Source: Streptococcus oralis (GTDB taxonomy: Bacteria > Bacillota > Bacilli > Lactobacillales > Streptococcaceae). From it: a stretch of 64,000 bases of DNA. The translations under genes and the position numbers were made by a program. Of this stretch, positions 1 through 64,000 are shown piece by piece. Each line of letters begins with the position of its first letter. Within the stretch, counting starts at the first letter, position 1. The notes below the pieces were generated by a model. That model was not told the origin of the DNA and made no database searches. It saw nothing but the letters and a program-made list of their open reading frames with translations. The stretch is from NCBI RefSeq assembly GCF_021497945.1, contig NZ_CP046524.1, forward strand, positions 1,647,501 to 1,711,500. The letters are read 5' to 3'.

Positions 1-137
1 GGAATATCTGACCCTGACATCATACCAGAAAAGATAAGGTAAAACACACTTGGAAGTCCGATGGATAGCAAGTAGTAGACTGCTTGCCGTTTCATCAGAA
101 TGATTTCCACTTTCATGAGACTTGTCATATTTTTCAT
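1..137 (-). CDS. ABC-2 type transporter permease, N-terminal fragment
   Basis: Only the first 45 or so codons lie in the window; the gene runs off the left edge. The ATG at 137 follows a GGAG about 8 bases upstream, and the start is 12 bases after the stop of the ABC ATPase gene. The visible peptide begins MKNMTSLMKVEI and continues into a hydrophobic segment (YYLLSIGLPSVFYLIFSGMM), which is typical of the first helix of ABC-2 drug/antibiotic export permeases. It is inferred to be the membrane partner of the ATPase next door. The substrate cannot be told. Confidence 0.75.
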   Translation of the reverse strand, partial: MKNMTSLMKVEIILMKRQAVYYLLSIGLPSVFYLIFSGMMSGSDI

Positions 138-149
138 CGTCAATCTCCT

Positions 150-1025
150 TTAGTCTTGAGTCGTTTCGAAGATACTGTCTAAGAGAGTTCGATTGCGAAC
201 TTCAATTTCTTCGATCATGCAGCCCTGTTCTTGCAAGACTTTCCATACCTGGCTGGCTTCTTTGGTTGTGAAGGAAAGAGCATTTTGCTTGATTTCAAGC
301 CCTTGAATCTGGTCCAAAGTGCTGATAACTTCCTGATAAGTTAGTGGTACCGTAAAATGTTTTTCTTGTTCTTCACCACGCATGGCATAAGGTGTCGTAT
401 CCCGGATCAATTCACCCTTGTGGAGGACCAAAATGCGGTCAGCCGTATGTTCTACCTCTTCGATATAGTGAGAAGAGTAGACAATGGTGACACCATTTTT
501 CTTTAACTGATTGACAATTTCCCAAAAATGCTGACGTGTCGAGGTATCCATGGCAGCAGTTGGTTCGTCCAAAAATAGAATTTTCGGACGACCTATTAGT
601 GCCAACACGAAAGAGAACAAACGTTTTTGCCCACCAGACAACTTGCCCGCTAGCTGATTTTTCTGTTTGTCCGAAAATCTCAGCAAGTCATCAATTTCTT
701 GATTGGAGAGACTGTTTGGATAGATTGATTGAAAGAAGGATAAGAGTTCTTTCACTTTCAAGTCTTGAACCACCGTATTTTCTTGAGGTAAGATAGAAAT
801 AAGCTGCTTTAATCGAGGATCTGTTGGTGCAAAGCCTTGAATAGCTATCTGACCTGAGCTCACGAACTTGTCGCCCAAGAGGCAATCAATCAAGGTCGTC
901 TTACCTGCTCCGTTAGGTCCGATCAAGGCGACACATTCACCATCGTTGATTTCAAAGGAGATGTTCCGCAAGATCTCCTTGTCTTTTATTTTCTTACTCA
1001 ATTTCTCAACTTTAATCACAGTCAT
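150..1025 (-). CDS. ABC transporter ATP-binding protein (ABC-2 export type)
   Basis: This 291-residue nucleotide-binding subunit has Walker A GPNGAGKTT (near residue 37), signature LSGGQKR, Walker B ILFLDEPTAAMD and an H-loop SSH. The C-terminal 80 residues are the variable tail usual for drug-export ATPases of the CcmA class. The ATG at 1025 has AAAGGAG upstream and overlaps the preceding small gene by 14 bases, so the two are translationally coupled. It probably powers export through the permease that starts at 137. Neighbours of this kind in Firmicutes are often controlled by a NarL-type two-component system, which could lie beyond the window edge; that part is inference. Confidence 0.9.
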   Translation of the reverse strand: MTVIKVEKLSKKIKDKEILRNISFEINDGECVALIGPNGAGKTTLIDCLLGDKFVSSGQIAIQGFAPTDPRLKQLISILPQENTVVQDLKVKELLSFFQSIYPNSLSNQEIDDLLRFSDKQKNQLAGKLSGGQKRLFSFVLALIGRPKILFLDEPTAAMDTSTRQHFWEIVNQLKKNGVTIVYSSHYIEEVEHTADRILVLHKGELIRDTTPYAMRGEEQEKHFTVPLTYQEVISTLDQIQGLEIKQNALSFTTKEASQVWKVLQEQGCMIEEIEVRNRTLLDSIFETTQD

Positions 1026-1206
1026 GAGATTCTCCTTTCAACCACTTCATTCCCATAGGGAAAACGACGAAAATCATAAACCCAAAACCCCAAGCACCAC
1101 GAATAAATTGGCGAAGCACGGTTTGGTCAAACCAACCAGTAAACATTTCCACTAACCATACCAAGAGTGATAGGCTGATAAAGAAATAGATGATTGCTTT
1201 TTTCAT
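1012..1206 (-). CDS. Small membrane protein of the ABC operon (64 aa)
   Basis: A 64-residue protein with two hydrophobic segments (about residues 4-24 and 36-52) and a short charged tail. It overlaps the upstream small gene by 4 bases and the downstream ATPase by 14 bases, the packing of a real operon member. No family is recognised. A role as accessory subunit or sensor of the ABC exporter is suggested only by position. Confidence 0.7.
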   Translation of the reverse strand: MKKAIIYFFISLSLLVWLVEMFTGWFDQTVLRQFIRGAWGFGFMIFVVFPMGMKWLKGESHDCD

Positions 1207-1394
1207 TCCTCAAACTCCTTTTTCACATCTCTGACCAATTTCAAACCTTCTCTGACAAGCCAAGACATCATTCCAAAGCCAGCAAAGAGCTCCCAAGGAA
1301 AATGGTAGAAACCCTCGTCCAATCCTGAAAACATGAGATAGGTCATAACTCCTGCTGCTACTAAACTCACTGCGACAATCATTTTATTTTTCAT
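1203..1394 (-). CDS. Small membrane protein, first gene of the ABC operon (63 aa)
   Basis: The longer frame opens at 1421, but the start at 1394 (MKNKMIVAV) is preferred because GGAGG sits 8 bases before it. The protein has two hydrophobic stretches and a charged C-terminus (VRDVKKEFEE). It overlaps the next small gene by 4 bases. A TATAAT box lies at 1431-1436 just upstream, so it appears to be the promoter-proximal gene of a four-gene operon (two small membrane proteins, ATPase, permease). The family is unknown. Confidence 0.65.
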   Translation of the reverse strand: MKNKMIVAVSLVAAGVMTYLMFSGLDEGFYHFPWELFAGFGMMSWLVREGLKLVRDVKKEFEE

Positions 1395-1430
1395 TTCTTC
1401 TTCCTCCATTTCATACTTCAATTATAGTCT

Positions 1431-1486
1431 TTTGAAGTTAACTGAGCTAGATGCTTCTGTCACTAGGAAATATGACAAATGTCATA
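1431..1486 (-). promoter_or_regulatory. Promoter with palindromic operator of the ABC operon
   Basis: The -10 TATAAT is at 1431-1436, with no convincing -35. A perfect palindrome TATGACAAATGTCATA lies at 1471-1486, about 35 bases upstream of the -10. This is an activator-like position, as expected for a site bound by a response regulator. The regulator is not in the window. Confidence 0.5.
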
Positions 1487-1487
1487 A

Positions 1488-1519
1488 AAAAAGAAAGTTG
1501 CAAAATCAACTTTCTTTTT
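1488..1519 (-). terminator. Rho-independent terminator of fakA
   Basis: A 13-bp stem (arms 1488-1500 and 1507-1519) with a 6-base loop, followed on the minus strand by a T run. It sits just past the fakA stop codon. Confidence 0.85.
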
Positions 1520-1533
1520 AATCAATTAAATTT

Positions 1534-3201
1534 TTATTCCACACTGAAAAGATATGGATATACAGGTTGTTGACCTTGGTGAATCTCTACTTCAACATCT
1601 TCAAATTCTTCTGCGATTTCTTGGGCAATTTCATTGGCAAGTTCTTCGCTTCCATCTTCACCGACATAGAAAGTCACGATTTCACTATCTTCGTCTAGCA
1701 TGTGTTTCAAAGTTTCTGTCAAAGTTTGGTGCATATCAGGATTTGATACGAGAATCTTACCATCTACCATACCAAGATTGTCATTTTCATGAATTGCTAA
1801 TCCATCGATAGTTGTGTCACGAACAGCTGTTGTTACACTACCGCTGACTACATCACCAAGAGCTGCAGTCATGCGTTCTTTGTTTTCTTCGATAGACTTG
1901 CTTGGATCAAAAGCAAGAAGGCTAGTCAAGCCTTGAGGAAGGGTACGAGCTTCTACAACAACAGCAGGTTGTTCAAGCACTTCAGCCGCAGACTGAGCTG
2001 CCATAAAGATATTTTTGTTGTTCGGCAAGAAGATGATGTTGCGAGCATTGACCTGTTCAACAGCCTTGATAAAGTCTTCTGTTGAAGGGTTCATCGTCTG
2101 ACCACCTTCGATAACATAATCCACACCTTGGGCACGGAAGATATCTGCTAAACCTTGACCAGCTACTACTGCGATAAGGGCATATTCCTTCTCTTCAGCT
2201 GGCTTGCTGACTTGTGCTGCTTCTTTTTCAACTTGTGCTTCGTGTTGGTTGCGCATGTTGTCCACTTTAACCTTGACCAAGCTACCATATTTAAGCCCTT
2301 CTTGCATAACAAGACCTGGATCTTCGGTATGGACGTGAACTTTGACAATCTCATCATCGTTGACAACAAGTAGAGAATCCCCAAGGTCATTCAAGTAGTT
2401 ACGGAATTCATCGTAGTCAAAGTCCTTAGAATAAGTTGGACCTTGTTTGAGGGCTACCATGATCTCCGTACAGTAACCGAAGGTAATATCCTCAGTCGCT
2501 ACATGTCCAGCAACTGACTTGTGGTGTTCAGCATTGATCATTTCACTCATGTTGGCAGGAGTTGCTACAAAGTCCTCAGAAGCGCTGTATTCACCAGTGA
2601 GTGCTGAAAGGAAACCTTCATAGATGAATACCAAACCTTGGCCACCTGAGTCCACCACACCAACCTCTTTCAAGACTGGGAGCATTTCTGGTGTCTTAGC
2701 TAGAGCTCTCTTAGCACCTTCTAAGGCTGCACGCATGACCTCAACAGCATCATCTGTCTCCTCAGCTTTTTTCTTAGCCCCAATGGCCGCACCACGAGAA
2801 ACTGTCAAAATAGTTCCTTCGACTGGTTTCATAACTGCCTTGTAGGCTACTTCGACACCGGATTGGAAAGCAAGAGCCAAGTCTTGACCTGTTAATTCGT
2901 CTTTTTCCTTAATAGCTTGGGAAAATCCACGGAAAAGTTGAGACGTGATAACTCCTGAGTTTCCACGCGCACCCATCAAGAGTCCCTTAGCAAGAATGCT
3001 CGCCACTTCTCCAACTGTAGAAGCTGGCTTGTCTGCTACTTCTTTGGCACCATTCTCGATGGTCATTCCCATGTTTGTCCCAGTATCTCCATCTGGAACT
3101 GGAAAGACGTTTAATGAATTGACATATTCTGCTTGCTTATTCAAACGAGTTGATGCAGCCTGCACCATCTCTTGGAATAAACTGGTAGTAATTTTTGACA
3201 C
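1534..3201 (-). CDS. fakA: Fatty acid kinase catalytic subunit FakA (DAK2/DegV-linked family)
   Basis: The product is 555 residues. The N-terminal half is a DhaL/DAK2 kinase domain: NVFPVPDGDTGTNM near residue 30 carries the Asp cluster that binds Mg-ATP, and GARGNSGVI lies near residue 80. The C-terminal half is the FakA-specific region. In this family FakA phosphorylates exogenous fatty acids presented by a FakB (DegV) carrier, feeding them to phospholipid synthesis. The start is a GTG at 3201, preceded by GGAG 7 bases upstream; that ribosome site lies inside the end of the asp23-like gene, so the pair is coupled. A terminator follows at 1488-1519. Length and motifs are typical. Confidence 0.9.
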   Translation of the reverse strand: MSKITTSLFQEMVQAASTRLNKQAEYVNSLNVFPVPDGDTGTNMGMTIENGAKEVADKPASTVGEVASILAKGLLMGARGNSGVITSQLFRGFSQAIKEKDELTGQDLALAFQSGVEVAYKAVMKPVEGTILTVSRGAAIGAKKKAEETDDAVEVMRAALEGAKRALAKTPEMLPVLKEVGVVDSGGQGLVFIYEGFLSALTGEYSASEDFVATPANMSEMINAEHHKSVAGHVATEDITFGYCTEIMVALKQGPTYSKDFDYDEFRNYLNDLGDSLLVVNDDEIVKVHVHTEDPGLVMQEGLKYGSLVKVKVDNMRNQHEAQVEKEAAQVSKPAEEKEYALIAVVAGQGLADIFRAQGVDYVIEGGQTMNPSTEDFIKAVEQVNARNIIFLPNNKNIFMAAQSAAEVLEQPAVVVEARTLPQGLTSLLAFDPSKSIEENKERMTAALGDVVSGSVTTAVRDTTIDGLAIHENDNLGMVDGKILVSNPDMHQTLTETLKHMLDEDSEIVTFYVGEDGSEELANEIAQEIAEEFEDVEVEIHQGQQPVYPYLFSVE

Positions 3202-3203
3202 GA

Positions 3204-3569
3204 TTATTCTCCTACAACTTTGATATTTTGAATGTAGACATTCACAGTCTGAGCGGTGATTCCTAGTTGGTTTTCCAAACTAAAACGAACACGCTCTTGG
3301 ATGTTTTTTGAGACTTCACTAATCTTTGTTCCGTAGCTCAACACGGTATAAACATCAACTGCAATACTGCCATCTTCGGCTGCTTTTACGACAACACCTT
3401 TTGCATAATTTTCCTTACCAAGGAGGGCTTGGAAATTATCTTTGAGGGTATTTTTGCTAGCCATACCGACCACACCAAAAATCTCAGTTGCTGCACCGCC
3501 TACAACGGTTGCAATCACTTCATCTGTTAGTTCGATTTGACCATCTTTTGTATTAATTTTTACAGTCAT
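3204..3569 (-). CDS. Asp23/YloU family alkaline-shock protein
   Basis: A protein of 121 residues from the ATG at 3569 (MTVKINTKDGQI), chosen over the upstream frame opening because GAGG precedes it. The body is the Asp23 (DUF322) fold: VVGGAATEIFGVVGM near residue 25 and a closing VNVYIQNIKVVGE. It is encoded immediately before fakA with the stop 3 bases from the fakA start, an arrangement conserved across Firmicutes. Its molecular role is not established; family members are cell-envelope-associated stress proteins. Confidence 0.9.
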   Translation of the reverse strand: MTVKINTKDGQIELTDEVIATVVGGAATEIFGVVGMASKNTLKDNFQALLGKENYAKGVVVKAAEDGSIAVDVYTVLSYGTKISEVSKNIQERVRFSLENQLGITAQTVNVYIQNIKVVGE

Positions 3570-3689
3570 TTTTTTTACCTCAACTAGTTGATACTTTATT
3601 TTATCATATTTCATCCCAAGTGTAAAAGCAGAATGCTGTATTGGTAGATATTTACTCTATTTTTCAAATGATTTTATCCTTAGAGCAAA

Positions 3690-3715
3690 AGAAAAAGACC
3701 GCTTAGGTCTTTTCA
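3690..3715 (-). terminator. Terminator of rpmB
   Basis: An 8-bp stem AAAAGACC/GGTCTTTT around a 5-base loop, with a T-rich tail on the minus strand immediately after the rpmB stop. Confidence 0.8.
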
Positions 3716-3721
3716 TTTTTA

Positions 3722-3910
3722 TTAAACGCGTTCAACTTTACCTGATTTCAAAGCACGAGCTGAAGCCCAAACTTTTTTAGGTTTACCATCGATAAGAACA
3801 GTAACTTTTTGAAGGTTTGGTTTTACGGCACGTTTTGTTTGGTTCATCGCGTGTGAACGGTTGTTTCCTGATACAGTCTTACGACCTGTAAAGTAACATA
3901 CTTTAGCCAT
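3722..3910 (-). CDS. rpmB: 50S ribosomal protein bL28
   Basis: At 62 residues it matches the usual bL28 length. It starts [20 protein letters not shown] and contains the conserved [13 protein letters not shown] end. It lacks the CxxC zinc pairs of some bL28 forms and keeps a single Cys at position 5. It has its own promoter (3969-3997) and terminator, so it is monocistronic. AGGAGG precedes the ATG. Confidence 0.97.
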
Positions 3911-3968
3911 TGTGTTTTCCTCCTATTAGATCTAATATAGCGGATGTGCTAGCACCACATACCGTACT

Positions 3969-3997
3969 ATGTTATCACACTTTCTCTATTTTGGCAA
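3969..3997 (-). promoter_or_regulatory. rpmB promoter
   Basis: -35 TTGCCA (3992-3997) and -10 TAACAT (3969-3974), separated by 17 bases on the minus strand. A roughly 55-base leader follows. Confidence 0.6.
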
Positions 3998-4016
3998 GGA
4001 AATTAGGAGACTTTTT

Positions 4017-4691
4017 TTATTTGACGTAGACAACTTCTAATTTACCAAAAGCTACCTCTCCACGGATAATCAAGGTTTTGCTGGTTGGGGCTACAGGAGC
4101 ATCTGCCTTGGCTACTCCACAAGAAGTCTCCACCTTCAGGTCCACTCTCCAGTGTTGGGGCACATAGATAACTGCATTCCCTAAACTGACTTCTACCTTC
4201 AAGGTTGCACTATCGCCTAACATCTCTGCATTGTCATAATAAATCTTGGCATTTCCACAGCTAACTTCAAACTGGTCTTCTACCAAGTCTTGGTCCTGTT
4301 TGTAAAAAGTTCCACTACCAAAGGAAACTTCCTTTTCTGTTAGAATGGTCTTTTCAGCGTCATACCACCATTTTTTCTCGTTCCATGTTTTGTTCGAATT
4401 AGTCAACATGCCAACTCCGAGAACTATTAGCACTCCCGCCCAGAACAGTGATTGATTGGGAATCGGTAAAATGTCATAAAAATGATTAGCAATCATGAGG
4501 GCTACTAGGGCTGTAAAGGAGGCTGAAGTGAAATGACGACGAAGGATTGCCTCAACTGATTGATAGGCAAAAAATCCAATACCAATCAAGGGCCAAATCT
4601 GCCCTCCAAATGAAGGGATTCCAAAATTCCCCTGTAATAATACTAAAGCTGCCAATACTAGCAACACAATACCAAATGCTTTCTTTTTCAT
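4017..4691 (-). CDS. LiaF-like membrane protein (cell-wall-active antibiotic response family)
   Basis: The product is 224 residues. The N-terminal third holds about four membrane helices (residues 5-22, 27-45, 55-72, 80-97), and the C-terminal half is a beta-rich domain with the repeated SFGSGTF / SCGNAKIYY / SLGNAVIYV / SCGVAKADA / AFGKLEVVY strands of the LiaF-C (DUF2154) fold. LiaF proteins inhibit or tune an envelope-stress histidine kinase. Here no kinase is adjacent; the partner is a LytTR DNA-binding protein whose stop is 4 bases before this start. It is therefore probably a membrane control partner of that LytTR regulator, which is an inference from position. Confidence 0.8.
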   Translation of the reverse strand: MKKKAFGIVLLVLAALVLLQGNFGIPSFGGQIWPLIGIGFFAYQSVEAILRRHFTSASFTALVALMIANHFYDILPIPNQSLFWAGVLIVLGVGMLTNSNKTWNEKKWWYDAEKTILTEKEVSFGSGTFYKQDQDLVEDQFEVSCGNAKIYYDNAEMLGDSATLKVEVSLGNAVIYVPQHWRVDLKVETSCGVAKADAPVAPTSKTLIIRGEVAFGKLEVVYVK

Positions 4692-4695
4692 CTTC

Positions 4696-5142
4696 TTACC
4701 TCATGTTTCTTAGATTTTCTTTTAGGAGGGATTGGTAATGTCGTGAGACATGAACCTCCTTGTGCGTCTGATAAAAGGAAATGGTGCCCGTTCCTGAAAA
4801 GGACTTGTCCACTGAGTAGATTTGACGGATGTTGGCGATGGTAGACTTGGATACTCGACTAAAATAGCGAGGCAAGATAGACTCCAACTCATAAAGTTTG
4901 AGACGAACTTCATAGGCTTCCTTCTGGTTATGAGCGTAGATCTTGCTCCCTTCAGTTTCAAAGAAGAGAATTTCTGACAGGTCTAGATAATATTCACCTG
5001 TCCCCTTGTAAAAAGTCAACCTCGGAGCCTTTGACTCTTGCAAAAGTCGTTGCAAGTCTGCAATTTCATCTGTCAAAGTGGGGGTCTTGATGACAATTTC
5101 AGTCTCCTCTAAATTGCCGTCAATCTCAATTCGTAACTTCAT
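4696..5142 (-). CDS. LytTR-domain transcriptional regulator without receiver domain
   Basis: A protein of 148 residues. The C-terminal 100 residues form a LytTR DNA-binding domain (YYLDLSEILFFETEGSKIYAH, then RVSKSTIANIRQI). The N-terminus is a short ferredoxin-like segment and not a phospho-receiver. ATG at 5142 (GGAG 5 bases upstream) is used; a GTG sits one codon before it. It forms a two-gene unit with the LiaF-like membrane protein. Two-gene LytTR regulatory systems (LytTR regulator plus membrane inhibitor) are known in streptococci, and this pair fits that layout, although the partner here is LiaF-like. Confidence 0.85.
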   Translation of the reverse strand: MKLRIEIDGNLEETEIVIKTPTLTDEIADLQRLLQESKAPRLTFYKGTGEYYLDLSEILFFETEGSKIYAHNQKEAYEVRLKLYELESILPRYFSRVSKSTIANIRQIYSVDKSFSGTGTISFYQTHKEVHVSRHYQSLLKENLRNMR

Positions 5143-5255
5143 CACATCTCCTTTCTGACTCTACTATATCAAAGCTAAGATAGGAAAACAAGAGCAAAAA
5201 AGCAAGTAGTCAATCTGAAGCAGTAAGTGGTTGTAGGACTAGCTTAACTTACATG

Positions 5256-5759
5256 TCAGAATAGGAAGAAAAGAAACCCCCACATGAGTCCACAGGCATA
5301 CCCAACCAGCACATCCTTGGGATAATGAACGCCCCCTAAAACCCTCACCAAGCCCAGCAAAGCTGAAAAGAGCAAGCATGCTAAGCCAACAGGTAGACTA
5401 ACATGCAGACAGGCCATAGAGATGATAGTTGCCGAAAAGACATGGCGGCTGGGCATCGACTGTCCCGAGCTATCTTTTTCAAGCAGGGGACGGATGTCCC
5501 AAGTTTCATAAGGGCGTGGGTGGTTGATTTTCTTACGAAACAGGGACAAGACCACAAATCCTGATGCAGGAATAAGCACATAAACCCCAACTTGCTGACC
5601 AAGTTCTAGTTTCAGGCAAGTGGTGACTAGCAAGATCAGATAGACCAGGGGCATGGCGACTGTCATCAAACGATTGAAACTGCGCAATAGAAATAAAAGG
5701 GTGGGATGGCTGGTGAGTCTAGAGTTGATATTTCGATACCATTCTTGATAATTTTTCAT
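5256..5759 (-). CDS. PAP2-superfamily membrane phosphatase
   Basis: This integral membrane protein of 167 residues has all three PAP2 phosphatase motifs: KKINHPRP (about residue 75), PSRHVFSA (about 103) and RVLGGVHYPKDVLVG (about 138). The two catalytic histidines are present. Enzymes of this class dephosphorylate lipid phosphates such as phosphatidic acid, PGP or undecaprenyl pyrophosphate; the substrate cannot be assigned from sequence alone. It appears to be transcribed alone on the minus strand, since the 110 bases on either side hold no gene. Confidence 0.85.
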   Translation of the reverse strand: MKNYQEWYRNINSRLTSHPTLLFLLRSFNRLMTVAMPLVYLILLVTTCLKLELGQQVGVYVLIPASGFVVLSLFRKKINHPRPYETWDIRPLLEKDSSGQSMPSRHVFSATIISMACLHVSLPVGLACLLFSALLGLVRVLGGVHYPKDVLVGYACGLMWGFLFFLF

Positions 5760-5825
5760 CTATGCTTCTCATTCATTACTTTTTTGCCTACAGGTGAGAC
5801 GTTTGTCTTCTAGTATAGTGTAGAA

Positions 5826-5851
5826 AAAGAAGGCCGTCAAGCCTTCTTTTG
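5826..5851 (-). terminator. Terminator of the MarR-ABC exporter operon
   Basis: A GC-rich stem of about 9 bp (AAAGAAGGC/GCCTTCTTT type) directly after the last ABC gene, with TTTTTCT following on the minus strand. Confidence 0.85.
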
Positions 5852-5853
5852 AT

Positions 5854-7614
5854 TTATTCTTCTGCTTCGTCTTCTGTAAATTGACTATTGTACAAGTCGG
5901 CGTAGAAGCCACCTTGCGCCATCAGCTCCTCATGGTTGCCTTGTTCGATGATATTACCATCTTTCATGACAAGAATCAAGTCGGCATTACGAATAGTTGA
6001 CAAGCGGTGGGCGATGACAAAGGAAGTTCTACCCTCCATCAAACGGTCCATGGCTTTCTGAATCAATTCCTCTGTACGTGTGTCGACTGAGGATGTCGCT
6101 TCATCCAAAATCAAGAGCGGTGCATCCTTGAGAAGGGCACGAGCAATGGTCAAGAGCTGTTTTTGTCCAACAGACAAGGTCACGGTGTCATCCAAAACAG
6201 TATCGTAGCCATCTGGCAAAGTCATGATAAAGTGGTGGATTCCCACAGCCTTGCTTGCTTCCATCATTCGTTCATCACTGATGCCCGTTTGATTGTAGAT
6301 GAGATTTTCTCGAATCGTTCCTTCAAAGAGCCAAGTATCTTGCAAGACCATTGAAAAGGCATCGTGTACTTCTGAGCGCTTCATATCCTTGGTATCGACA
6401 CCATCGATACGGATACTTCCCTTATCAATCTCATAGAACTTCATCAAAAGATTGACAATGGTTGTCTTACCAGCTCCAGTAGGCCCAACGATAGCGACCT
6501 TCTGGCCTGCATGAGCTGTCGCAGAAAAGTCATGGATGATGGTGCGTTCTGGTGTATAACCAAAGGATACGCGATCAAAGACCACTTCTCCTCTCATGCC
6601 AGTCAATTGTCTTTCCTTATGGGATTCATCCTGCATCTCAGCTTCACCTAGAAATTCAAAGACACGTCCCATGGCTGCACTCGCTTGTTGTAAGCTCGTA
6701 ATCCCTTGGGCAATCTGTGACAGGGGTTGGGAGAAGGTCCGTACGTAAACCATAAAGGCTACAATAATCCCTATAGTGATATGCCCTTCTAGAGCAAGCG
6801 CGGCCCCAACAATGATGACCAAAACATAGCTAAAATTCCCAACAAAGAACATGGCTGGCATCATGATACCAGAGATAAACTGAGATTTCCAGATGCTGTC
6901 GTGCAAGTTTTGGTTTAAACCTGCAAATCTCGCTTTGGAGGTGTCCACTGCGTTGTAGCTGGTCACTACATTGTGGCCAGAGTACATCTCTTCCACATAA
7001 CCATTGACGGCTGCTAGATTATTTTGTTGGGCTTTAAAATAACCCTGTGACTTGGCCATAATTACTGAAACCGCCGCAAAACCAACAAACGTAGAAACAA
7101 CCGTTACCAGAGCTAAAATCCAGTTCATACTAAACATGGTCACCAAAACAGCAATCAACAAGAAGCTGGCTGAGATAACTGTTCCGAGACTTTGGTTGAG
7201 AGATTGCGCCGCTGTATCCACATCATTGGTCACGCGCGAAAGGGTGTCTCCTTGTGAATGACGGTCAAAATAGCCAAGTGGCAAACGATTGATTTTTTCA
7301 GCGATTGCTGTCCGCAAGCGTTTTGAAAAATGCTGAATGCTCGATGAAAAGATATAGGCCTGTGTATAGTTAAGGATAGCACCAAGTACATAGAGAATCA
7401 CTAAAAAGCTAGCAATACTTGAAACAGCCTCTAAATCAATTCCTGTCATCAAACCATCTGAAATCAAGTTGGTAATTTCCTTAATCTTGGTTGGTCCATA
7501 AACAGTGATGATGCTTGAACATACAGCTGCTACAACCGCTACTAGTAGGGGAATTTGGAGACCTGCTAGAAAAGGTTTATAATATTTCCAAAAAGACATT
7601 TTCTTATTTTCCAT
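5854..7614 (-). CDS. Multidrug ABC exporter half-transporter, canonical-ATPase subunit
   Basis: About 586 residues: six-helix ABC transmembrane domain (1-310) fused to an NBD. Walker A is GPTGAGKTT and Walker B LLILDEATSSVD keeps the catalytic Glu, but the signature is degenerate (LSVGQKQL in place of LSGGQ). The partner encoded just upstream has the reverse defect. This is the asymmetric pattern of heterodimeric exporters of the LmrCD/BmrCD type, where only one of the two ATP sites is hydrolytic. The start at 7614 is preferred because GGAGG lies 9 bases upstream; it overlaps the previous gene by 11 bases. It is likely a drug or peptide exporter controlled by the linked MarR protein. Confidence 0.9.
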   Translation of the reverse strand: MENKKMSFWKYYKPFLAGLQIPLLVAVVAAVCSSIITVYGPTKIKEITNLISDGLMTGIDLEAVSSIASFLVILYVLGAILNYTQAYIFSSSIQHFSKRLRTAIAEKINRLPLGYFDRHSQGDTLSRVTNDVDTAAQSLNQSLGTVISASFLLIAVLVTMFSMNWILALVTVVSTFVGFAAVSVIMAKSQGYFKAQQNNLAAVNGYVEEMYSGHNVVTSYNAVDTSKARFAGLNQNLHDSIWKSQFISGIMMPAMFFVGNFSYVLVIIVGAALALEGHITIGIIVAFMVYVRTFSQPLSQIAQGITSLQQASAAMGRVFEFLGEAEMQDESHKERQLTGMRGEVVFDRVSFGYTPERTIIHDFSATAHAGQKVAIVGPTGAGKTTIVNLLMKFYEIDKGSIRIDGVDTKDMKRSEVHDAFSMVLQDTWLFEGTIRENLIYNQTGISDERMMEASKAVGIHHFIMTLPDGYDTVLDDTVTLSVGQKQLLTIARALLKDAPLLILDEATSSVDTRTEELIQKAMDRLMEGRTSFVIAHRLSTIRNADLILVMKDGNIIEQGNHEELMAQGGFYADLYNSQFTEDEAEE

Positions 7615-9373
7615 GTTCCAATTCCTCCTTCGATAGTTGTGAGTAGGCAATTTCTTGGTAGACTTCGTTGGTAGCTAGAAGTTCCTTATGGGTGCCTTGT
7701 CCCACGACTTTTCCTTGATCCAAGACTAAGATCAGGTCAGCATCCATAATGGTAGAAATCCGCTGCGCTACGATGAGCTTGGTCATGGATTGTGTTTTCT
7801 CAGCTAGCTCTTGGCGTAAGATACGATCCGTCTTGTAGTCCAAGGCTGAGAAGGAGTCATCAAAAATGAGAATCTCTGGTTTACGAGCCAAGGCACGCGC
7901 AATGGCCAAACGCTGTCTTTGACCTCCTGAGAAGTTGGTTCCACCTTGGGCTACTTCTGATGCAAGTCCTACTTCCTTATCCTCTATGAAGCTTTTAGAC
8001 TGGGCCAATTCAAGGGCTTGCCACATAGCAGCCTCGCTTAGAGGAGTTTCTTTGCTTTTGCCAAAGTCCAAGTTCCCCTTGACATCTCCAGAAAAGAGCA
8101 CAGCTTTTTGAGGAATATAACCAACCTTGTTGCGCAAATCTTCCAAGTCATAGTCTTGAACATTAACTTCGTCCACTAGGATTTCTCCATCAGAAACATC
8201 GTAAAAACGTGGCAAGAGGTTGACAAGCGTAGACTTACCTGATCCAGTCGATCCGATGAAGGCTACGGTTTGACCCGCTTCTGCTTTGAAAGTGACATGT
8301 TCCACGACTGCTTCAGAGTTTTTAGAGTAGCGGAAAGTTACATCACGGAATTCCACTTGTCCTTGAACTGAAGGATCCGCTGTCTGTGCATGACTAGGAT
8401 TTTCAATAGAAGAATGCAGATCCAATACTTGATTGATACGCCCTGCCGAAACCAAGGTACGAGGAAGAACGATAAAGAGTGCTCCCATGAGAAGGAAGCC
8501 CATCACGACCTGCATAGCATAGGACATGAAGACCACCATATCACTAAAGAGTGGCAAACGTTCTGCCAAACTTGCGTCGTTGATGATATAGGCACCAATC
8601 CAGTAAATGGCTAAACTTAGTCCACTTGAAATGGCCATCATGATCGGGTTCATAATCGCCATCAATCGATTGACAAAGAGATTGAGACGTGTCACCTCAT
8701 CATTGGCTGCTTCAAATTTTTCATCTTGGTAATCCTCAGCATTGTATGCACGAACAACTCGAATCCCAGTCAAGCTTTCACGAGTGATGCTATTGAGTTT
8801 ATCTGTCAATTTTTGGATGACAGATTGTTTTGGAAAGGCCAGAGTCATGAGAATAGTGGTCATCAAGACATTCACAATAACAGCCACAACCACTGCCCAG
8901 AGCCAGTATTCCGACTTCCCAAGGATTTTTCCAATGGCCCAGATGGCCATGATAGGCCCACGAGTCACTACCTGTAAGCCCATAGTAAAGAGCATCTGAA
9001 TCTGAGTGATATCATTGGTCGTCCGAGTCAAAAGACTTGGGATTGAAAAACGTTTGATCTCTGTCTGCGAAAAATCCAAAACCTGATGAAATACATCAGT
9101 GCGTAGATGGGTTGTATAGGATGCTGCAACGCGAGCGGCAAAGAAACCAACCATAACAGATGAAAAGAAAGCCAATAAAGACAAACCAATCATCTTCGCA
9201 GCTGGTGACCAGAGTGCATCCAACTGCGTTCCAGACGTTCCAAGTAACTCTGTAATTTGTGAAATGTAGGTCGGTACCTCTAACTCGAGATAGACCGAGA
9301 AACAAGTGAAAAGAATCGTAAGGACAATCATCCCCCACTCTTTTCCTGTAATACGTTTAGCGAGTTTCTTCAT
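7604..9373 (-). CDS. Multidrug ABC exporter half-transporter, degenerate-site subunit
   Basis: A protein of 589 residues with an N-terminal exporter membrane domain and a C-terminal NBD. Walker A is GSTGSGKS and the signature FSGGQRQR is intact, but Walker B reads ILIFDDSFSALD, with Asp where the catalytic Glu belongs. Together with the degenerate signature of its neighbour, this predicts an obligate heterodimer with one inactive ATP site. It overlaps the MarR gene upstream by 17 bases and the second half-transporter by 11, so all three genes form a single operon. Confidence 0.92.
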   Translation of the reverse strand: MKKLAKRITGKEWGMIVLTILFTCFSVYLELEVPTYISQITELLGTSGTQLDALWSPAAKMIGLSLLAFFSSVMVGFFAARVAASYTTHLRTDVFHQVLDFSQTEIKRFSIPSLLTRTTNDITQIQMLFTMGLQVVTRGPIMAIWAIGKILGKSEYWLWAVVVAVIVNVLMTTILMTLAFPKQSVIQKLTDKLNSITRESLTGIRVVRAYNAEDYQDEKFEAANDEVTRLNLFVNRLMAIMNPIMMAISSGLSLAIYWIGAYIINDASLAERLPLFSDMVVFMSYAMQVVMGFLLMGALFIVLPRTLVSAGRINQVLDLHSSIENPSHAQTADPSVQGQVEFRDVTFRYSKNSEAVVEHVTFKAEAGQTVAFIGSTGSGKSTLVNLLPRFYDVSDGEILVDEVNVQDYDLEDLRNKVGYIPQKAVLFSGDVKGNLDFGKSKETPLSEAAMWQALELAQSKSFIEDKEVGLASEVAQGGTNFSGGQRQRLAIARALARKPEILIFDDSFSALDYKTDRILRQELAEKTQSMTKLIVAQRISTIMDADLILVLDQGKVVGQGTHKELLATNEVYQEIAYSQLSKEELEHGK

Positions 9374-9818
9374 TCTCTCCTCCTATCTTCTCAACATTTT
9401 CTTGCAATTGCCCGAGAACCTTTTCAAAGATTGCCAAGTCTGACTTGGAAACACCCTCTAGCAGACTCCTGTCAATCCGATCAAAAAACGCCTTGACCTC
9501 TTGCAGCTGAGAACGTGACTTGTCCGTCAAACGTACAAACTTGGCCCGCCTATCAACAGGGCTCGCCTCTAATTCCACCAAACCATTTTGCACCATGCGC
9601 TTGACCAAGTTACTCGCCACAGACTTGGTAATATTGAGTTCCTGCTCAATATCTTTAATCAAGACCAAGTCTTGGTTTTCCTCACGGCCATCCAAAAAAC
9701 GTACAACCTGGCCTTGAGGTCCACCCATAAATTCAATACCACAGCGTTTGGCTTCTTTCTGCACCATCAGGTGAACCTGGTGCCCAAAACGTTTTAAAAT
9801 TAACATCGGTTTGTCCAT
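9357..9818 (-). CDS. MarR-family transcriptional regulator of the ABC exporter operon
   Basis: This 153-residue winged-helix regulator has the recognition region NITKSVASNLVKRMVQNGLVE and the wing SPVDRRAKFVRLTDKS, both hallmarks of MarR. It is first in the operon with the two half-transporters, overlapping the next gene by 17 bases. Three copies of a GAGAACTAT-type sequence surround its promoter (9842-9930), strongly suggesting autorepression that is relieved by a ligand of the exporter. MarR regulators of this arrangement typically control their linked drug pump. Confidence 0.93.
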   Translation of the reverse strand: MDKPMLILKRFGHQVHLMVQKEAKRCGIEFMGGPQGQVVRFLDGREENQDLVLIKDIEQELNITKSVASNLVKRMVQNGLVELEASPVDRRAKFVRLTDKSRSQLQEVKAFFDRIDRSLLEGVSKSDLAIFEKVLGQLQENVEKIGGENEETR

Positions 9819-9841
9819 GATTGCTCCCTTCTAAATAAAAA

Positions 9842-9930
9842 TAGTTCTCTTGAGAACAATTAAGTTTTCATGAGAACTATTTTACCACTTCCACAAAATA
9901 TGTCAAGAAAAAAGTTTCCTTGAGAACTAT
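9842..9930 (-). promoter_or_regulatory. MarR operon promoter with three operator copies
   Basis: The -35 TTGACA (9901-9906) and -10 TAAAAT (9879-9884) are 16 bases apart. Three related sites, TAGTTCTCTTGAGAACA (9843-9859, nearly palindromic), TTTTCATGAGAACTAT (9865-9880, overlapping the -10) and TTTCCTTGAGAACTAT (9915-9930, just upstream of the -35), flank it. They are best read as operators for the adjacent MarR protein. Confidence 0.75.
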
Positions 9931-9942
9931 TTTCTTGATAAA

Positions 9943-9982
9943 AAATCATCCTAAGCAAGTTTATTCTCGCTTAGGATGATTT
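9943..9982 (-). terminator. Terminator of yebC (near-symmetrical)
   Basis: A perfect 13-bp stem (arms 9944-9956 and 9969-9981) flanked by A/T runs on both sides. It lies between the yebC stop and the MarR operon promoter. Confidence 0.85.
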
Positions 9983-9995
9983 TCTCTTCTTAAAA

Positions 9996-10712
9996 TTAGA
10001 AGCCATCTACGTTGGTATAGATTTTTTGTACGTCTTCGTCGTCTTCAAGGACGCTGTAAAGTTTTTCAAAGGTTTCAAGGTCGTCCCCTGACAATTCCAC
10101 TTCTGATTGAGGAATCATTTCCAATTCTGTCACTTGGAATTCTTCGATGCCAGACTCACGAAGGGCAACGATAGCCTTGTGAAGGTCTGTTGGAGCTGTG
10201 TAAACAGTAATTGTTCCTTCTTCTGCTTCTACATCGTCCACATCCACATCTGCTTCGAGCAATTGCTCAAAGACTGCATCAGCGTCCTCACCTGCAAATA
10301 CGATCACACCCTTGTTGTCAAAGAGGTATGAAACAGAACCTGAAGCACCCATGTTTCCGCCGTTTTTACCAAAGGCAGCACGGACATTGGCTGCCGTACG
10401 GTTGACGTTTGAAGTCAAGGTATCAACGATCAGCATAGAACCATTTGGTCCAAATCCTTCGTAACGTCCTTCTGTAAAGGTTTCGTCTGTGTTTCCTTTT
10501 GCTTTATCAATCGCTTTATCGATAACGTGTTTTGGCACTTGGGCTTGTTTAGCACGATCGATAACGAATTTCAAAGCAGTGTTTGATTCTGGGTCTGGAT
10601 CACCCTTTTTAGCTGCTACATAGATTTCTACACCAAATTTTGCATATACTTTAGAGTTAGCTCCATCTTTAGCCGTTTTCTTAGCTACGATATTGGCCCA
10701 TTTACGTCCCAT
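9996..10712 (-). CDS. yebC: YebC/PmpR family protein
   Basis: The product is 238 residues, the standard length. It begins [17 protein letters not shown] and has the conserved EGYGPNG-type segment as [13 protein letters not shown] near residue 82 and [19 protein letters not shown]. YebC proteins were named as transcription regulators, but recent work links members of the family to translation of difficult (proline-rich) stretches on the ribosome. It is acidic at the C-terminus. In pneumococci pneumolysin lies close to this gene; here the next gene upstream is a MATE transporter. Confidence 0.93.
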
Positions 10713-10808
10713 TAGGAATCTCCTTTTTTCACATTTTAATCTTTCTTATTATAACACAAGTCTATCTGATTTTCACTAGAGGAAATGGATTTTGTTCAGC
10801 AAATCCAG

Positions 10809-12179
10809 CTAGGATTGTCCTTTGGCTGCCAAGATTGCCTTGCCTTCTTTTATCAAGGGGTGACGGAAAAGCGAAAAGTACAGTTGGATGGTCATGGCAA
10901 CCCAGATAAGGGGTTCGCAAAGGATAACTCCTCTATAGCCTGCCCAAGGGATAATCAAGACCACAAAAGCAGTTTTACCGATTAGTTCGATAAAACTAGA
11001 TACCAGAGGAAGGACTTTTTGCCCCAAGCCCTGCAAACAATTCCGATAAATCAACAAGAGACTCAAAATCGGATAAAAGATTGAACTAATTTGCAGGTAG
11101 AGGCTACCATTTTCTACCAAGTATCCATCCGTCGAACTGGCCAAGAAGGAAACCAAGGTCGGACTAGCAAAAAAGAGAAAGATACAGACAAAACCTGCCC
11201 AAGACATGCTCAGGCGACTCCCAATACCAAGCCCTTGGACAATGCGGTCTGGTCGCTTAGCCCCAAGATTCTGAGAGGCAAAGGTCGTCATGGCAGAAGA
11301 AACAGCCGTCATCGGAAGCAGAGCAAAGGCCATAATGCGACGCGCCGCCGTCTGAGCACTAATAATCACTGCGCCAAAAGTATTGACAGAAGACTGTAAA
11401 ATCACACTACCAATAGACACAATCGAACTCATCAAGCCCATAGCCAAACCTTGCTCCAAAAGATCCGCATACAAGGCCTTGTTCCATTTAAAATGCTTGA
11501 ATTGAGGGAGCAGTTCTGGAACACTCTTGCGAATATAGAAAAAGCAAAGAACCGCTGACAACCCTTGTGAAATGATGGTAGCAAGGCCCGCAGATTGAAC
11601 TCCCAGATGCAGTTGCGTAATAAAATACAAATCCAGAACTACATTAACCAAAGCAGAAAAAATCAGGAATCCAAGAGCTGCTAGACTGTCTCCAATGGAC
11701 CGCAACAAGCCTGCAAAGAGGTTATAGGCAAAGCTAACGCCTACACAGGTCACAATCATGGAAATATATTGATAGGACTGAGGAAGGATTTCTGGAGGGG
11801 TATCCAGGTATTGCAAGAGTGGATACAGACCGACGAATCCCATCAGCATGACCAAAATACTGAGAAGCCCTCCTAAAATCCAGGTTGCTGCTACTGCTTC
11901 TTTAATTTTAGTGAAATTACGAGCTCCATAATAGCGGGCAATGACGATCCCCATGCCATTTCCAACACCGAGAGTAAAGCCTATAATCAAGTCAAAAATG
12001 GCCGTTGTCGCCCCTACTGCAGCTAAGGAATCTTGACCAAGAAAACGCCCAACAATCAAGACGTCAGCTGTATTATAGAGTTGCTGAAAAATATTTGACA
12101 GCAAGATTGGAAAAGCAAAGCTTAACAGTGCCGGAAGAATAGGACCATGTATCAAGTCCACTGATCGTTTCTTATTCAT
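10809..12179 (-). CDS. MATE-family efflux transporter
   Basis: At 456 residues with twelve predicted helices, it begins PALLSFAFPILLSNIFQQLYNTAD, with the motif VGRFLGQDSLAAVGATTAIFD typical of the NorM/DinF-related MATE exporters. It would use a cation gradient to expel cationic drugs or metabolites. It is not the DinF protein found after recA in pneumococci: it starts differently and is separated from recA by a divergent GNAT gene and a terminator. Confidence 0.9.
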   Translation of the reverse strand: MNKKRSVDLIHGPILPALLSFAFPILLSNIFQQLYNTADVLIVGRFLGQDSLAAVGATTAIFDLIIGFTLGVGNGMGIVIARYYGARNFTKIKEAVAATWILGGLLSILVMLMGFVGLYPLLQYLDTPPEILPQSYQYISMIVTCVGVSFAYNLFAGLLRSIGDSLAALGFLIFSALVNVVLDLYFITQLHLGVQSAGLATIISQGLSAVLCFFYIRKSVPELLPQFKHFKWNKALYADLLEQGLAMGLMSSIVSIGSVILQSSVNTFGAVIISAQTAARRIMAFALLPMTAVSSAMTTFASQNLGAKRPDRIVQGLGIGSRLSMSWAGFVCIFLFFASPTLVSFLASSTDGYLVENGSLYLQISSIFYPILSLLLIYRNCLQGLGQKVLPLVSSFIELIGKTAFVVLIIPWAGYRGVILCEPLIWVAMTIQLYFSLFRHPLIKEGKAILAAKGQS

Positions 12180-12288
12180 AAGCCTATTATATCAGCTTGC
12201 TAGAGGAGCGACAAGGATTGCTTGGATTTCTTGAAATCAATTGCTTATAGGGAGACAATTTGCTATAATCAAGAAAAGGAGGTCATTT

Positions 12289-12843
12289 ATGAGTTTGACC
12301 AGTCAATTAATAACCAATGCATTTCCCGATCTTGATAAGGTTGAAAAGCTAAACAAGGAAGCTTTCCCCGAGGAAGAACGAGTCCCTCTGTCTGAGTTCT
12401 TGCGCTATCAGGACCGAGATGACGCCCACTTTTTTGCCTTTTATAATGAAGAAGAGTTTGTCGGCTTTGCCTTCTCCATCTCCAATCAAAAAGCCTTCTA
12501 TATAAGCTTTTTTGCCATCATGCCCCACCTGAGAAGCCACGGGTACGGAAAGGAAATCATCGAAAAGCTGACCGATTTTTACCAGCGAACCATGTTGCTG
12601 GAAGTCGAGCGATTGGATGAAGAATGCGATAATTTGGAGCAGAGAAAGGCTCGCATGGATTTCTATCGCCAAAATGGTTTCAAAACAGCCAACGCTTTTC
12701 TAGAGTACGATGATTTGAGTTTTGAAATCCTCTATCGTGGCGACCATTTTGACGAAGAAGCCTATCGCGACATCTTCCAAAAGTTACAGGATGAACATTA
12801 TTTTGACTTTCATATCGAATACCGTCGTTTTAGTGATCATTAG
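12289..12843 (+). CDS. GNAT-family N-acetyltransferase
   Basis: A protein of 184 residues starting MSLTSQLITNAFPDLD. The start at 12289 is chosen because AAAGGAGGT lies just upstream. GNAT motif A is visible as FFAIMPHLRSHGYGKEIIEK and the later FYRQNGFKTA. The substrate is unknown. It is transcribed toward recA and shares a bidirectional terminator with it. A GNAT at this exact place, between the MATE gene and recA, takes the position occupied by dinF-lytA in pneumococci. Confidence 0.85.
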   Translation: MSLTSQLITNAFPDLDKVEKLNKEAFPEEERVPLSEFLRYQDRDDAHFFAFYNEEEFVGFAFSISNQKAFYISFFAIMPHLRSHGYGKEIIEKLTDFYQRTMLLEVERLDEECDNLEQRKARMDFYRQNGFKTANAFLEYDDLSFEILYRGDHFDEEAYRDIFQKLQDEHYFDFHIEYRRFSDH

Positions 12844-12861
12844 TTCTTTCATCTGAAATAA

Positions 12862-12900
12862 ACATAAAAAGTAGCAGTTCCTATCTGCTACTTTTTATGT
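12862..12900. terminator. Bidirectional terminator between GNAT gene and recA
   Basis: A perfect 16-bp stem (12862-12877 / 12885-12900) with a 7-base loop. The stem contains an A/T run on each side, serving convergent transcripts. It abuts the recA stop, so recA transcription ends here and does not continue into dinF/lytA. Confidence 0.9.
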
Positions 12901-14051
12901 TATTCTTCAATTTCGATTTCAAGTCCCTCGCCTAGGTCAAGTGTTACTTCTTGGTTAGGTGCTAGATCCTCAACGACAGAAGTAGGAGTTGTTCCTTCTT
13001 CATCTTCAATCAAGCCATATTGAACACGGACTTGATGGTCGATGGCATCAAAGACTTCTGGGTGATCTGCCAAGTATTTCTTAGCATTTTCAGAACCCTG
13101 ACCGATCTTTTCATCCTTGTAAGAGTACCAAGCTCCTGCTTTTTTGATGATATCCAAATCACTTGCAATCTTCAAGAGCTCACCGGTCTTAGAAATACCT
13201 TCTCCGTACATGATTTCAACAAAGGCTTCCTTAAATGGTGGAGCCACCTTGTTTTTCACGACCTTGATCTTGGTTTCCTTACCGACATTGGTATCTTTTT
13301 GGTCACCAGTTCCTTTGATTTGTGTGCTTCCACGAACATCCAAACGGACTGAAGCGTAGAATTTCAAAGCACGTCCACCAGGTGTTGTTTCTGGATTTCC
13401 AAACATAACCCCAACTTTTTCACGCAATTGGTTGATAAAGATGGCAATTGTTTTGGTTTTATTGATAGAAGCTCCGAGTTTACGCATGGCCTGGCTCATC
13501 ATACGAGCTTGCAAACCAACGTGACTATCTCCAATATCCCCATCAATTTCCGCACGAGGTACAAGGGCCGCAACCGAGTCGATAACGACAAGGTCAACTG
13601 CACCTGAGTCAATCAATTTTCCAGCAATTTCAAGACCTTGTTCACCTGAGTCTGGTTGTGACAAGAGCAATTCGTCAATGTTCACACCAAGGGCTGCAGC
13701 ATAGGCTGGGTCAAGAGCATGTTCCGCATCGATAAAGGCTGCAATACCGCCTTCTTTCTGTGCTTGCGCAACAGCGTGAAGGGCAACCGTTGTCTTACCA
13801 GAAGACTCTGGTCCGTAGATTTCGATGATACGTCCCTTAGGATAACCACCTGAACCAAGGGCAATGTCAAGTGCCAATGACCCTGAACTCATCACTTGCA
13901 CTTTTTGCTCCGCGCGCTCACCCAAGCGCATGATTGATCCTTTACCAAAGTCTTTCTCAATCAATTTCAGGGCATCGTTCAATGCTTTTTCACGGTCAGC
14001 CCCAAATTTTTTCCCAATTTCATCTAATTTTTTTGTTGGTTTTTTCGCCAT
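12900..14051 (-). CDS. recA: Recombinase RecA
   Basis: A protein of 383 residues with Walker [10 protein letters not shown] (about residue 80), the conserved DSVAALVP, loop L2 region [22 protein letters not shown], and an acidic C-terminus. RecA drives homologous recombination, DNA repair and, in this genus, integration of transforming DNA. It lies 54 bases after cinA. A TATAAT at 14093-14098 in that gap could be a second, constitutive promoter, while the SigX combox before cinA would add competence induction. ATG preceded by AGGAG. Confidence 0.98.
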
Positions 14052-14105
14052 TCTATTCTCCTGTATTCTAATAGTCCTAAGACCTATTTACTATTATATC
14101 AAAAG

Positions 14106-15362
14106 TTAGTCACTTAATAAAGCCTTGCGAACTAGGTTAAAGGCATGCATGACCGCGATGTGACGTACATCTGCTCGACTCCGCCCTGCGATATTAGCCT
14201 TGATAACCTCTGCCCCTTTTGCATGCGCCAAGCCAATAAAGACTGTCCCAGCTGGATGCCCCTCTAGGCTATCTGGCCCAGCCACACCCGTCAAACTGAC
14301 TCCATAATCAGACTGAGTCTTGAGCCGTGCCTGCTCTGCCATTTTTTTAGCCGTAAACTCTGAAACGACCCCGTGTTCTTTCAGCTCTTGCTCGGAAATA
14401 TCCAGCATCTTGGACTTTTCTTCTAAACTGTATGTGACAAAACCGCCATTAAAAATGGCAGAAACGCCTGAAAAGTCTGCTAATGTCGCTTGAAAAAGGC
14501 CTGCCGTCAAGCTCTCTGCTGCAGTAATGCTTTTCTTTCTCTTCTTAAGCTCTTCTACAACGACACTTGCTAGGCTGCTCTCCTCCCCATATCCATAACA
14601 GATGTCTCGCAAAGAGAGTCCCTCGAAAGTCTGGCGATCTAAGATTTGATTTTCCAAGGTGTCCAATGCTTGATCAGCCTTTTCTTGACTGACTGCTTTT
14701 GTAGACAAGCGCAAGGTCACCTCTCCCGTTTTGGCATAGGGAGCTAAGGTCGGATCTGTTTGATGGTCAATCAAATCCGCCAAAATGGTCACCAACTGAC
14801 TTTCACCAATCCCAAAGAAACGGAGCACTCGTGAGTACAACTTGGTACCAGTCATTAACTTAGGTAAGAGTTGATTTAAGACCATGGGTTTCAACTCACT
14901 TGGCGGTCCTGGGAGGACCACGTAAGTCACGCCATCCACTTCCGACACCCCTCCTACTGCTAAACCTGTCTCATTTGGCAGTGGAGTTGCCCCTTCTACA
15001 ATTTGGGCTTGGCGCTCATTATTCGGTGTCCGAGCATAGTCTGGCCTTTGAGCAAAAAATTGATCGAGTTTTTCTTGCGCTTGAGGGTCAAACACTAAGT
15101 TTTTTCCAAAAAATTTTGCCAGAGTTTGTTTGGTTAAATCATCCTCAGTTGGCCCTAAGCCCCCTGTCAAAATGACTAGACTACTACGCGAACTCGCAAT
15201 CTCTAGCAAGGACATGAGACGCGCTTCATTATCTCCCACAGCTGTTTGGAAGTAGACATCTACTCCAATTTCTGCTAGCTTTTCTGATAAAAACTGGGCG
15301 TTGGTATTGACAATCTGCCCTGTTAAAATTTCCGTTCCTACAGCAATGATTTCTGCTTTCAT
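14106..15362 (-). CDS. cinA: Competence/damage-inducible protein CinA
   Basis: The product is 418 residues. The N-terminal molybdopterin-binding-like domain ([18 protein letters not shown], then [14 protein letters not shown] near residue 67) is followed by a C-terminal CinA/PncC amidase-like domain ([19 protein letters not shown], then [11 protein letters not shown]). In pneumococci CinA escorts RecA to the membrane during competence and is cotranscribed with it. The same coupling holds here: the stop is 54 bases from recA and a SigX-type combox sits upstream at 15387-15394. Confidence 0.96.
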
Positions 15363-15386
15363 CTTTCATCTTTCCTCCTACCTATC

Positions 15387-15394
15387 TATTCGAA
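15387..15394 (-). promoter_or_regulatory. Combox (SigX late-competence promoter) of cinA-recA
   Basis: Reads TTCGAATA on the minus strand, preceded by a run of seven A. It matches the streptococcal combox TACGAATA at 7 of 8 positions. Located 25 bases before the cinA ATG. Confidence 0.75.
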
Positions 15395-15404
15395 TTTTTT
15401 TGAA

Positions 15405-15434
15405 AAAATCGCAGGAAAGTCCCACGATTTGATT
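15405..15434 (-). terminator. Terminator of the LCP gene
   Basis: Stem with AAATCG outer and GGGA/TCCC inner pairs, followed on the minus strand by a T run. It separates the LCP gene from the cinA promoter. Confidence 0.7.
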
Positions 15435-15441
15435 TTTCATT

Positions 15442-16476
15442 TTATTCTATTTCCTCACTTGAAACATTTGTTGAAGGCACTGTTCGACCATAAAGATTTT
15501 CATACAGAACAGCGTTGGTCTCCAACTCTGCTACATCCTCTCTCCCTAGGGAACGACGCAAGAGATTTTGCATTTCTAGCATATGCTCTCTCGTTACGAT
15601 TTGGTAAGAGATTCCTTGCAACTCAGCATCTTCACCACGAAGTTGATGAGTTTCGATGTTTTTAAAGGAATCTTGGTAACCAAGTAGTTGTGGGATACTG
15701 GAGGCAGACAAATCAACATTTGTCTGCATATTATCACTAAGCGCTTTTAAGATAGCTTGATAATGACTGATACTATTGAGGCTCAAGACCTTTTCCATAA
15801 TCTTTTGAATGACTTCACGTTGACGTTTTTGACGACCATAGTCTCCCTCAGGATCCTGATAACGCATCCGTGAATAGACCAGGGCTTCCTCACCATTCAA
15901 AGTTTGCTCACCGACTCCAATCGAGATTTTATTAAATTCTTCCTGATCAGCAATCGAAATTGGAAAACCGAGTGTATTGTTGACGGTGATGCCCCCAACT
16001 GCATCAACTAGCTGTTGGAGTCCTTGCATGTTGACCATCACATAGCGGTCAATGTGGATATTCATCATCTTTTGAATAGTAGAAATTGCAAGTTCCGCAC
16101 CGCCATTGGCATAGGCAGCATTGAGTTTTGCTTCCTGAACTTGACCGTTTCCAGTCTCAATCTTGGTCAAAATGTCCCGTTCCAAACTCATCATAGTGGT
16201 TTTCTTGGTTTTGGGATTAACCGTCAAGAGAATCATAGAATCACTATTTCCCGCCCAGGGGTCTGTACGTTCCACATTTCCCGTATCCACCCCCATCAAG
16301 AGAATAGTTAAAGGCTCTGTCGCTTCGATAACGTTGGTTTCTTCACCAATTTTCTTATAAGTTTTTTTACTTAAGGTTTCAGTTCCTTGATAATAAATAG
16401 TATAGGCATATGCACCCACACCTAAAGCCGTTACGGCTAGAAAAGCTAGTAGCATTCCGATTATTTTTTTTACCAT
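15442..16476 (-). CDS. LytR-CpsA-Psr (LCP) family cell-wall glycopolymer ligase
   Basis: A protein of 344 residues with one N-terminal membrane anchor (residues 4-26) and an extracellular LCP domain: ILLMGVDTG near residue 58, NSDSMILLTVNP near 77, MSLERDIL near 97, and YSRMRYQDPEGDYGRQKRQREV near 205, with the conserved Arg/Asp residues. LCP enzymes transfer undecaprenyl-linked polymers (teichoic acid, capsule) to peptidoglycan. In pneumococci the LytR paralogue sits at this position upstream of cinA, which supports that identity. The stop of the GNAT gene lies 4 bases upstream. Confidence 0.9.
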   Translation of the reverse strand: MVKKIIGMLLAFLAVTALGVGAYAYTIYYQGTETLSKKTYKKIGEETNVIEATEPLTILLMGVDTGNVERTDPWAGNSDSMILLTVNPKTKKTTMMSLERDILTKIETGNGQVQEAKLNAAYANGGAELAISTIQKMMNIHIDRYVMVNMQGLQQLVDAVGGITVNNTLGFPISIADQEEFNKISIGVGEQTLNGEEALVYSRMRYQDPEGDYGRQKRQREVIQKIMEKVLSLNSISHYQAILKALSDNMQTNVDLSASSIPQLLGYQDSFKNIETHQLRGEDAELQGISYQIVTREHMLEMQNLLRRSLGREDVAELETNAVLYENLYGRTVPSTNVSSEEIE

Positions 16477-16480
16477 CTTA

Positions 16481-17002
16481 TCATTTATCTATCAGTCTAC
16501 CCATCAGGTAAACGTCTAAAAATATCCCTTCTTTTAAATAGGCTCCTCTTTCTTGTAAGCCTTCTGTAACAAATCCAAATTTTGAATAGAGGTGGATAGC
16601 TGCCTCGTTGCGCTTTTGTACACTGAGCTGCAAACGACGCAGAACTCCACTGGTTTTAGCCCACTCAATTCCTTCTTCAAGGAGTATGCTTCCTAAGCCA
16701 TGATTCCAAAACTTCCTTTGGATGACCAAAAAGATATCCCCAATGTGACGAATCCGTATACGTTGCTCTGCCGTGATGTTCAAAACACCTGCAATTTCAT
16801 CATTCAGGAGAGCTAGGAGAGTGATTTGGTTATCTGAAGTCGCTTGCTTTTCAATAAAAAGCGCCATTTCAGATTCTGTCATCAGGATACCATTTTCATC
16901 TAAACTGGTGAAATCTGTCTCCTGTCCAACTAAATCCAAGAATGCAACCAAAGCAGCGGCATCATGAGCTTCAGCCTCACGAATACAAAGTTCATACTCC
17001 AT
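16481..17002 (-). CDS. GNAT-family N-acetyltransferase
   Basis: A 173-residue acetyltransferase with the acetyl-CoA-binding region FWNHGLGSILLEEGIEWAK near residue 95 and AAIHLYSKFGFVTEG near 133, resembling the RimI/PhnO-like branch. The start overlaps tsaE by 11 bases, so it is the second gene of the tsaE-GNAT-LCP operon. Substrate unknown. Confidence 0.88.
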   Translation of the reverse strand: MEYELCIREAEAHDAAALVAFLDLVGQETDFTSLDENGILMTESEMALFIEKQATSDNQITLLALLNDEIAGVLNITAEQRIRIRHIGDIFLVIQRKFWNHGLGSILLEEGIEWAKTSGVLRRLQLSVQKRNEAAIHLYSKFGFVTEGLQERGAYLKEGIFLDVYLMGRLIDK

Positions 17003-17435
17003 CTTGAAGCTCCTTGATCAATTCCTCAGCACGAGAACCCTGAGCGGTAAAATAGAGGCGACGACCCTCAGCCTCTTTCAAGAGTTCCAACTCCAAGTAG
17101 GAATCTGGCAAATCCTCACCCAAAAGATGTCCCCACTCGATAACGGTCACACCACCACCAAAGAGAAACTCATCCAAGTCAATCGAATCAGCATCCCCCT
17201 CAATCCGATAGACATCCAAATGGTAGAGCGGAAGGCGACCCTCATACTCTCTCACGATGGTGTAGGTTGGACTTTTGATCATCTGATGAATACCCAAGCC
17301 CTTGGCAAGACCCTTTGTAAAGGTTGTTTTACCAGCACCCAATTCCCCAGACAAGATCAAAACATCATTTTTTTGGAGCAAGGTTCCTAGGCGTTCTCCC
17401 AGATTGATCAGCTCTTCTTCATTTTTTGTGTACAT
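16992..17435 (-). CDS. tsaE: tRNA t6A biosynthesis ATPase TsaE
   Basis: A protein of 147 residues with Walker A GELGAGKTTFTKG (about residue 33), SPTYTIVREYEG, and YHLDVYRIE near residue 71: the TsaE signature. It acts with TsaB and TsaD to place threonylcarbamoyl on adenosine 37 of ANN-decoding tRNAs. The ATG at 17435 has no ribosome site. The -10 TATAAT ends 6 bases before it, so the transcript is predicted to begin at the start codon itself (leaderless). First gene of an operon with the GNAT and LCP genes. Confidence 0.95.
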   Translation of the reverse strand: MYTKNEEELINLGERLGTLLQKNDVLILSGELGAGKTTFTKGLAKGLGIHQMIKSPTYTIVREYEGRLPLYHLDVYRIEGDADSIDLDEFLFGGGVTVIEWGHLLGEDLPDSYLELELLKEAEGRRLYFTAQGSRAEELIKELQDGV

Positions 17436-17441
17436 GCTACT

Positions 17442-17471
17442 ATTATACCAAAAAGTTTTCTTTTGTGTGAA
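17442..17471 (-). promoter_or_regulatory. tsaE promoter (predicted leaderless)
   Basis: -35 TTCACA (17466-17471), 18-base spacer, -10 TATAAT (17442-17447). A start site 7 bases downstream would fall at 17435, the A of the tsaE ATG. Confidence 0.7.
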
Positions 17472-17538
17472 TTTTCTTTACAAACTTACTATAACAATTT
17501 TGGTAAAATAAGGGATTTTTATTGATAGAAAAGTGTTT

Positions 17539-18162
17539 TTAAAAAAATATACACATGGCGCTAACAAGTAAAATATCTCGGATTACGTGCCCGTAAAAAG
17601 AAAATTCTCTTCTCATAGATTTTGGAAACAAAAACCGAGCAAAAATGAATCCCAAACCAACATAAAAAACAATGGATAAAACCGTCATTGGATTTCTCAA
17701 GAACAGCAAGGTTGCCAGAACTGTCAGGACAACTGTTTTTTTCTTATTGAGAGCGGTTCCCAAATCTCGGCTGTATTTTTCAAACGGTAAAAAGGCAAGT
17801 AAATCAATGCCAAATAAGAAAAAGAAGGAAGGCAAGAAAAGATCTACTAACTCTTGCTGAAAAGCTGTCTGTGTTAAAATAGTCTCCGACAACACCAGAC
17901 AGACGCCTACTAGGTTTAAAACCAACAAGATACTATAAAATAGTTTCACTTTTTTCTGACTGTTTATAATGCTATGAACATCCTGATCTCGAGTATAAAA
18001 GAAATTCATCCCTGCGCACAGACCTGATGCCAATACGATAAACACTAGAAAATAGGCACTAGATTGCTTTAAAGTCAATGCTGGCCCCGTCCACAGCAAG
18101 CAGCTACTCAAACTAATCTGGAGCAAAGCCAACAACAATAAGATGCGAATTGATTTCACCAT
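17539..18162 (-). CDS. comM: Competence immunity membrane protein ComM
   Basis: A polytopic membrane protein of about 207 residues with six or so hydrophobic segments. The start at the second ATG (18162) is preferred because GGGAG is 7 bases before it and too close to the first. In pneumococci ComM is an early competence protein next to tsaE, and it protects competent cells from the murein hydrolase CbpD that lyses siblings. Two facts support the assignment here: the gene follows tsaE, and a two-repeat ComE-type site lies upstream at 18224-18253. The family has no soluble catalytic motif. An alternative is an uncharacterised membrane protein, but the regulatory site makes that unlikely. Confidence 0.85.
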   Translation of the reverse strand: MVKSIRILLLLALLQISLSSCLLWTGPALTLKQSSAYFLVFIVLASGLCAGMNFFYTRDQDVHSIINSQKKVKLFYSILLVLNLVGVCLVLSETILTQTAFQQELVDLFLPSFFFLFGIDLLAFLPFEKYSRDLGTALNKKKTVVLTVLATLLFLRNPMTVLSIVFYVGLGFIFARFLFPKSMRREFSFYGHVIRDILLVSAMCIFF

Positions 18163-18186
18163 TTTCATTCTCCCTTCGTATAAATG

Positions 18187-18253
18187 ATTATACTCTTAGA
18201 AAAATGAAAAAGAGTTTCCTCAGCTCAAATGTCGTTTTTTGACGCTCAACTGA
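18187..18253 (-). promoter_or_regulatory. ComE-binding site and -10 of comM
   Basis: On the minus strand, TCAGTTGAG (18245-18253) and ACATTTGAG (18224-18232) are separated by 12 bases, matching the streptococcal ComE direct repeat (aCAnTTcaG-type pair). A TATAAT lies at 18187-18192, roughly 30 bases downstream, as in early competence promoters. Confidence 0.82.
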
Positions 18254-18301
18254 CCAAAAACTAGGCGAAGTAATTGAAATAGACTACTCTTCCAGTTTTT
18301 C

Positions 18302-18722
18302 TTAATCTTTGAACCAAAGGGCAATCTCGCATTTGGTAGACACTTCTGAGTCTGATCCATGGACAATATTTTGACTTGCCTCATCTTCTCCTGCTGCTTG
18401 AACAACATCTCTACGAATGATACTTGGTAGGACCTCGTCTGGGCAAATCGCTCCCATCATTTTGCGCCAACTTTCGGTTACTTTAACTCCAGAAATTACA
18501 TCAACTACAACTTGTCCTGAAGCTATAAAATTTCGAATGGGTGGGTAAAAATCTTTCCCTACCAAATCTTGATAATGCTGATCAAATCAATTCAGCTGAA
18601 ACAGATGGATGAAATGCTAATTTTTCAAGCTGAAAACCGCGCTTTTCGATCCTTTGCAAGACTTCTCACACCAGACCTTGTCTCACATCATCTGGCTTAA
18701 TGATAAAACATATTTGTTCCAC
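18302..18722 (-). pseudogene. ndk: Nucleoside diphosphate kinase pseudogene
   Basis: The remnant reads as NDK across its length, but in two frames. From a GTG at 18722: EQICFIIKPDDVRQGLV, then an in-frame TGA (Gly codon GGA changed to TGA), then LQRIEKRGFQLEKLAF. An extra base near 18584 shifts the frame before [19 protein letters not shown], and it runs to the stop at 18302. The active-site segment NIVHGSDS is still present. With one nonsense change and one frameshift it cannot make an intact enzyme. It lies between comM and the large adhesin gene. Confidence 0.9.
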
Positions 18723-18957
18723 GCCTATCCCTTTTACACTTTTATTCTTCTATTTTATTCCATCATTGGAAATTTATGGAAAATTTTTCTGAAATTGGCA
18801 AGCTCTATCATTTCTAAAGTAGGTAAATCTTAACATTCAAATTGCTTGAAGAGCTTGCCAGCGATAAGAGCCTTAACGTTAGGTTTCATCCATAACCTGA
18901 CGCAAAACTTGAAGAACGTTGATAACTTTAAAACTAGAATTCTCATTGCTTTGAATA
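18723..18957 (-). other. Non-coding stretch with short coding remnants and an inverted repeat
   Basis: No intact gene is seen. Two short frames look like protein debris: ENSSFKVINVLQVLRQVMDE (about 18890-18950), and in a shifted frame KPNVKALIAGKLFKQF ending near 18830. A 10-bp perfect inverted repeat, GGCAAGCTCT (18797-18806) and AGAGCTTGCC (18850-18859), spans the latter. The original gene was not recognised. Confidence 0.4.
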
Positions 18958-18959
18958 TC

Positions 18960-18988
18960 AAAAAGAGAGAACCAATCTGATTCTCTCT
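18960..18988 (-). terminator. Terminator of the Cna-B repeat adhesin gene
   Basis: A perfect 8-bp stem (18964-18971 / 18981-18988), 9-base loop, then TTTT on the minus strand, about 85 bases after the adhesin stop codon. Confidence 0.75.
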
Positions 18989-19074
18989 CGTACTTAGTTA
19001 TATGTCGCCCACTACAATTGCCCATGACTCCTAAGCACTATCCTTTACAGTAGTGAAGTTATTCCTTATTTCTA

Positions 19075-22000
19075 CTATCCTTGATTTTTACGTCTATATC
19101 CTATTAGCATCAGTAATACTCCTGAGGTTAACATTATCCATGCATATTGGGATACGTTGCTTCCATCTCCTGTATTAGGTAATGTCTTGTTATTACTTGT
19201 ATTTGGTACCTCTGGTTTATTCGATTCTGGATTATTTGGTGTAGAAGGTTTTGTTGGAGTCTTTTCTTGGTTGGTGATCGTAAAGCCATCTTTCATGCTG
19301 CCTGCGTAACCGACTCCATACCACTTGCCTGCAAGTGAAATGTTGTTTAACGTTTCGCCAACTTCTTTGATGGTATACTCATGAGCTGCTCCACCGAGGG
19401 TCGCGGATACTGGTAATTGCTCAAAGGTGGCTGTCCAGTTATTGGCTGACTTCAACTCTTGTACCTGACCTGTGGCTACGCCGTCTTTGTAGAGTTCTAC
19501 TTTGACACTATCTACAGGCGCGGATACAGCGTTACCAGCTGAATCTTTCCATTCTTTTGTTACCTTGACATCTCTGGTTGGAATTTCCATTGGAGCCCAT
19601 GGAGTCTTTTCCTTATTGGTGATCGTGAAGCCATCTTTCATGCTGCCTGCGTAACCGACTCCATACCATTTGCCTACAAGTGAAATGTTGTTTAATGTTT
19701 CGCCAACTTCTTTGATGGTGTACTCATGAGCTGCTCCACCTAGTGTCGCGGATACCGGTAATTGCTCAAAGGTGGCTGTCCACTTGTTCTCTTTGGTCAA
19801 CTCTTGTACATTACCTGTTGCCACGCCGTCTTTGTAGAGTTCAACTGTGATACTGTCCACAGGTGCATCAATCTTGTTGCCATCTGAGTCTTGCCACTCT
19901 TTTGTGACCGTGATCGCTCGGGTTGGTGGGACCATTGGAGCCCACGGAGTCTTTTCCTTATTGGTAATCGTGAAGCCATCTTTCATGCTTCCCTCATAAC
20001 CGACTCCATACCACTTGCCTGCAAGTGAAATGTTGTTTAATGTTTCGCCAACTTCTTTGATGGTGTACTCATGAGCTGCTCCACCCAAAGTCGCGGATAC
20101 TGGTAATTGCTCAAAAGTGGCTGTCCAGTTATTGGCTTTGTTCAACTCTTGTACCTGACCTGTGGCCACGCCGTCTTTGTAGAGTTCTACTTTGACACTA
20201 TCTACAGGCGCGGATACATCGTTACCAGCTGAATCTTTCCATTCTTTTGTTACTTTGACATCTCGGGTTGGAATTTCCATTGGAGCCCATGGGGTCTTTT
20301 CCTTATTGGTGATCGTGAAGCCATCTTTCATGCTGCCTGCGTAACCGACTCCATACCACTTGCCTGCAAGTGAAATGTTGTTTAATGTTTCGCCAACTTC
20401 TTTGATGGTGTACTGATGAGCTTCGCCACCGAGGGTCGCAGAGACTGGCAGTTTCTCGAAGGTGGCTGTCCACTTGTTCTCTTTGGTCAACTCTTGTACA
20501 TTACCTGTGGCCACGCCATCTTTGTAGAGTTCGACTGTGACGCTATCTACAGGTGCGGATACATCGTTACCAGCTGAATCTTTCCATTCTTTTGTTACTT
20601 TGACATCTCGGGTTGGAATTTCCATTGGAGCCCATGGGGTCTTTTCCTTATTGGTGATCGTGAAGCCATCTTTCATGCTGCCTGCGTAACCGACTCCATA
20701 CCACTTGCCTGCAAGTGAAATGTTGTTTAATGTTTCGCCAACTTCTTTGATGGTGTACTGATGAGCTTCGCCACCGAGGGTCGTAGAGACTAGCAGTTTC
20801 TCAAAGGTGGCTGTCCAGTTATTGGCTGACTTCAACTCCTGTACCTGACCTGTGGCCACGCCGTCTTTGTAGAGTTCAACTGTGATACTGTCCACAGGTG
20901 CATCAATCTTGTTGCCATCTGTGCCTTGCCACTCTTTGGTGACGGTGATAGATCGGGTTGGAATTTCCATTGGAGCCCATGGAGTCTTTTCCTTATTGGT
21001 GATCGTGAAGCCGTCTTTCATACTTCCCTCATAACGGACGCCATACCATTTGCCTGCAAGTGAAATGTTGTTTAAGCTTTCGCCAACTTCTTTGATGGTG
21101 TACTCATGAGCTTCGCCACCGAGGGTCGCAGAGACTGGCAGTTTCTCGAAGGTGGCTGTCCACTTGTTCTCTTTGGTCAACTCTTGTACATTACCTGTTG
21201 CCACGCCGTCTTTGTAGAGTTCGACTGTGACGCTATCTACAGGCGCGGATACATCGTTATCAGCTGAATCTTGCCACTCTTTTGTGACGGTGACATCTCG
21301 GGTTGGTGGGATCATTGGAGCCCATGGAGTCTTTTCCTTATTGGTGATCGTGAAGCCTTCTTTCATGCTGCCTGCGTAACCGACTCCATACCATTTGCCT
21401 GCAAGTGAAATGTTGTTTAATGTTTCGCCAACTTCTTTGATGGTATACTCGTGGTTTTCACCACCCAAAGTCGCGGATACTGGTAATTGCTCAAAAGCGG
21501 CTGTCCAGTTATTGGCTGACTTCAACTCCTGTACCTGACCTGTGGCCACGCCGTCTTTGTAGAGTTCGACTGTGACGCTGTCCACAGGTGCTGCGATATC
21601 AGTTCCTAAAAAGTTTTTCCACTCTTTTGTCACGGTGACAGCTCGGGTTGGAATTTCCATTGGTGTCCATATTAAAGACCAAATTGCATATAACTCTACA
21701 TCTTGATTAATTGGTCCTGTCTTAAATATATCTCCATTTGAATACATAGTACCTTTACCATCAGCTTGTGTATTCCATCCTTTGAAGATATATCCAGATC
21801 GTTTCATCGTACCTGCATCTAAGACCGTTACCTTATCAGTATCAGCATCATTTCCGTCTGCTGTAACGGATGGATAGTATTCGTTATTATCCTTTGGTGC
21901 TTCTCCACTTACATCAGCGTTATTTTTATTATAATTCACCTTTCCATAAACAATAATATCGTACTCCGCTTTTACGGTATCTTCAGGTATTGCCTGATTG

Positions 22001-25000
22001 CTACTAGCCAATGTGTTGGTTGTTGTAACTTCAGCTTTAATTTTTCCCGTAGACTTTCCTCTTATTTTACCACTATCATCAACATCTGCCACATCATTTT
22101 GTAACTCAAGATATTTTAATTCAGGAGATACAGTAGGATGGTCACTTGTTGCAACAGCTTTGGCCGCTCCTTCATTTGACTCCTCTCCAACATGTATCTT
22201 AACAGGCTCTGTTTTTATCTTAGGTGCTCTTATAAGTCCGCAACCGATAGTATCAAGCGGTTTTTCTCTTACCAATTCTGGTAATTCAGCTGTTTTATAG
22301 CTTGTTCTGTCAAAGTCAGAGTTCTTTGATTTTAACATATCCGAATCTTTTGCCTTCAATGTAAGTTTAGTTTCACCATCTGGCATAGTAACCTTTATCC
22401 ATTGACCAGCCTCAGACATAAAGCTCTTTAATTCGTATCCTCCATTTTCATCCGTAGTTGTACTATGAATCAAAGTATTAGCAGGAATTAGCTTATTATT
22501 AATAGTGATGTCTTGATTAGGAGAATATAGTTCAAGTTTAACACCTTTTGCTTTTGTTTCCCCCTCATCAAGTTCTCCATTTTCGTTTTTATCCCACCAT
22601 ACTTCTGATGAAATAACTGCATAATTTCCATAAATATATTTTGCAGGATTTATATATCCACTCGTTTTAACTCCTGTATAATCAGTGGTTTCAAAACTTC
22701 CACCAATATATGCTTCAAGTTCATCCGTTGTCGTTTTCGCATGAGTTTTAAGTGGTAACTTAATATTGACCTGACTGCCTTTAGGAAGTTCTCCCAAATC
22801 AAGTTTAACATGGGTTACTTTTCCCCAATCCGTTATATTTTCAGCTGAAACGAAAGTATTTCCACCATCTATGCTATAACTAAATTCCTGTTTCCCAGGA
22901 CGACTATCTCCCATTACCTTAACTTCACCAGTCAAATACATATCCACTTGGGTTTTCGGTGTTTGAACAGTTTCGTTTTGCTGAGTATATGATATGGATT
23001 TATCCTTTTTAGGAATTTCAATAATAGCCTTAAAATCCTTAAATCCATCTGAGTCTGGTGCTTGAACGAAGAAATCTCCTCGTAAATTATCTCTTTCATC
23101 CGGATAGAAAGTCTGTGTAGGGAATTTACTTCCCGCTGTTCCATAGACGATATTATCATATTTTCCGGGGAATATATTTGATCCTACCGCCGTATTCTTG
23201 GATACAACAACTTCCACCTTGCTCAAATCAATTCCAAATAATTTCTTTTTCTTCGTAGCATCAAGAGCAGTTGCTGCATTTTCAGAAAGTTGGAATAAAT
23301 CTCCTTCAAGCTTTGCATGGCTATAATATTCATTTTTACTTCCATCCAGCTTCGTTTCAAGTGGGCTCATATCATAATAAACCATTCCATATGGACGATG
23401 CTCATTTTCTCCTGGAGATGTAACACTTGTGTATCTAAAACTCTTCAGTGCAATGACAACTGGATCTTCCATAAATTTAAGTACACTATCATTGTAGTAA
23501 TAATAGTAAGAAAAAGCTTTATTCTTAGTAATTTCTCTAAATTGTCTATTTAAAGCTTGTATGCCCGCTTCTGTAATAGACATTTTAATCCATACTCTAC
23601 CATCAGCATCTGTAACTTGTTTAATAATAACATTGCCAGATGCATTATCAAATCCTAAAAATTTACACTTATCTACATCTGCAGCAAATTGTTTATCTTT
23701 TATTTCTACATAAGCGGATTCAGGAATTCCATAAGGCATCTTACCTGCTTCCGGCATGTCTGAATTCATGGCATAAGCATAAGCTTTTGTATTGAATCGA
23801 ACTTTTTGTAGACTTGTTCCGGTCTGTGAAATAGAATTATTTGTTTCATTTCCTGCCGGTTCAATTACATTATCTGCGGTCTTATTTGTAACAATATAAG
23901 TTCTTGTCAAAAGGCCGTAACGTTGTGGTGTTTTGATAGCATTCCACGCCCTACCACCAAAAGTTTGTCCTTTTCCGGCATCATGAATATGATTTCCATC
24001 GCTACAACTTTCATTATAATATTTGCCTTCTAAATTCTGAATAAAGTAATTAGGTCCATACCAAGCAATTCCCTTTTCCTTCTCTATCGTCAATGGATTG
24101 CCTTTAAAATCAGTATTTCTAAGTTCATATTCAATATTGGAAAATAATACTGCTTCTCCTGTTTCTTTATCGGCAAATGGCTCAATATTATATACTCCAT
24201 CATAAGTTAAAACAATACTTGATAGATGTTCAATATCCCTATTAATTCCAAGGTCTATTTTTGTTCCATCTTCAATATTTCCAATATTATATACTTTTTC
24301 TGTACCCTCTATTCCAAGTACATTATCCGCAGTTTTATAAATAATTTTCCAACCACTTAAGGATTTATTTGCTGTAAATTTCCCAGTCAAAAGTCCAGTT
24401 TTGTCAGCCTTAGAATCAAGTCCTTTGAGATTCAAAGTTCCCACTGTCAAATCAATTCTTGGATTTTTCGTTACAGGAGAAAATTCTTTCTTCGTTCCAT
24501 AATCAAAGAACAATTTCCAAGTATCATAAAAAGTTCCATTCTCCGCTTGATTTGGATATAATACATTTTCCTTTAATCTATCACCAGTACTCTCAGCTTT
24601 CAAAGGTGTACATTTCTTTTGAGTTACAGTTGTCCAGAAGAAATCATCCTTTGCTTTTCCACTCACATTATTAACAGGACTTTTCACAGCTTTATTAGCT
24701 TCATAATCAAAATTATCATTTGCATCCGCAGTTGGATCAGTTGATTTTGCAGAATATTTTATCTGCAAATGTCCTGTAGCTGTAGGTGTAACATAAATAT
24801 CAAATTTACTTTGAGCAAATGACTGTCTTCTAACATTTTCCTTATAGTTACCAGCAAAATGTGTACTTGCATTAAAAGTATCATTGTTTAAGTACTCCCA
24901 ATGAACTTCAACTTTAGTTACTCTTCCACCAGAAGTGTCAAATTTAACTTCAGGAAAATTATGGACTTTATTTGCTAAATGAACAGGTGAATTTACATCT

Positions 25001-26886
25001 GCTGTGTGTTCATTACCATCTGCTGTAGTATAAACTACTTTTGCTACTTTATAAGAATCTGTATTCCATGTTTGAGCAGTTCCTTTCCATGCAGTAGGTT
25101 GAATTTCTTCAGGAAATTCATAAGTTTCAACTGTTGCACCAGTTTTATTCTTTGGAAAATACTCATTCCATTCTCCATTGGCATCTTTTAGAATATAATA
25201 TTCATTACTTAAACGTGTATAGCCAACATCAGAATACTTTGCATCTGCAGAAACTGCATTTGCAGTATAAAATCCTCCAGCATTTTTATAAAGTTGATAT
25301 CCAGGTCCAGCAAAACTATGAATTTCATATCCATCGACAGTATTAGCTTTCATAGTTTTAATCTTTACGCCTTGTCCATCAGCGCTGATAACAACTTCCT
25401 TTTTGCCGTCTGTTCCATTTGGAGTTTCAAAAACAAATTCAGGTGTTGTAGCTTCATATAAAGTATCTGAACCAATATTGTCGATTCCATCAGGAACTTG
25501 CCAAATAAGTGAAAATCCCTTTGTAAATGCATCGTTCCATTTGTGGTCACTTCCATTATTATAGAGAGGTTTCCTTGGTGTTATGAGATAATAATTTCCC
25601 TTTCCATCACCATCATTTTTCATTTCACTGACTGTCGCATAATAAGCAAGATCTAAATCATATAAACCATTTCTGATTTGTAATTTTTGTAAAATGAAAT
25701 TTCCTTCAACACTTCCATTTTTCGGAACATAAACCTTGATATGTTTTAAACTCATTAGAGGAGTATCCGCGTCATGAATTGTTCCTTGCTTATAATAATA
25801 GTAATCTTTGTTACCAGTAAATGGACCACTTGCAGGATCTGTATCATAAAATCTTATGAATCCAGAATTCGCAATCTTCGCCAGACTACTTGCATTTAGA
25901 TGACGATTTCCTGTTACTGTAGTTTTAGGATCGTCATAATTTGTTGGTGACATTCTCCATTTGTATTCTGATGAATTTCCTGTACTATTAATCGGTGTGT
26001 TATTTTCTCCTTCACAGGCAGTAACATTCAGTTTTGTTTCAAGTTTTCCTTCAGCAATCCACTTTTTACATTCTTCATCTGTTAAACTACGTCTATTAAA
26101 GGCAATATTAAATACTAAACTTGAACCTCCGCCCAAAGATCGAAGGAAATTATCATTGATATCATAGATAATTTTTACAACTTTATCATAATTTTTTTGT
26201 GAAACTGCGTCCAATGGAATTACTTTGCCCTTTGCATCTAGCATTGTAATTTTTTCAAATTGTACTCCTTCAATTCCTGGATTAGCAAGTTTGAATCCAT
26301 AAGTTGGTATATCTACAACAATTCTTTGGTCGCCAAACTCAGTACTTCCATCGTCTTTTACTTGATAGAAAGGTGTATAATTTATAGTAAACAATGTATT
26401 AGTCATAGTTGCCAAATTATATGGATTTACTGACGTTCCATCTCCATTTGATTTATCTTTAATCTTATGATTGTCATCATATACCATAAGCTTACCATTA
26501 TCCATTGGGGCTCCGGAATTCAAAGAAACTGATTCCATTAAAGATTGATTCAGTTTAGGCTTAGTTGCTTCTTCTTTAACTTCTGACTCATCGTCTTTTA
26601 TTTCTGCTTTATTGTCCTGTTTATCTTTTTGCTCTTCAGGATTTATCTTTTCTTCAGCTTCCTTATCAGTTTTTTTAGAATCTGTTTTATTGTCCCGTTT
26701 ATCTGCTTGTTCCTCAGGATCTATCTTTTCTTTCGTTTCCTTATCAGTTTTTTTGACATCTGTAATTGTATCTTTAGCTATTACTCCCTCTGCAAAAGCA
26801 ATAGTATTCGGAACAATTATCCCTAATAGTATTATAACAACTAAGAAAAAAGCTGTTACTTTTTGCAATGTCATCCCATTATTCAT
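19075..26886 (-). CDS. Giant LPXTG cell-wall-anchored adhesin with seven Cna-B type repeats
   Basis: About 2603 residues from the ATG at 26886 (MNNGMTLQK), chosen because GGAG lies 8 bases upstream. Order: hydrophobic signal peptide (about 10-35, no YSIRK motif); a charged Lys/Glu/Asp stretch with a duplicated block of about 26 residues (KKTDKETKEKIDPEEQ and KKTDKEAEEKINPEEQ); a very large beta-rich adhesin region to about 1420; an SdrD-B-like domain (SEVWWDKNENGELDEGE); an Ig-like region; an InlB-type segment (SGYIFKGWNTQADGKGTMYSNG, about 1690); seven 115-residue Cna-B-like repeats (about 1743-2547); a Pro-rich linker; LPNTG, a membrane helix and RRKNQG. Sortase A would attach it to peptidoglycan. 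Cna-B units usually carry Lys-Asn isopeptide bonds, making a stiff stalk. The N-terminal region is much more AT-rich than the flanks. The ligand is unknown. Confidence 0.9.
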   Translation of the reverse strand: MNNGMTLQKVTAFFLVVIILLGIIVPNTIAFAEGVIAKDTITDVKKTDKETKEKIDPEEQADKRDNKTDSKKTDKEAEEKINPEEQKDKQDNKAEIKDDESEVKEEATKPKLNQSLMESVSLNSGAPMDNGKLMVYDDNHKIKDKSNGDGTSVNPYNLATMTNTLFTINYTPFYQVKDDGSTEFGDQRIVVDIPTYGFKLANPGIEGVQFEKITMLDAKGKVIPLDAVSQKNYDKVVKIIYDINDNFLRSLGGGSSLVFNIAFNRRSLTDEECKKWIAEGKLETKLNVTACEGENNTPINSTGNSSEYKWRMSPTNYDDPKTTVTGNRHLNASSLAKIANSGFIRFYDTDPASGPFTGNKDYYYYKQGTIHDADTPLMSLKHIKVYVPKNGSVEGNFILQKLQIRNGLYDLDLAYYATVSEMKNDGDGKGNYYLITPRKPLYNNGSDHKWNDAFTKGFSLIWQVPDGIDNIGSDTLYEATTPEFVFETPNGTDGKKEVVISADGQGVKIKTMKANTVDGYEIHSFAGPGYQLYKNAGGFYTANAVSADAKYSDVGYTRLSNEYYILKDANGEWNEYFPKNKTGATVETYEFPEEIQPTAWKGTAQTWNTDSYKVAKVVYTTADGNEHTADVNSPVHLANKVHNFPEVKFDTSGGRVTKVEVHWEYLNNDTFNASTHFAGNYKENVRRQSFAQSKFDIYVTPTATGHLQIKYSAKSTDPTADANDNFDYEANKAVKSPVNNVSGKAKDDFFWTTVTQKKCTPLKAESTGDRLKENVLYPNQAENGTFYDTWKLFFDYGTKKEFSPVTKNPRIDLTVGTLNLKGLDSKADKTGLLTGKFTANKSLSGWKIIYKTADNVLGIEGTEKVYNIGNIEDGTKIDLGINRDIEHLSSIVLTYDGVYNIEPFADKETGEAVLFSNIEYELRNTDFKGNPLTIEKEKGIAWYGPNYFIQNLEGKYYNESCSDGNHIHDAGKGQTFGGRAWNAIKTPQRYGLLTRTYIVTNKTADNVIEPAGNETNNSISQTGTSLQKVRFNTKAYAYAMNSDMPEAGKMPYGIPESAYVEIKDKQFAADVDKCKFLGFDNASGNVIIKQVTDADGRVWIKMSITEAGIQALNRQFREITKNKAFSYYYYYNDSVLKFMEDPVVIALKSFRYTSVTSPGENEHRPYGMVYYDMSPLETKLDGSKNEYYSHAKLEGDLFQLSENAATALDATKKKKLFGIDLSKVEVVVSKNTAVGSNIFPGKYDNIVYGTAGSKFPTQTFYPDERDNLRGDFFVQAPDSDGFKDFKAIIEIPKKDKSISYTQQNETVQTPKTQVDMYLTGEVKVMGDSRPGKQEFSYSIDGGNTFVSAENITDWGKVTHVKLDLGELPKGSQVNIKLPLKTHAKTTTDELEAYIGGSFETTDYTGVKTSGYINPAKYIYGNYAVISSEVWWDKNENGELDEGETKAKGVKLELYSPNQDITINNKLIPANTLIHSTTTDENGGYELKSFMSEAGQWIKVTMPDGETKLTLKAKDSDMLKSKNSDFDRTSYKTAELPELVREKPLDTIGCGLIRAPKIKTEPVKIHVGEESNEGAAKAVATSDHPTVSPELKYLELQNDVADVDDSGKIRGKSTGKIKAEVTTTNTLASSNQAIPEDTVKAEYDIIVYGKVNYNKNNADVSGEAPKDNNEYYPSVTADGNDADTDKVTVLDAGTMKRSGYIFKGWNTQADGKGTMYSNGDIFKTGPINQDVELYAIWSLIWTPMEIPTRAVTVTKEWKNFLGTDIAAPVDSVTVELYKDGVATGQVQELKSANNWTAAFEQLPVSATLGGENHEYTIKEVGETLNNISLAGKWYGVGYAGSMKEGFTITNKEKTPWAPMIPPTRDVTVTKEWQDSADNDVSAPVDSVTVELYKDGVATGNVQELTKENKWTATFEKLPVSATLGGEAHEYTIKEVGESLNNISLAGKWYGVRYEGSMKDGFTITNKEKTPWAPMEIPTRSITVTKEWQGTDGNKIDAPVDSITVELYKDGVATGQVQELKSANNWTATFEKLLVSTTLGGEAHQYTIKEVGETLNNISLAGKWYGVGYAGSMKDGFTITNKEKTPWAPMEIPTRDVKVTKEWKDSAGNDVSAPVDSVTVELYKDGVATGNVQELTKENKWTATFEKLPVSATLGGEAHQYTIKEVGETLNNISLAGKWYGVGYAGSMKDGFTITNKEKTPWAPMEIPTRDVKVTKEWKDSAGNDVSAPVDSVKVELYKDGVATGQVQELNKANNWTATFEQLPVSATLGGAAHEYTIKEVGETLNNISLAGKWYGVGYEGSMKDGFTITNKEKTPWAPMVPPTRAITVTKEWQDSDGNKIDAPVDSITVELYKDGVATGNVQELTKENKWTATFEQLPVSATLGGAAHEYTIKEVGETLNNISLVGKWYGVGYAGSMKDGFTITNKEKTPWAPMEIPTRDVKVTKEWKDSAGNAVSAPVDSVKVELYKDGVATGQVQELKSANNWTATFEQLPVSATLGGAAHEYTIKEVGETLNNISLAGKWYGVGYAGSMKDGFTITNQEKTPTKPSTPNNPESNKPEVPNTSNNKTLPNTGDGSNVSQYAWIMLTSGVLLMLIGYRRKNQG
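19246..21660 (-). repeat. Seven in-frame tandem repeats of exactly 345 bp (115 aa, Cna-B type)
   Basis: The Met codon beginning each unit falls at 21660, 21315, 20970, 20625, 20280, 19935 and 19590, exactly 345 bases apart. Each unit reads (EIP/IPP/VPP)TR..VTKEW...APVDS.TVELYKDGVATG, ending ITNKEKTPWAP. Variants such as NKIDAPVDSIT and NDVSAPVDSVT recur in a mixed order, which points to shuffling between units. Confidence 0.95.
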
Positions 26887-26908
26887 CAAATCTTCTCCAC
26901 TCAAATCC

Positions 26909-26935
26909 AGATTGAAATATTTTATATTTCAATCT
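26909..26935 (-). promoter_or_regulatory. Hairpin in the adhesin leader just before its ribosome site
   Basis: A perfect 12-bp stem AGATTGAAATAT/ATATTTCAATCT with a 3-base loop, ending about 9 bases before the GGAG of the adhesin gene. There is no T run, so it is not a terminator. It could govern mRNA stability or translation. Confidence 0.55.
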
Positions 26936-27013
26936 TGAAAATAAAAATTTATTTTTAGATAGTAATTAAATGCCTATAAATATAGCATATCTATAGCAGT
27001 TTAAGCATTGAAT

Positions 27014-27019
27014 ATTATA
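27014..27019 (-). promoter_or_regulatory. Probable -10 box of the adhesin gene
   Basis: TATAAT on the minus strand, in AT-rich DNA 128 bases upstream of the start codon. No good -35 is visible. The rest of the gap 26905-27060 holds nothing else recognisable. Confidence 0.45.
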
Positions 27020-27059
27020 CCAAGAACAGTTTGAAAAATCTACCTTTTTCATTCATTTT

Positions 27060-27112
27060 AGCTCTATAATATTTGTAGTGGATAACATCTCCTCAGATAT
27101 TATGGAGCTTTT
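27060..27112. repeat. Imperfect 15-bp inverted repeat downstream of rpoC
   Basis: GCTCTATAATATTTG (from about 27061) and CAGATATTATGGAGC (ending about 27111) match as an inverted pair at 13 of 15 positions around 18 bases. Flanking A/T runs would allow a bidirectional terminator. The left arm plus TAGTGG also resembles the end of an ISL3-type insertion sequence, so it may be a mobile-element scar. The following 27113-27240 has no gene. Confidence 0.45.
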
Positions 27113-27248
27113 TAAACACAGACAAAAAGTAGCAGAAAAACTATAATGAAAGCACCACAGAATTGCTCGAAATAAAATTGGAGGCAACCAATACGCTCGT
27201 CAAGGACATGAGATGTCATGCATTCGATTTTCGAATGACAACGAGGCC

Positions 27249-27281
27249 AAACAAAAGAGAACCCAAAGGTTCTCTTGTTTG
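27249..27281 (-). terminator. Terminator of rpoBC
   Basis: A 9-bp stem AAGAGAACC/GGTTCTCTT (27255-27263 / 27268-27276) with a T-rich tail on the minus strand, right after the rpoC stop. Confidence 0.8.
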
Positions 27282-27284
27282 CTT

Positions 27285-30200
27285 TTATTCTACTGTTTCT
27301 TCAACTTGGATTTCCACAGCTTCCTCTACTGGAGCAAGTTCTGCCTCTTCTTGTTCAGGAGCCAGATATTCTGCGTCATTGATTGCCTGTGGTTCAAGGT
27401 TACGGTAGCGAGCCATACCAGTACCAGCTGGGATGATCTTACCGATGATAACATTTTCCTTGAGTCCAAGGAGATGATCTTTCTTACCACGGATGGCCGC
27501 ATCAGTAAGGACACGAGTTGTTTCCTGGAAGGAAGCCGCTGACAAGAAACTGTTTGTTTCAAGTGAGGCTTTGGTAATTCCCATAAGAACTGGGCGACCA
27601 GTCGCTGGAACTCCACCTGCGATAAGGACATCTTTATTAGCATCTGTAAAATCGTTAATGTCTAAAAGGGTACCCATGAGAAGATCTGTATCACCTGGAT
27701 CCATGACACGGACTTTACGGATCATTTGACGAACCATAACCTCGATGTGTTTGTCACCGATTTCTACCCCTTGGCTACGGTAAACTTTTTGGACTTCACC
27801 GAGAAGGTAGGTTTCAACTGACAAGACATCACGAACAGCAAGGAGATGTTTTGGTTGGATAGAACCCTCTGTCAATGCTGCACCACGAGAAACTTGGTCT
27901 CCAACTTCAACACGCATACGTGCTGTAAATGGAACGACGTATTCACCTTCGCCAGTTTCACCCTTAACAAAGACTTTCTTCGTACGAGTTGACGCGTCTT
28001 CTTCAATGGCGGTAACTTGTCCCTTGACCTCTGTGATGACCGCTTCCCCTTTTGGATTGCGGGCTTCAAAGATTTCTTGGACACGAGGAAGACCTTGAGT
28101 GATATCGGTATTTGAGGCAACTCCACCCGTGTGGAAGGTACGCATTGTAAGTTGTGTACCAGGTTCCCCGATAGATTGGGCAGCGATTGTACCAACTGCT
28201 TCACCAACTTCAACCGCATCACCAGTCGCCAAGTTGATACCGTAACAGTGACGGCAGACACCATGACGAGTGTTACATGTAAATACGGAACGGATAGTCA
28301 CTTCTTCCACACCAGCATTGACAATCTCGCGCGCCTTGTCTTCTGTGATTAACTCATTTGGACCAATGATGACTTCGCCAGTTTCTGGGTGTTTAACAGT
28401 TTTCTTAGTATAACGACCATTGAGACGTTCTTCGAGAGACTCGATCATCTCTTTTCCTTCTGCGATAGAGCGGATTAAGAGACCACGGTCTGTTCCACAG
28501 TCGTCCTCACGGATGATAACGTCTTGGGCAACGTCAACCAAACGACGAGTCAAGTAACCTGAGTCGGCTGTCTTAAGGGCCGTATCGGTCATACCTTTAC
28601 GCGCACCGTGAGTTGAGAAGAACATTTCGAGTACTGACAAACCTTCGCGGAAGTTTGAAAGGATTGGCAATTCCATGATACGTCCGTTCGGAGCGGCCAT
28701 CAGACCACGCATACCGGCAAGTTGTGAGAAGTTCGAGATGTTACCACGGGCTCCTGAGTCCATCATCATAACGATTGGGTTCTTCGGATCTTGATTATCG
28801 ACCAAGCGTTTTTCCAATTTCTCACGAGCTGCACGCCATTCAGCTGTAACGGCATTGTAACGTTCATCATCAGTGATCAAACCACGACGGAACTGTTTTG
28901 TGATTTGTTCTACACGCTTATGAGATTCTTCGATGATTTCAGCCTTGTCTTCAACCACTGGGATATCAGCAATCCCCACTGTCAATCCAGCAAGTGTTGA
29001 ATGATGGTAGCCTAAGTCTTTCAATCGGTCCAAGAATGCAGAAGTTTCTGTTGTACGGAAACGTTTGAAAATCTCAGCGATGATATTTCCAAGGTTTTTC
29101 TTCTTGAATGGAGGATTGAGTTCAAGGTTGCGAATGGCTTCCTTGATATCGCCACCTAGTGGCAAGAAGTACTTAGCTGGGAGCCCTTCTGTCAAGTTCG
29201 CATTATTTGGTTCTTGCAAGTAAGGTAGACCCTCTGGCATGATGTCGTTGAAGAGGATTTTACCAACTGTTGTAAGCAAGACCTTGTGTTTTTGCTCTTC
29301 TGTCCATGGTTTATTGAGGCTGTCTGTCGCGATACCAACACGTGAGTGGAGGTGAACATAGCCATTGCGGTAAGCCATGACAGCTTCGTCACGGTCTTTG
29401 AAGACCATTCCTTCACCTTCACGACCAGCTTCTTCCATCGTCAAGTAGTAGTTACCCAAAACCATGTCCTGAGATGGGGTAACAACTGGTTTACCATCTT
29501 TCGGGTTCAAGATGTGCTCAGCAGCGAGCATGAGGATACGAGCTTCTGCTTGAGCCTCTTCTGAAAGCGGTACGTGGATGGCCATTTGGTCCCCGTCAAA
29601 GTCGGCATTGTAGGCTTCACAGACAAGCGGGTGCAAACGAAGGGCCTTACCATCGATCAATACTGGCTCGAAGGCTTGGATACCCAAACGGTGAAGGGTC
29701 GGTGCGCGGTTCAAAAGGACTGGGTGTTCTTTGATTACTTCTTCGAGGATATCCCAGATACGTTCATCTCCACGTTCTACCAAGCGTTTAGCCGCTTTAA
29801 CGTTTTGCACGATGTCACGGGCAACGATTTCACGCATCACAAATGGTTTAAAGAGCTCGATCGCCATTTCGCGTGGCACACCACATTGGTACATCTTAAG
29901 AGTTGGACCAACAGCGATAACGGAACGTCCTGAGAAGTCAACACGTTTACCGAGCAAGTTTTGACGGAAGCGTCCTTGTTTCCCTTTGAGCATGTGGCTC
30001 AATGATTTTAGTGGACGGCTACCTGGTCCTGTGATTGGACGACCACGACGACCATTATCAATCAAAGCGTCAACCGCTTCTTGAAGCATACGCTTCTCAT
30101 TTTGAACGATGATACCTGGTGCATTCAACTCAAGCAAACGAGCCAAGCGGTTGTTACGGTTGATAACACGACGGTAAAGGTCATTCAAGTCAGATGAGGC

Positions 30201-30950
30201 AAAACGACCACCATCCAACTGCAACATTGGACGGAGATCTGGTGGAATAACTGGGAGGATGTTAAGAACCATCCATTCAGGTTTGTTCCCAGACTTGTAA
30301 AAGGCATCCAAAACATCCAAACGACGGATAGCTTTGACACGTTTTTGTCCAGTAGCTGTTTTCAACTCTTCTTTAAGTTCAGTAATTTCTTTTTCAAGAT
30401 CTACTTGTTTCAAAAGGTCTTGGATGGCTTCGGCACCCATCTTGGCAACGAATGATCCATAGCCATACTCACGCAAGCGCTCACGGTATTCGCGCTCTGT
30501 CATGATAGACTTGTGCTCAAGTGGTGTATCCTTAGGATCAATCACCACATAAGCCGCAAAGTAGATAACTTCCTCGAGGGCACGAGGGCTCATATCAAGG
30601 GTCAAGCCCATACGGCTTGGAATCCCCTTGAAATACCAGATGTGAGATACAGGAGCTTTCAACTCGATGTGCCCCATACGCTCACGACGAACTTTTGTAC
30701 GCGTTACTTCAACCCCACAACGGTCACAAACAATCCCTCTGTAACGAATGCGTTTGTACTTACCACAAGCACATTCCCAGTCTTTTGTAGGACCAAAGAT
30801 GACTTCGTCAAAGAGTCCTTCACGTTCTGGTTTCAACGTACGGTAATTGATTGTTTCAGGTTTTTTGACTTCTCCATAAGACCATGAACGGACTTTGCTT
30901 GGAGAAGCTAGGGTGATTTGCATACTTTTAAAACGATTTACATCAACCAC
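27285..30950 (-). CDS. rpoC: DNA-directed RNA polymerase subunit beta'
   Basis: A 1221-residue protein with the N-terminal zinc site CACGKY...CDRCG (about 60-80), the catalytic [14 protein letters not shown] (three Asp that hold the active-site Mg), the bridge-helix/trigger-loop region with [19 protein letters not shown], and the second zinc cluster [13 protein letters not shown]. It is the largest core subunit of RNA polymerase. It follows rpoB by 32 bases. The acidic Glu-rich C-terminus ([13 protein letters not shown]) is usual for streptococci. Confidence 0.98.
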
Positions 30951-30982
30951 TATTTCTTCCCTTTCTATTCTAAGTGAACTGC

Positions 30983-34594
<3,612 letters not shown>

Positions 34595-34755
34595 GATGAT
34601 TCTCCTTTGTAAATAAATTCCAAGCCTTGTCAATCAGGCTTTTCTAATCGTCATATGGTTTTTAAAACCCCTATCACCGTGTCCCTTTGACGAATTTTCA
34701 GAATCTTTAAATCTTTGTTACAAGCATTCAAAAACCTGAAAAAAAGCACAAAAAG

Positions 34756-34793
34756 AGCAGCTAAATCTGACTTTTTCAGAAGATTTAACTGCT
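34756..34793 (-). promoter_or_regulatory. Terminator-like hairpin (attenuator candidate) in the rpoB leader
   Basis: Arms AGCAGCTAAATCT (34756-34768) and AGATTTAACTGCT (34781-34793) pair over 13 positions with one mismatch or wobble. On the minus strand it is followed by CTTTTTGTGCTTTTTTT. It begins about 50 bases after the predicted rpoB start site. A second, smaller hairpin (TTGTCTG/CAGACAA, about 34801-34824) precedes it. Confidence 0.7.
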
Positions 34794-34848
34794 GTGAGCC
34801 TTGTCTGGACAATATTTCAGACAAAACCTACGACAAATGATTACTCAT

Positions 34849-34877
34849 ATTATACCTTATTTAGCCAGATTTTTCAA
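34849..34877 (-). promoter_or_regulatory. rpoBC promoter
   Basis: -35 TTGAAA (34872-34877), 17-base spacer, -10 TATAAT (34849-34854) on the minus strand. The predicted start is near 34842. Confidence 0.75.
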
Positions 34878-34966
34878 GGTTTTTTTCTACTTTTTAAACA
34901 ATCTTTTCCTATATATTATTTTAAAATTTCAAGAGAATGAAGCATTATATTTTCTCTTAAAAATTA

Positions 34967-35004
34967 GGAAAACGCTTGCACTCATGTTTACCTCGTGCTA
35001 TACT
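34967..35004 (+). promoter_or_regulatory. Pullulanase promoter overlapped by a cre (CcpA) site
   Basis: GGAAAACGCTTGCA at 34967-34980 matches the cre core TGAAAACGCTTTCA at 12 of 14 positions. It overlaps the -35 TTGCAC (34977-34982); the -10 TATACT (34999-35004) follows after 16 bases. Glucose repression by CcpA is expected. Confidence 0.8.
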
Positions 35005-35035
35005 GTTAGGGAACAACTACACAAGGAGAATTGTG

Positions 35036-38000
35036 ATGAAAAAGATCCCATCTCAAACTGAGAAAAAAATGATTTATGGTATCCGTTCCTTGAAGAACGG
35101 AACTGGTTCGGTCCTTATTGGTGCCAGCATTGTCTTGCTTTCTGCTACAATGCCAACCATTTCGGCTAACGAAAACCTGCCTCAAACTCAGGAAAATACT
35201 AGCGCTGTGACCAAGGCTCCTACTGAGACTGAAACGAGTCAAATTCAAAAGGAAACGCCTATTTCTGAACAAAAGAATGCAAACGCTTCCCTTGCTTCTA
35301 AAAAGGAAGCTCCAGCTGTGGAAACTACTACAGCACCAGAAACTCCTAAAACAGAAGACGCTACTACAAGCCAGGCTAACAGCAAGGAAGAGAAAGTAGA
35401 TGCCAGCACTTCGGCGCCAAGTTCTGATCAAAAACCACAAGCAGACACTAGTTCTGAAGAACCAATCGAAGACAACTACTTCCGCATCCATGTAAAAAAA
35501 CTCCCTGAAGAAAACAAGGATTCTCAAGGTCTTTGGACTTGGGATGATGTTGAAAAGCCGTCTGAAAACTGGCCCAATGGAGCCAAGTCCTTCAAGGATG
35601 CCAAGCAAGATGACTATGGCTATTATCTCGATGTCAAACTCAAGAATGACCAAGCCAAGAAGGTCAGCTTCCTCATCAACAATACTAAAGGGGATAACCT
35701 TACTGGAGACCGTTCAGTAGAGCGCCTTTCTCCAAAAATGAATGAGGCTTGGCTAGATGAAAACTATAAGGTATACAACTACCGTCCTCAGCCAGCGGGA
35801 ACTGTCCGTGTTAACTACTATCGCACCGATGGCAACTATGACAAAAAATCTCTCTGGTATTGGGGCGATGTCAAAAACCCAAGCAGTGGAGAATGGCCTG
35901 ACGGGACAGACTTTACTGCAACTGGAAAATATGGCCGTTACATTGATATTCCACTCAATGAAGCTGCAAGAGAATTTGGATTTTTATTACTAGACGAAAG
36001 CAAGAAAGGCGATGATGTGAAAATCCGAAAAGAGGATTACAAATTTACAGATTTGAAAAATCACAGTCAAATCTTTCTCAAAGATGATGACGAAGCCATC
36101 TACACCAACCCCTATTACGTGCACGACATCCGCATGACTGGTGCCCAACACGTGGCTAAGTCTCGTATCGAAAGCAGCTTTTCTACCCTAGTTGGAGCTA
36201 AGAAAGACGATATCCTCAAACACTCCGGCATCACTGATTACCAAGGGAATAAAGTAGCTATCACAGACGTGGAAGTGGATGAAGCTGGTAAGAAAGTGAC
36301 CTATATCGGCGACTTCTCTGACACTCAACACCCGTACACTGTCAGCTACAATTCAGACCGCTTTACCACACGTTCAAGCTGGCGCCTCAAGGATGAGTCC
36401 TACAGTTACGATGGTCCACTCGGCGCAACCCTAAAAGAAGATGGCAAGCGTGTTGACCTCACCCTCTGGTCTCCAAGTGCTGATAAGGTTTCCGTTGTTG
36501 TCTATGACAAGAAAGACCCTGAAAAGGTAGTCGGAACTGTCGCCCTTGAAAAAGGAGAAAAAGGAACCTGGAAACAAACTCTGGACACAAACTCTGGTCT
36601 CGGTATCAGCAACTATACTGGCTACTACTACCACTACCAGATCGAGCGCCAAGGTAAAACCGTTCTCGTTCTTGACCCTTATGCCAAGTCACTAGCAGCT
36701 TGGAACAGTGACCTAGCAAAAACAGATGCCGCTCATAAGGTCGCTAAAGCTGCCTTTGTCGACCCATCCAAACTAGGACCGCAAGACTTGACCTATGGGA
36801 AGATTCGCAACTTCAAATCGCGTGAAGATGCCGTCATCTATGAAGCTCATGTGCGTGACTTCACTTCGGATCCTGCCATCGCAAAAGACTTGACCAAGCC
36901 ATTTGGTACCTTTGAAGCCTTTATCGAAAAATTAGACTATCTCAAAGACTTGGGTGTGACCCACATCCAGCTCCTTCCAGTCTTGTCTTACTACTTTGTC
37001 AATGAATTAAAAAACCATGAACGTTTGTCTGCCTACGCTTCAAGCAATAGCAATTACAACTGGGGATATGACCCTCAAAACTACTTCTCCTTGACTGGTA
37101 TGTACTCAAGCGATCCTAAGGATCCAGAAAAACGTATTGCCGAATTCAAAAACCTCATCAACGAAATCCACAAACGTGGCATGGGGGCTATCTTGGACGT
37201 GGTCTACAACCATACTGCAAATGTTGACATTTTTGAAGATATTGAGCCAAACTACTATCACTTTATGGACGCAGACGGAACTCCACGTACTAGCTTTGGA
37301 GGCGGCCGTTTGGGAACTACCCACTACATGTCTAAACGTGTCTTGGTAGACTCCATCAAGTATCTGGTTGAAACCTACAAAGTAGATGGTTTCCGTTTCG
37401 ATATGATGGGAGATCACGATGCAGCTTCTATTGAAGAAGCTTACAAGGCTGCACGCGCCCTCAATCCAAATCTTATCATGCTAGGTGAAGGCTGGAGAAC
37501 CTATACTGGCGATGAAAATACGCCTGTACAACCTGCTGACCAAGATTGGATGAAGAAAACAGATACTGTCGCTGTCTTTTCAGACGACATCCGTAACAAC
37601 CTCAAGTCTGGCTATCCAAACGAAGGGCAGCCTGCCTTTATCACAGGTGGCAAACGAGATATCAATACCATCTTTAAAAATCTCATTGCCCAACCAACTA
37701 ACTTTGAGGCTGACAATCCTGGAGATGTTATCCAGTATATCGCAGCCCATGATAACTTGACCCTCTTTGACATCATTGCCCAGTCTATCAAAAAAGACCC
37801 AAGCAAGGCGGAGAACTACGCTGAAATCCATCGCCGTTTGCGACTTGGAAACCTCATGGTCTTGACTGCTCAAGGAACTCCGTTTATCCACTCTGGTCAG
37901 GAATACGGACGTACCAAACAATTCCTAGACCCAGCCTATAAGACTCCTGTTCCTGAAGATAAGGTTCCAAACAAGTCTCACTTGTTGCGCGACAAGGACG

Positions 38001-38752
38001 GCAAGCCATTTGTCTATCCTTACTTTATCCATGACTCTTACGACTCTAGTGATGCTGTCAACAAGTTTGATTGGACCAAGGCAACAGATGGTAAAGCTTT
38101 CCCTGAAAATGTCAAGAGCCGTAACTACATGAAAGGTTTGATTGCCCTTCGTCAATCGACAGATGCCTTCCGACTCAAGAGTCTACAAGATATCAAAGAA
38201 CGCGTCCAACTCATTACTGTCCCAGGAAAAAATGGTGTTGAAAAAGAAGACGTGGTCATCGGCTACCAAATCACAGCTCCAAATGGAGATATCTACGCAG
38301 TCTTTGTCAATGCGGATGATAAGGCTCGCGAATTCAACTTAGGAACTGCTTTTGCTCACTTGAGAAAGGCCGAAGTTCTCGCAGATGAAAACCAAGCAGG
38401 ACCCGTAGGAATTGCTAACCCTCAAGGTCTCGAATGGACTGAAAAAGGTTTGAAATTGAACGCTCTCACTGCCGTTGTTCTCCGCTTATCTCAAGGTGGT
38501 GCCATTGTCGCCCCAGCTGTGGAAGAAAAACCAGAATTTGATCTTTCTAGCTTGGAAGTTGAACCAGAACAAGGTCAAGCCCAAAACCTAGTAGCAAATC
38601 CTGAAACTCAAGAAACTGTTGCAGAGGCTCACTCTCAGAAAGTCCTTCCAAACACAGGAACCGAGAGCAAATCCCTTCTTGCCCTTGCTGGATTCAGTAT
38701 CCTTGCCCTTCTCGGACTTGGATGGTTGATAAAAAACAAGAAAAAGAAATAA
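35036..38752 (+). CDS. spuA: Cell-wall-anchored pullulanase (GH13, SpuA type)
   Basis: A 1238-residue protein from the ATG at 35036 (AAGGAG upstream). Order: signal peptide with the YSIRK-like YGIRSLKNGTGSVLIGAS; a Ser/Thr/Glu-rich linker; two tandem CBM41 alpha-glucan-binding modules (LWTWDDVEKPSENWPNG and LWYWGDVKNPSSGEWPDG); CBM48-like region; GH13 catalytic domain with YNWGYDP, DVVYNHT, DGFRFDMMGDHD (nucleophile Asp), MLGEGW (acid/base Glu) and AAHDNLT; then LPNTG, membrane helix and KKKK tail. It cleaves alpha-1,6 bonds of glycogen-like glucans and binds host glycogen in related pathogens. A terminator shared with the convergent ABC operon follows. Confidence 0.95.
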   Translation: MKKIPSQTEKKMIYGIRSLKNGTGSVLIGASIVLLSATMPTISANENLPQTQENTSAVTKAPTETETSQIQKETPISEQKNANASLASKKEAPAVETTTAPETPKTEDATTSQANSKEEKVDASTSAPSSDQKPQADTSSEEPIEDNYFRIHVKKLPEENKDSQGLWTWDDVEKPSENWPNGAKSFKDAKQDDYGYYLDVKLKNDQAKKVSFLINNTKGDNLTGDRSVERLSPKMNEAWLDENYKVYNYRPQPAGTVRVNYYRTDGNYDKKSLWYWGDVKNPSSGEWPDGTDFTATGKYGRYIDIPLNEAAREFGFLLLDESKKGDDVKIRKEDYKFTDLKNHSQIFLKDDDEAIYTNPYYVHDIRMTGAQHVAKSRIESSFSTLVGAKKDDILKHSGITDYQGNKVAITDVEVDEAGKKVTYIGDFSDTQHPYTVSYNSDRFTTRSSWRLKDESYSYDGPLGATLKEDGKRVDLTLWSPSADKVSVVVYDKKDPEKVVGTVALEKGEKGTWKQTLDTNSGLGISNYTGYYYHYQIERQGKTVLVLDPYAKSLAAWNSDLAKTDAAHKVAKAAFVDPSKLGPQDLTYGKIRNFKSREDAVIYEAHVRDFTSDPAIAKDLTKPFGTFEAFIEKLDYLKDLGVTHIQLLPVLSYYFVNELKNHERLSAYASSNSNYNWGYDPQNYFSLTGMYSSDPKDPEKRIAEFKNLINEIHKRGMGAILDVVYNHTANVDIFEDIEPNYYHFMDADGTPRTSFGGGRLGTTHYMSKRVLVDSIKYLVETYKVDGFRFDMMGDHDAASIEEAYKAARALNPNLIMLGEGWRTYTGDENTPVQPADQDWMKKTDTVAVFSDDIRNNLKSGYPNEGQPAFITGGKRDINTIFKNLIAQPTNFEADNPGDVIQYIAAHDNLTLFDIIAQSIKKDPSKAENYAEIHRRLRLGNLMVLTAQGTPFIHSGQEYGRTKQFLDPAYKTPVPEDKVPNKSHLLRDKDGKPFVYPYFIHDSYDSSDAVNKFDWTKATDGKAFPENVKSRNYMKGLIALRQSTDAFRLKSLQDIKERVQLITVPGKNGVEKEDVVIGYQITAPNGDIYAVFVNADDKAREFNLGTAFAHLRKAEVLADENQAGPVGIANPQGLEWTEKGLKLNALTAVVLRLSQGGAIVAPAVEEKPEFDLSSLEVEPEQGQAQNLVANPETQETVAEAHSQKVLPNTGTESKSLLALAGFSILALLGLGWLIKNKKKK

Positions 38753-38869
38753 CACTCAATGAAAATCAAAGAGTAAACTAGGATGCTAGCCACAGGCTGC
38801 TCAAAGCACAGCTTTGAGGTTGTAGATAAGGCGAAGCTGACGAGGTTTAAAGAGATTTTCGAAGAGTAT
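38753..38869. repeat. BOX element (boxA-boxC form)
   Basis: About 117 bases. On the minus strand it opens ATACTCTTCGAAAATCTC and closes GATTTTCATTGAGTG, the hallmark ends of streptococcal BOX repeats. Inside is CTCAAAGCTGTGCTTTGAG, a small hairpin. No boxB unit is present. It begins directly after the pullulanase stop codon. Confidence 0.85.
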
Positions 38870-38889
38870 AAACTAGCCCTCCTATAGAA

Positions 38890-38936
38890 AAACACCCCAT
38901 GGTTAGAAGAATCTTCTAGTCATGGGGTGTTGTTTT
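38890..38936. terminator. Bidirectional terminator for spuA and the ABC importer operon
   Basis: A long near-perfect palindrome (arms about 38890-38909 and 38912-38932, containing AACACCCCATG/CATGGGGTGTT), with a T run on each side for the two convergent units. Confidence 0.9.
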
Positions 38937-38953
38937 TATGATACACTTATCTA

Positions 38954-39718
38954 TCAAATCATATATTCTACACTGTAGGTGGCATCTGATAAGATACGAG
39001 CCAGAAACTGCTTGGTGCGTTCTTCTTGTGGACGACTAAAGAAATCGTGGGGGTTATTCTCCTCTACGATACGGCCTCCATCCATGAAAATAACGTGGTT
39101 AGCGACATCTCTAGCAAATCCCATCTCATGCGTGACGACTACCATGGTCACACCTTCTCCCGCCAACTGTTTCAGAACATCCAAAACATCTCCAACCAAC
39201 TCAGGGTCTAGCGCTGATGTTGGTTCATCTAGCAAAATGACCTCGGGCTTGACGGCAATAGCACGCGCAATTCCTATTCGTTGTTGTTGCCCTCCAGATA
39301 GTTGTGAAGGGTAGTAGTCTTTATAGGCAAGTAAACCAACTTTTTCCAAGGCAGATTCTGCACGTTTGAGCGCTTCTTCCTTGGGAACTTTACGAGCCAC
39401 TATTAGGCCTTCTAGAATATTTTCCAGAGCAGTTTTGTTTGCAAATAGATTGTAGTGTTGGAAAACAAAGGCTGTTTTTTGGCGAATTTCTAGAATGTCT
39501 TTCTTGCTTAATTTGGCTAAGTCATAAGTTTTTCCTGCCAAGGTCAAATGGCCACTATCAGCTTTTTCTAAGTGGTTGAGGCAACGGAGAAAAGTCGTTT
39601 TCCCCGAACCTGATGGTCCTAAAATAACGACGACATCCCCTTGGTTGACCTGGAGATTGACATCCTCCAGGACTTGCCTCTCACCAAATGTTTTTGCGAT
39701 ATGTTCTACTTGTAACAT
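38954..39718 (-). CDS. Polar amino-acid type ABC importer, ATP-binding protein
   Basis: A 254-residue protein with Walker [10 protein letters not shown], signature LSGGQQQR, Walker [15 protein letters not shown] and H-loop [12 protein letters not shown]: the GlnQ/HisP class that energises uptake of amino acids such as glutamine, arginine or cystine. It is the last gene of a unit with two permeases, a binding protein, two methyltransferase-family proteins and a small membrane protein. The substrate is unknown. Its operon partners hint at a methylated or sulfur-containing amino compound. Confidence 0.92.
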
Positions 39719-39727
39719 CCTGTCCTC

Positions 39728-40450
39728 CTATACAAAACGCGCGCTAGATGCTTTCGCTCTCTTTTCTTTTTTCACATAGCCTTTTTCTAATACAGAAAAA
39801 CCCCACTGAATCAAACCACAGATCAAAATATACTGCAAAAAGATCACAAAATAAGATTCAAAATACTGGTAACCGTAGGACGCTTCTACACGAGCAATAG
39901 CGGTGATATCCTTGATGGTCATGACAAATACCAAGGAAGTTCCTTTGACGATATTGATCACCAGATTGGCCAAGTTAGGCAAGGCTGAGCGCAAGGCTTG
40001 AGGAAAAACAATCCTTAAATAGGCCTGGGTCGTAGTCAGCCCAATCGCATGCGCTGCCTCTAGTTGTCCCTTGTCCACCGTCAAGATAGCTGAACGCAAA
40101 ATCTCCGATAAACTCCCGACTGTCATCAAACTATAAATGATAAAGGCATAGTAGAGAGGATCAAGTTTGAAAATATCAAAGTCACTGCCTATACTTTTGA
40201 GAAATTGATTCAGCAAACTTGGAAACAAACTATAAAAGAAGAGAATCAATAAAATCGGAGGAGTCGCTCGGATAAACGCCAGATAGACCAGAGAAAAACT
40301 CCTCACCCCTCGAACCTTGTAGATTTGCCCTAAGGCCAAAAATAGAGCCGGTAAAAAGCTTAAGACCATAGCCACAACCATAATAATCAAGGTGATTGGC
40401 ACACCTTTCAAGGTCTCCAGAAAGGTCTTTACAATATAGTCTATGTCCAT
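39728..40450 (-). CDS. Amino-acid ABC importer permease
   Basis: A 240-residue HisM/GlnP-class permease with about five helices and the ATPase-contact loop EAAHAIGLTTTQAYLRIVFPQALR near residue 135. The stop is 9 bases before the ATPase start, and the gene follows the other permease by 3 bases. Together they form the membrane heterodimer. Confidence 0.92.
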   Translation of the reverse strand: MDIDYIVKTFLETLKGVPITLIIMVVAMVLSFLPALFLALGQIYKVRGVRSFSLVYLAFIRATPPILLILFFYSLFPSLLNQFLKSIGSDFDIFKLDPLYYAFIIYSLMTVGSLSEILRSAILTVDKGQLEAAHAIGLTTTQAYLRIVFPQALRSALPNLANLVINIVKGTSLVFVMTIKDITAIARVEASYGYQYFESYFVIFLQYILICGLIQWGFSVLEKGYVKKEKRAKASSARFV

Positions 40451-40453
40451 TTC

Positions 40454-41146
40454 TTACCTCCCTTTTGTTTCCAAAGACTTCTCAAGCAAACGACTCAAGC
40501 TAGAAATAATCAAGGCAATCCCCCAGTAAAGAAATGCAACCGCCGTATAGGTTTCCAGCGAGTAGTTCCCTAAATTGCGACTGATCAAGAGGTTGCCTGC
40601 CCCCATAACATCAACGAAACCAATCGTATAGGCCAAGGCAGCATCCCGCATAAGATTGAGAATAGCGGTCGTTATATTAGGAAGAGCAACTTGAAAAGCT
40701 TGAGGAAAAATGATTCTCCAAAAAGTCTGACTTGGAGTCAAACCAATACTAAGCCCGGCCTCTGTCTGCCCCTTTGGAATAGCTTGATAGGCCGCCTTGA
40801 AGACCTCGGCAACAATAGCCGCAAACAAGAGAATCATCGTCAGGAGAACAAAAATAGTTTTAGACCAGTTGTTGATATCCAAACCCAGCCACCATTTCAG
40901 AAATTCTGGCAAGCCATAAAAGACTAGAAAAAGTAAGACAATCGGCGGTGTACAACGTAGGGTAAAGATATAGCCTTTGGAAATCGCTGCAAAACTCTTG
41001 CCTTCTCCTACTTGCGCCCAGGTCAAAAGACCTCCAAAAAGGGAACCAAGAAGAGTGGTAAAAAAGAGAATGGACAAGGTCATAGGAAGTGCCTGCCATA
41101 AGGTCGGTAAAAACTGAAAGACCTTGGAAAAATCATAAGAAACCAT
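40454..41146 (-). CDS. Amino-acid ABC importer permease
   Basis: A 230-residue permease, partner of the one that follows it. The EAA loop reads TEAGLSIGLTPSQTFWRIIFPQAFQ. The N-terminal half carries the GLLTWAQVGEGKSFAAISKGYIFTLR segment typical of the glutamine/histidine permease family. It is 32 bases downstream of the binding-protein gene. Confidence 0.92.
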   Translation of the reverse strand: MVSYDFSKVFQFLPTLWQALPMTLSILFFTTLLGSLFGGLLTWAQVGEGKSFAAISKGYIFTLRCTPPIVLLFLVFYGLPEFLKWWLGLDINNWSKTIFVLLTMILLFAAIVAEVFKAAYQAIPKGQTEAGLSIGLTPSQTFWRIIFPQAFQVALPNITTAILNLMRDAALAYTIGFVDVMGAGNLLISRNLGNYSLETYTAVAFLYWGIALIISSLSRLLEKSLETKGR

Positions 41147-41178
41147 GCAAAACCCTTTCTAGTCTTGGAATTTCTGGC

Positions 41179-42057
41179 CTAGTCTTTGTCTACATAACTA
41201 AAGACATCTTCTTTAAAGTATTGCTGAGATAGCTTAGCAAGCGTACCATCTTCTTTCAACTCTTTGATTGCTTTTTCGTATTCCTTAGCGAATTTCTCAC
41301 CCTTTTCATCACGGTGAATCAAGGGATAAGTTGGAATACCCTTGTATGGGAACCAGCTGAGTTTGTCCGCATATTGGTGGTAAGGGCCATCTTCTGCGGT
41401 AACTGCTTTTTCAAAGGACAGTTTAATATCAAAGAAGGCGTCATAACGTCCTTCTAAGACCCAGGCATAGGCATCTGCTACTTTAAAGGATTCAGCTGCT
41501 GTTAGCTCAATCGGTGCATCCTGATGTTTTTCATTATAGCTGGTGATGACATTCCATTGGGCATTCTGTGGAGAGATGGGAACCAATTTTCCTTTATTCT
41601 TAGCAAAGTCATCAATGGTTTTGTATTTCTGTTCATCTTCTTTTCTGACGGTAAATCCGATGATGCTCGCTCCGACTGGTTCAGATGGAATGACAAACTT
41701 TTTAGCTCGTTCATCTGTGTACCAAGCTCCCTTTGTTCCGATGTCATACTTGCCTGATTCCAGACCAATCAAGAGGTCGTCATCACTGGTACCCGTATAT
41801 TCAAATTGATAGTTTGCCAACTTCTCATCAACAGCCTTCAAAACAGCTACTTCATAACCATCTGATTCTCCTTTTTCATTGACAAAGTCATAAGGTACAT
41901 AGTTTTGTGTATGGGCAACCTTCAAGGTTATGACTTCAGCAGACGAATCCGTTTCTCCCTCCTTGGTTGGAGCACCAGCTAAACTTCTCCCGATAATCGT
42001 TGCCCCAATTACTGCAACCACTGCTACACCACCGATAATCCATGCTTTTTTACTCAT
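41179..42057 (-). CDS. Amino-acid ABC importer substrate-binding protein, lipobox-less
   Basis: A protein of 292 residues. After a hydrophobic N-terminus (residues 5-25) comes a family-3 solute-binding fold: VAHTQNYVPYDFVNEKGESDGYEVAVLKAV, DDLLIGLESGKYDIGTKGAWYTDERAKKFVIPS and the closing LKEDGTLAKLSQQYF. No cysteine is visible anywhere, so it cannot be a lipoprotein of the usual Gram-positive kind. It is probably held by an uncleaved membrane helix or is released. It is 11 bases downstream of the first methyltransferase-family gene and in the same operon. Ligand unknown. Confidence 0.9.
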   Translation of the reverse strand: MSKKAWIIGGVAVVAVIGATIIGRSLAGAPTKEGETDSSAEVITLKVAHTQNYVPYDFVNEKGESDGYEVAVLKAVDEKLANYQFEYTGTSDDDLLIGLESGKYDIGTKGAWYTDERAKKFVIPSEPVGASIIGFTVRKEDEQKYKTIDDFAKNKGKLVPISPQNAQWNVITSYNEKHQDAPIELTAAESFKVADAYAWVLEGRYDAFFDIKLSFEKAVTAEDGPYHQYADKLSWFPYKGIPTYPLIHRDEKGEKFAKEYEKAIKELKEDGTLAKLSQQYFKEDVFSYVDKD

Positions 42058-42068
42058 CTTTTTCTCCT

Positions 42069-43067
42069 TTAGTTTTCAAGCGCTTCTCTCACCCACTGGA
42101 TACGTTTAACTGCGATATCACTTGGAATGGTACAATCTGCCCCAAGTACCAAGCCCTGTTCCCCAGCTTCTGCAACTAGTTTCTTTGCTTCAGCCTGAAT
42201 GGCATCCTTGCTACCAGTATACAGCAAGCCTGTCTTGCCATTTTCAAATCCTCCAAGAACCGTACGTCCCTTGAAAATCTCACGACCTTCCTTGAGAGTG
42301 ATTCCCTCTGGTCCTACAGCCCAGTTAAAGACTTGGGCTGGATAGTCTGCAAAAAGGTGAATATCATTTCGCGCTCCCTCGTATCCACAGATATGAAGAA
42401 CCGTGACACCACCAACAGCACTAGCTGCTTCCAGAACCGTTATCTCGCTAGGTGCAATGACGGCTTGATAATCTGCTGCCGACACTCGTTGATCTTGGAT
42501 ACTTTGCACGCTGAGGTAGATTCCGTCAGCACCAGCCTCTTCGATGACAGCTCGACTGAGACTCGCAATATCCTCTGCAATCGCATCCAACACCTTTTTA
42601 AGGGCTTTAGGATCTTCCACCAGAAAGTCTGCAATAAGGTCATCGCCACCAGACACTTCCCCAAGCAGCCACTTGAGATAGGTCACAGGAGCAAAAATAT
42701 TGTAAATCGCAACGATATCTTCTGTGAACTCTTGCTTGATTTTCTGAACCAAGTCCACCTGCTCTTTTATCCAAGCGTGATCTGGCCCGAGTGGTTGAAT
42801 GGTCGCCAATTCTTGAAGTGATTTTCCTTTGGCAATCGCTGGATTTGGATAAGCAAAGTAGCCATCACTCATGAGTTTGATAAAGTCCGGCTGAACTTCT
42901 CGGATAAAGCGCTTATGGCCCTCAATATTCTTCTCGATAATGACTGGATTTGAAAAACCGTGTAGCCATTCGTCTTCGGATGTGAAATGGTGCCAAAAGC
43001 CAACTGGCACACGATCAACCTTTTCACCTTTAAATGCTTTTAAAACCCATTCTTTTTTTTCTGACAT
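42069..43067 (-). CDS. UroD/MtaA-superfamily protein with methyltransferase zinc site (paralogue 1)
   Basis: A 332-residue TIM-barrel protein of the uroporphyrinogen decarboxylase/cobalamin methyltransferase superfamily. It starts ERVPVGFW-like (DRVPVGFWHHF). Residues H225-x-C227 (VLHICGYEG) and C312 (LGADCTIPSD) make the HxC...C zinc site seen in MtaA/MtbA/CmuA-type methyltransferases but not in true heme UroD. It probably moves a methyl group to or from a thiol. The ATG at 43067 sits 2 bases past the stop of the small membrane protein gene. A close paralogue is encoded 5' in the same operon. Streptococci make no heme, so heme synthesis is not its job. Substrate unknown. Confidence 0.82.
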   Translation of the reverse strand: MSEKKEWVLKAFKGEKVDRVPVGFWHHFTSEDEWLHGFSNPVIIEKNIEGHKRFIREVQPDFIKLMSDGYFAYPNPAIAKGKSLQELATIQPLGPDHAWIKEQVDLVQKIKQEFTEDIVAIYNIFAPVTYLKWLLGEVSGGDDLIADFLVEDPKALKKVLDAIAEDIASLSRAVIEEAGADGIYLSVQSIQDQRVSAADYQAVIAPSEITVLEAASAVGGVTVLHICGYEGARNDIHLFADYPAQVFNWAVGPEGITLKEGREIFKGRTVLGGFENGKTGLLYTGSKDAIQAEAKKLVAEAGEQGLVLGADCTIPSDIAVKRIQWVREALEN

Positions 43068-43069
43068 TC

Positions 43070-43273
43070 TTATTCTCCATTTCTTACTTTTTCAACTAAT
43101 AAACTGCTTGCGATATCATTCGAGCGTAGAAAGGGGAGACTGGACTTGGAAAAATCCTGAACTCCACGACATCTCTCTCCATTTTTGCAGTGCCCATTTT
43201 TTACGACGCTTATGGCAACCAAGGCCAGCAAACCGACAACTGCAATGAAGATGCCCCATCTTTTACTTTTCAT
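43070..43273 (-). CDS. Small single-helix membrane protein between the two methyltransferase genes
   Basis: A 67-residue protein: one N-terminal helix (about residues 6-24, GIFIAVVGLLALVAISVV), then KNGHCKNGERCRG with two cysteines, and a hydrophilic tail. GGAGG precedes the ATG, and its 3' end contains the ribosome site of the next gene, so it is probably translated. No family is recognised. The Cys pair on the outside or inside face could bind a metal or form a disulfide. Confidence 0.65.
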   Translation of the reverse strand: MKSKRWGIFIAVVGLLALVAISVVKNGHCKNGERCRGVQDFSKSSLPFLRSNDIASSLLVEKVRNGE

Positions 43274-43284
43274 AGCTCCTCCTT

Positions 43285-44289
43285 TTAGAGAACAGCCGCC
43301 TGCCGAATCCAGTCCAACCTCTCTAAGTCAAAGTCATCTGGAACAGTACAGTCAGCTCCCAGAAGAACGCCTTTACTACCAGCTTCAGCCAGCAACCGTC
43401 TTGTTTCATCTTGCAATTCCGCTTTGGAACCTTGATAAAGCAAGCTTTTCTTGCCATTTTCGAATCCACCTAAAACGGCCTTATCTCGGAATAACTCTTG
43501 ACCCTGTGTCAAACTAACATCCTCATGGTGGGTCGCCCAGTTGACCACTTGAGCTGGATAGTCCTTAAATATCGTCACATCATTGCTCGCACCTTCAAAA
43601 CCACAGATATGGAGGATATTGGTCCCACCAACCTGATTGGCTGCCTTTAAAACTGCTATATTGCTCGGTTCGATATAGGTTTGGTAGAGTGCTGGTGTGA
43701 TGCGCTCATCTTGAATTTCCTGGGTGCTGAGGTAAATCCCGTCAACACCGCCTTGCTGGATGATTTTCTGAGTTAGGATAGCAATATCTCCTGCAATCAC
43801 ATCTAGAATCGCTCTGAATTGCTCAGGATTTTCAAGCAATAGATCAGCCACTTCCCTATCTCCTCGAGAAGTTTCTGTACGGAACCAGCGCTTGAGGTAG
43901 GAGATAGGCGAAAAGATATTGTAGAAAGAAGCAATCTCTTCGGTAAAGGTCTCTCGAATCGCTTGTACCACTTCCACCTGTTGCTGAATCCATGGGTGTT
44001 CCTCACCAATCGACTCAATAGAAGTCAGCTCCTGAATGCTTGCAATCTTAGGACTATAGACATTACTTGGATAAAGGAAAAAACCATCGCTCATAATTTT
44101 GACAAAATCAGGGCGAATCCTTTCCACATAGTTGCGATGCCCATCAACACTTTTTTGAAAGATACGTGGATTATTTAATCCCTGCCCCTTTTCTTCGAGT
44201 GTTACAAAATGAAACCAAAATCCCACAGGAACTCTTTCCACTTCATCGCCTCTAATCGCTCTAAAGACTAGATCTCTTTTACTTGCCAT
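43285..44289 (-). CDS. UroD/MtaA-superfamily protein with methyltransferase zinc site (paralogue 2)
   Basis: A 334-residue protein from the ATG at 44289 (MASKRDLVFRAIRG), chosen because GAAGGAG is close upstream and because it aligns with the start of the paralogue; the frame extends 13 codons further without need. H227-x-C229 (ILHICGFEG) and C314 (LGADCTVPDD) reproduce the zinc site. The paralogues share the same overall layout, including FENGK.LLY.GSK, so they arose by duplication and may act on related substrates or form a heterodimer. First gene of the operon. Confidence 0.82.
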   Translation of the reverse strand: MASKRDLVFRAIRGDEVERVPVGFWFHFVTLEEKGQGLNNPRIFQKSVDGHRNYVERIRPDFVKIMSDGFFLYPSNVYSPKIASIQELTSIESIGEEHPWIQQQVEVVQAIRETFTEEIASFYNIFSPISYLKRWFRTETSRGDREVADLLLENPEQFRAILDVIAGDIAILTQKIIQQGGVDGIYLSTQEIQDERITPALYQTYIEPSNIAVLKAANQVGGTNILHICGFEGASNDVTIFKDYPAQVVNWATHHEDVSLTQGQELFRDKAVLGGFENGKKSLLYQGSKAELQDETRRLLAEAGSKGVLLGADCTVPDDFDLERLDWIRQAAVL

Positions 44290-44348
44290 ACCTTTCTCCT
44301 TCCATTTGGATTGAAACCATCTTACCACTCCTTTTCCCCTTTTCCCAA

Positions 44349-44377
44349 TATATATTGACTATCAACTCGATTGGAAA
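44349..44377 (-). promoter_or_regulatory. Probable promoter of the methyltransferase-ABC operon
   Basis: -35 TTTCCA (44372-44377), 17-base spacer, -10 TATATA (44349-44354) on the minus strand. The spacer holds the palindrome TTGATAGTCAA (44355-44365), a possible operator. No T-box, SAM riboswitch or CodY box was recognised. Confidence 0.45.
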
Positions 44378-44397
44378 TTTTTATATCTATAAAGAAA

Positions 44398-44441
44398 AAA
44401 CACCTTAGAAATCCCTTTAAATCAGGTTTTCTAAGGTGTTT
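44398..44441 (-). terminator. Terminator of glmS
   Basis: Arms AAACACCTTAGAAA and TTTTCTAAGGTGTTT (about 14 bp) around a long loop, with a T run on the minus strand. Confidence 0.8.
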
Positions 44442-44518
44442 ATACTCATTGTTTTCAAATGATGTTCTTTATGATATGAAATTTTTATAAGCTTGATAAG
44501 AATTATTTATACTCAGTC

Positions 44519-46327
44519 TTATTCCACAGTTACTGACTTGGCAAGGTTACGTGGTTTGTCCACATCGAGACCACGGTGCAGGGTTGCAAAGTAAGCGACC
44601 AATTGAGTTGGTACGACCATTGAAATTGGTGAAAGGTAAGGATGTACGGTCGTAAGGATGATATCGTCTGTGCCTTTAGCAACATTTTCTTCTGCGATGG
44701 TAAGAACCTTGGCACCACGGGCTGCAACTTCCTGGATATTTCCACGAGTATGGTTGGCAAGGACTGGATCTGACAAGAGGGCCAAAACAGGTGTCCCTTC
44801 TTCAATCAAGGCAATGGTTCCATGCTTGAGTTCTCCTGCTGCAAAGCCTTCACACTGGATGTAAGAAATCTCTTTGAGTTTAAGGCTTGCTTCCATAGCT
44901 ACGTAGTAATCTTGACCACGTCCGATGTAAAAGGCGTTACGAGTTGTTTCAAGAAGCTCACGAACCTTGCTATCAATCAATTCTTTTTCTGAAAGAGTTG
45001 ATTCGATAGACTGAGCTACGATTGACAATTCATGAACCAGGTCAAAGGCTTGCGCTTTGGCATTGCCATTTGCTTCTCCTACTGCTTTTGCAAGAAAGGC
45101 AAGGGCTGCAATTTGTGCTGTATAGGCCTTGGTTGATGCCACGGCAATTTCAGGACCTGCATGAAGAAGCATGGTATGGTTGGCTTCACGAGAAAGAGTT
45201 GAACCTGGGACGTTTGTCACTGTCAAGCTTGGGATTCCCATTTCATTAGCCTTAACCAAAACCTGACGGCTATCCGCTGTTTCACCAGATTGGCTGATAA
45301 AAATGAAGAGTGGTTTCTTGCTGAGAAGTGGCATACCGTAGCCCCACTCAGATGAGATTCCAAGTTCAACTGGTGTATCTGTCAATTCTTCCAACATCTT
45401 CTTAGAAGCAAATCCTGCGTGGTAAGATGTTCCAGCTGCAAGGATGTAGATACGGTCTGCGTCTTGAACAGCCTGGATGATAGCTGGGTCTACTACTACT
45501 TGACCAGCCTCATCTGTGTAGGCTTGGATGAGTTTACGCATAACCGTTGGTTGCTCATCAATTTCCTTGAGCATGTAGTAAGGGTAAGTTCCCTTACCGA
45601 TATCTGACAAATCAAGCTCAGCAGTGTAGCTAGCACGCTCACGACTGTTACCATCATAGTCTTGAACTTCCACGCTATCAGCCTTGACGATTACCAACTC
45701 TTGGTCATGAATTTCCATATATTGGTTGGTTTCACGAATCATAGCCATAGCATCTGAGCAGACCATGTTATAGCCTTCTCCAAGACCAATCAAAAGTGGT
45801 GATTTATTCTTAGCCACGTAGATGACTTCAGAATCTTGTGAGTCAACCAAAGCAAAAGCATAAGAACCACGAATGATGTGAAGAGCTTTTTTGAAGGCTT
45901 CAAGAACAGAGAGACCTTCTTCTTCCGCAAATTTTCCAATCAAGTGAACAGCGATTTCAGTATCTGTTTGCCCCTTGAAGTGGTGACCTGCAAGGTATTC
46001 TTCCTTGATTTCAAGGTAGTTCTCAATCACCCCATTGTGCACTAAAACAAAACGTTCAGTCTCAGAGCGATGTGGGTGAGCATTGTCCTCAGTTGGTTTC
46101 CCGTGAGTTGCCCAACGAGTATGTCCGATACCAGTTGTTCCCTCAACACCAGCTGTCTTGGCAGACAATTCTGCAATACGACCAACCGCCTTGACTAGAT
46201 GGTTTTCAGCACCACCTAGGACAAAAATTCCCGCAGAATCATAGCCACGGTATTCGAGCTTTTCAAGCCCTTGAATCAAAATATCAGTTGCATTTGTGTT
46301 TCCAACAACACCAACAATTCCACACAT
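44519..46327 (-). CDS. glmS: Glutamine--fructose-6-phosphate aminotransferase
   Basis: A 602-residue protein: N-terminal glutaminase with catalytic Cys2 (MCGIVGVVG), GHTRWATHG, then two SIS sugar-isomerase domains ([10 protein letters not shown] near residue 350) and the C-terminal [12 protein letters not shown]. It makes glucosamine-6-phosphate, the entry to peptidoglycan amino sugars. Two NagR-like sites flank its promoter, so amino-sugar availability should control it; no ribozyme is present. Transcribed alone. Confidence 0.98.
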
Positions 46328-46365
46328 AGTATATACGACACAGACCAGCTGTGCTTTCTCCTTAA

Positions 46366-46460
46366 AATTGGTATAGTCTAATTCCTCTTTTATAGAATCA
46401 GCAAAAACAGTATATACTTGTTTTTCTCACTTGTCAAGAAGAAAAATTGGTATAGTTTTT
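46366..46460 (-). promoter_or_regulatory. glmS promoter with two NagR-like operator sites
   Basis: -35 TTGACA (46432-46437), 17-base spacer, -10 TATACT (46409-46414). AATTGGTATAGTCTAATT (46366-46383, near-palindromic) lies downstream and AATTGGTATAGTTTTT (46445-46460) upstream. Both resemble the (A)ATTGGTATAGACCAAT site of the GntR-type amino-sugar repressor NagR in streptococci. Confidence 0.7.
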
Positions 46461-46542
46461 TAGCCAGTATTTTATCAGAATTTCACTTGATACCTGACAA
46501 GTCAGCATCAATTACTTATAATAAGGGGAGGAGGTATTTGCC

Positions 46543-46956
46543 ATGTGGTTTTTCTTCGCACTTTTATCAGCTGTCTTTGCAGCCTTAACGTCAATTTTAG
46601 CCAAGATTGGGATTGAGGGAGTTCCATCCAATCTAGCAACCGCTATTCGTACGGTCGTCGTCATTCTTATGGCCTGGGCCATGGTTTTCTTGACCAATAG
46701 TCAGACCGAAATTGTCAACATCAGTAGAAAAAGTTGGCTCTTTCTCATCTTATCAGGCTTGGCCACTGGCGCCTCCTGGCTCTGCTACTACAAGGCCCTA
46801 CAGATGGGCAATGCGACTGAGGTATCTGCTGTCGATAAATTTAGTCTCGTCCTTACCCTCGTTCTAGCCTTTTTCTTCCTACAGGATGTCCTGACGTTTA
46901 AAACAATCATTGGCTGCATCTTGATTACAATTGGGACCTTGGTGATGATTTTTTAA
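46543..46956 (+). CDS. EamA/DMT-superfamily membrane protein, single-repeat size
   Basis: A 137-residue protein with five predicted helices. It contains one EamA repeat (LSAVFAALTSILAKIGIEGVPSN, then SWLCYYKALQMGNATEVSAVDK), while classical drug/metabolite transporters have two. It would work as a dimer, as SMR-like proteins do. AGGAGG precedes the ATG at a suitable distance. The substrate is unknown. Immediately downstream lies an inverted-repeat element that probably also ends its transcript. Confidence 0.85.
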   Translation: MWFFFALLSAVFAALTSILAKIGIEGVPSNLATAIRTVVVILMAWAMVFLTNSQTEIVNISRKSWLFLILSGLATGASWLCYYKALQMGNATEVSAVDKFSLVLTLVLAFFFLQDVLTFKTIIGCILITIGTLVMIF

Positions 46957-47128
46957 TAAAAAGAGTCTGGGACAAAAAGATTTTGATTTTAGAAATTCTT
47001 TATTATAAATTTTTAAAATCGATAGATTAGACAAAAAGATGAACAAGACAGAATTCTGAGTGTCAGATAACTCGTTTTGTTCGCTTTTTATATTTAAGAT
47101 TAGACTTTTGTCCCAGACTCTTTTTTAT
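46957..47128. repeat. Inverted-repeat element of about 170 bp with 20-bp ends
   Basis: The ends AAAAAGAGTCTGGGACAAAA (from 46958) and TTTTGTCCCAGACTCTTTTTT (to about 47128) are perfect inverted copies. The interior of roughly 130 bases is AT-rich with no gene. It lies exactly between convergent genes (EamA on plus, bglA on minus) and can terminate both. A MITE-like or RUP-like repeat is likely. The GTCTGGGACAAAA motif is common in oral streptococci. Confidence 0.7.
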
Positions 47129-47130
47129 TC

Positions 47131-48510
47131 TTAAAATCCATTATTATCGCTAAGCTCTTTGAACCAGTGACCTGATTTTTTTATGCGGCGTTCCTGCGTT
47201 TCCAAATCAAGCTCAACCAAACCATAGCGGTTCTTGTAGCTATTGAGCCATGACCAGCAATCGATAAAGGTCCAGATTAAGTAACCTTTACAGTTAGCAC
47301 CGTCTTCAATGGCGCGATGAAGCTCAGCAAGATGCCCTTTGACAAAGTCGATACGATAGTCATCTTGAATCATGCCATTCTCACGGAACTTGTCTTCCCC
47401 TTCAACACCCATGCCATTCTCTGTCAACATCCACTCAATATTACCATAATTTTCCTTGATATTTTGAGCGATATCATAAATCCCCTGCTCGTAGATTTCC
47501 CAACCGCGGTGAGGATTGATTTTACGGCCCGGCATGACGTAAGGTTCGTAGAAATGTTCAGGCAAGAGCGGGCTATCTGGATGCTTGGCAAAACGTGGCG
47601 CCATAACCCGCAAAGGTTGGTAGTAGTTCACCCCAAGGAAATCAACTGTATGTTCACGAATCAGTTCCAACTCCTCAGCTGTAGAATCTGGCAGCAAATC
47701 ATGCTCAGCCATAATTTCCACCAATTCTTTTGGATAAGTTCCCAAGACAGATGGATCTAGGAAAGATTGCGCTTGGAAGAGGTCCGCAATGCGAGCGGCC
47801 TTGACATCCGCAGGATGCTGGCTACGTGGATAAGCTGGCGTCAAGTTAAGGACAATCCCAATCTTAGAATCAGGCAAAATCTCATGACAGGCCTTAACCG
47901 CAAGACTACTAGCTAGTTGCGTATGATAAGCCACCCGAACTGCTGCTTTGACATCTACCTTGTGTGGATAATGGGCATCATAAAAATAACCAAACTCAAC
48001 AGGAACGATGGGCTCATTGAAGGTAATCCACTGATCTACCAAGTCACCATAGGTCTCAAAACAGAAACGAGCATAGTCTTCATAGGCCTTGATAGTTGCC
48101 TTATTTTCCCAACCATCCCCATCTTCTTGCAGGGCAAAAGGCAGGTCAAAGTGATAGAGATTGACTAAGAGACGAATGCCCTTGGCCTTAATCGCTTCAA
48201 ATACCTGACGGTAGAAAGCCACACCTTGAGGATTGACTTCTCCACGACCTTGCGGGAAAATACGTGACCACTGGATAGAAGTACGAAAGGCTGTATGACC
48301 TGTTTCTACTAGAAACTCAATATCCTTTTCCCAGTTTTCGTAAAAAGTCGATGTTTTGTCTGGTCCAATCTCATTATAGTAGCGATTAGGCTCTACTTGG
48401 TACCAATAATCCCAGAGATTGTCTCCCTTTCCGTCGCCAGGCACTCTTCCTTCTGTCTGCGGTCCAGAAGTAGAGGAACCCCAGACAAAATCCTTTGGAA
48501 ATTTTAGCAT
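47131..48510 (-). CDS. bglA: 6-phospho-beta-glucosidase (GH1)
   Basis: A protein of 459 residues from the ATG at 48510 (MLKFPKDFVWGSSTSG; AAGAGG upstream), preferred over the longer frame. The GH1 acid/base is in TFNEP near residue 165 and the nucleophile in TENGMG near 357. It hydrolyses phosphorylated beta-glucosides after PTS uptake. No PTS gene is adjacent. A TATAAT lies at 48550-48555. In streptococci the gene sits between glmS and proS, as here. Confidence 0.93.
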   Translation of the reverse strand: MLKFPKDFVWGSSTSGPQTEGRVPGDGKGDNLWDYWYQVEPNRYYNEIGPDKTSTFYENWEKDIEFLVETGHTAFRTSIQWSRIFPQGRGEVNPQGVAFYRQVFEAIKAKGIRLLVNLYHFDLPFALQEDGDGWENKATIKAYEDYARFCFETYGDLVDQWITFNEPIVPVEFGYFYDAHYPHKVDVKAAVRVAYHTQLASSLAVKACHEILPDSKIGIVLNLTPAYPRSQHPADVKAARIADLFQAQSFLDPSVLGTYPKELVEIMAEHDLLPDSTAEELELIREHTVDFLGVNYYQPLRVMAPRFAKHPDSPLLPEHFYEPYVMPGRKINPHRGWEIYEQGIYDIAQNIKENYGNIEWMLTENGMGVEGEDKFRENGMIQDDYRIDFVKGHLAELHRAIEDGANCKGYLIWTFIDCWSWLNSYKNRYGLVELDLETQERRIKKSGHWFKELSDNNGF

Positions 48511-48559
48511 ACTTATACCTCTTAACTTGATGATGTATTCTTCACTCTCATTATACAGA

Positions 48560-48600
48560 AAAAACAAGGTAAAAACTAGTCACATTTTTGCCTTGTTTTT
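48560..48600 (-). terminator. Terminator of proS, overlapping the bglA promoter region
   Basis: Arms AAAAACAAGGTAAAAA and TTTTTGCCTTGTTTTT pair over about 16 bases with a single wobble. The downstream arm abuts the TATAAT of bglA, so readthrough from proS may feed bglA. Confidence 0.8.
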
Positions 48601-48615
48601 CTTCTGATTATAGTT

Positions 48616-50481
<1,866 letters not shown>

Positions 50482-50485
50482 TTAT

Positions 50486-51742
50486 CTAAAAGAAGAGTCG
50501 CATAATGTCATTCCAGGTCACAGCTAGCATCAAAACAACCATGATAACTACACCAGCCATGGTGACATAGGTTTCAATTTCTTGTTTAAGGGGTTTCCGG
50601 CGGATAGCCTCTAGGATATTGAGCACAATCTTTCCACCATCCAAAGCCGGGATCGGAATCAAGTTAAAAATCCCGATATTGATGGAAATCATAGCTAGGA
50701 AGTAGAGGACATTCTCAATTCCATTTTTAGCAGCATCGCTACTTGCCTTAAAAATGGCAACGGGACCGCCGAGTTTGTTCAAATCTGGATGGAAAATCAA
50801 GTTTTTCAGAGCCGAAAGGATACGGAGCCCTGAGTCAGCAGCGGTTGTAAATCCACCAACAAACATGGATAGAAAGTCTGACTTGACTCCCGGTTGAACC
50901 CCAAGAATATAACGTCCTTGATTTTCTTCTGGAGTCACAGTGACTTGTTTTTCGCTACCATTTTCAGAAATGGTCACATCCAAGGTCGGGGCAGTCTTGT
51001 CCTTGGTATCTGCTTCCACAGCCTGGGTCAAGTCTTGCCAATTCTTAACCTCGTGAGAGCCGACCTTGGTAATTTGAGCGGTCTCAGCTACACCCACCTT
51101 AGCCAAAGCGCCCTCTGGCATGACGTGAAAGAGATTGGTCTGAGTATCTCTAACACCGCCTTGCAAAAAGATCAAGATCCAAAAAACAACAACACCTAAG
51201 ATAAAGTTATTCATAGGACCCGCAAAGTTGGTGATGAGCTTGCCCCAGATAGAAGCATTTTGATACTGTACATCCAGAGGAGCGATGCGTACTTCAGTAC
51301 CATCCGCCTCAACAACTGTTGCATCGTGATCCACAGCAATGGTCTTTTCTTCTTCCAAGACCAAGCCTTTAATGAAGAGCTTATCTTCGAAATCAAACTG
51401 GGTTACCTGCATAGGGAGAGCTGTTTGATCCAGCTTCTTCCCTGAGAGGTTGATTCGTTTGACCTTACCATCATCAGCAAGCGTTAAACTGACCGGGGTT
51501 CCTGTCTTGATTTCCGTCGCATCATCGCCCCAACCAGCCATACGAACATATCCTCCTAAAGGAAGGATCCGAATGGTATAAGCAGTGCCATCCTTACCGA
51601 TATGGGCAAAAATCTTGGGGCCCATACCAATAGCAAATTCACGAACTAAAATGCCTGATTTCTTGGCAAAATAAAAATGTCCAAACTCATGCACCACCAC
51701 GATAATCCCAAAAACTAGGATAAAGGTTAGCAATCCAATCAT
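50486..51742 (-). CDS. rseP: RseP/Eep site-2 zinc metalloprotease
   Basis: A 418-residue intramembrane protease with HExxH (VVHEFGHF, about residue 17) in the first helix, a PDZ domain (about 170-290) and the second metal-binding motif [11 protein letters not shown] near residue 360. In streptococci and enterococci (Eep) this enzyme processes signal-peptide remnants into pheromones and cleaves anti-sigma-like substrates. It overlaps the cell-envelope lipid operon: cdsA stop 15 bases upstream, proS downstream. Confidence 0.95.
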
Positions 51743-51757
51743 TCAATATTCCTTTCT

Positions 51758-52561
51758 TTAGAAGAGGCCAAACAAGTGCATGATAGGAAAGACAACTAGC
51801 ATACTATCAAAACGATCCAACACCCCACCATGTCCCGGGATAAATTTCCCAGAATCCTTGACACCGAAATGGCGTTTCATGGCACTCTCAATCAAGTCAC
51901 CAAACTGACCTGCCACACTGAAGAAGACGGCAAAGAGGCCCATTCTATAAATCCCATAAGGGAGAGCAACTGTGCTATCTACTAGCATGAAGATTGCTGT
52001 TACCAGTACCGCACCTAGAATACCACCGATAAAGCCCTCAATGCTCTTATTGGGAGAAACTCTTGGTGCCAACTTATGCTTGCCAAAATTCACCCCCGTC
52101 AGATAAGCTGCACTATCTGTCGCCCAAACGATAAAGAGAGCCAGAAGAACCTTATCAAATCCAGCTATACGAGCATCTAGTAAGGCGTTAAAGCCAAAAC
52201 CAACATAAAAGCTCATCGCAATCGGGAAAACGGCATCTTCAATCGTATAGTTTTTGCTGAATACCGTTGTTCCTAAAAGAATAAACACCAAAACACTATA
52301 AGCCACAACATTGCCGTCCACGGGTAAGAAAGTCAAGTAATTTTCCAGTGGAATCGTCAAGACAAAGGTAGCAAAGAGGGTCAAGACCCCCTCGATGGTC
52401 ATGGTCTTTAGCCCCTTCATCTGCAAGAGTTCATGGACAGCCAGCATCGCTAACAAACCAATCCCTATCTGCAACAAGAGTCCTCCCACAAATAAGACTG
52501 GAAGGAAAATAGCCAGAGCCAATACCGCAAACAATGTTCTCTTTTGTAAATCTTGGGTCAT
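51758..52561 (-). CDS. cdsA: Phosphatidate cytidylyltransferase
   Basis: A 267-residue protein with about eight helices and the CDP-alcohol signature DRFDSMLVVFP preceded by KFIPGHGGVLDR near the C-terminus. It makes CDP-diacylglycerol from phosphatidic acid and CTP, the precursor of phosphatidylglycerol and cardiolipin. It follows uppS by 8 bases. Confidence 0.96.
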   Translation of the reverse strand: MTQDLQKRTLFAVLALAIFLPVLFVGGLLLQIGIGLLAMLAVHELLQMKGLKTMTIEGVLTLFATFVLTIPLENYLTFLPVDGNVVAYSVLVFILLGTTVFSKNYTIEDAVFPIAMSFYVGFGFNALLDARIAGFDKVLLALFIVWATDSAAYLTGVNFGKHKLAPRVSPNKSIEGFIGGILGAVLVTAIFMLVDSTVALPYGIYRMGLFAVFFSVAGQFGDLIESAMKRHFGVKDSGKFIPGHGGVLDRFDSMLVVFPIMHLFGLF

Positions 52562-52569
52562 ATCTTCTC

Positions 52570-53328
52570 CTAAACTCCTCCAAATCGGCGATTCCGACGA
52601 TTATAGGCTGTAATAGCCTCCTTCAAAGAGGCTTCATCAAAATCGGGCCACAAGGTATCCGTAAAGTAAAGCTCGCTATAGGCTGCTTGCCATGGCAAGA
52701 AATTACTCAAACGCAACTCACCACTCGTACGGATAATCAAATCAGGATCTCGCAAATCCTTTGGCAGGCGTTGTGTGAAAAGATAATCCCCTATCATATC
52801 TTCTGTAATATCACCAGGATTGATTTTGGCATCTAGAACTTCCTGAGCCAAGCTCTTAAAAGCCTGCGTAATTTCAGCACGACCACCATAGTTAAGCGCA
52901 AAATTGAGAATCAAGCCTGTATTGTTCTTGGTCAATTCCTCTGCTTTTTTCAAAGCTTCAAAAGTCGGCTTAGGCAGACGGTCTGTCTCCCCAATCATCT
53001 GAATCTTAACCTTATTTGCATGTAATTCCGGGACGTAGTTGTCATAAAACTCGACTGGCAAGTTCATGATAAACTTGACTTCTTGATCTGGGCGTGTCCA
53101 ATTTTCCGTTGAAAAGGCATAGACTGTGATGACCTTAACTCCCATCTTATTAGCTGCCTTGGTCACCTTTTGGAGGGCTTCCATCCCTGCCTTATGACCA
53201 AAAACCCGTGGTTGCATCCGTTTTTTAGCCCAGCGACCATTTCCATCCATGATGATGCCAATGTGAGCAGGAACCTGTGTTGGAACCTCAACTTCTACAG
53301 CTTTATCTTTCTTAAAAAATCCAAACAT
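52570..53328 (-). CDS. uppS: Undecaprenyl diphosphate synthase
   Basis: A protein of 252 residues from the ATG at 53328 (MFGFFKKDKAVEVE), which matches the known start of streptococcal UppS; the six codons before it are unneeded. HIGIIMDGNGRWAKKR carries the catalytic Asp and Arg; DLIIRTSGELRLSNFLPWQ and SELYFTDTLWPDF complete the family. It makes C55-PP for peptidoglycan and teichoic acids. First gene of its operon, with an extended -10 (TGG-TATAAT, 53361-53366) upstream. Confidence 0.97.
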   Translation of the reverse strand: MFGFFKKDKAVEVEVPTQVPAHIGIIMDGNGRWAKKRMQPRVFGHKAGMEALQKVTKAANKMGVKVITVYAFSTENWTRPDQEVKFIMNLPVEFYDNYVPELHANKVKIQMIGETDRLPKPTFEALKKAEELTKNNTGLILNFALNYGGRAEITQAFKSLAQEVLDAKINPGDITEDMIGDYLFTQRLPKDLRDPDLIIRTSGELRLSNFLPWQAAYSELYFTDTLWPDFDEASLKEAITAYNRRNRRFGGV

Positions 53329-53360
53329 GTTCTTATTCCTATTCAAAAATCTATCGTTTC

Positions 53361-53369
53361 ATTATACCA
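53361..53369 (-). promoter_or_regulatory. Extended -10 promoter of the uppS operon
   Basis: TATAAT (53361-53366) with a TGG extension just upstream (53367-53369) on the minus strand. No good -35 is visible. Confidence 0.5.
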
Positions 53370-53421
53370 TATTTCCCTATTTTCTTCTATTGCTAAGTTA
53401 CTATCATTACTTGTAAGTAAC

Positions 53422-53514
53422 AAAAAATAAGCCGCCTGATTGGGCGACTTTATTTTATAGGGAGATTATTATGAAAAAGTTTTAGGAGTTTAAGTTAAGT
53501 TTTTCTTAACTTAT
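53422..53514 (-). ncRNA. csRNA-family small RNA (CiaR-dependent), copy A
   Basis: About 92 bases from a start near 53514 to a terminator (GTCGCCCAATCAGGCGGC then TTATTTTTT). The 5' end folds into AAGTTAAG-AAAA-CTTAACTT. A single-stranded middle holds ACTCCTAAAAC and TCATAATAATCTCCC, complementary to Shine-Dalgarno and AUG sequences, which is the hallmark of the csRNAs. The promoter is the CiaR site at 53521-53553. These RNAs inhibit translation of targets such as comC. Ends are predicted. Confidence 0.8.
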
Positions 53515-53520
53515 GGGTTT

Positions 53521-53553
53521 AGTATACACCTCCTAGCTTAAATTTTTCTTAAG
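53521..53553 (-). promoter_or_regulatory. CiaR-binding repeat and -10 of csRNA copy A
   Basis: On the minus strand CTTAAG-AAAAA-TTTAAG (53537-53553) is followed after 10 bases by -10 TATACT (53521-53526). This is the TTTAAG-N5-TTTAAG plus 10-base layout of CiaR-activated promoters. It overlaps the 3' end of the nucleotidyltransferase gene. Confidence 0.85.
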
Positions 53554-54122
53554 TTTTTTGAGAAAGTGAGATTTTTCCATTTTTCTTGCCAATTTTTCTT
53601 GGACAAGCGTTCTTGATAGAGCTTCATTCGGTCCTCATTCTCTAAAAAATGAGGAGTTGGGGAAATCTGAAAGTTCAAAATATCCTCTAAACCATAGGGC
53701 GCAAAGAGCTCTAAAGTTGCATCAGCATGCAAGCGAAGACCTATCGCCGTACACTGTTCCGGATATTTACTCATGGCATCACAAGAACTCGTGTAAGGCA
53801 CAGTGTGGGGACTGTGCAGATGCATATAGACCTGATTTTTCAACTCCCAATGATATTGAGGGAAATCTTCTCTCAGCTTTTTCTCTAGGGATACTGTTTC
53901 CTCATAAGAAACATCTGGATCAAAGAAAATCACATCCACATCCGTTTCATGATCAAAAGGGGATTTGTCTGACAAGAGATTCCAGATGAAATTCCTGACA
54001 GAACCTGCTGCCAACCAAGAGTCTTTCAGACCAAGGTTACGAATGATGGTCAGAATGGCCATAATATCTGGATCTTTTCTAAAAACCTCTAGAATATCTT
54101 GCTCATTTTTCACTGTATTCAT
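53538..54122 (-). CDS. Nucleotidyltransferase family protein (NTP_transf_6 type)
   Basis: A 194-residue protein with [11 protein letters not shown] near residue 37, [14 protein letters not shown] near 57 and [21 protein letters not shown] near 110: the DUF925/NTP_transf_6 fold with a putative metal-binding Asp pair (DVDV). It is assigned to nucleotidyltransferases by fold only; the substrate is unknown. The start overlaps the ruvB end by 20 bases, so it is cotranscribed. The stop overlaps the CiaR site of csRNA copy A. Confidence 0.8.
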
Positions 54123-55101
54123 AGCCTAAATGCTCATATGCCTTAGCAGTCGCTACCCGTCCAGAACGAGTTCGCATGATGAAACCTTTCTGAATCAGGT
54201 AAGGTTCGTACATATCTTCGACCGTCTCACGCTCCTCGGCAATATTAACAGAAAGAGTTCCTAAACCGATAGGACCGCCACCATACATCTCAATCATGGT
54301 CCGAAGGATTTTTTGGTCCACATAGTCCAAACCTTCATGGTCTACATCTAGCATGGTCAAAGCCTTATCTGTAATAACATCATCAATTAAGCCATCTCCC
54401 ATAATCTGGGCAAAGTCGCGCACGCGCTTGAGGAGACGATTGGCGATACGAGGAGTTCCACGACTGCGTAAGGCCAACTCTGAAGCTGCCTCATGAGTGA
54501 TTTCCATCTCAAAAATATCTGCTGTTCGTTCAACAATTTCCGTCAAGTCAGCGTGGGCATAGTATTCCATATGACCTGTAATCCCAAAACGTGCCCGCAG
54601 AGGATTTGAGAGCATCCCCGCACGTGTCGTAGCCCCAATCAAGGTAAAAGGCGGCAAGTCCAAATGGACACTGCGACTGCCCTCTCCAGCCCCAATCATG
54701 ATATCAATATAGAAGTCCTCCATGGCACTATAGAGCACCTCTTCCACCGACATGGGCAAGCGATGAATCTCGTCAATAAAGAGAACGTCTCCAGGCTCCA
54801 AATCATTCAAAATCGCTACCAGATCACCCGCTTTTTCAATGACAGGACCAGACGTTTGCTTGAGATTGACTCCCAGTTCATTGGCAATGACAAAGGCCAT
54901 GGTCGTTTTCCCCAAACCTGGAGGCCCAAATAAGAGTACATGATCCAGTGCTTCATCCCGCATTTTGGCAGCTTCGATAAAGATTTGAAGCTGATCCTTG
55001 ACCTTATCCTGACCGATATATTCACGTAAATACTGGGGACGGAGGGTACGTTCTACCAACTCCTCATCCCCCATGATTTCATTATCTAAAATTCTACTCA
55101 T
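54103..55101 (-). CDS. ruvB: Holliday junction branch-migration helicase RuvB
   Basis: A 332-residue AAA+ protein with Walker [10 protein letters not shown] (about residue 60), Walker [10 protein letters not shown], sensor GATTRAGML, and the winged C-terminal domain ([16 protein letters not shown]). With RuvA it drives branch migration in recombinational repair. No ruvA is adjacent, as usual in streptococci. Followed by the overlapping nucleotidyltransferase gene. A csRNA gene lies directly upstream in the same orientation. Confidence 0.97.
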
Positions 55102-55133
55102 GGCTCTATTATATCAAAAATCCAAGCCACAAA

Positions 55134-55232
55134 CAAAAAAGCCACCTGATTGGGTGGCCTCTTTAGGGAGATTATTATGAAAAAGAAAGGATTAGGATTT
55201 CATTAAATAAAGTTAGGAGGTCTTTATTTAAT
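55134..55232 (-). ncRNA. csRNA-family small RNA (CiaR-dependent), copy B
   Basis: About 99 bases. The first stem is ATTAAATAAAG/CTTTATTTAAT with the loop ACCTCCTAA, which presents an anti-Shine-Dalgarno CCTCC. A single-stranded part includes AATCCTTTC and TCATAATAATCTCCC. It ends in a terminator, GCCACCCAATCAGGTGGC then T6. It shares its terminator loop and middle with copies A and C. Confidence 0.85.
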
Positions 55233-55238
55233 AACTAT

Positions 55239-55271
55239 ATGATACAAGAGGAGACTTAAAATTACCTTAAT
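55239..55271 (-). promoter_or_regulatory. CiaR-binding repeat and -10 of csRNA copy B
   Basis: ATTAAG-GTAAT-TTTAAG (55255-55271), 10 bases, then -10 TATCAT (55239-55244), all on the minus strand. Same layout as the other two csRNA promoters. Confidence 0.85.
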
Positions 55272-55285
55272 TATTAAATCAATCA

Positions 55286-57697
55286 CTAACAATTTTCTTT
55301 AACAGCTGTTTGACCTGCAATACGTCCAAAAGTAAAGATATCCGTAAGCGAATTTCCTCCTAGACGGTTACCTGCATGGAGTCCACCTGCGACTTCTCCG
55401 GCAGCATACAAACCAGGGATAATCTGACCGTTTTCATTCAAAACGTGTGTTGAAGTATCAATCTTGAGTCCACCCATTGTATGGTGAACGGCCGGTTTTC
55501 TCGGTGTTGCGTAAAATGGCGCAACCTCACACTTGAGATCAAAACTACCTTTATTAAATTCAGGATCAAAACCTGCATCTACATAGGAATTGTAATTCTT
55601 AATCGTTTCCACTAGAACTTGTGGATCCATACCAATCTGAACAGCCAACTCTTCTATCGTATCTGCACGGTAGAGAGTGCCTGCTTTGACTTGGGCATCG
55701 ATTTTTTCTTGGCTAGTGTTGTAGGCTGTTGCCTTGATGCGGTCATCCGCAATCAAGTAGAACAAGCCTCCATTATCAATCGCTGCTTGAGATAGCTTGT
55801 CTCGGCTACCGTACTCATCTACAAATCGCTTCCCTTGAGTATTTACCATGATGAAGTTTGCTGGAGGAACTTGAAGTCCTGAGAAGAGGGCTCCTGTTAC
55901 TGGATCGGATACTGGCATCATTTGACTAAAGCCCATACCCACCAAATCTGCACCTACACTTTGCCCTAAAAGAATACCATCTCCTGTTACAGCTGGTGTA
56001 TTAGATGTGGCAATATCATCTGCAATTTCAGTCCAGTAGGTATTGTATTTTTGTAGCATCTTGGTATTGGCACCAAATCCTCCAGAAGCTAGAACAACAG
56101 CATCTGCATTGACAATGATGGTCTGACCGTTTCGACCTTCTGCTCTGACACCCTTGACAGCCCCGTCTTTTACAAGCAATTCTTTAACTGGAGAATCTGT
56201 CAAAATCTTGCCACCATGTTCTAGAACATATTTTTGTAGGACAGATATAAAGGCATACCCCATTGGTTGAACCGGCTTATGGCCACGACGCCAAAGGGCT
56301 CCAACTGGCATTGTCACTTCGCTACGAACAAATTCAACGCCGATGTCTTCCAACCAACGAACAGACTCTAGGGCCCGTTCGGTTAAAACAGATACTAAAT
56401 CGTATTGGCCATGAATTTCATTTCCTTGTAAATCTTTTCGTTTCCCACCGATATAGGTTTGGATACGGTAAAGTAATGTAGAGTCAAACAAATAGCTTGG
56501 ATTCTGCAAATACTGCTCAACCTCAACTTTCAAGGCTCTAAAGTCCTCTAGATATTCTGGGTCAATCGTTGATTCATCTATCGCAATCAATTCTTGAAGC
56601 GTATGTGCCTCACCTGGATGAGCTGCGAAGGTTCCTTGCCATGCTGGATCTGGTGCATTCATTGGACCACCTGCACGAACAGTATTCCCTCCAATTGCTG
56701 GGAATTTCTCTACCACAATTGGTCTCTTACCAGCTTGTAAGACTGCAGCAGCTGCAGCTAAACCAGCTCCTCCACCTCCAACAATGACAACGTCTGCCTG
56801 ATAGGTTTTATCTTCTTTATCTAAGGCGGATGGTGCTTTTGAACGCTTGCGTAAAACATCTGGATTTGCACCAGCTTTTTTGACCGCACGCGCAACTCCG
56901 TCCAAGACACCATTTGAAGTCACAGAAGCTCCTGACACCGCATCAACGTTTAAGGTTTGTCCCTCAATGATTTCTGCTGGGATACGGGTAAAGACAACAT
57001 CTGCGATTCCTGAAGATTCTCCAGAAGAATCGATTTCAATTTTTTCAATACGGCCCTCAGAAACCGTGACATCCATCGGTAATTTACCATTATGACCTTC
57101 CGTTGTAACGTGATAAGTTCCTGGCTCAAAGCGTATTTCTTCAGGAAGATTTAGTTGGTTTGCAACGGATACAAAGCGAAGGAAGCGATAAAAACAACTA
57201 TCTAGGAAATCTACAGTTCGCTCCTCAATTAAATTTCCATTATCATCAAATGCTCGATGAGCTCGACCAAGTAAAAACTCACTACCTGGCATAACTGTTG
57301 CATTTACTCCAGGAGCATCAAGAATCTGACGAAGATGAAGTTGGGCACGTGAAGAACCTTGAATATCATAGGAAGCTCCTACAATCATTGTCGGCTTTCC
57401 GTCTAGTGGATGAATGTTAAAAGACAACCACTCGAGCAAGCTATTCAAACTTGATGGAATCGTATGGTTGTGCTCGGGTGTCGAGATAATGACACCATCA
57501 GCTTCTGAAATAGCTTGATTAAACTTCTGAATAATAGGTGTATCTGTTTGATCATCTGTTTCATTGAACATCGGTACATCTGTTATTTCTAAAATCTCAA
57601 TATCCGCTTTCTGAGCAAAATGTCTTTTCATAAATTGCAACAGGTTGCGATTATAGGATTTTTTTGCATTAGTCCCAACAATAGCTACTAATTTCAT
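55286..57697 (-). CDS. Multidomain flavin reductase: NADPH:FMN reductase + FMN_bind + FAD fumarate-reductase-like
   Basis: A protein of 803 residues from the ATG at 57697 ([23 protein letters not shown] upstream). Residues 1-185 are an NADPH-dependent FMN-reductase domain ([13 protein letters not shown]). Residues 195-275 are an FMN_bind domain with [12 protein letters not shown], a site for covalent FMN attachment by an ApbE flavin transferase. Residues 305-800 are a fumarate/urocanate-reductase type FAD domain ([37 protein letters not shown]). The chain suggests electron flow NADPH to FMN to FAD to an alkene acid such as fumarate, urocanate or a cinnamate. No signal peptide is seen, so it should be cytosolic. 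It is 25 bases downstream of a stand-alone paralogue of its first domain. Confidence 0.85.
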
Positions 57698-57722
57698 TGA
57701 CTCTTCTCCTTTCATTAATTCC

Positions 57723-58331
57723 CTAGGCTTTTAACCATTCTTCCCAGATGAATGATTTTTTACGATCTGTATCTTCTGGTTTTACTAAAGCTTTTGTTAG
57801 TTCAACAAAATTTTGAAACTCTGAAAAATGTTCTTCTAGTTCTGCAACCTTTTCAGGATTGTTCAAATGACACTCATCATCTAGTACTTGCTCAGAATGA
57901 CCTAGAAAGAACTCTGTACCAGGCATAACTCTCGCTTTAAGCTCCGGCGCATCTAAAATCTGACGTAAATGTGCCTGCGCTCTAGATGTTCCTAGCAAGC
58001 CGAGAGAAGCACCGACAATCATAGTTGGTTTATTGATTAAGGCACGACTGGTATAAGCAATCCACTCCAAAGCAGAGGACAAAGGTGCTGGTATTGTGTG
58101 ATCGTACTCAGGTGTTGAAATAATCACACCATCTGCAGCAAGAATTTTTTCTGAAAAAGCTTGAACCTCAACTGGCGCTTGCTTGTCCTCAGGTTCGTTA
58201 AATGCTGGCAATTGTTTGATTTCCAATACCTCAATGTCGGCCTTATCCGAAAAGTGCTTTTGCATAAATTTCAAGAGTTTCCGATTGGTTGAGCGATCCG
58301 AATTGGTTCCAACGATAGCAACTAGTTTCAT
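57723..58331 (-). CDS. NADPH-dependent FMN reductase, stand-alone paralogue
   Basis: A 202-residue flavodoxin-like reductase: [41 protein letters not shown] and the [23 protein letters not shown] region. It aligns end to end with the first domain of the large flavoprotein next door, so the pair arose by duplication and fusion or fission. It probably supplies reduced FMN. Promoter at 58366-58393. First gene of the two-gene unit, divergent from the MFS gene. Confidence 0.88.
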
Positions 58332-58365
58332 CTTGGTACCCCTTTCATTTATTTAATCTACTTTC

Positions 58366-58393
58366 ATTATACTACTTTAGAAAATCTTGTAAA
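58366..58393 (-). promoter_or_regulatory. Promoter of the flavin-reductase unit
   Basis: -35 TTTACA (58388-58393), 16-base spacer, -10 TATAAT (58366-58371) on the minus strand. Confidence 0.65.
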
Positions 58394-58483
58394 TCCTTAA
58401 TAATAAAGACCGTGTTATTCTATCAGATTATCGTACTTTAGTATAAGCTCGTGAAAAAATTAACAAAATATCTTCATAAACTA

Positions 58484-58512
58484 TTGACCACCTTCCTTAA
58501 CTATGATATATT
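58484..58512 (+). promoter_or_regulatory. Promoter of the MFS gene
   Basis: -35 TTGACC (58484-58489), 17-base spacer, -10 TATATT (58507-58512), followed after 38 bases by the MFS start codon. It diverges from the flavin-reductase promoter. Confidence 0.6.
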
Positions 58513-58549
58513 TTTGATGAAAAAATATACATTTAAGGAGGATGTTTTT

Positions 58550-59749
58550 ATGAAAGAGACATTCAATCGTTGGCGGATTCTAGTCGCGTCTACAGCCATT
58601 CTTCTTTGCACAGGTGCCGTCTATTCCTTTTCTGTTTTTGCCGGACCACTTAGCAACTCAACAGGCTGGTCCATGTCTGATATTATGTTAGCATTTGCTA
58701 TCAACTCTGCAATCGGCCCTATCCCCATGATTCTCGGAGGTTATTTAGTTGATAAAGGATATGTAAAATGGACCATTGCCCTCGGCGCTCTCCTATTTGC
58801 TAGCGGATTTTACTTAACCGGCTATGCCAATTCACCATCCATGCTTTATTTGACCTATGGATTAATGGCCGGGCTTGGTCAAGGTTTTGCCTATTCAGGC
58901 GCCCTCTCCAATTCACTTCGCCTCTTCCCTGATAAACGTGGCTTGGCCTCTGGAATTCTGACAGGCGGCATGGGATTTGCCGCAGTCATCGCTTCTCCAG
59001 TCGCAAGCAATCTCATTCAAAAACAAGATGCCTTCTTTACTTTTCGTACAATTGGGCTAGTCTATATTGTTGTTATCATCTGTGCAATTTTCTTTATCAA
59101 GGCAGCTCCAAGCGGCTACCAACCAGCAGGCTGGAAAGCTCCTATCCCAACCAAGCAAGGACCTACTAATAAAAACTGGAAACAAATGCTACAAAGTCCT
59201 CTGTTTTACATTATCATTAGCATGTTCTTTGTCGGCGCCTTTTCTGGTTTGATGATTGCCTCTCAGGCATCACCAATCGGTCAATCAATGTTTGGACTCT
59301 CTGCTGGTACTGCAGCTCTCTATGTCTCTCTTTATTCAATCGCAAACTCTAGTGGTCGTTTTATCTGGGGATCACTTTCTGATAAAATTGGCCGTTCAAA
59401 GACCCTATTGATTATCTATTCTGTCATTGTCCTAGCTTTATTCTCCCTAACAATCGTTCCTGGTCAATTCGGGTTTACCTTAGGAATTATTGGGCTTGGT
59501 ATCTGCTTTGGTGGTGTTATGGGGGTCTTCCCATCTATCGTCATGGAAAATTACGGTCCTGCAAATCAAGGGGTCAACTACGGTATCGTCTTCACTGGAT
59601 ATTCTTTAGCAGCATTTTTCGCTCCCAAAGTCGCTGTTCAAATGGCAATGGCTAATGATGGAAATTATAGTGTAGCTTTTTATGTGGCTATCGCTCTCGC
59701 AGCTGTTGGGCTTCTCCTTAACCTCCTCTATATGAAGAAAAAAGGCTAA
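58550..59749 (+). CDS. OFA-family major facilitator transporter
   Basis: A protein of 399 residues with twelve helices, from the ATG at 58550 (MKETFNRWRILVAST; AAGGAGG upstream). It has the OFA (oxalate/formate antiporter-like) features GAVYSFSVFAGPLS near residue 27 and LMAGLGQGFAYSGALSNSLR near 105. Members exchange or take up small carboxylic acids. The neighbouring flavoprotein reduces an alkene-acid type substrate, so this could import the acid or export the reduced product. Followed by a terminator. Confidence 0.88.
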   Translation: MKETFNRWRILVASTAILLCTGAVYSFSVFAGPLSNSTGWSMSDIMLAFAINSAIGPIPMILGGYLVDKGYVKWTIALGALLFASGFYLTGYANSPSMLYLTYGLMAGLGQGFAYSGALSNSLRLFPDKRGLASGILTGGMGFAAVIASPVASNLIQKQDAFFTFRTIGLVYIVVIICAIFFIKAAPSGYQPAGWKAPIPTKQGPTNKNWKQMLQSPLFYIIISMFFVGAFSGLMIASQASPIGQSMFGLSAGTAALYVSLYSIANSSGRFIWGSLSDKIGRSKTLLIIYSVIVLALFSLTIVPGQFGFTLGIIGLGICFGGVMGVFPSIVMENYGPANQGVNYGIVFTGYSLAAFFAPKVAVQMAMANDGNYSVAFYVAIALAAVGLLLNLLYMKKKG

Positions 59750-59756
59750 AAAAAGA

Positions 59757-59783
59757 GAACTTCCTATATAAGGAAGTTTTTTT
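59757..59783 (+). terminator. Terminator of the MFS gene, overlapping the AraC promoter
   Basis: Perfect AACTTCC/GGAAGTT stem (59758-59778) followed by T7. A TATAAT for the AraC gene follows at 59786-59791. Confidence 0.85.
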
Positions 59784-59824
59784 GGTATAATAAACGTAGT
59801 AATAGTATATTGGGAGGAGTTACC

Positions 59825-60703
59825 ATGGCAGACCGTTCACATTTCTTACGAGATAACCCATCTGACTTCCCATATGATTTTGAAAAACAAATCCTATCCA
59901 AGCAATCTTCTAATACAATTTATCATTGGCATCCTGAATTCGAGATAATCTATGTCAAAAAAGGAACTGCTACCTTCTATATCAACTCTGAGCGCTTTGA
60001 AAGTCATGAAGGTGATATTTTTCTAATTCAGCCAACGTCTCCTCACGCTATCTACCCTATTGAAAATCAAGAACAAATTTCAGCAGTTTTTCGTATCCAT
60101 TTAGATTTCCTAGGTAGAAGTCAAATTGACAGCTTTAGCCAACGCTATATCCAACCCCTCCACTCTGGTCACTTTTGCCTCACTCCTCAAATATCACCAG
60201 GCAATAAGGCCTATGATCAAATTCAATCCTGCCTTCTTTCCCTCTTTTCTATCCTTGAAGAAAAAGGCATATACTACGATCTACTCATAAAATCTAAACT
60301 ATACGAATTGCTTCATCTTCTCTTTAAGTATAGATACGTCAATCGACACTATACAGATGATACCTACCAAAAATACCAAAAACTAAAAGAAGTGATTTGC
60401 TACCTTGAACAGCACTACTCAGAACCCATTCATATTGAGCAACTGGCTGCAACATTTGGATATAGTAAAAATCACTTTATGAGTATTTTCAAGCAACATA
60501 CTGGAGCCAGTTGTATGGACTACCTGCTCCAGTTACGTCTTGAGAAATCCTGTGAGAAACTCGTCCAAACCAACCTCAGCATTCAAGAAATTGCAAGCCA
60601 AGTCGGTTTCACCAACCTTTCAAACTTCAACCGTCAATTTAAGCAGCACTATCACTTAACACCTAGACAGTATCGAAACCAACAACTTAAAAATAAAACA
60701 TGA
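59825..60703 (+). CDS. AraC-family transcriptional regulator with cupin domain
   Basis: A 292-residue protein from the ATG at 59825 (MADRSHF; GGAGGAG upstream). The N-terminal cupin is a ligand-sensing fold (YHWHPEFEIIYVKKGTATFYI, GDIFLIQPTSPHAIYPIE). The C-terminus has two helix-turn-helix motifs (IHIEQLAATFGYSKNHFMSIFK and LSIQEIASQVGFTNLSNFNRQ). It probably activates the divergent MFS and flavin-reductase genes in response to the imported compound. Confidence 0.9.
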   Translation: MADRSHFLRDNPSDFPYDFEKQILSKQSSNTIYHWHPEFEIIYVKKGTATFYINSERFESHEGDIFLIQPTSPHAIYPIENQEQISAVFRIHLDFLGRSQIDSFSQRYIQPLHSGHFCLTPQISPGNKAYDQIQSCLLSLFSILEEKGIYYDLLIKSKLYELLHLLFKYRYVNRHYTDDTYQKYQKLKEVICYLEQHYSEPIHIEQLAATFGYSKNHFMSIFKQHTGASCMDYLLQLRLEKSCEKLVQTNLSIQEIASQVGFTNLSNFNRQFKQHYHLTPRQYRNQQLKNKT

Positions 60704-60705
60704 TT

Positions 60706-60736
60706 CTTTCTCCTTAGTCTTTCTCTAAGGAGTTTT
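60706..60736 (+). terminator. Terminator of the AraC gene
   Basis: CTCCTTAG/CTAAGGAG stem followed by T6 immediately past the stop codon. Confidence 0.85.
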
Positions 60737-60742
60737 TTCAAA

Positions 60743-60943
60743 CAAAAAAGTCACCTGATTGGGTGACTTCTTTAGGAGATTATGATGAAAAAGAAAAGTT
60801 TAGGATTTCATTAAATAAAGGGTACTCAATGAAAATCGAAATCAGACTAGGCAGATAGGCGCAAGCATAACTATAGTTAGCTAAGTCGACTCTAACGAAG
60901 GTTGATGAGATTTTCGAAGAGTATTAGGAGGTCTTTATTTAAT
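60743..60943 (-). ncRNA. csRNA-family small RNA, copy C, interrupted by a BOX-like element
   Basis: The same parts as copy B: ATTAAATAAAGACCTCCTAA at the 5' end, CTTTATTTAAT and GAAATCCTAAAC further on, TCATCATAATCTCC, and the GTCACCCAATCAGGTGAC terminator with a T tail. In copy B the first stem-loop is unbroken; here about 102 extra bases (60823-60924) sit inside its loop. The predicted transcript is about 200 bases instead of about 100. It may be non-functional or altered. Confidence 0.75.
60823..60924. repeat. BOX-like element inserted in csRNA copy C
   Basis: On the minus strand it begins ATACTCTTCGAAAATCTC and ends GATTTTCATTGAGTA, like BOX ends. The interior (CTATAGTTATGCTTGCGCC) differs from the BOX after the pullulanase gene. 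Removing it joins the two halves of the csRNA stem seen intact in copy B. Confidence 0.75.
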
Positions 60944-60949
60944 AACTAT

Positions 60950-60982
60950 ATAATACACAAGGAGACTTAAACTTTACTTAAG
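60950..60982 (-). promoter_or_regulatory. CiaR-binding repeat and -10 of csRNA copy C
   Basis: CTTAAG-TAAAG-TTTAAG (60966-60982), 10 bases, then -10 TATTAT (60950-60955) on the minus strand. The promoter is intact although the RNA body is interrupted. Confidence 0.85.
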
Positions 60983-60995
60983 AAAAATAATTTTT

Positions 60996-61412
60996 TTATC
61001 TTTTTCGATCGACCCAAATCATTCCTGTACAATCATAAATAGATAAGGTTTCAAAACCCAGCGAACGATAGAATCCCAAGGTTTTTTCTGTCTGTTCGGT
61101 CACTAGTTGGACTTGATAGGCATCTTTGTAATCACCTAAAGCCTCTTTCATCAAGTCGCTACCAATCCCTTGGCGCTGATAGCTAGGCAAAACGATCAAA
61201 TCCTGGACAAAAACCGATGAAAAACCATCTCCAACCAAGCGTACCAAGCCCACCACGGCATCACCATCAAGTGCCAAGTAGATTGCTAATGAGTGAGACA
61301 AGGACTTCTCCAGCATCTGGGGTTGATGTGTATAGTTTGTCCAACCGACTGCCTGATAGAGATGCAAAACATCATTTATATTTACTAATTCTTGCTTTCT
61401 AACGGTAATCAT
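60996..61412 (-). CDS. GNAT-family N-acetyltransferase
   Basis: A 138-residue protein from the ATG at 61412 (MITVRKQELVN; GAGGTGA upstream), preferred over the longer frame. Acetyl-CoA region VQDLIVLPSYQRQGIGSDLMKEAL, then GFYRSLGFETL. Substrate unknown. It lies 11 bases after the next GNAT gene in the same direction; the two form an operon. Confidence 0.88.
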   Translation of the reverse strand: MITVRKQELVNINDVLHLYQAVGWTNYTHQPQMLEKSLSHSLAIYLALDGDAVVGLVRLVGDGFSSVFVQDLIVLPSYQRQGIGSDLMKEALGDYKDAYQVQLVTEQTEKTLGFYRSLGFETLSIYDCTGMIWVDRKR

Positions 61413-61423
61413 GTCATCACCTC

Positions 61424-62119
61424 TTAGATTTCTTTCAAACTCTTGCACTGCCGTCCATTCTTGTCAAAATTTTTAGGAGCCAGCCATGCTTCCAAACGAG
61501 CTTTGACTTGAGGCCAGTCCTTATCAATCATAGACAACCAATCCGTATCTCTAGTTCGCCCCTTATAAACGACAGCCTGACGGAAGGTCCCTTCATAGAC
61601 AAAGCCCAAACGTTCCGCAGCTCGTCTTGATGGAAGATTTAGAGCATCGCATTTCCACTCGTAGCGACGATAGTTAAGCTCCTCAAAAACATAGCGCGCC
61701 AAGAGATACTGGGCTTCTGTCCCTATTCGTGTCCCCTTGAGCTCTGGAGAAAAGATAACAGTCCCAACTTCAACTATGCGATTGTTTTGGTCAATGCGCA
61801 TGAGCGAAAAAGTTCCCAAGGCCTTGCCCGTCTCCCTATCCAAGATAGCATAGAAAAAACGATCCTTACGAGCCAACATCTGGTTTAAAAGGCTGATTAG
61901 TTCCTCCATATCTGCCACTGGCTCCTGAAAGAGGTAAGTCCACATCTCCCGAGGCGTATCTGGACCATAGACAGCTAATAGATCCTCCGCATGCTTTTCC
62001 ACCGAAAGAGCCTCTATCCGAGCGTAGCGCCCTTCTAAGAAATCAATAGCAGGCAATTTACCTGTTGTGTGGCCAACCACAGCCTCACCAATCATCTGAC
62101 CATATTCGTTTACTGGCAT
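61424..62119 (-). CDS. GNAT-family N-acetyltransferase (RimJ/RimL-like)
   Basis: A 231-residue protein with the RimJ/L-type layout: GTFSLMRIDQNNRIVEVGTV then LKGTRIGTEAQYLLARYVFEELNYRR, and LPSRRAAERLGFVYEGTFRQAVVYKGRTRDT. Enzymes of this branch acetylate ribosomal N-termini or small molecules; the substrate cannot be told. First gene of the GNAT pair. Confidence 0.9.
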   Translation of the reverse strand: MPVNEYGQMIGEAVVGHTTGKLPAIDFLEGRYARIEALSVEKHAEDLLAVYGPDTPREMWTYLFQEPVADMEELISLLNQMLARKDRFFYAILDRETGKALGTFSLMRIDQNNRIVEVGTVIFSPELKGTRIGTEAQYLLARYVFEELNYRRYEWKCDALNLPSRRAAERLGFVYEGTFRQAVVYKGRTRDTDWLSMIDKDWPQVKARLEAWLAPKNFDKNGRQCKSLKEI

Positions 62120-62166
62120 AGCTTTCTCCTTTTTTCTGATTTTTTCTCAACTCCGGTTATATTATT

Positions 62167-62979
62167 TTAATATCTGCTAATTTCAAATTTTTTATCAATT
62201 TCATCTAACAGATTACTCGCATCTATCTGATTATTTATCTTCCCATCTTTTATATTTTGTCTGCAAATACTTAGAGCCGCAATTTGGTCTGCCTTATCAA
62301 AAGATTCAAACATAATCCTCACTGCGTCACGAGGGCCTTCTCCCCCTTTTTGATCAACAGCTCCTAAAAATATGATAAGAACAGTTAATGTTTCATTTAG
62401 GCAATTTTCATATAATTTAAGAGATTTTAAATATTGTTTAACCGGGGTTATACGATTCTGTATATAGAAGTTCACTAGAGCCTTATTCTGGATTGCAAAA
62501 TTTATCACTGCAATATATTTTATTCCCTCTATTAATAAGTAAACAAAATAGATTACCAGAATTACAAAGAGTGTCGCCCACATTATAGTAATACTAAATT
62601 GAACACTAGGACAAGTTTCATTAAGAGAAACTATTAAATTTTTACATCCAAAATAATGAGTAATGGATAAAAAATTCGTCACCATTAGCAGTGTCGCAAA
62701 GGATTTTGTAAATAATAATTGATACCATTCAGACTGTTTTCTTATAATTTCATTTGGTGATATTCCAAAAATATTGCTTGATTTATCATTTGAAAAGCTA
62801 AAGAAAGTAATAAAAACTGCAAAAAGAGTGTCTACAGTCAATGTTGGCTCTATAATCTTTATATCACTAGTTGATAGAAATGCCGTAGTATCAAAAGCAT
62901 TACATAGAAAAAAAGTAAAAATTAGTGAGATTAAAACTATATGTTTGAAGATTTTAAACAAGATTGATTTCTTAATCAT
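62167..62979 (-). CDS. Unrecognised membrane protein, AT-rich
   Basis: A protein of 270 residues. About four hydrophobic segments (residues 9-28, 47-62, 90-108, 128-155) precede a soluble C-terminal half (from about 160) with LTVLIIFLGAVDQKGGEGPRDAVRIMFESFDKADQIAALSI. The base composition is clearly lower in GC than its neighbours and it stands alone between leuS and the GNAT pair. AAGGAATT precedes the ATG. I do not recognise the family. It is probably acquired. Confidence 0.7.
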   Translation of the reverse strand: MIKKSILFKIFKHIVLISLIFTFFLCNAFDTTAFLSTSDIKIIEPTLTVDTLFAVFITFFSFSNDKSSNIFGISPNEIIRKQSEWYQLLFTKSFATLLMVTNFLSITHYFGCKNLIVSLNETCPSVQFSITIMWATLFVILVIYFVYLLIEGIKYIAVINFAIQNKALVNFYIQNRITPVKQYLKSLKLYENCLNETLTVLIIFLGAVDQKGGEGPRDAVRIMFESFDKADQIAALSICRQNIKDGKINNQIDASNLLDEIDKKFEISRY

Positions 62980-63010
62980 AATTCCTTCTTTTTATTAATA
63001 TTTTACAAAA

Positions 63011-63040
63011 TCAACTCTAAAGAAGAAACTTTAGAGTTGA
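63011..63040 (-). terminator. Terminator of leuS
   Basis: Perfect 12-bp stem (63011-63022 / 63029-63040) with a 6-base loop, and TTTTG on the minus strand just after the leuS stop. Confidence 0.9.
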
Positions 63041-63047
63041 TAACTGC

Positions 63048-64000
63048 TTATTTCACAACGATATTAACCAATTTATTTGGTACACTAATCACCTTCACGA
63101 TTTCCTTACCGTCAATTTCTGCTTTAACTTTTTCATCTGCTAGAGCAATTTCTTGCAATTCTTCGCGTGACAGATCTTTAGCCACCATGAGTTTGGCACG
63201 AACTTTTCCTTTGATTTGGACAACGATTTCGATTTCGTCTTCAACCAATTTGCTTTCGTCCCATGTTGGCCAAGCTACATAAGAGATGGATTCACCTGTT
63301 GCAGCAACAGTTTGCCAGAGTTCTTCTGCCAAGTGAGGTGCAAATGGGGCAATCAATTGGATAAAGCCTTTGGCATAGTCCACATAGAGTTTGTCTTCCT
63401 TATTAGCAGCGTTGACAAAGACCATAAGTTGAGCAATGGCTGTGTTGAATTTCATAGACTCGATTTGCTCAGTGACAGCTTTGACTGTTTCATTGTAAAC
63501 CTTGTCAAGAGCACCATTATTTTCCGCAACAATTTCTTTACTTGTGATCAAACGGTATACACGGTCTAGGAATTTACGGCTTCCTTCCAAGCCTTCTTCA
63601 GACCAAGCGATGGAAGCATCGAGTGGCCCCATGAACATTTCATAAACACGAAGGGTATCAGCACCGTATTGTTCCACCACATCGTCTGGGTTAACAACGT
63701 TCTTGAGCGATTTAGACATCTTAGCTGGTGCTTGCTCCAACTCTTCTCCTGTTTCCACATGGAAGAAGGAACCGTCACGTTTTTCAACCTTGTCAGTCGC
63801 TACAAGAGCTCCACGGTGGTCACGGTAGCTTGTTCCCAAAATCATTCCTTGGTTAAAGAGTTTTTGGAATGGTTCCTTAGTCGGAACAACACCGAGGTCA
63901 TAGAGGAATTTGTGCCAGAAACGAGCATAAAGCAAGTGAAGAACGGCATGCTCTGCACCACCCACGTAGATATCTACTGGCAACCATTGTTTGAGGAGAT
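63048..64000 (-). CDS. leuS: Leucyl-tRNA synthetase, C-terminal part
   Basis: Only the last roughly 317 codons are in the window; the gene continues past the right edge. Visible: [28 protein letters not shown], the catalytic [15 protein letters not shown], and the anticodon-binding and C-terminal LeuRS region ([15 protein letters not shown]). It charges tRNA-Leu. Confidence 0.97.

Follow-up and report, generated by a model that had tools for sequence, protein, structure and literature searches.

The window analysed here, a stretch of 64,000 nt of Streptococcus oralis DNA, carries seven same-strand ORFs on the minus strand that run from 44289 to 38954 and are separated, from U1 to the ATPase gene, by gaps of 11, 2, 11, 32, 3 and 9 nt, so that the seven tightly spaced genes reported in an earlier note, made from the sequence alone, were recovered in the ORF listing of the window. 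The genes and flanking features are as follows:

44348..44372, minus strand: promoter block AATCGAGTTGATAGTCAATATATAT, conserved upstream of U1
43285..44289, minus strand: U1, first gene, UroD-superfamily protein of 334 aa (URO-D 61.2 bits; HCNC kept)
43070..43273, minus strand: S, 67-aa protein, hydrophobic in a single N-terminal segment, C-terminal motif [SN]D[IL]AxxLL
42069..43067, minus strand: U2, UroD-superfamily protein of 332 aa (URO-D 77.9 bits; model pLDDT 89.2)
41179..42057, minus strand: substrate-binding protein (SBP_bac_3; no lipobox Cys in the predicted N-terminal helix)
40454..41146, minus strand: ABC permease P1, polar amino acid/cystine type (BPD_transp_1)
39728..40450, minus strand: ABC permease P2 (BPD_transp_1)
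38954..39718, minus strand: ABC ATPase (ABC_tran; best NCBIfam model L-cystine TcyN)
38891..38931, no strand given (found as a plus-strand site): strong symmetric stem-loop, probable terminator

The U1 start is an ATG within a longer ORF opening at 44328, and the stem-loop sits between the ATPase gene and a convergent long ORF (34976-38752). The Pfam domains found in the operon are URO-D twice (61 and 78 bits; cut-off 23.9), SBP_bac_3, BPD_transp_1 twice and ABC_tran, the last three making up a polar amino-acid ABC importer within one operon.

Both UroD-superfamily proteins (collectively U) carry exactly the residues that had been called before, i.e., H227/C229/C314 in U1 and H225/C227/C312 in U2, and when U is aligned with 4ay7, its His-x-Cys…Cys falls on zinc-ligand positions, the matched columns being those that we take to be the MtaA zinc ligands. 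Together with an Asn, these residues (HCNC) are kept in 125/125 full-length streptococcal copies of both paralogues, which is far above chance; the count was made on 128 sequences, of which the other three are pieces, two from one stop-split U1 gene (one piece of the split gene has 229 aa) and one short fragment. In the excerpt available, the zinc ligands of MtaA were hinted to be one His and two Cys, and HemE was described as a non-metalloenzyme (PMC539065). Despite the Pfam URO-D matches, neither U1 nor U2 matched HemE NCBIfam models at E 0.01, which disfavours a HemE role, and the family models and HCNC conservation support the earlier view that U is not HemE but a UroD-superfamily protein of the zinc-thiolate type. 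The predicted fold alone does not decide between the two types, the nearest folds by Z being HemE (29-30), slightly above MtaA (28.1). The narrower assignment to MtaA/CmuA failed, with TIGR01463 scores of 34.8 and 32.5 bits against a cut-off of 235.4. In the Pfam scan URO-D was the sole family over cut-off in U, PF01717 (Meth_synt_2) being absent, and hhalign gave no usable match between the U profile and the genome's own MetE, taken as a single sequence. These two are the only URO-D proteins of the source genome. In a quick tree the U1 clade received an SH-aLRT of 100 and U2 grouped with the enzymes present as single copies in other streptococci; judged by its sequence, U1 is a paralogue that arose by duplication within Streptococcus. 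The hand-picked sets A1 and A2 comprised 19 and 21 sequences, respectively.

The operon is present in 79/197 sampled Streptococcus genomes (81 matched, and G161, a fragment, and G173, with another UroD type, were removed). The conserved linkage of U with the ABC genes, which the earlier note had proposed as a check, was found throughout: enzyme and binding protein co-occur in 79/79 U genomes, counting G127, in which the binding-protein gene is split over two frames, and are neighbours in 78/78 fetched U loci. Two U genes are carried by 48 of these genomes and a single one by 31. A homologue of S lies between U1 and U2 in 47/47 fetched two-U loci, and the [SN]D[IL]AxxLL motif was not found upstream of U in single-U loci (n = 31); that this exported-looking protein accompanies every duplicated U pair is a new finding, and differences between the S genes are concentrated at third codon positions in 4/4 compared pairs. 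Of the small Cys-pair membrane protein described previously, the hydrophobic segment stands, but the Cys pair was rejected as a functional feature, since at least two Cys are present in just 19/40 distinct homologues. Three Bifidobacterium loci and one Clostridia MAG with U relatives are without this ABC set, and the weaker relatives outside the ABC-linked clade (L090-L097, some on short contigs) have no context in common with the window operon. On four inspected proteobacterial plasmids related importers adjoin a flavin oxygenase-like protein in place of UroD, a pairing that is new.

The binding protein is nearest to GshT, TcyK and YxeM; by fold GshT and TcyK come first, tied with the LAO-binding protein (the N-terminal 38 residues of the model are of low confidence), and the protein is predicted to be of the sulfur-compound type. 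The canonical contacts, which we take from HisJ/LAO, are Ser/Thr and Arg for the carboxylate and Asp for the α-amine. Arg117 is kept, Trp occupies the usual Ser/Thr position and Ile/Val the usual Asp position, where plasmid relatives carry Pro; TcyK likewise departs at those positions. This apparent absence of the usual amino-acid contacts is a new feature, and because of it the earlier term amino-acid importer is uncertain; the domain set is that of a polar amino-acid importer. The L-cystine NCBIfam equivalogs were missed by the ATPase (314.3 of 406, TcyN), the permeases (112 and 99 of 300) and the binding protein (62.6 of 312); reference tcyBC-like permeases are also below these cut-offs, which are therefore strict.

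The sole other site in the genome within two mismatches of the AATCGAGTTGATAGTCAATATATAT pattern lies upstream of tcyBC-like genes. The CYS-box of the CmbR/CysR cysteine regulon, a pattern reportedly described by Kovaleva and Gelfand in 2007, has a one-mismatch copy at -97 in 11/48 two-U promoters; of the single-U promoters 1/30 has a site with one mismatch (one of the 31 loci was left out, its upstream region being too short). The best CYS-box of the window promoter has three mismatches, 4/100 shuffles being equally good, and the 12 matches in G171 do not include the U1 promoter. The site 44472-44498, between the glmS stop and the stem-loop before U1, was considered as an operator and is weak. 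Cysteine-responsive regulation of the operon is predicted; promoter and binding protein together support, with gaps, the sulfur context put forward before, and newly suggest a role in sulfur scavenging.

The operon had been regarded as undescribed, which does not hold, since its S. mutans counterpart, SMU.932-936, was termed a potential L-cystine or cysteine transport operon in the excerpts of the literature available and, by its descriptions, has the same kind of gene set. The C-terminal ten residues printed for SMU.932 (IAWVKEAVTL) recur unchanged at the C-terminus of the S. macacae U, and those printed for SMU.933 (GEDVFNYVTK; PMC10782952, in part) at the C-termini of the binding proteins from S. 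ratti and S. orisasini. In comparison with the S. mutans locus, known by descriptions, the window operon has two UroD paralogues and S and lacks an adjacent LysR gene. SMU.932-SMU.936 very probably corresponds to tcyDEFGH, part of the HomR regulon, an equation drawn in this analysis; in the portions of the published descriptions found it was not made outright, and UroD chemistry was not assigned to SMU.932. Expression changes of the counterpart appear in many published data sets which, as far as their excerpts go, name it only as an amino-acid or cystine transporter and give the UroD gene no name or list it as hypothetical. Down-regulation of a 'uroporphyrinogen metabolism pathway', which may be this operon, was reported in one S. 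oralis study, also available in part.

The gene content, the linkage, the conserved residues and the absence of corrinoid-binding domains are the observations from which a function is proposed. We favour, at a probability of about 0.45, a sulfur-starvation module in which corrinoid-free thiol alkyltransfer would act on an imported sulfur-related solute. The ABC transporter would import an alkylated, probably methylated, sulfur-related solute or onium compound. In U, His, two Cys and perhaps also Asn would hold a putative zinc that binds a cellular thiol as a thiolate, and this thiol would accept the alkyl group from the solute without a corrinoid. The likeliest donors would be sulfonium or quaternary compounds, e.g., S-methylmethionine, because they can methylate a thiolate directly; without a corrinoid, direct alkyl transfer from a thioether, unlike that from an onium compound, would be chemically hard. 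As acceptor homocysteine would be the likeliest, giving methionine, yet methyl transfer to homocysteine specifically is doubtful. Several observations speak against this reading: HemE folds are nearest by Z, homology to MetE is not detectable by sequence, the CYS-box of the window promoter is poor, the binding protein folds tie with the LAO-binding protein, the ABC set is absent from some loci of U relatives, and the transporter is treated as a cystine importer in papers seen in part.

A first rival is that the importer takes up a cysteine derivative (cystine, an S-substituted cysteine or a thiazoline carboxylate-like ring) from which U frees cysteine by zinc-assisted cleavage other than methyl transfer, the gain being sulfur instead of a methyl group. 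The published cystine and cysteine transport labels, in the excerpts available, and the kinship of the binding protein to GshT, TcyK and YxeM fit this reading, as do neighbouring genes: in locus L102 LysR and U are separated by an M20 amidohydrolase, and in L024 the ATPase is followed by GNAT and GST-like genes, company that resembles Bacillus sulfur salvage operons; in L037 U lies next to a gene of PF03313 (Serine dehydratase alpha chain), a family presumably linked to cysteine desulfidase. The L. kefiri plasmid cluster, which ends in a PF14196 ATC hydrolase (64.5 bits; cut-off 28.1), also fits, but among the loci searched this is the only one with such a gene beside U; its relative in the single enterobacterial plasmid inspected lies near restriction genes, and no UroD gene is listed close to the partial homologue on a second Lentilactobacillus plasmid. 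We know of no UroD-superfamily enzyme that frees cysteine in this way, and the cleavage reading is rather unlikely.

Strict S-methylmethionine salvage, with U replacing MmuM, would agree with the source genome, which has neither a PF02574 nor a PF02310 protein, and with the absence of PF02574 from 35/48 two-U as against 1/31 single-U genomes, a contrast that runs along species groups, its cases not being independent. PF02574 homocysteine methyltransferases are, however, positively associated with U (43/79 U genomes versus 33/118 others), which makes U weak as an MmuM replacement and strict salvage clearly unlikely. MetE is present in 77/79 U genomes (15 weak PF01717 matches left out), so that U as its replacement was rejected, and from both counts it follows that U is not needed merely for methionine synthesis, which also speaks against the favoured alkyltransfer reading. 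That U is a UroD-type decarboxylase or lyase keeping its residues by chance is very unlikely, given the missing HemE match, the invariant HCNC of both paralogues and the non-metalloenzyme character of HemE (PMC539065, in part). Use of scavenged, free cobalamin by a corrinoid-dependent U has a precedent in the superfamily (PMC10418091), but this role is extremely unlikely: the earlier note had seen no corrinoid protein encoded nearby, and the absence of a corrinoid carrier is supported, PF02310 being absent from the source genome and the B12-binding domain reaching the cut-off in 0/197 Streptococcus genomes, with sub-threshold matches in four (20-21 bits versus 32.1), two of them U genomes.

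The operon and its proposed corrinoid-free thiol alkyltransfer have parts in common with several known systems. Bacillus TcyJKLMN/Ytm and Yxe share the polar amino-acid ABC importer and a TcyK (YtmK)/YxeM-like binding protein, but use monooxygenase, acetyltransferase and deacetylase enzymes instead of UroD. Epoxide:coenzyme M transferase alkylates a thiol without a corrinoid, in a pathway different from that of the U operon. This enzyme was named a UroD-superfamily member, and the coenzyme M methyltransferases MtaA/MtbA and the Mlp proteins share with U the UroD barrel and a His-Cys-Cys type site (PMC10418091); U is only about 20% identical to MtaA/MtbA on structural alignment, lies far below their NCBIfam cut-offs and has an ABC importer as partner, no corrinoid protein having been found for it. 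The core methionine synthases MesA-MesD, which are short and use zinc, belong to the fold class of U, and MesD, in the excerpt available, needs neither methyl-folate nor cobalamin (PMC7857596). U differs from them in being PF01208 without a PF01717 match, in its fourth position, Asn rather than Glu/Asp, and in matching no MetE sequence.

A broader idea, which is unlikely, is that of a thiol methyltransferase family fed by a transporter and needing neither folate nor a corrinoid: in a UroD barrel, homocysteine bound to zinc would directly receive the methyl group of an imported onium compound, and a binding-protein subfamily would recognise a methylated cation and not a free amino acid; the family would be the oxygen-free counterpart, in fermentative bacteria, of the oxygenase-linked importers of aerobes. 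If the alkyltransfer reading is true, the label 'uroporphyrinogen metabolism' misleads, and in the mouth, as well as among some other fermenting Gram-positive bacteria, B12-free zinc thiol alkylation would be a common part of sulfur scavenging.

The operon runs on the minus strand from 44289 to 38954, and its seven genes are spaced by 2 to 32 nt:

U1, minus strand, 334 aa, UroD-superfamily protein
S, minus strand, 67 aa, small protein encoded between U1 and U2
U2, minus strand, 332 aa, UroD-superfamily protein
Rest of the operon, minus strand, family-3 binding protein, two permeases (P1 and P2) and ATPase

It is flanked by a glmS-like gene on one side and a convergent long ORF on the other (both recognised by eye), the latter looking like an LPXTG pullulanase. 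U1 and U2 are the only two URO-D proteins of the genome, a single 1.94-Mb contig. Elsewhere in the window, three Cia-dependent csRNAs and the Lacto-rpoB leader were found over the Rfam threshold (53425-53515, 55135-55232, 60744-60830 and 34781-34838).

The operon is a real, strongly conserved module of import plus enzyme. The UroD-family enzyme (U, either copy) was matched in 81 of 197 Streptococcus genomes; with G161 (a fragment) and G173 (a different UroD type) left out, the binding protein is present in exactly the remaining 79. Among 81 streptococcal loci fetched from 80 genomes, U occurs in 78, and the binding protein, P1 and P2 lie directly downstream of it in all 78, which bears out the linkage expected by the earlier note. 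The ATPase comes next in 77 loci and lies ahead of U in the remaining one, one locus has a split binding-protein gene, and a divergent LysR gene was seen in 13 streptococcal loci. In one species an M20 amidohydrolase is inserted between LysR and U (L102:9052-10191), and in other loci a second binding protein with GNAT and GST-like genes lies downstream of the ATPase (L024:12121-14662). G161 carries an operon remnant (L104:7860-8783). There, a single 307-aa reading frame covers the site of the U fragment (137 positions of the profile) and partially matches the window's ATPase at 98% identity, suggesting that an internal deletion happened recently.

Outside streptococci, the ABC set accompanies U in 7 of 11 loci (for L033 only the permeases were listed by the ORF picker) and is absent from three Bifidobacterium loci and one Clostridia MAG; a Gfo/Idh/MocA oxidoreductase, together with a second UroD type, intervenes in Trichococcus and Sedimentibacter. 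At 1e-30, U was matched in 13 of 398 Bacillota genomes. The four non-streptococcal matches below 1e-100 have adjoining ABC genes (the full set listed for L087 and L088, part of it for L086 and L089), and the seven weaker ones have none among the listed neighbours. The set recurs, with its genes in a different order, on two lactobacillar plasmids, of which the Nicoliella one has two tandem UroD genes; a third plasmid (L. mucosae) carries U without these neighbours.

One of these plasmids, the mobilizable p1 of Lentilactobacillus kefiri, has UroD, the ABC importer and a protein of the ATC hydrolase family in a single gene run (L215:7995-12642), with transposase genes nearby. A second UroD kind (His-x-His, Asn, Cys) occurs with a related ABC importer in G173 (L105:7293-12598) and G043 (L180), and the LysR gene adjacent in L105 is 64% like the one beside U. 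The pairing of UroD with an importer has more than one origin, or has spread more than one time.

In a quick tree of 50 rows, in which some deep forks are open, U1 forms one clade (support 100) and U2 groups with the single-copy enzymes, which makes U1 the probable derived duplicate. At ten positions U1 departs consistently from all the others, one of them (229) adjoining the His-x-Cys...Cys plus Asn site. S is present between U1 and U2 in 47/47 two-copy loci fetched, and its motif was found upstream of U in none of 31 single-copy loci. S is conserved in a hydrophobic stretch near the N-terminus and in the motif [SN]D[IL]AxxLL at the C-terminus; two or more Cys are present in 19 of 40 distinct sequences. 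Searching a database at E 0.01 gave 401 homologues, and the 120 listed are of 65-81 aa, lack Pfam domains and, where the organism is named, come from Streptococcus.

In mutans-type loci the operon is adjoined by mevalonate genes, as with SMU.937-939 in S. mutans. Comparison of C-terminal decapeptides identifies SMU.932-936 as the counterpart there. This cluster is called a potential L-cystine transporter (PMC5361627), and its expression is reported to be reduced in saliva and when manganese is restricted, raised beside S. mitis, and altered in a number of mutants or knock-downs. For tcyDEFGH, activation by HomR and a part in cysteine transport are described (PMC5131005, after Sperandio 2010). 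Within the parts of the open-licence literature searched, no reaction is assigned to the UroD gene. Overall, the core idea of the earlier note survives, but the operon is not undescribed and S is not, as a family, a Cys-pair protein.

That note had also found no corrinoid partner nearby, and this extends further: a B12-binding domain was absent from the own genome and over cut-off in 0 of 197 genomes (four sub-threshold matches), the same search being positive in 12 of 14 control genomes. MetE, which in the own genome adjoins a 290-aa MetF-like ORF (MetF by eye), occurs in 77/79 U genomes vs 85/118 others. The homocysteine methyltransferase family PF02574, absent from the own genome, occurs in 43/79 vs 33/118.

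The evidence is suggestive of a sulfur role for the module and points to no particular reaction. By profile, Foldseek and VIA-align, the solved structures closest to the binding protein are GshT, TcyK, YxeM and cystine receptors (22-26% identity); the LAO-binding protein scores level with these to within one Z unit. The promoter block conserved upstream of U1 (44348..44372, minus strand) has one other genome site at ≤2 mismatches, which precedes tcyBC-like genes for a permease and an ATPase, and 18 sites at ≤3 mismatches vs 5 for a backwards control. The CYS-box TGATA-N9-TATCA-N3-TGATA gave 13 matches v 4 for its backwards control in G000, 23 v 4 in G133 and 12 v 3 in G171, whose 12 matches do not include the U1 promoter. 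Of the six distinct sites with ≤1 mismatch in G133, two seem unrelated; the remaining ones belong to U1, a tcyB-like permease, a polar amino-acid permease pair and a MetQ-like lipoprotein. Regulation of the operon in the window strain is predicted from relatives, because its own U1 promoter holds the box at three mismatches, equalled by 4/100 shuffles, and one mismatch is seen in 11 of 48 two-copy promoters. In S. pneumoniae, CmbR is reported to repress tcyB, spd-0618, gshT, metEF and others, and its operator as written there differs from the CYS-box used here (PMC5131005).

The binding protein is of an unusual type. Its W112 and R117 are invariant across an alignment of 21 hand-picked binding proteins. 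The position before Arg is Trp in this family vs Ser/Thr in canonical relatives, and that of the amine-binding Asp is Ile/Val, or Pro in plasmid relatives. The streptococcal protein (window 41179-42057) seems to have an N-terminal helix anchor without a lipobox Cys, and those of Trichococcus, Sedimentibacter and Anaerobium have a GC-type lipobox. The plasmid relatives (30-36% identity) come in 36 of 38 records from Rhizobium, Pantoea and Thioclava. Four inspected loci from these genera (L221, L222, L223 and L224) lack UroD and hold a conserved cluster that combines the ABC genes with LysR, a flavoprotein of 484-491 aa (Pyr_redox plus Lys/Orn oxygenase in the three run against Pfam) and genes annotated as peroxidase-related, with a CMD domain over cut-off in one Thioclava protein. 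Tentatively, UroD and the flavoprotein may be alternative enzymes for dealing with the same type of solute.
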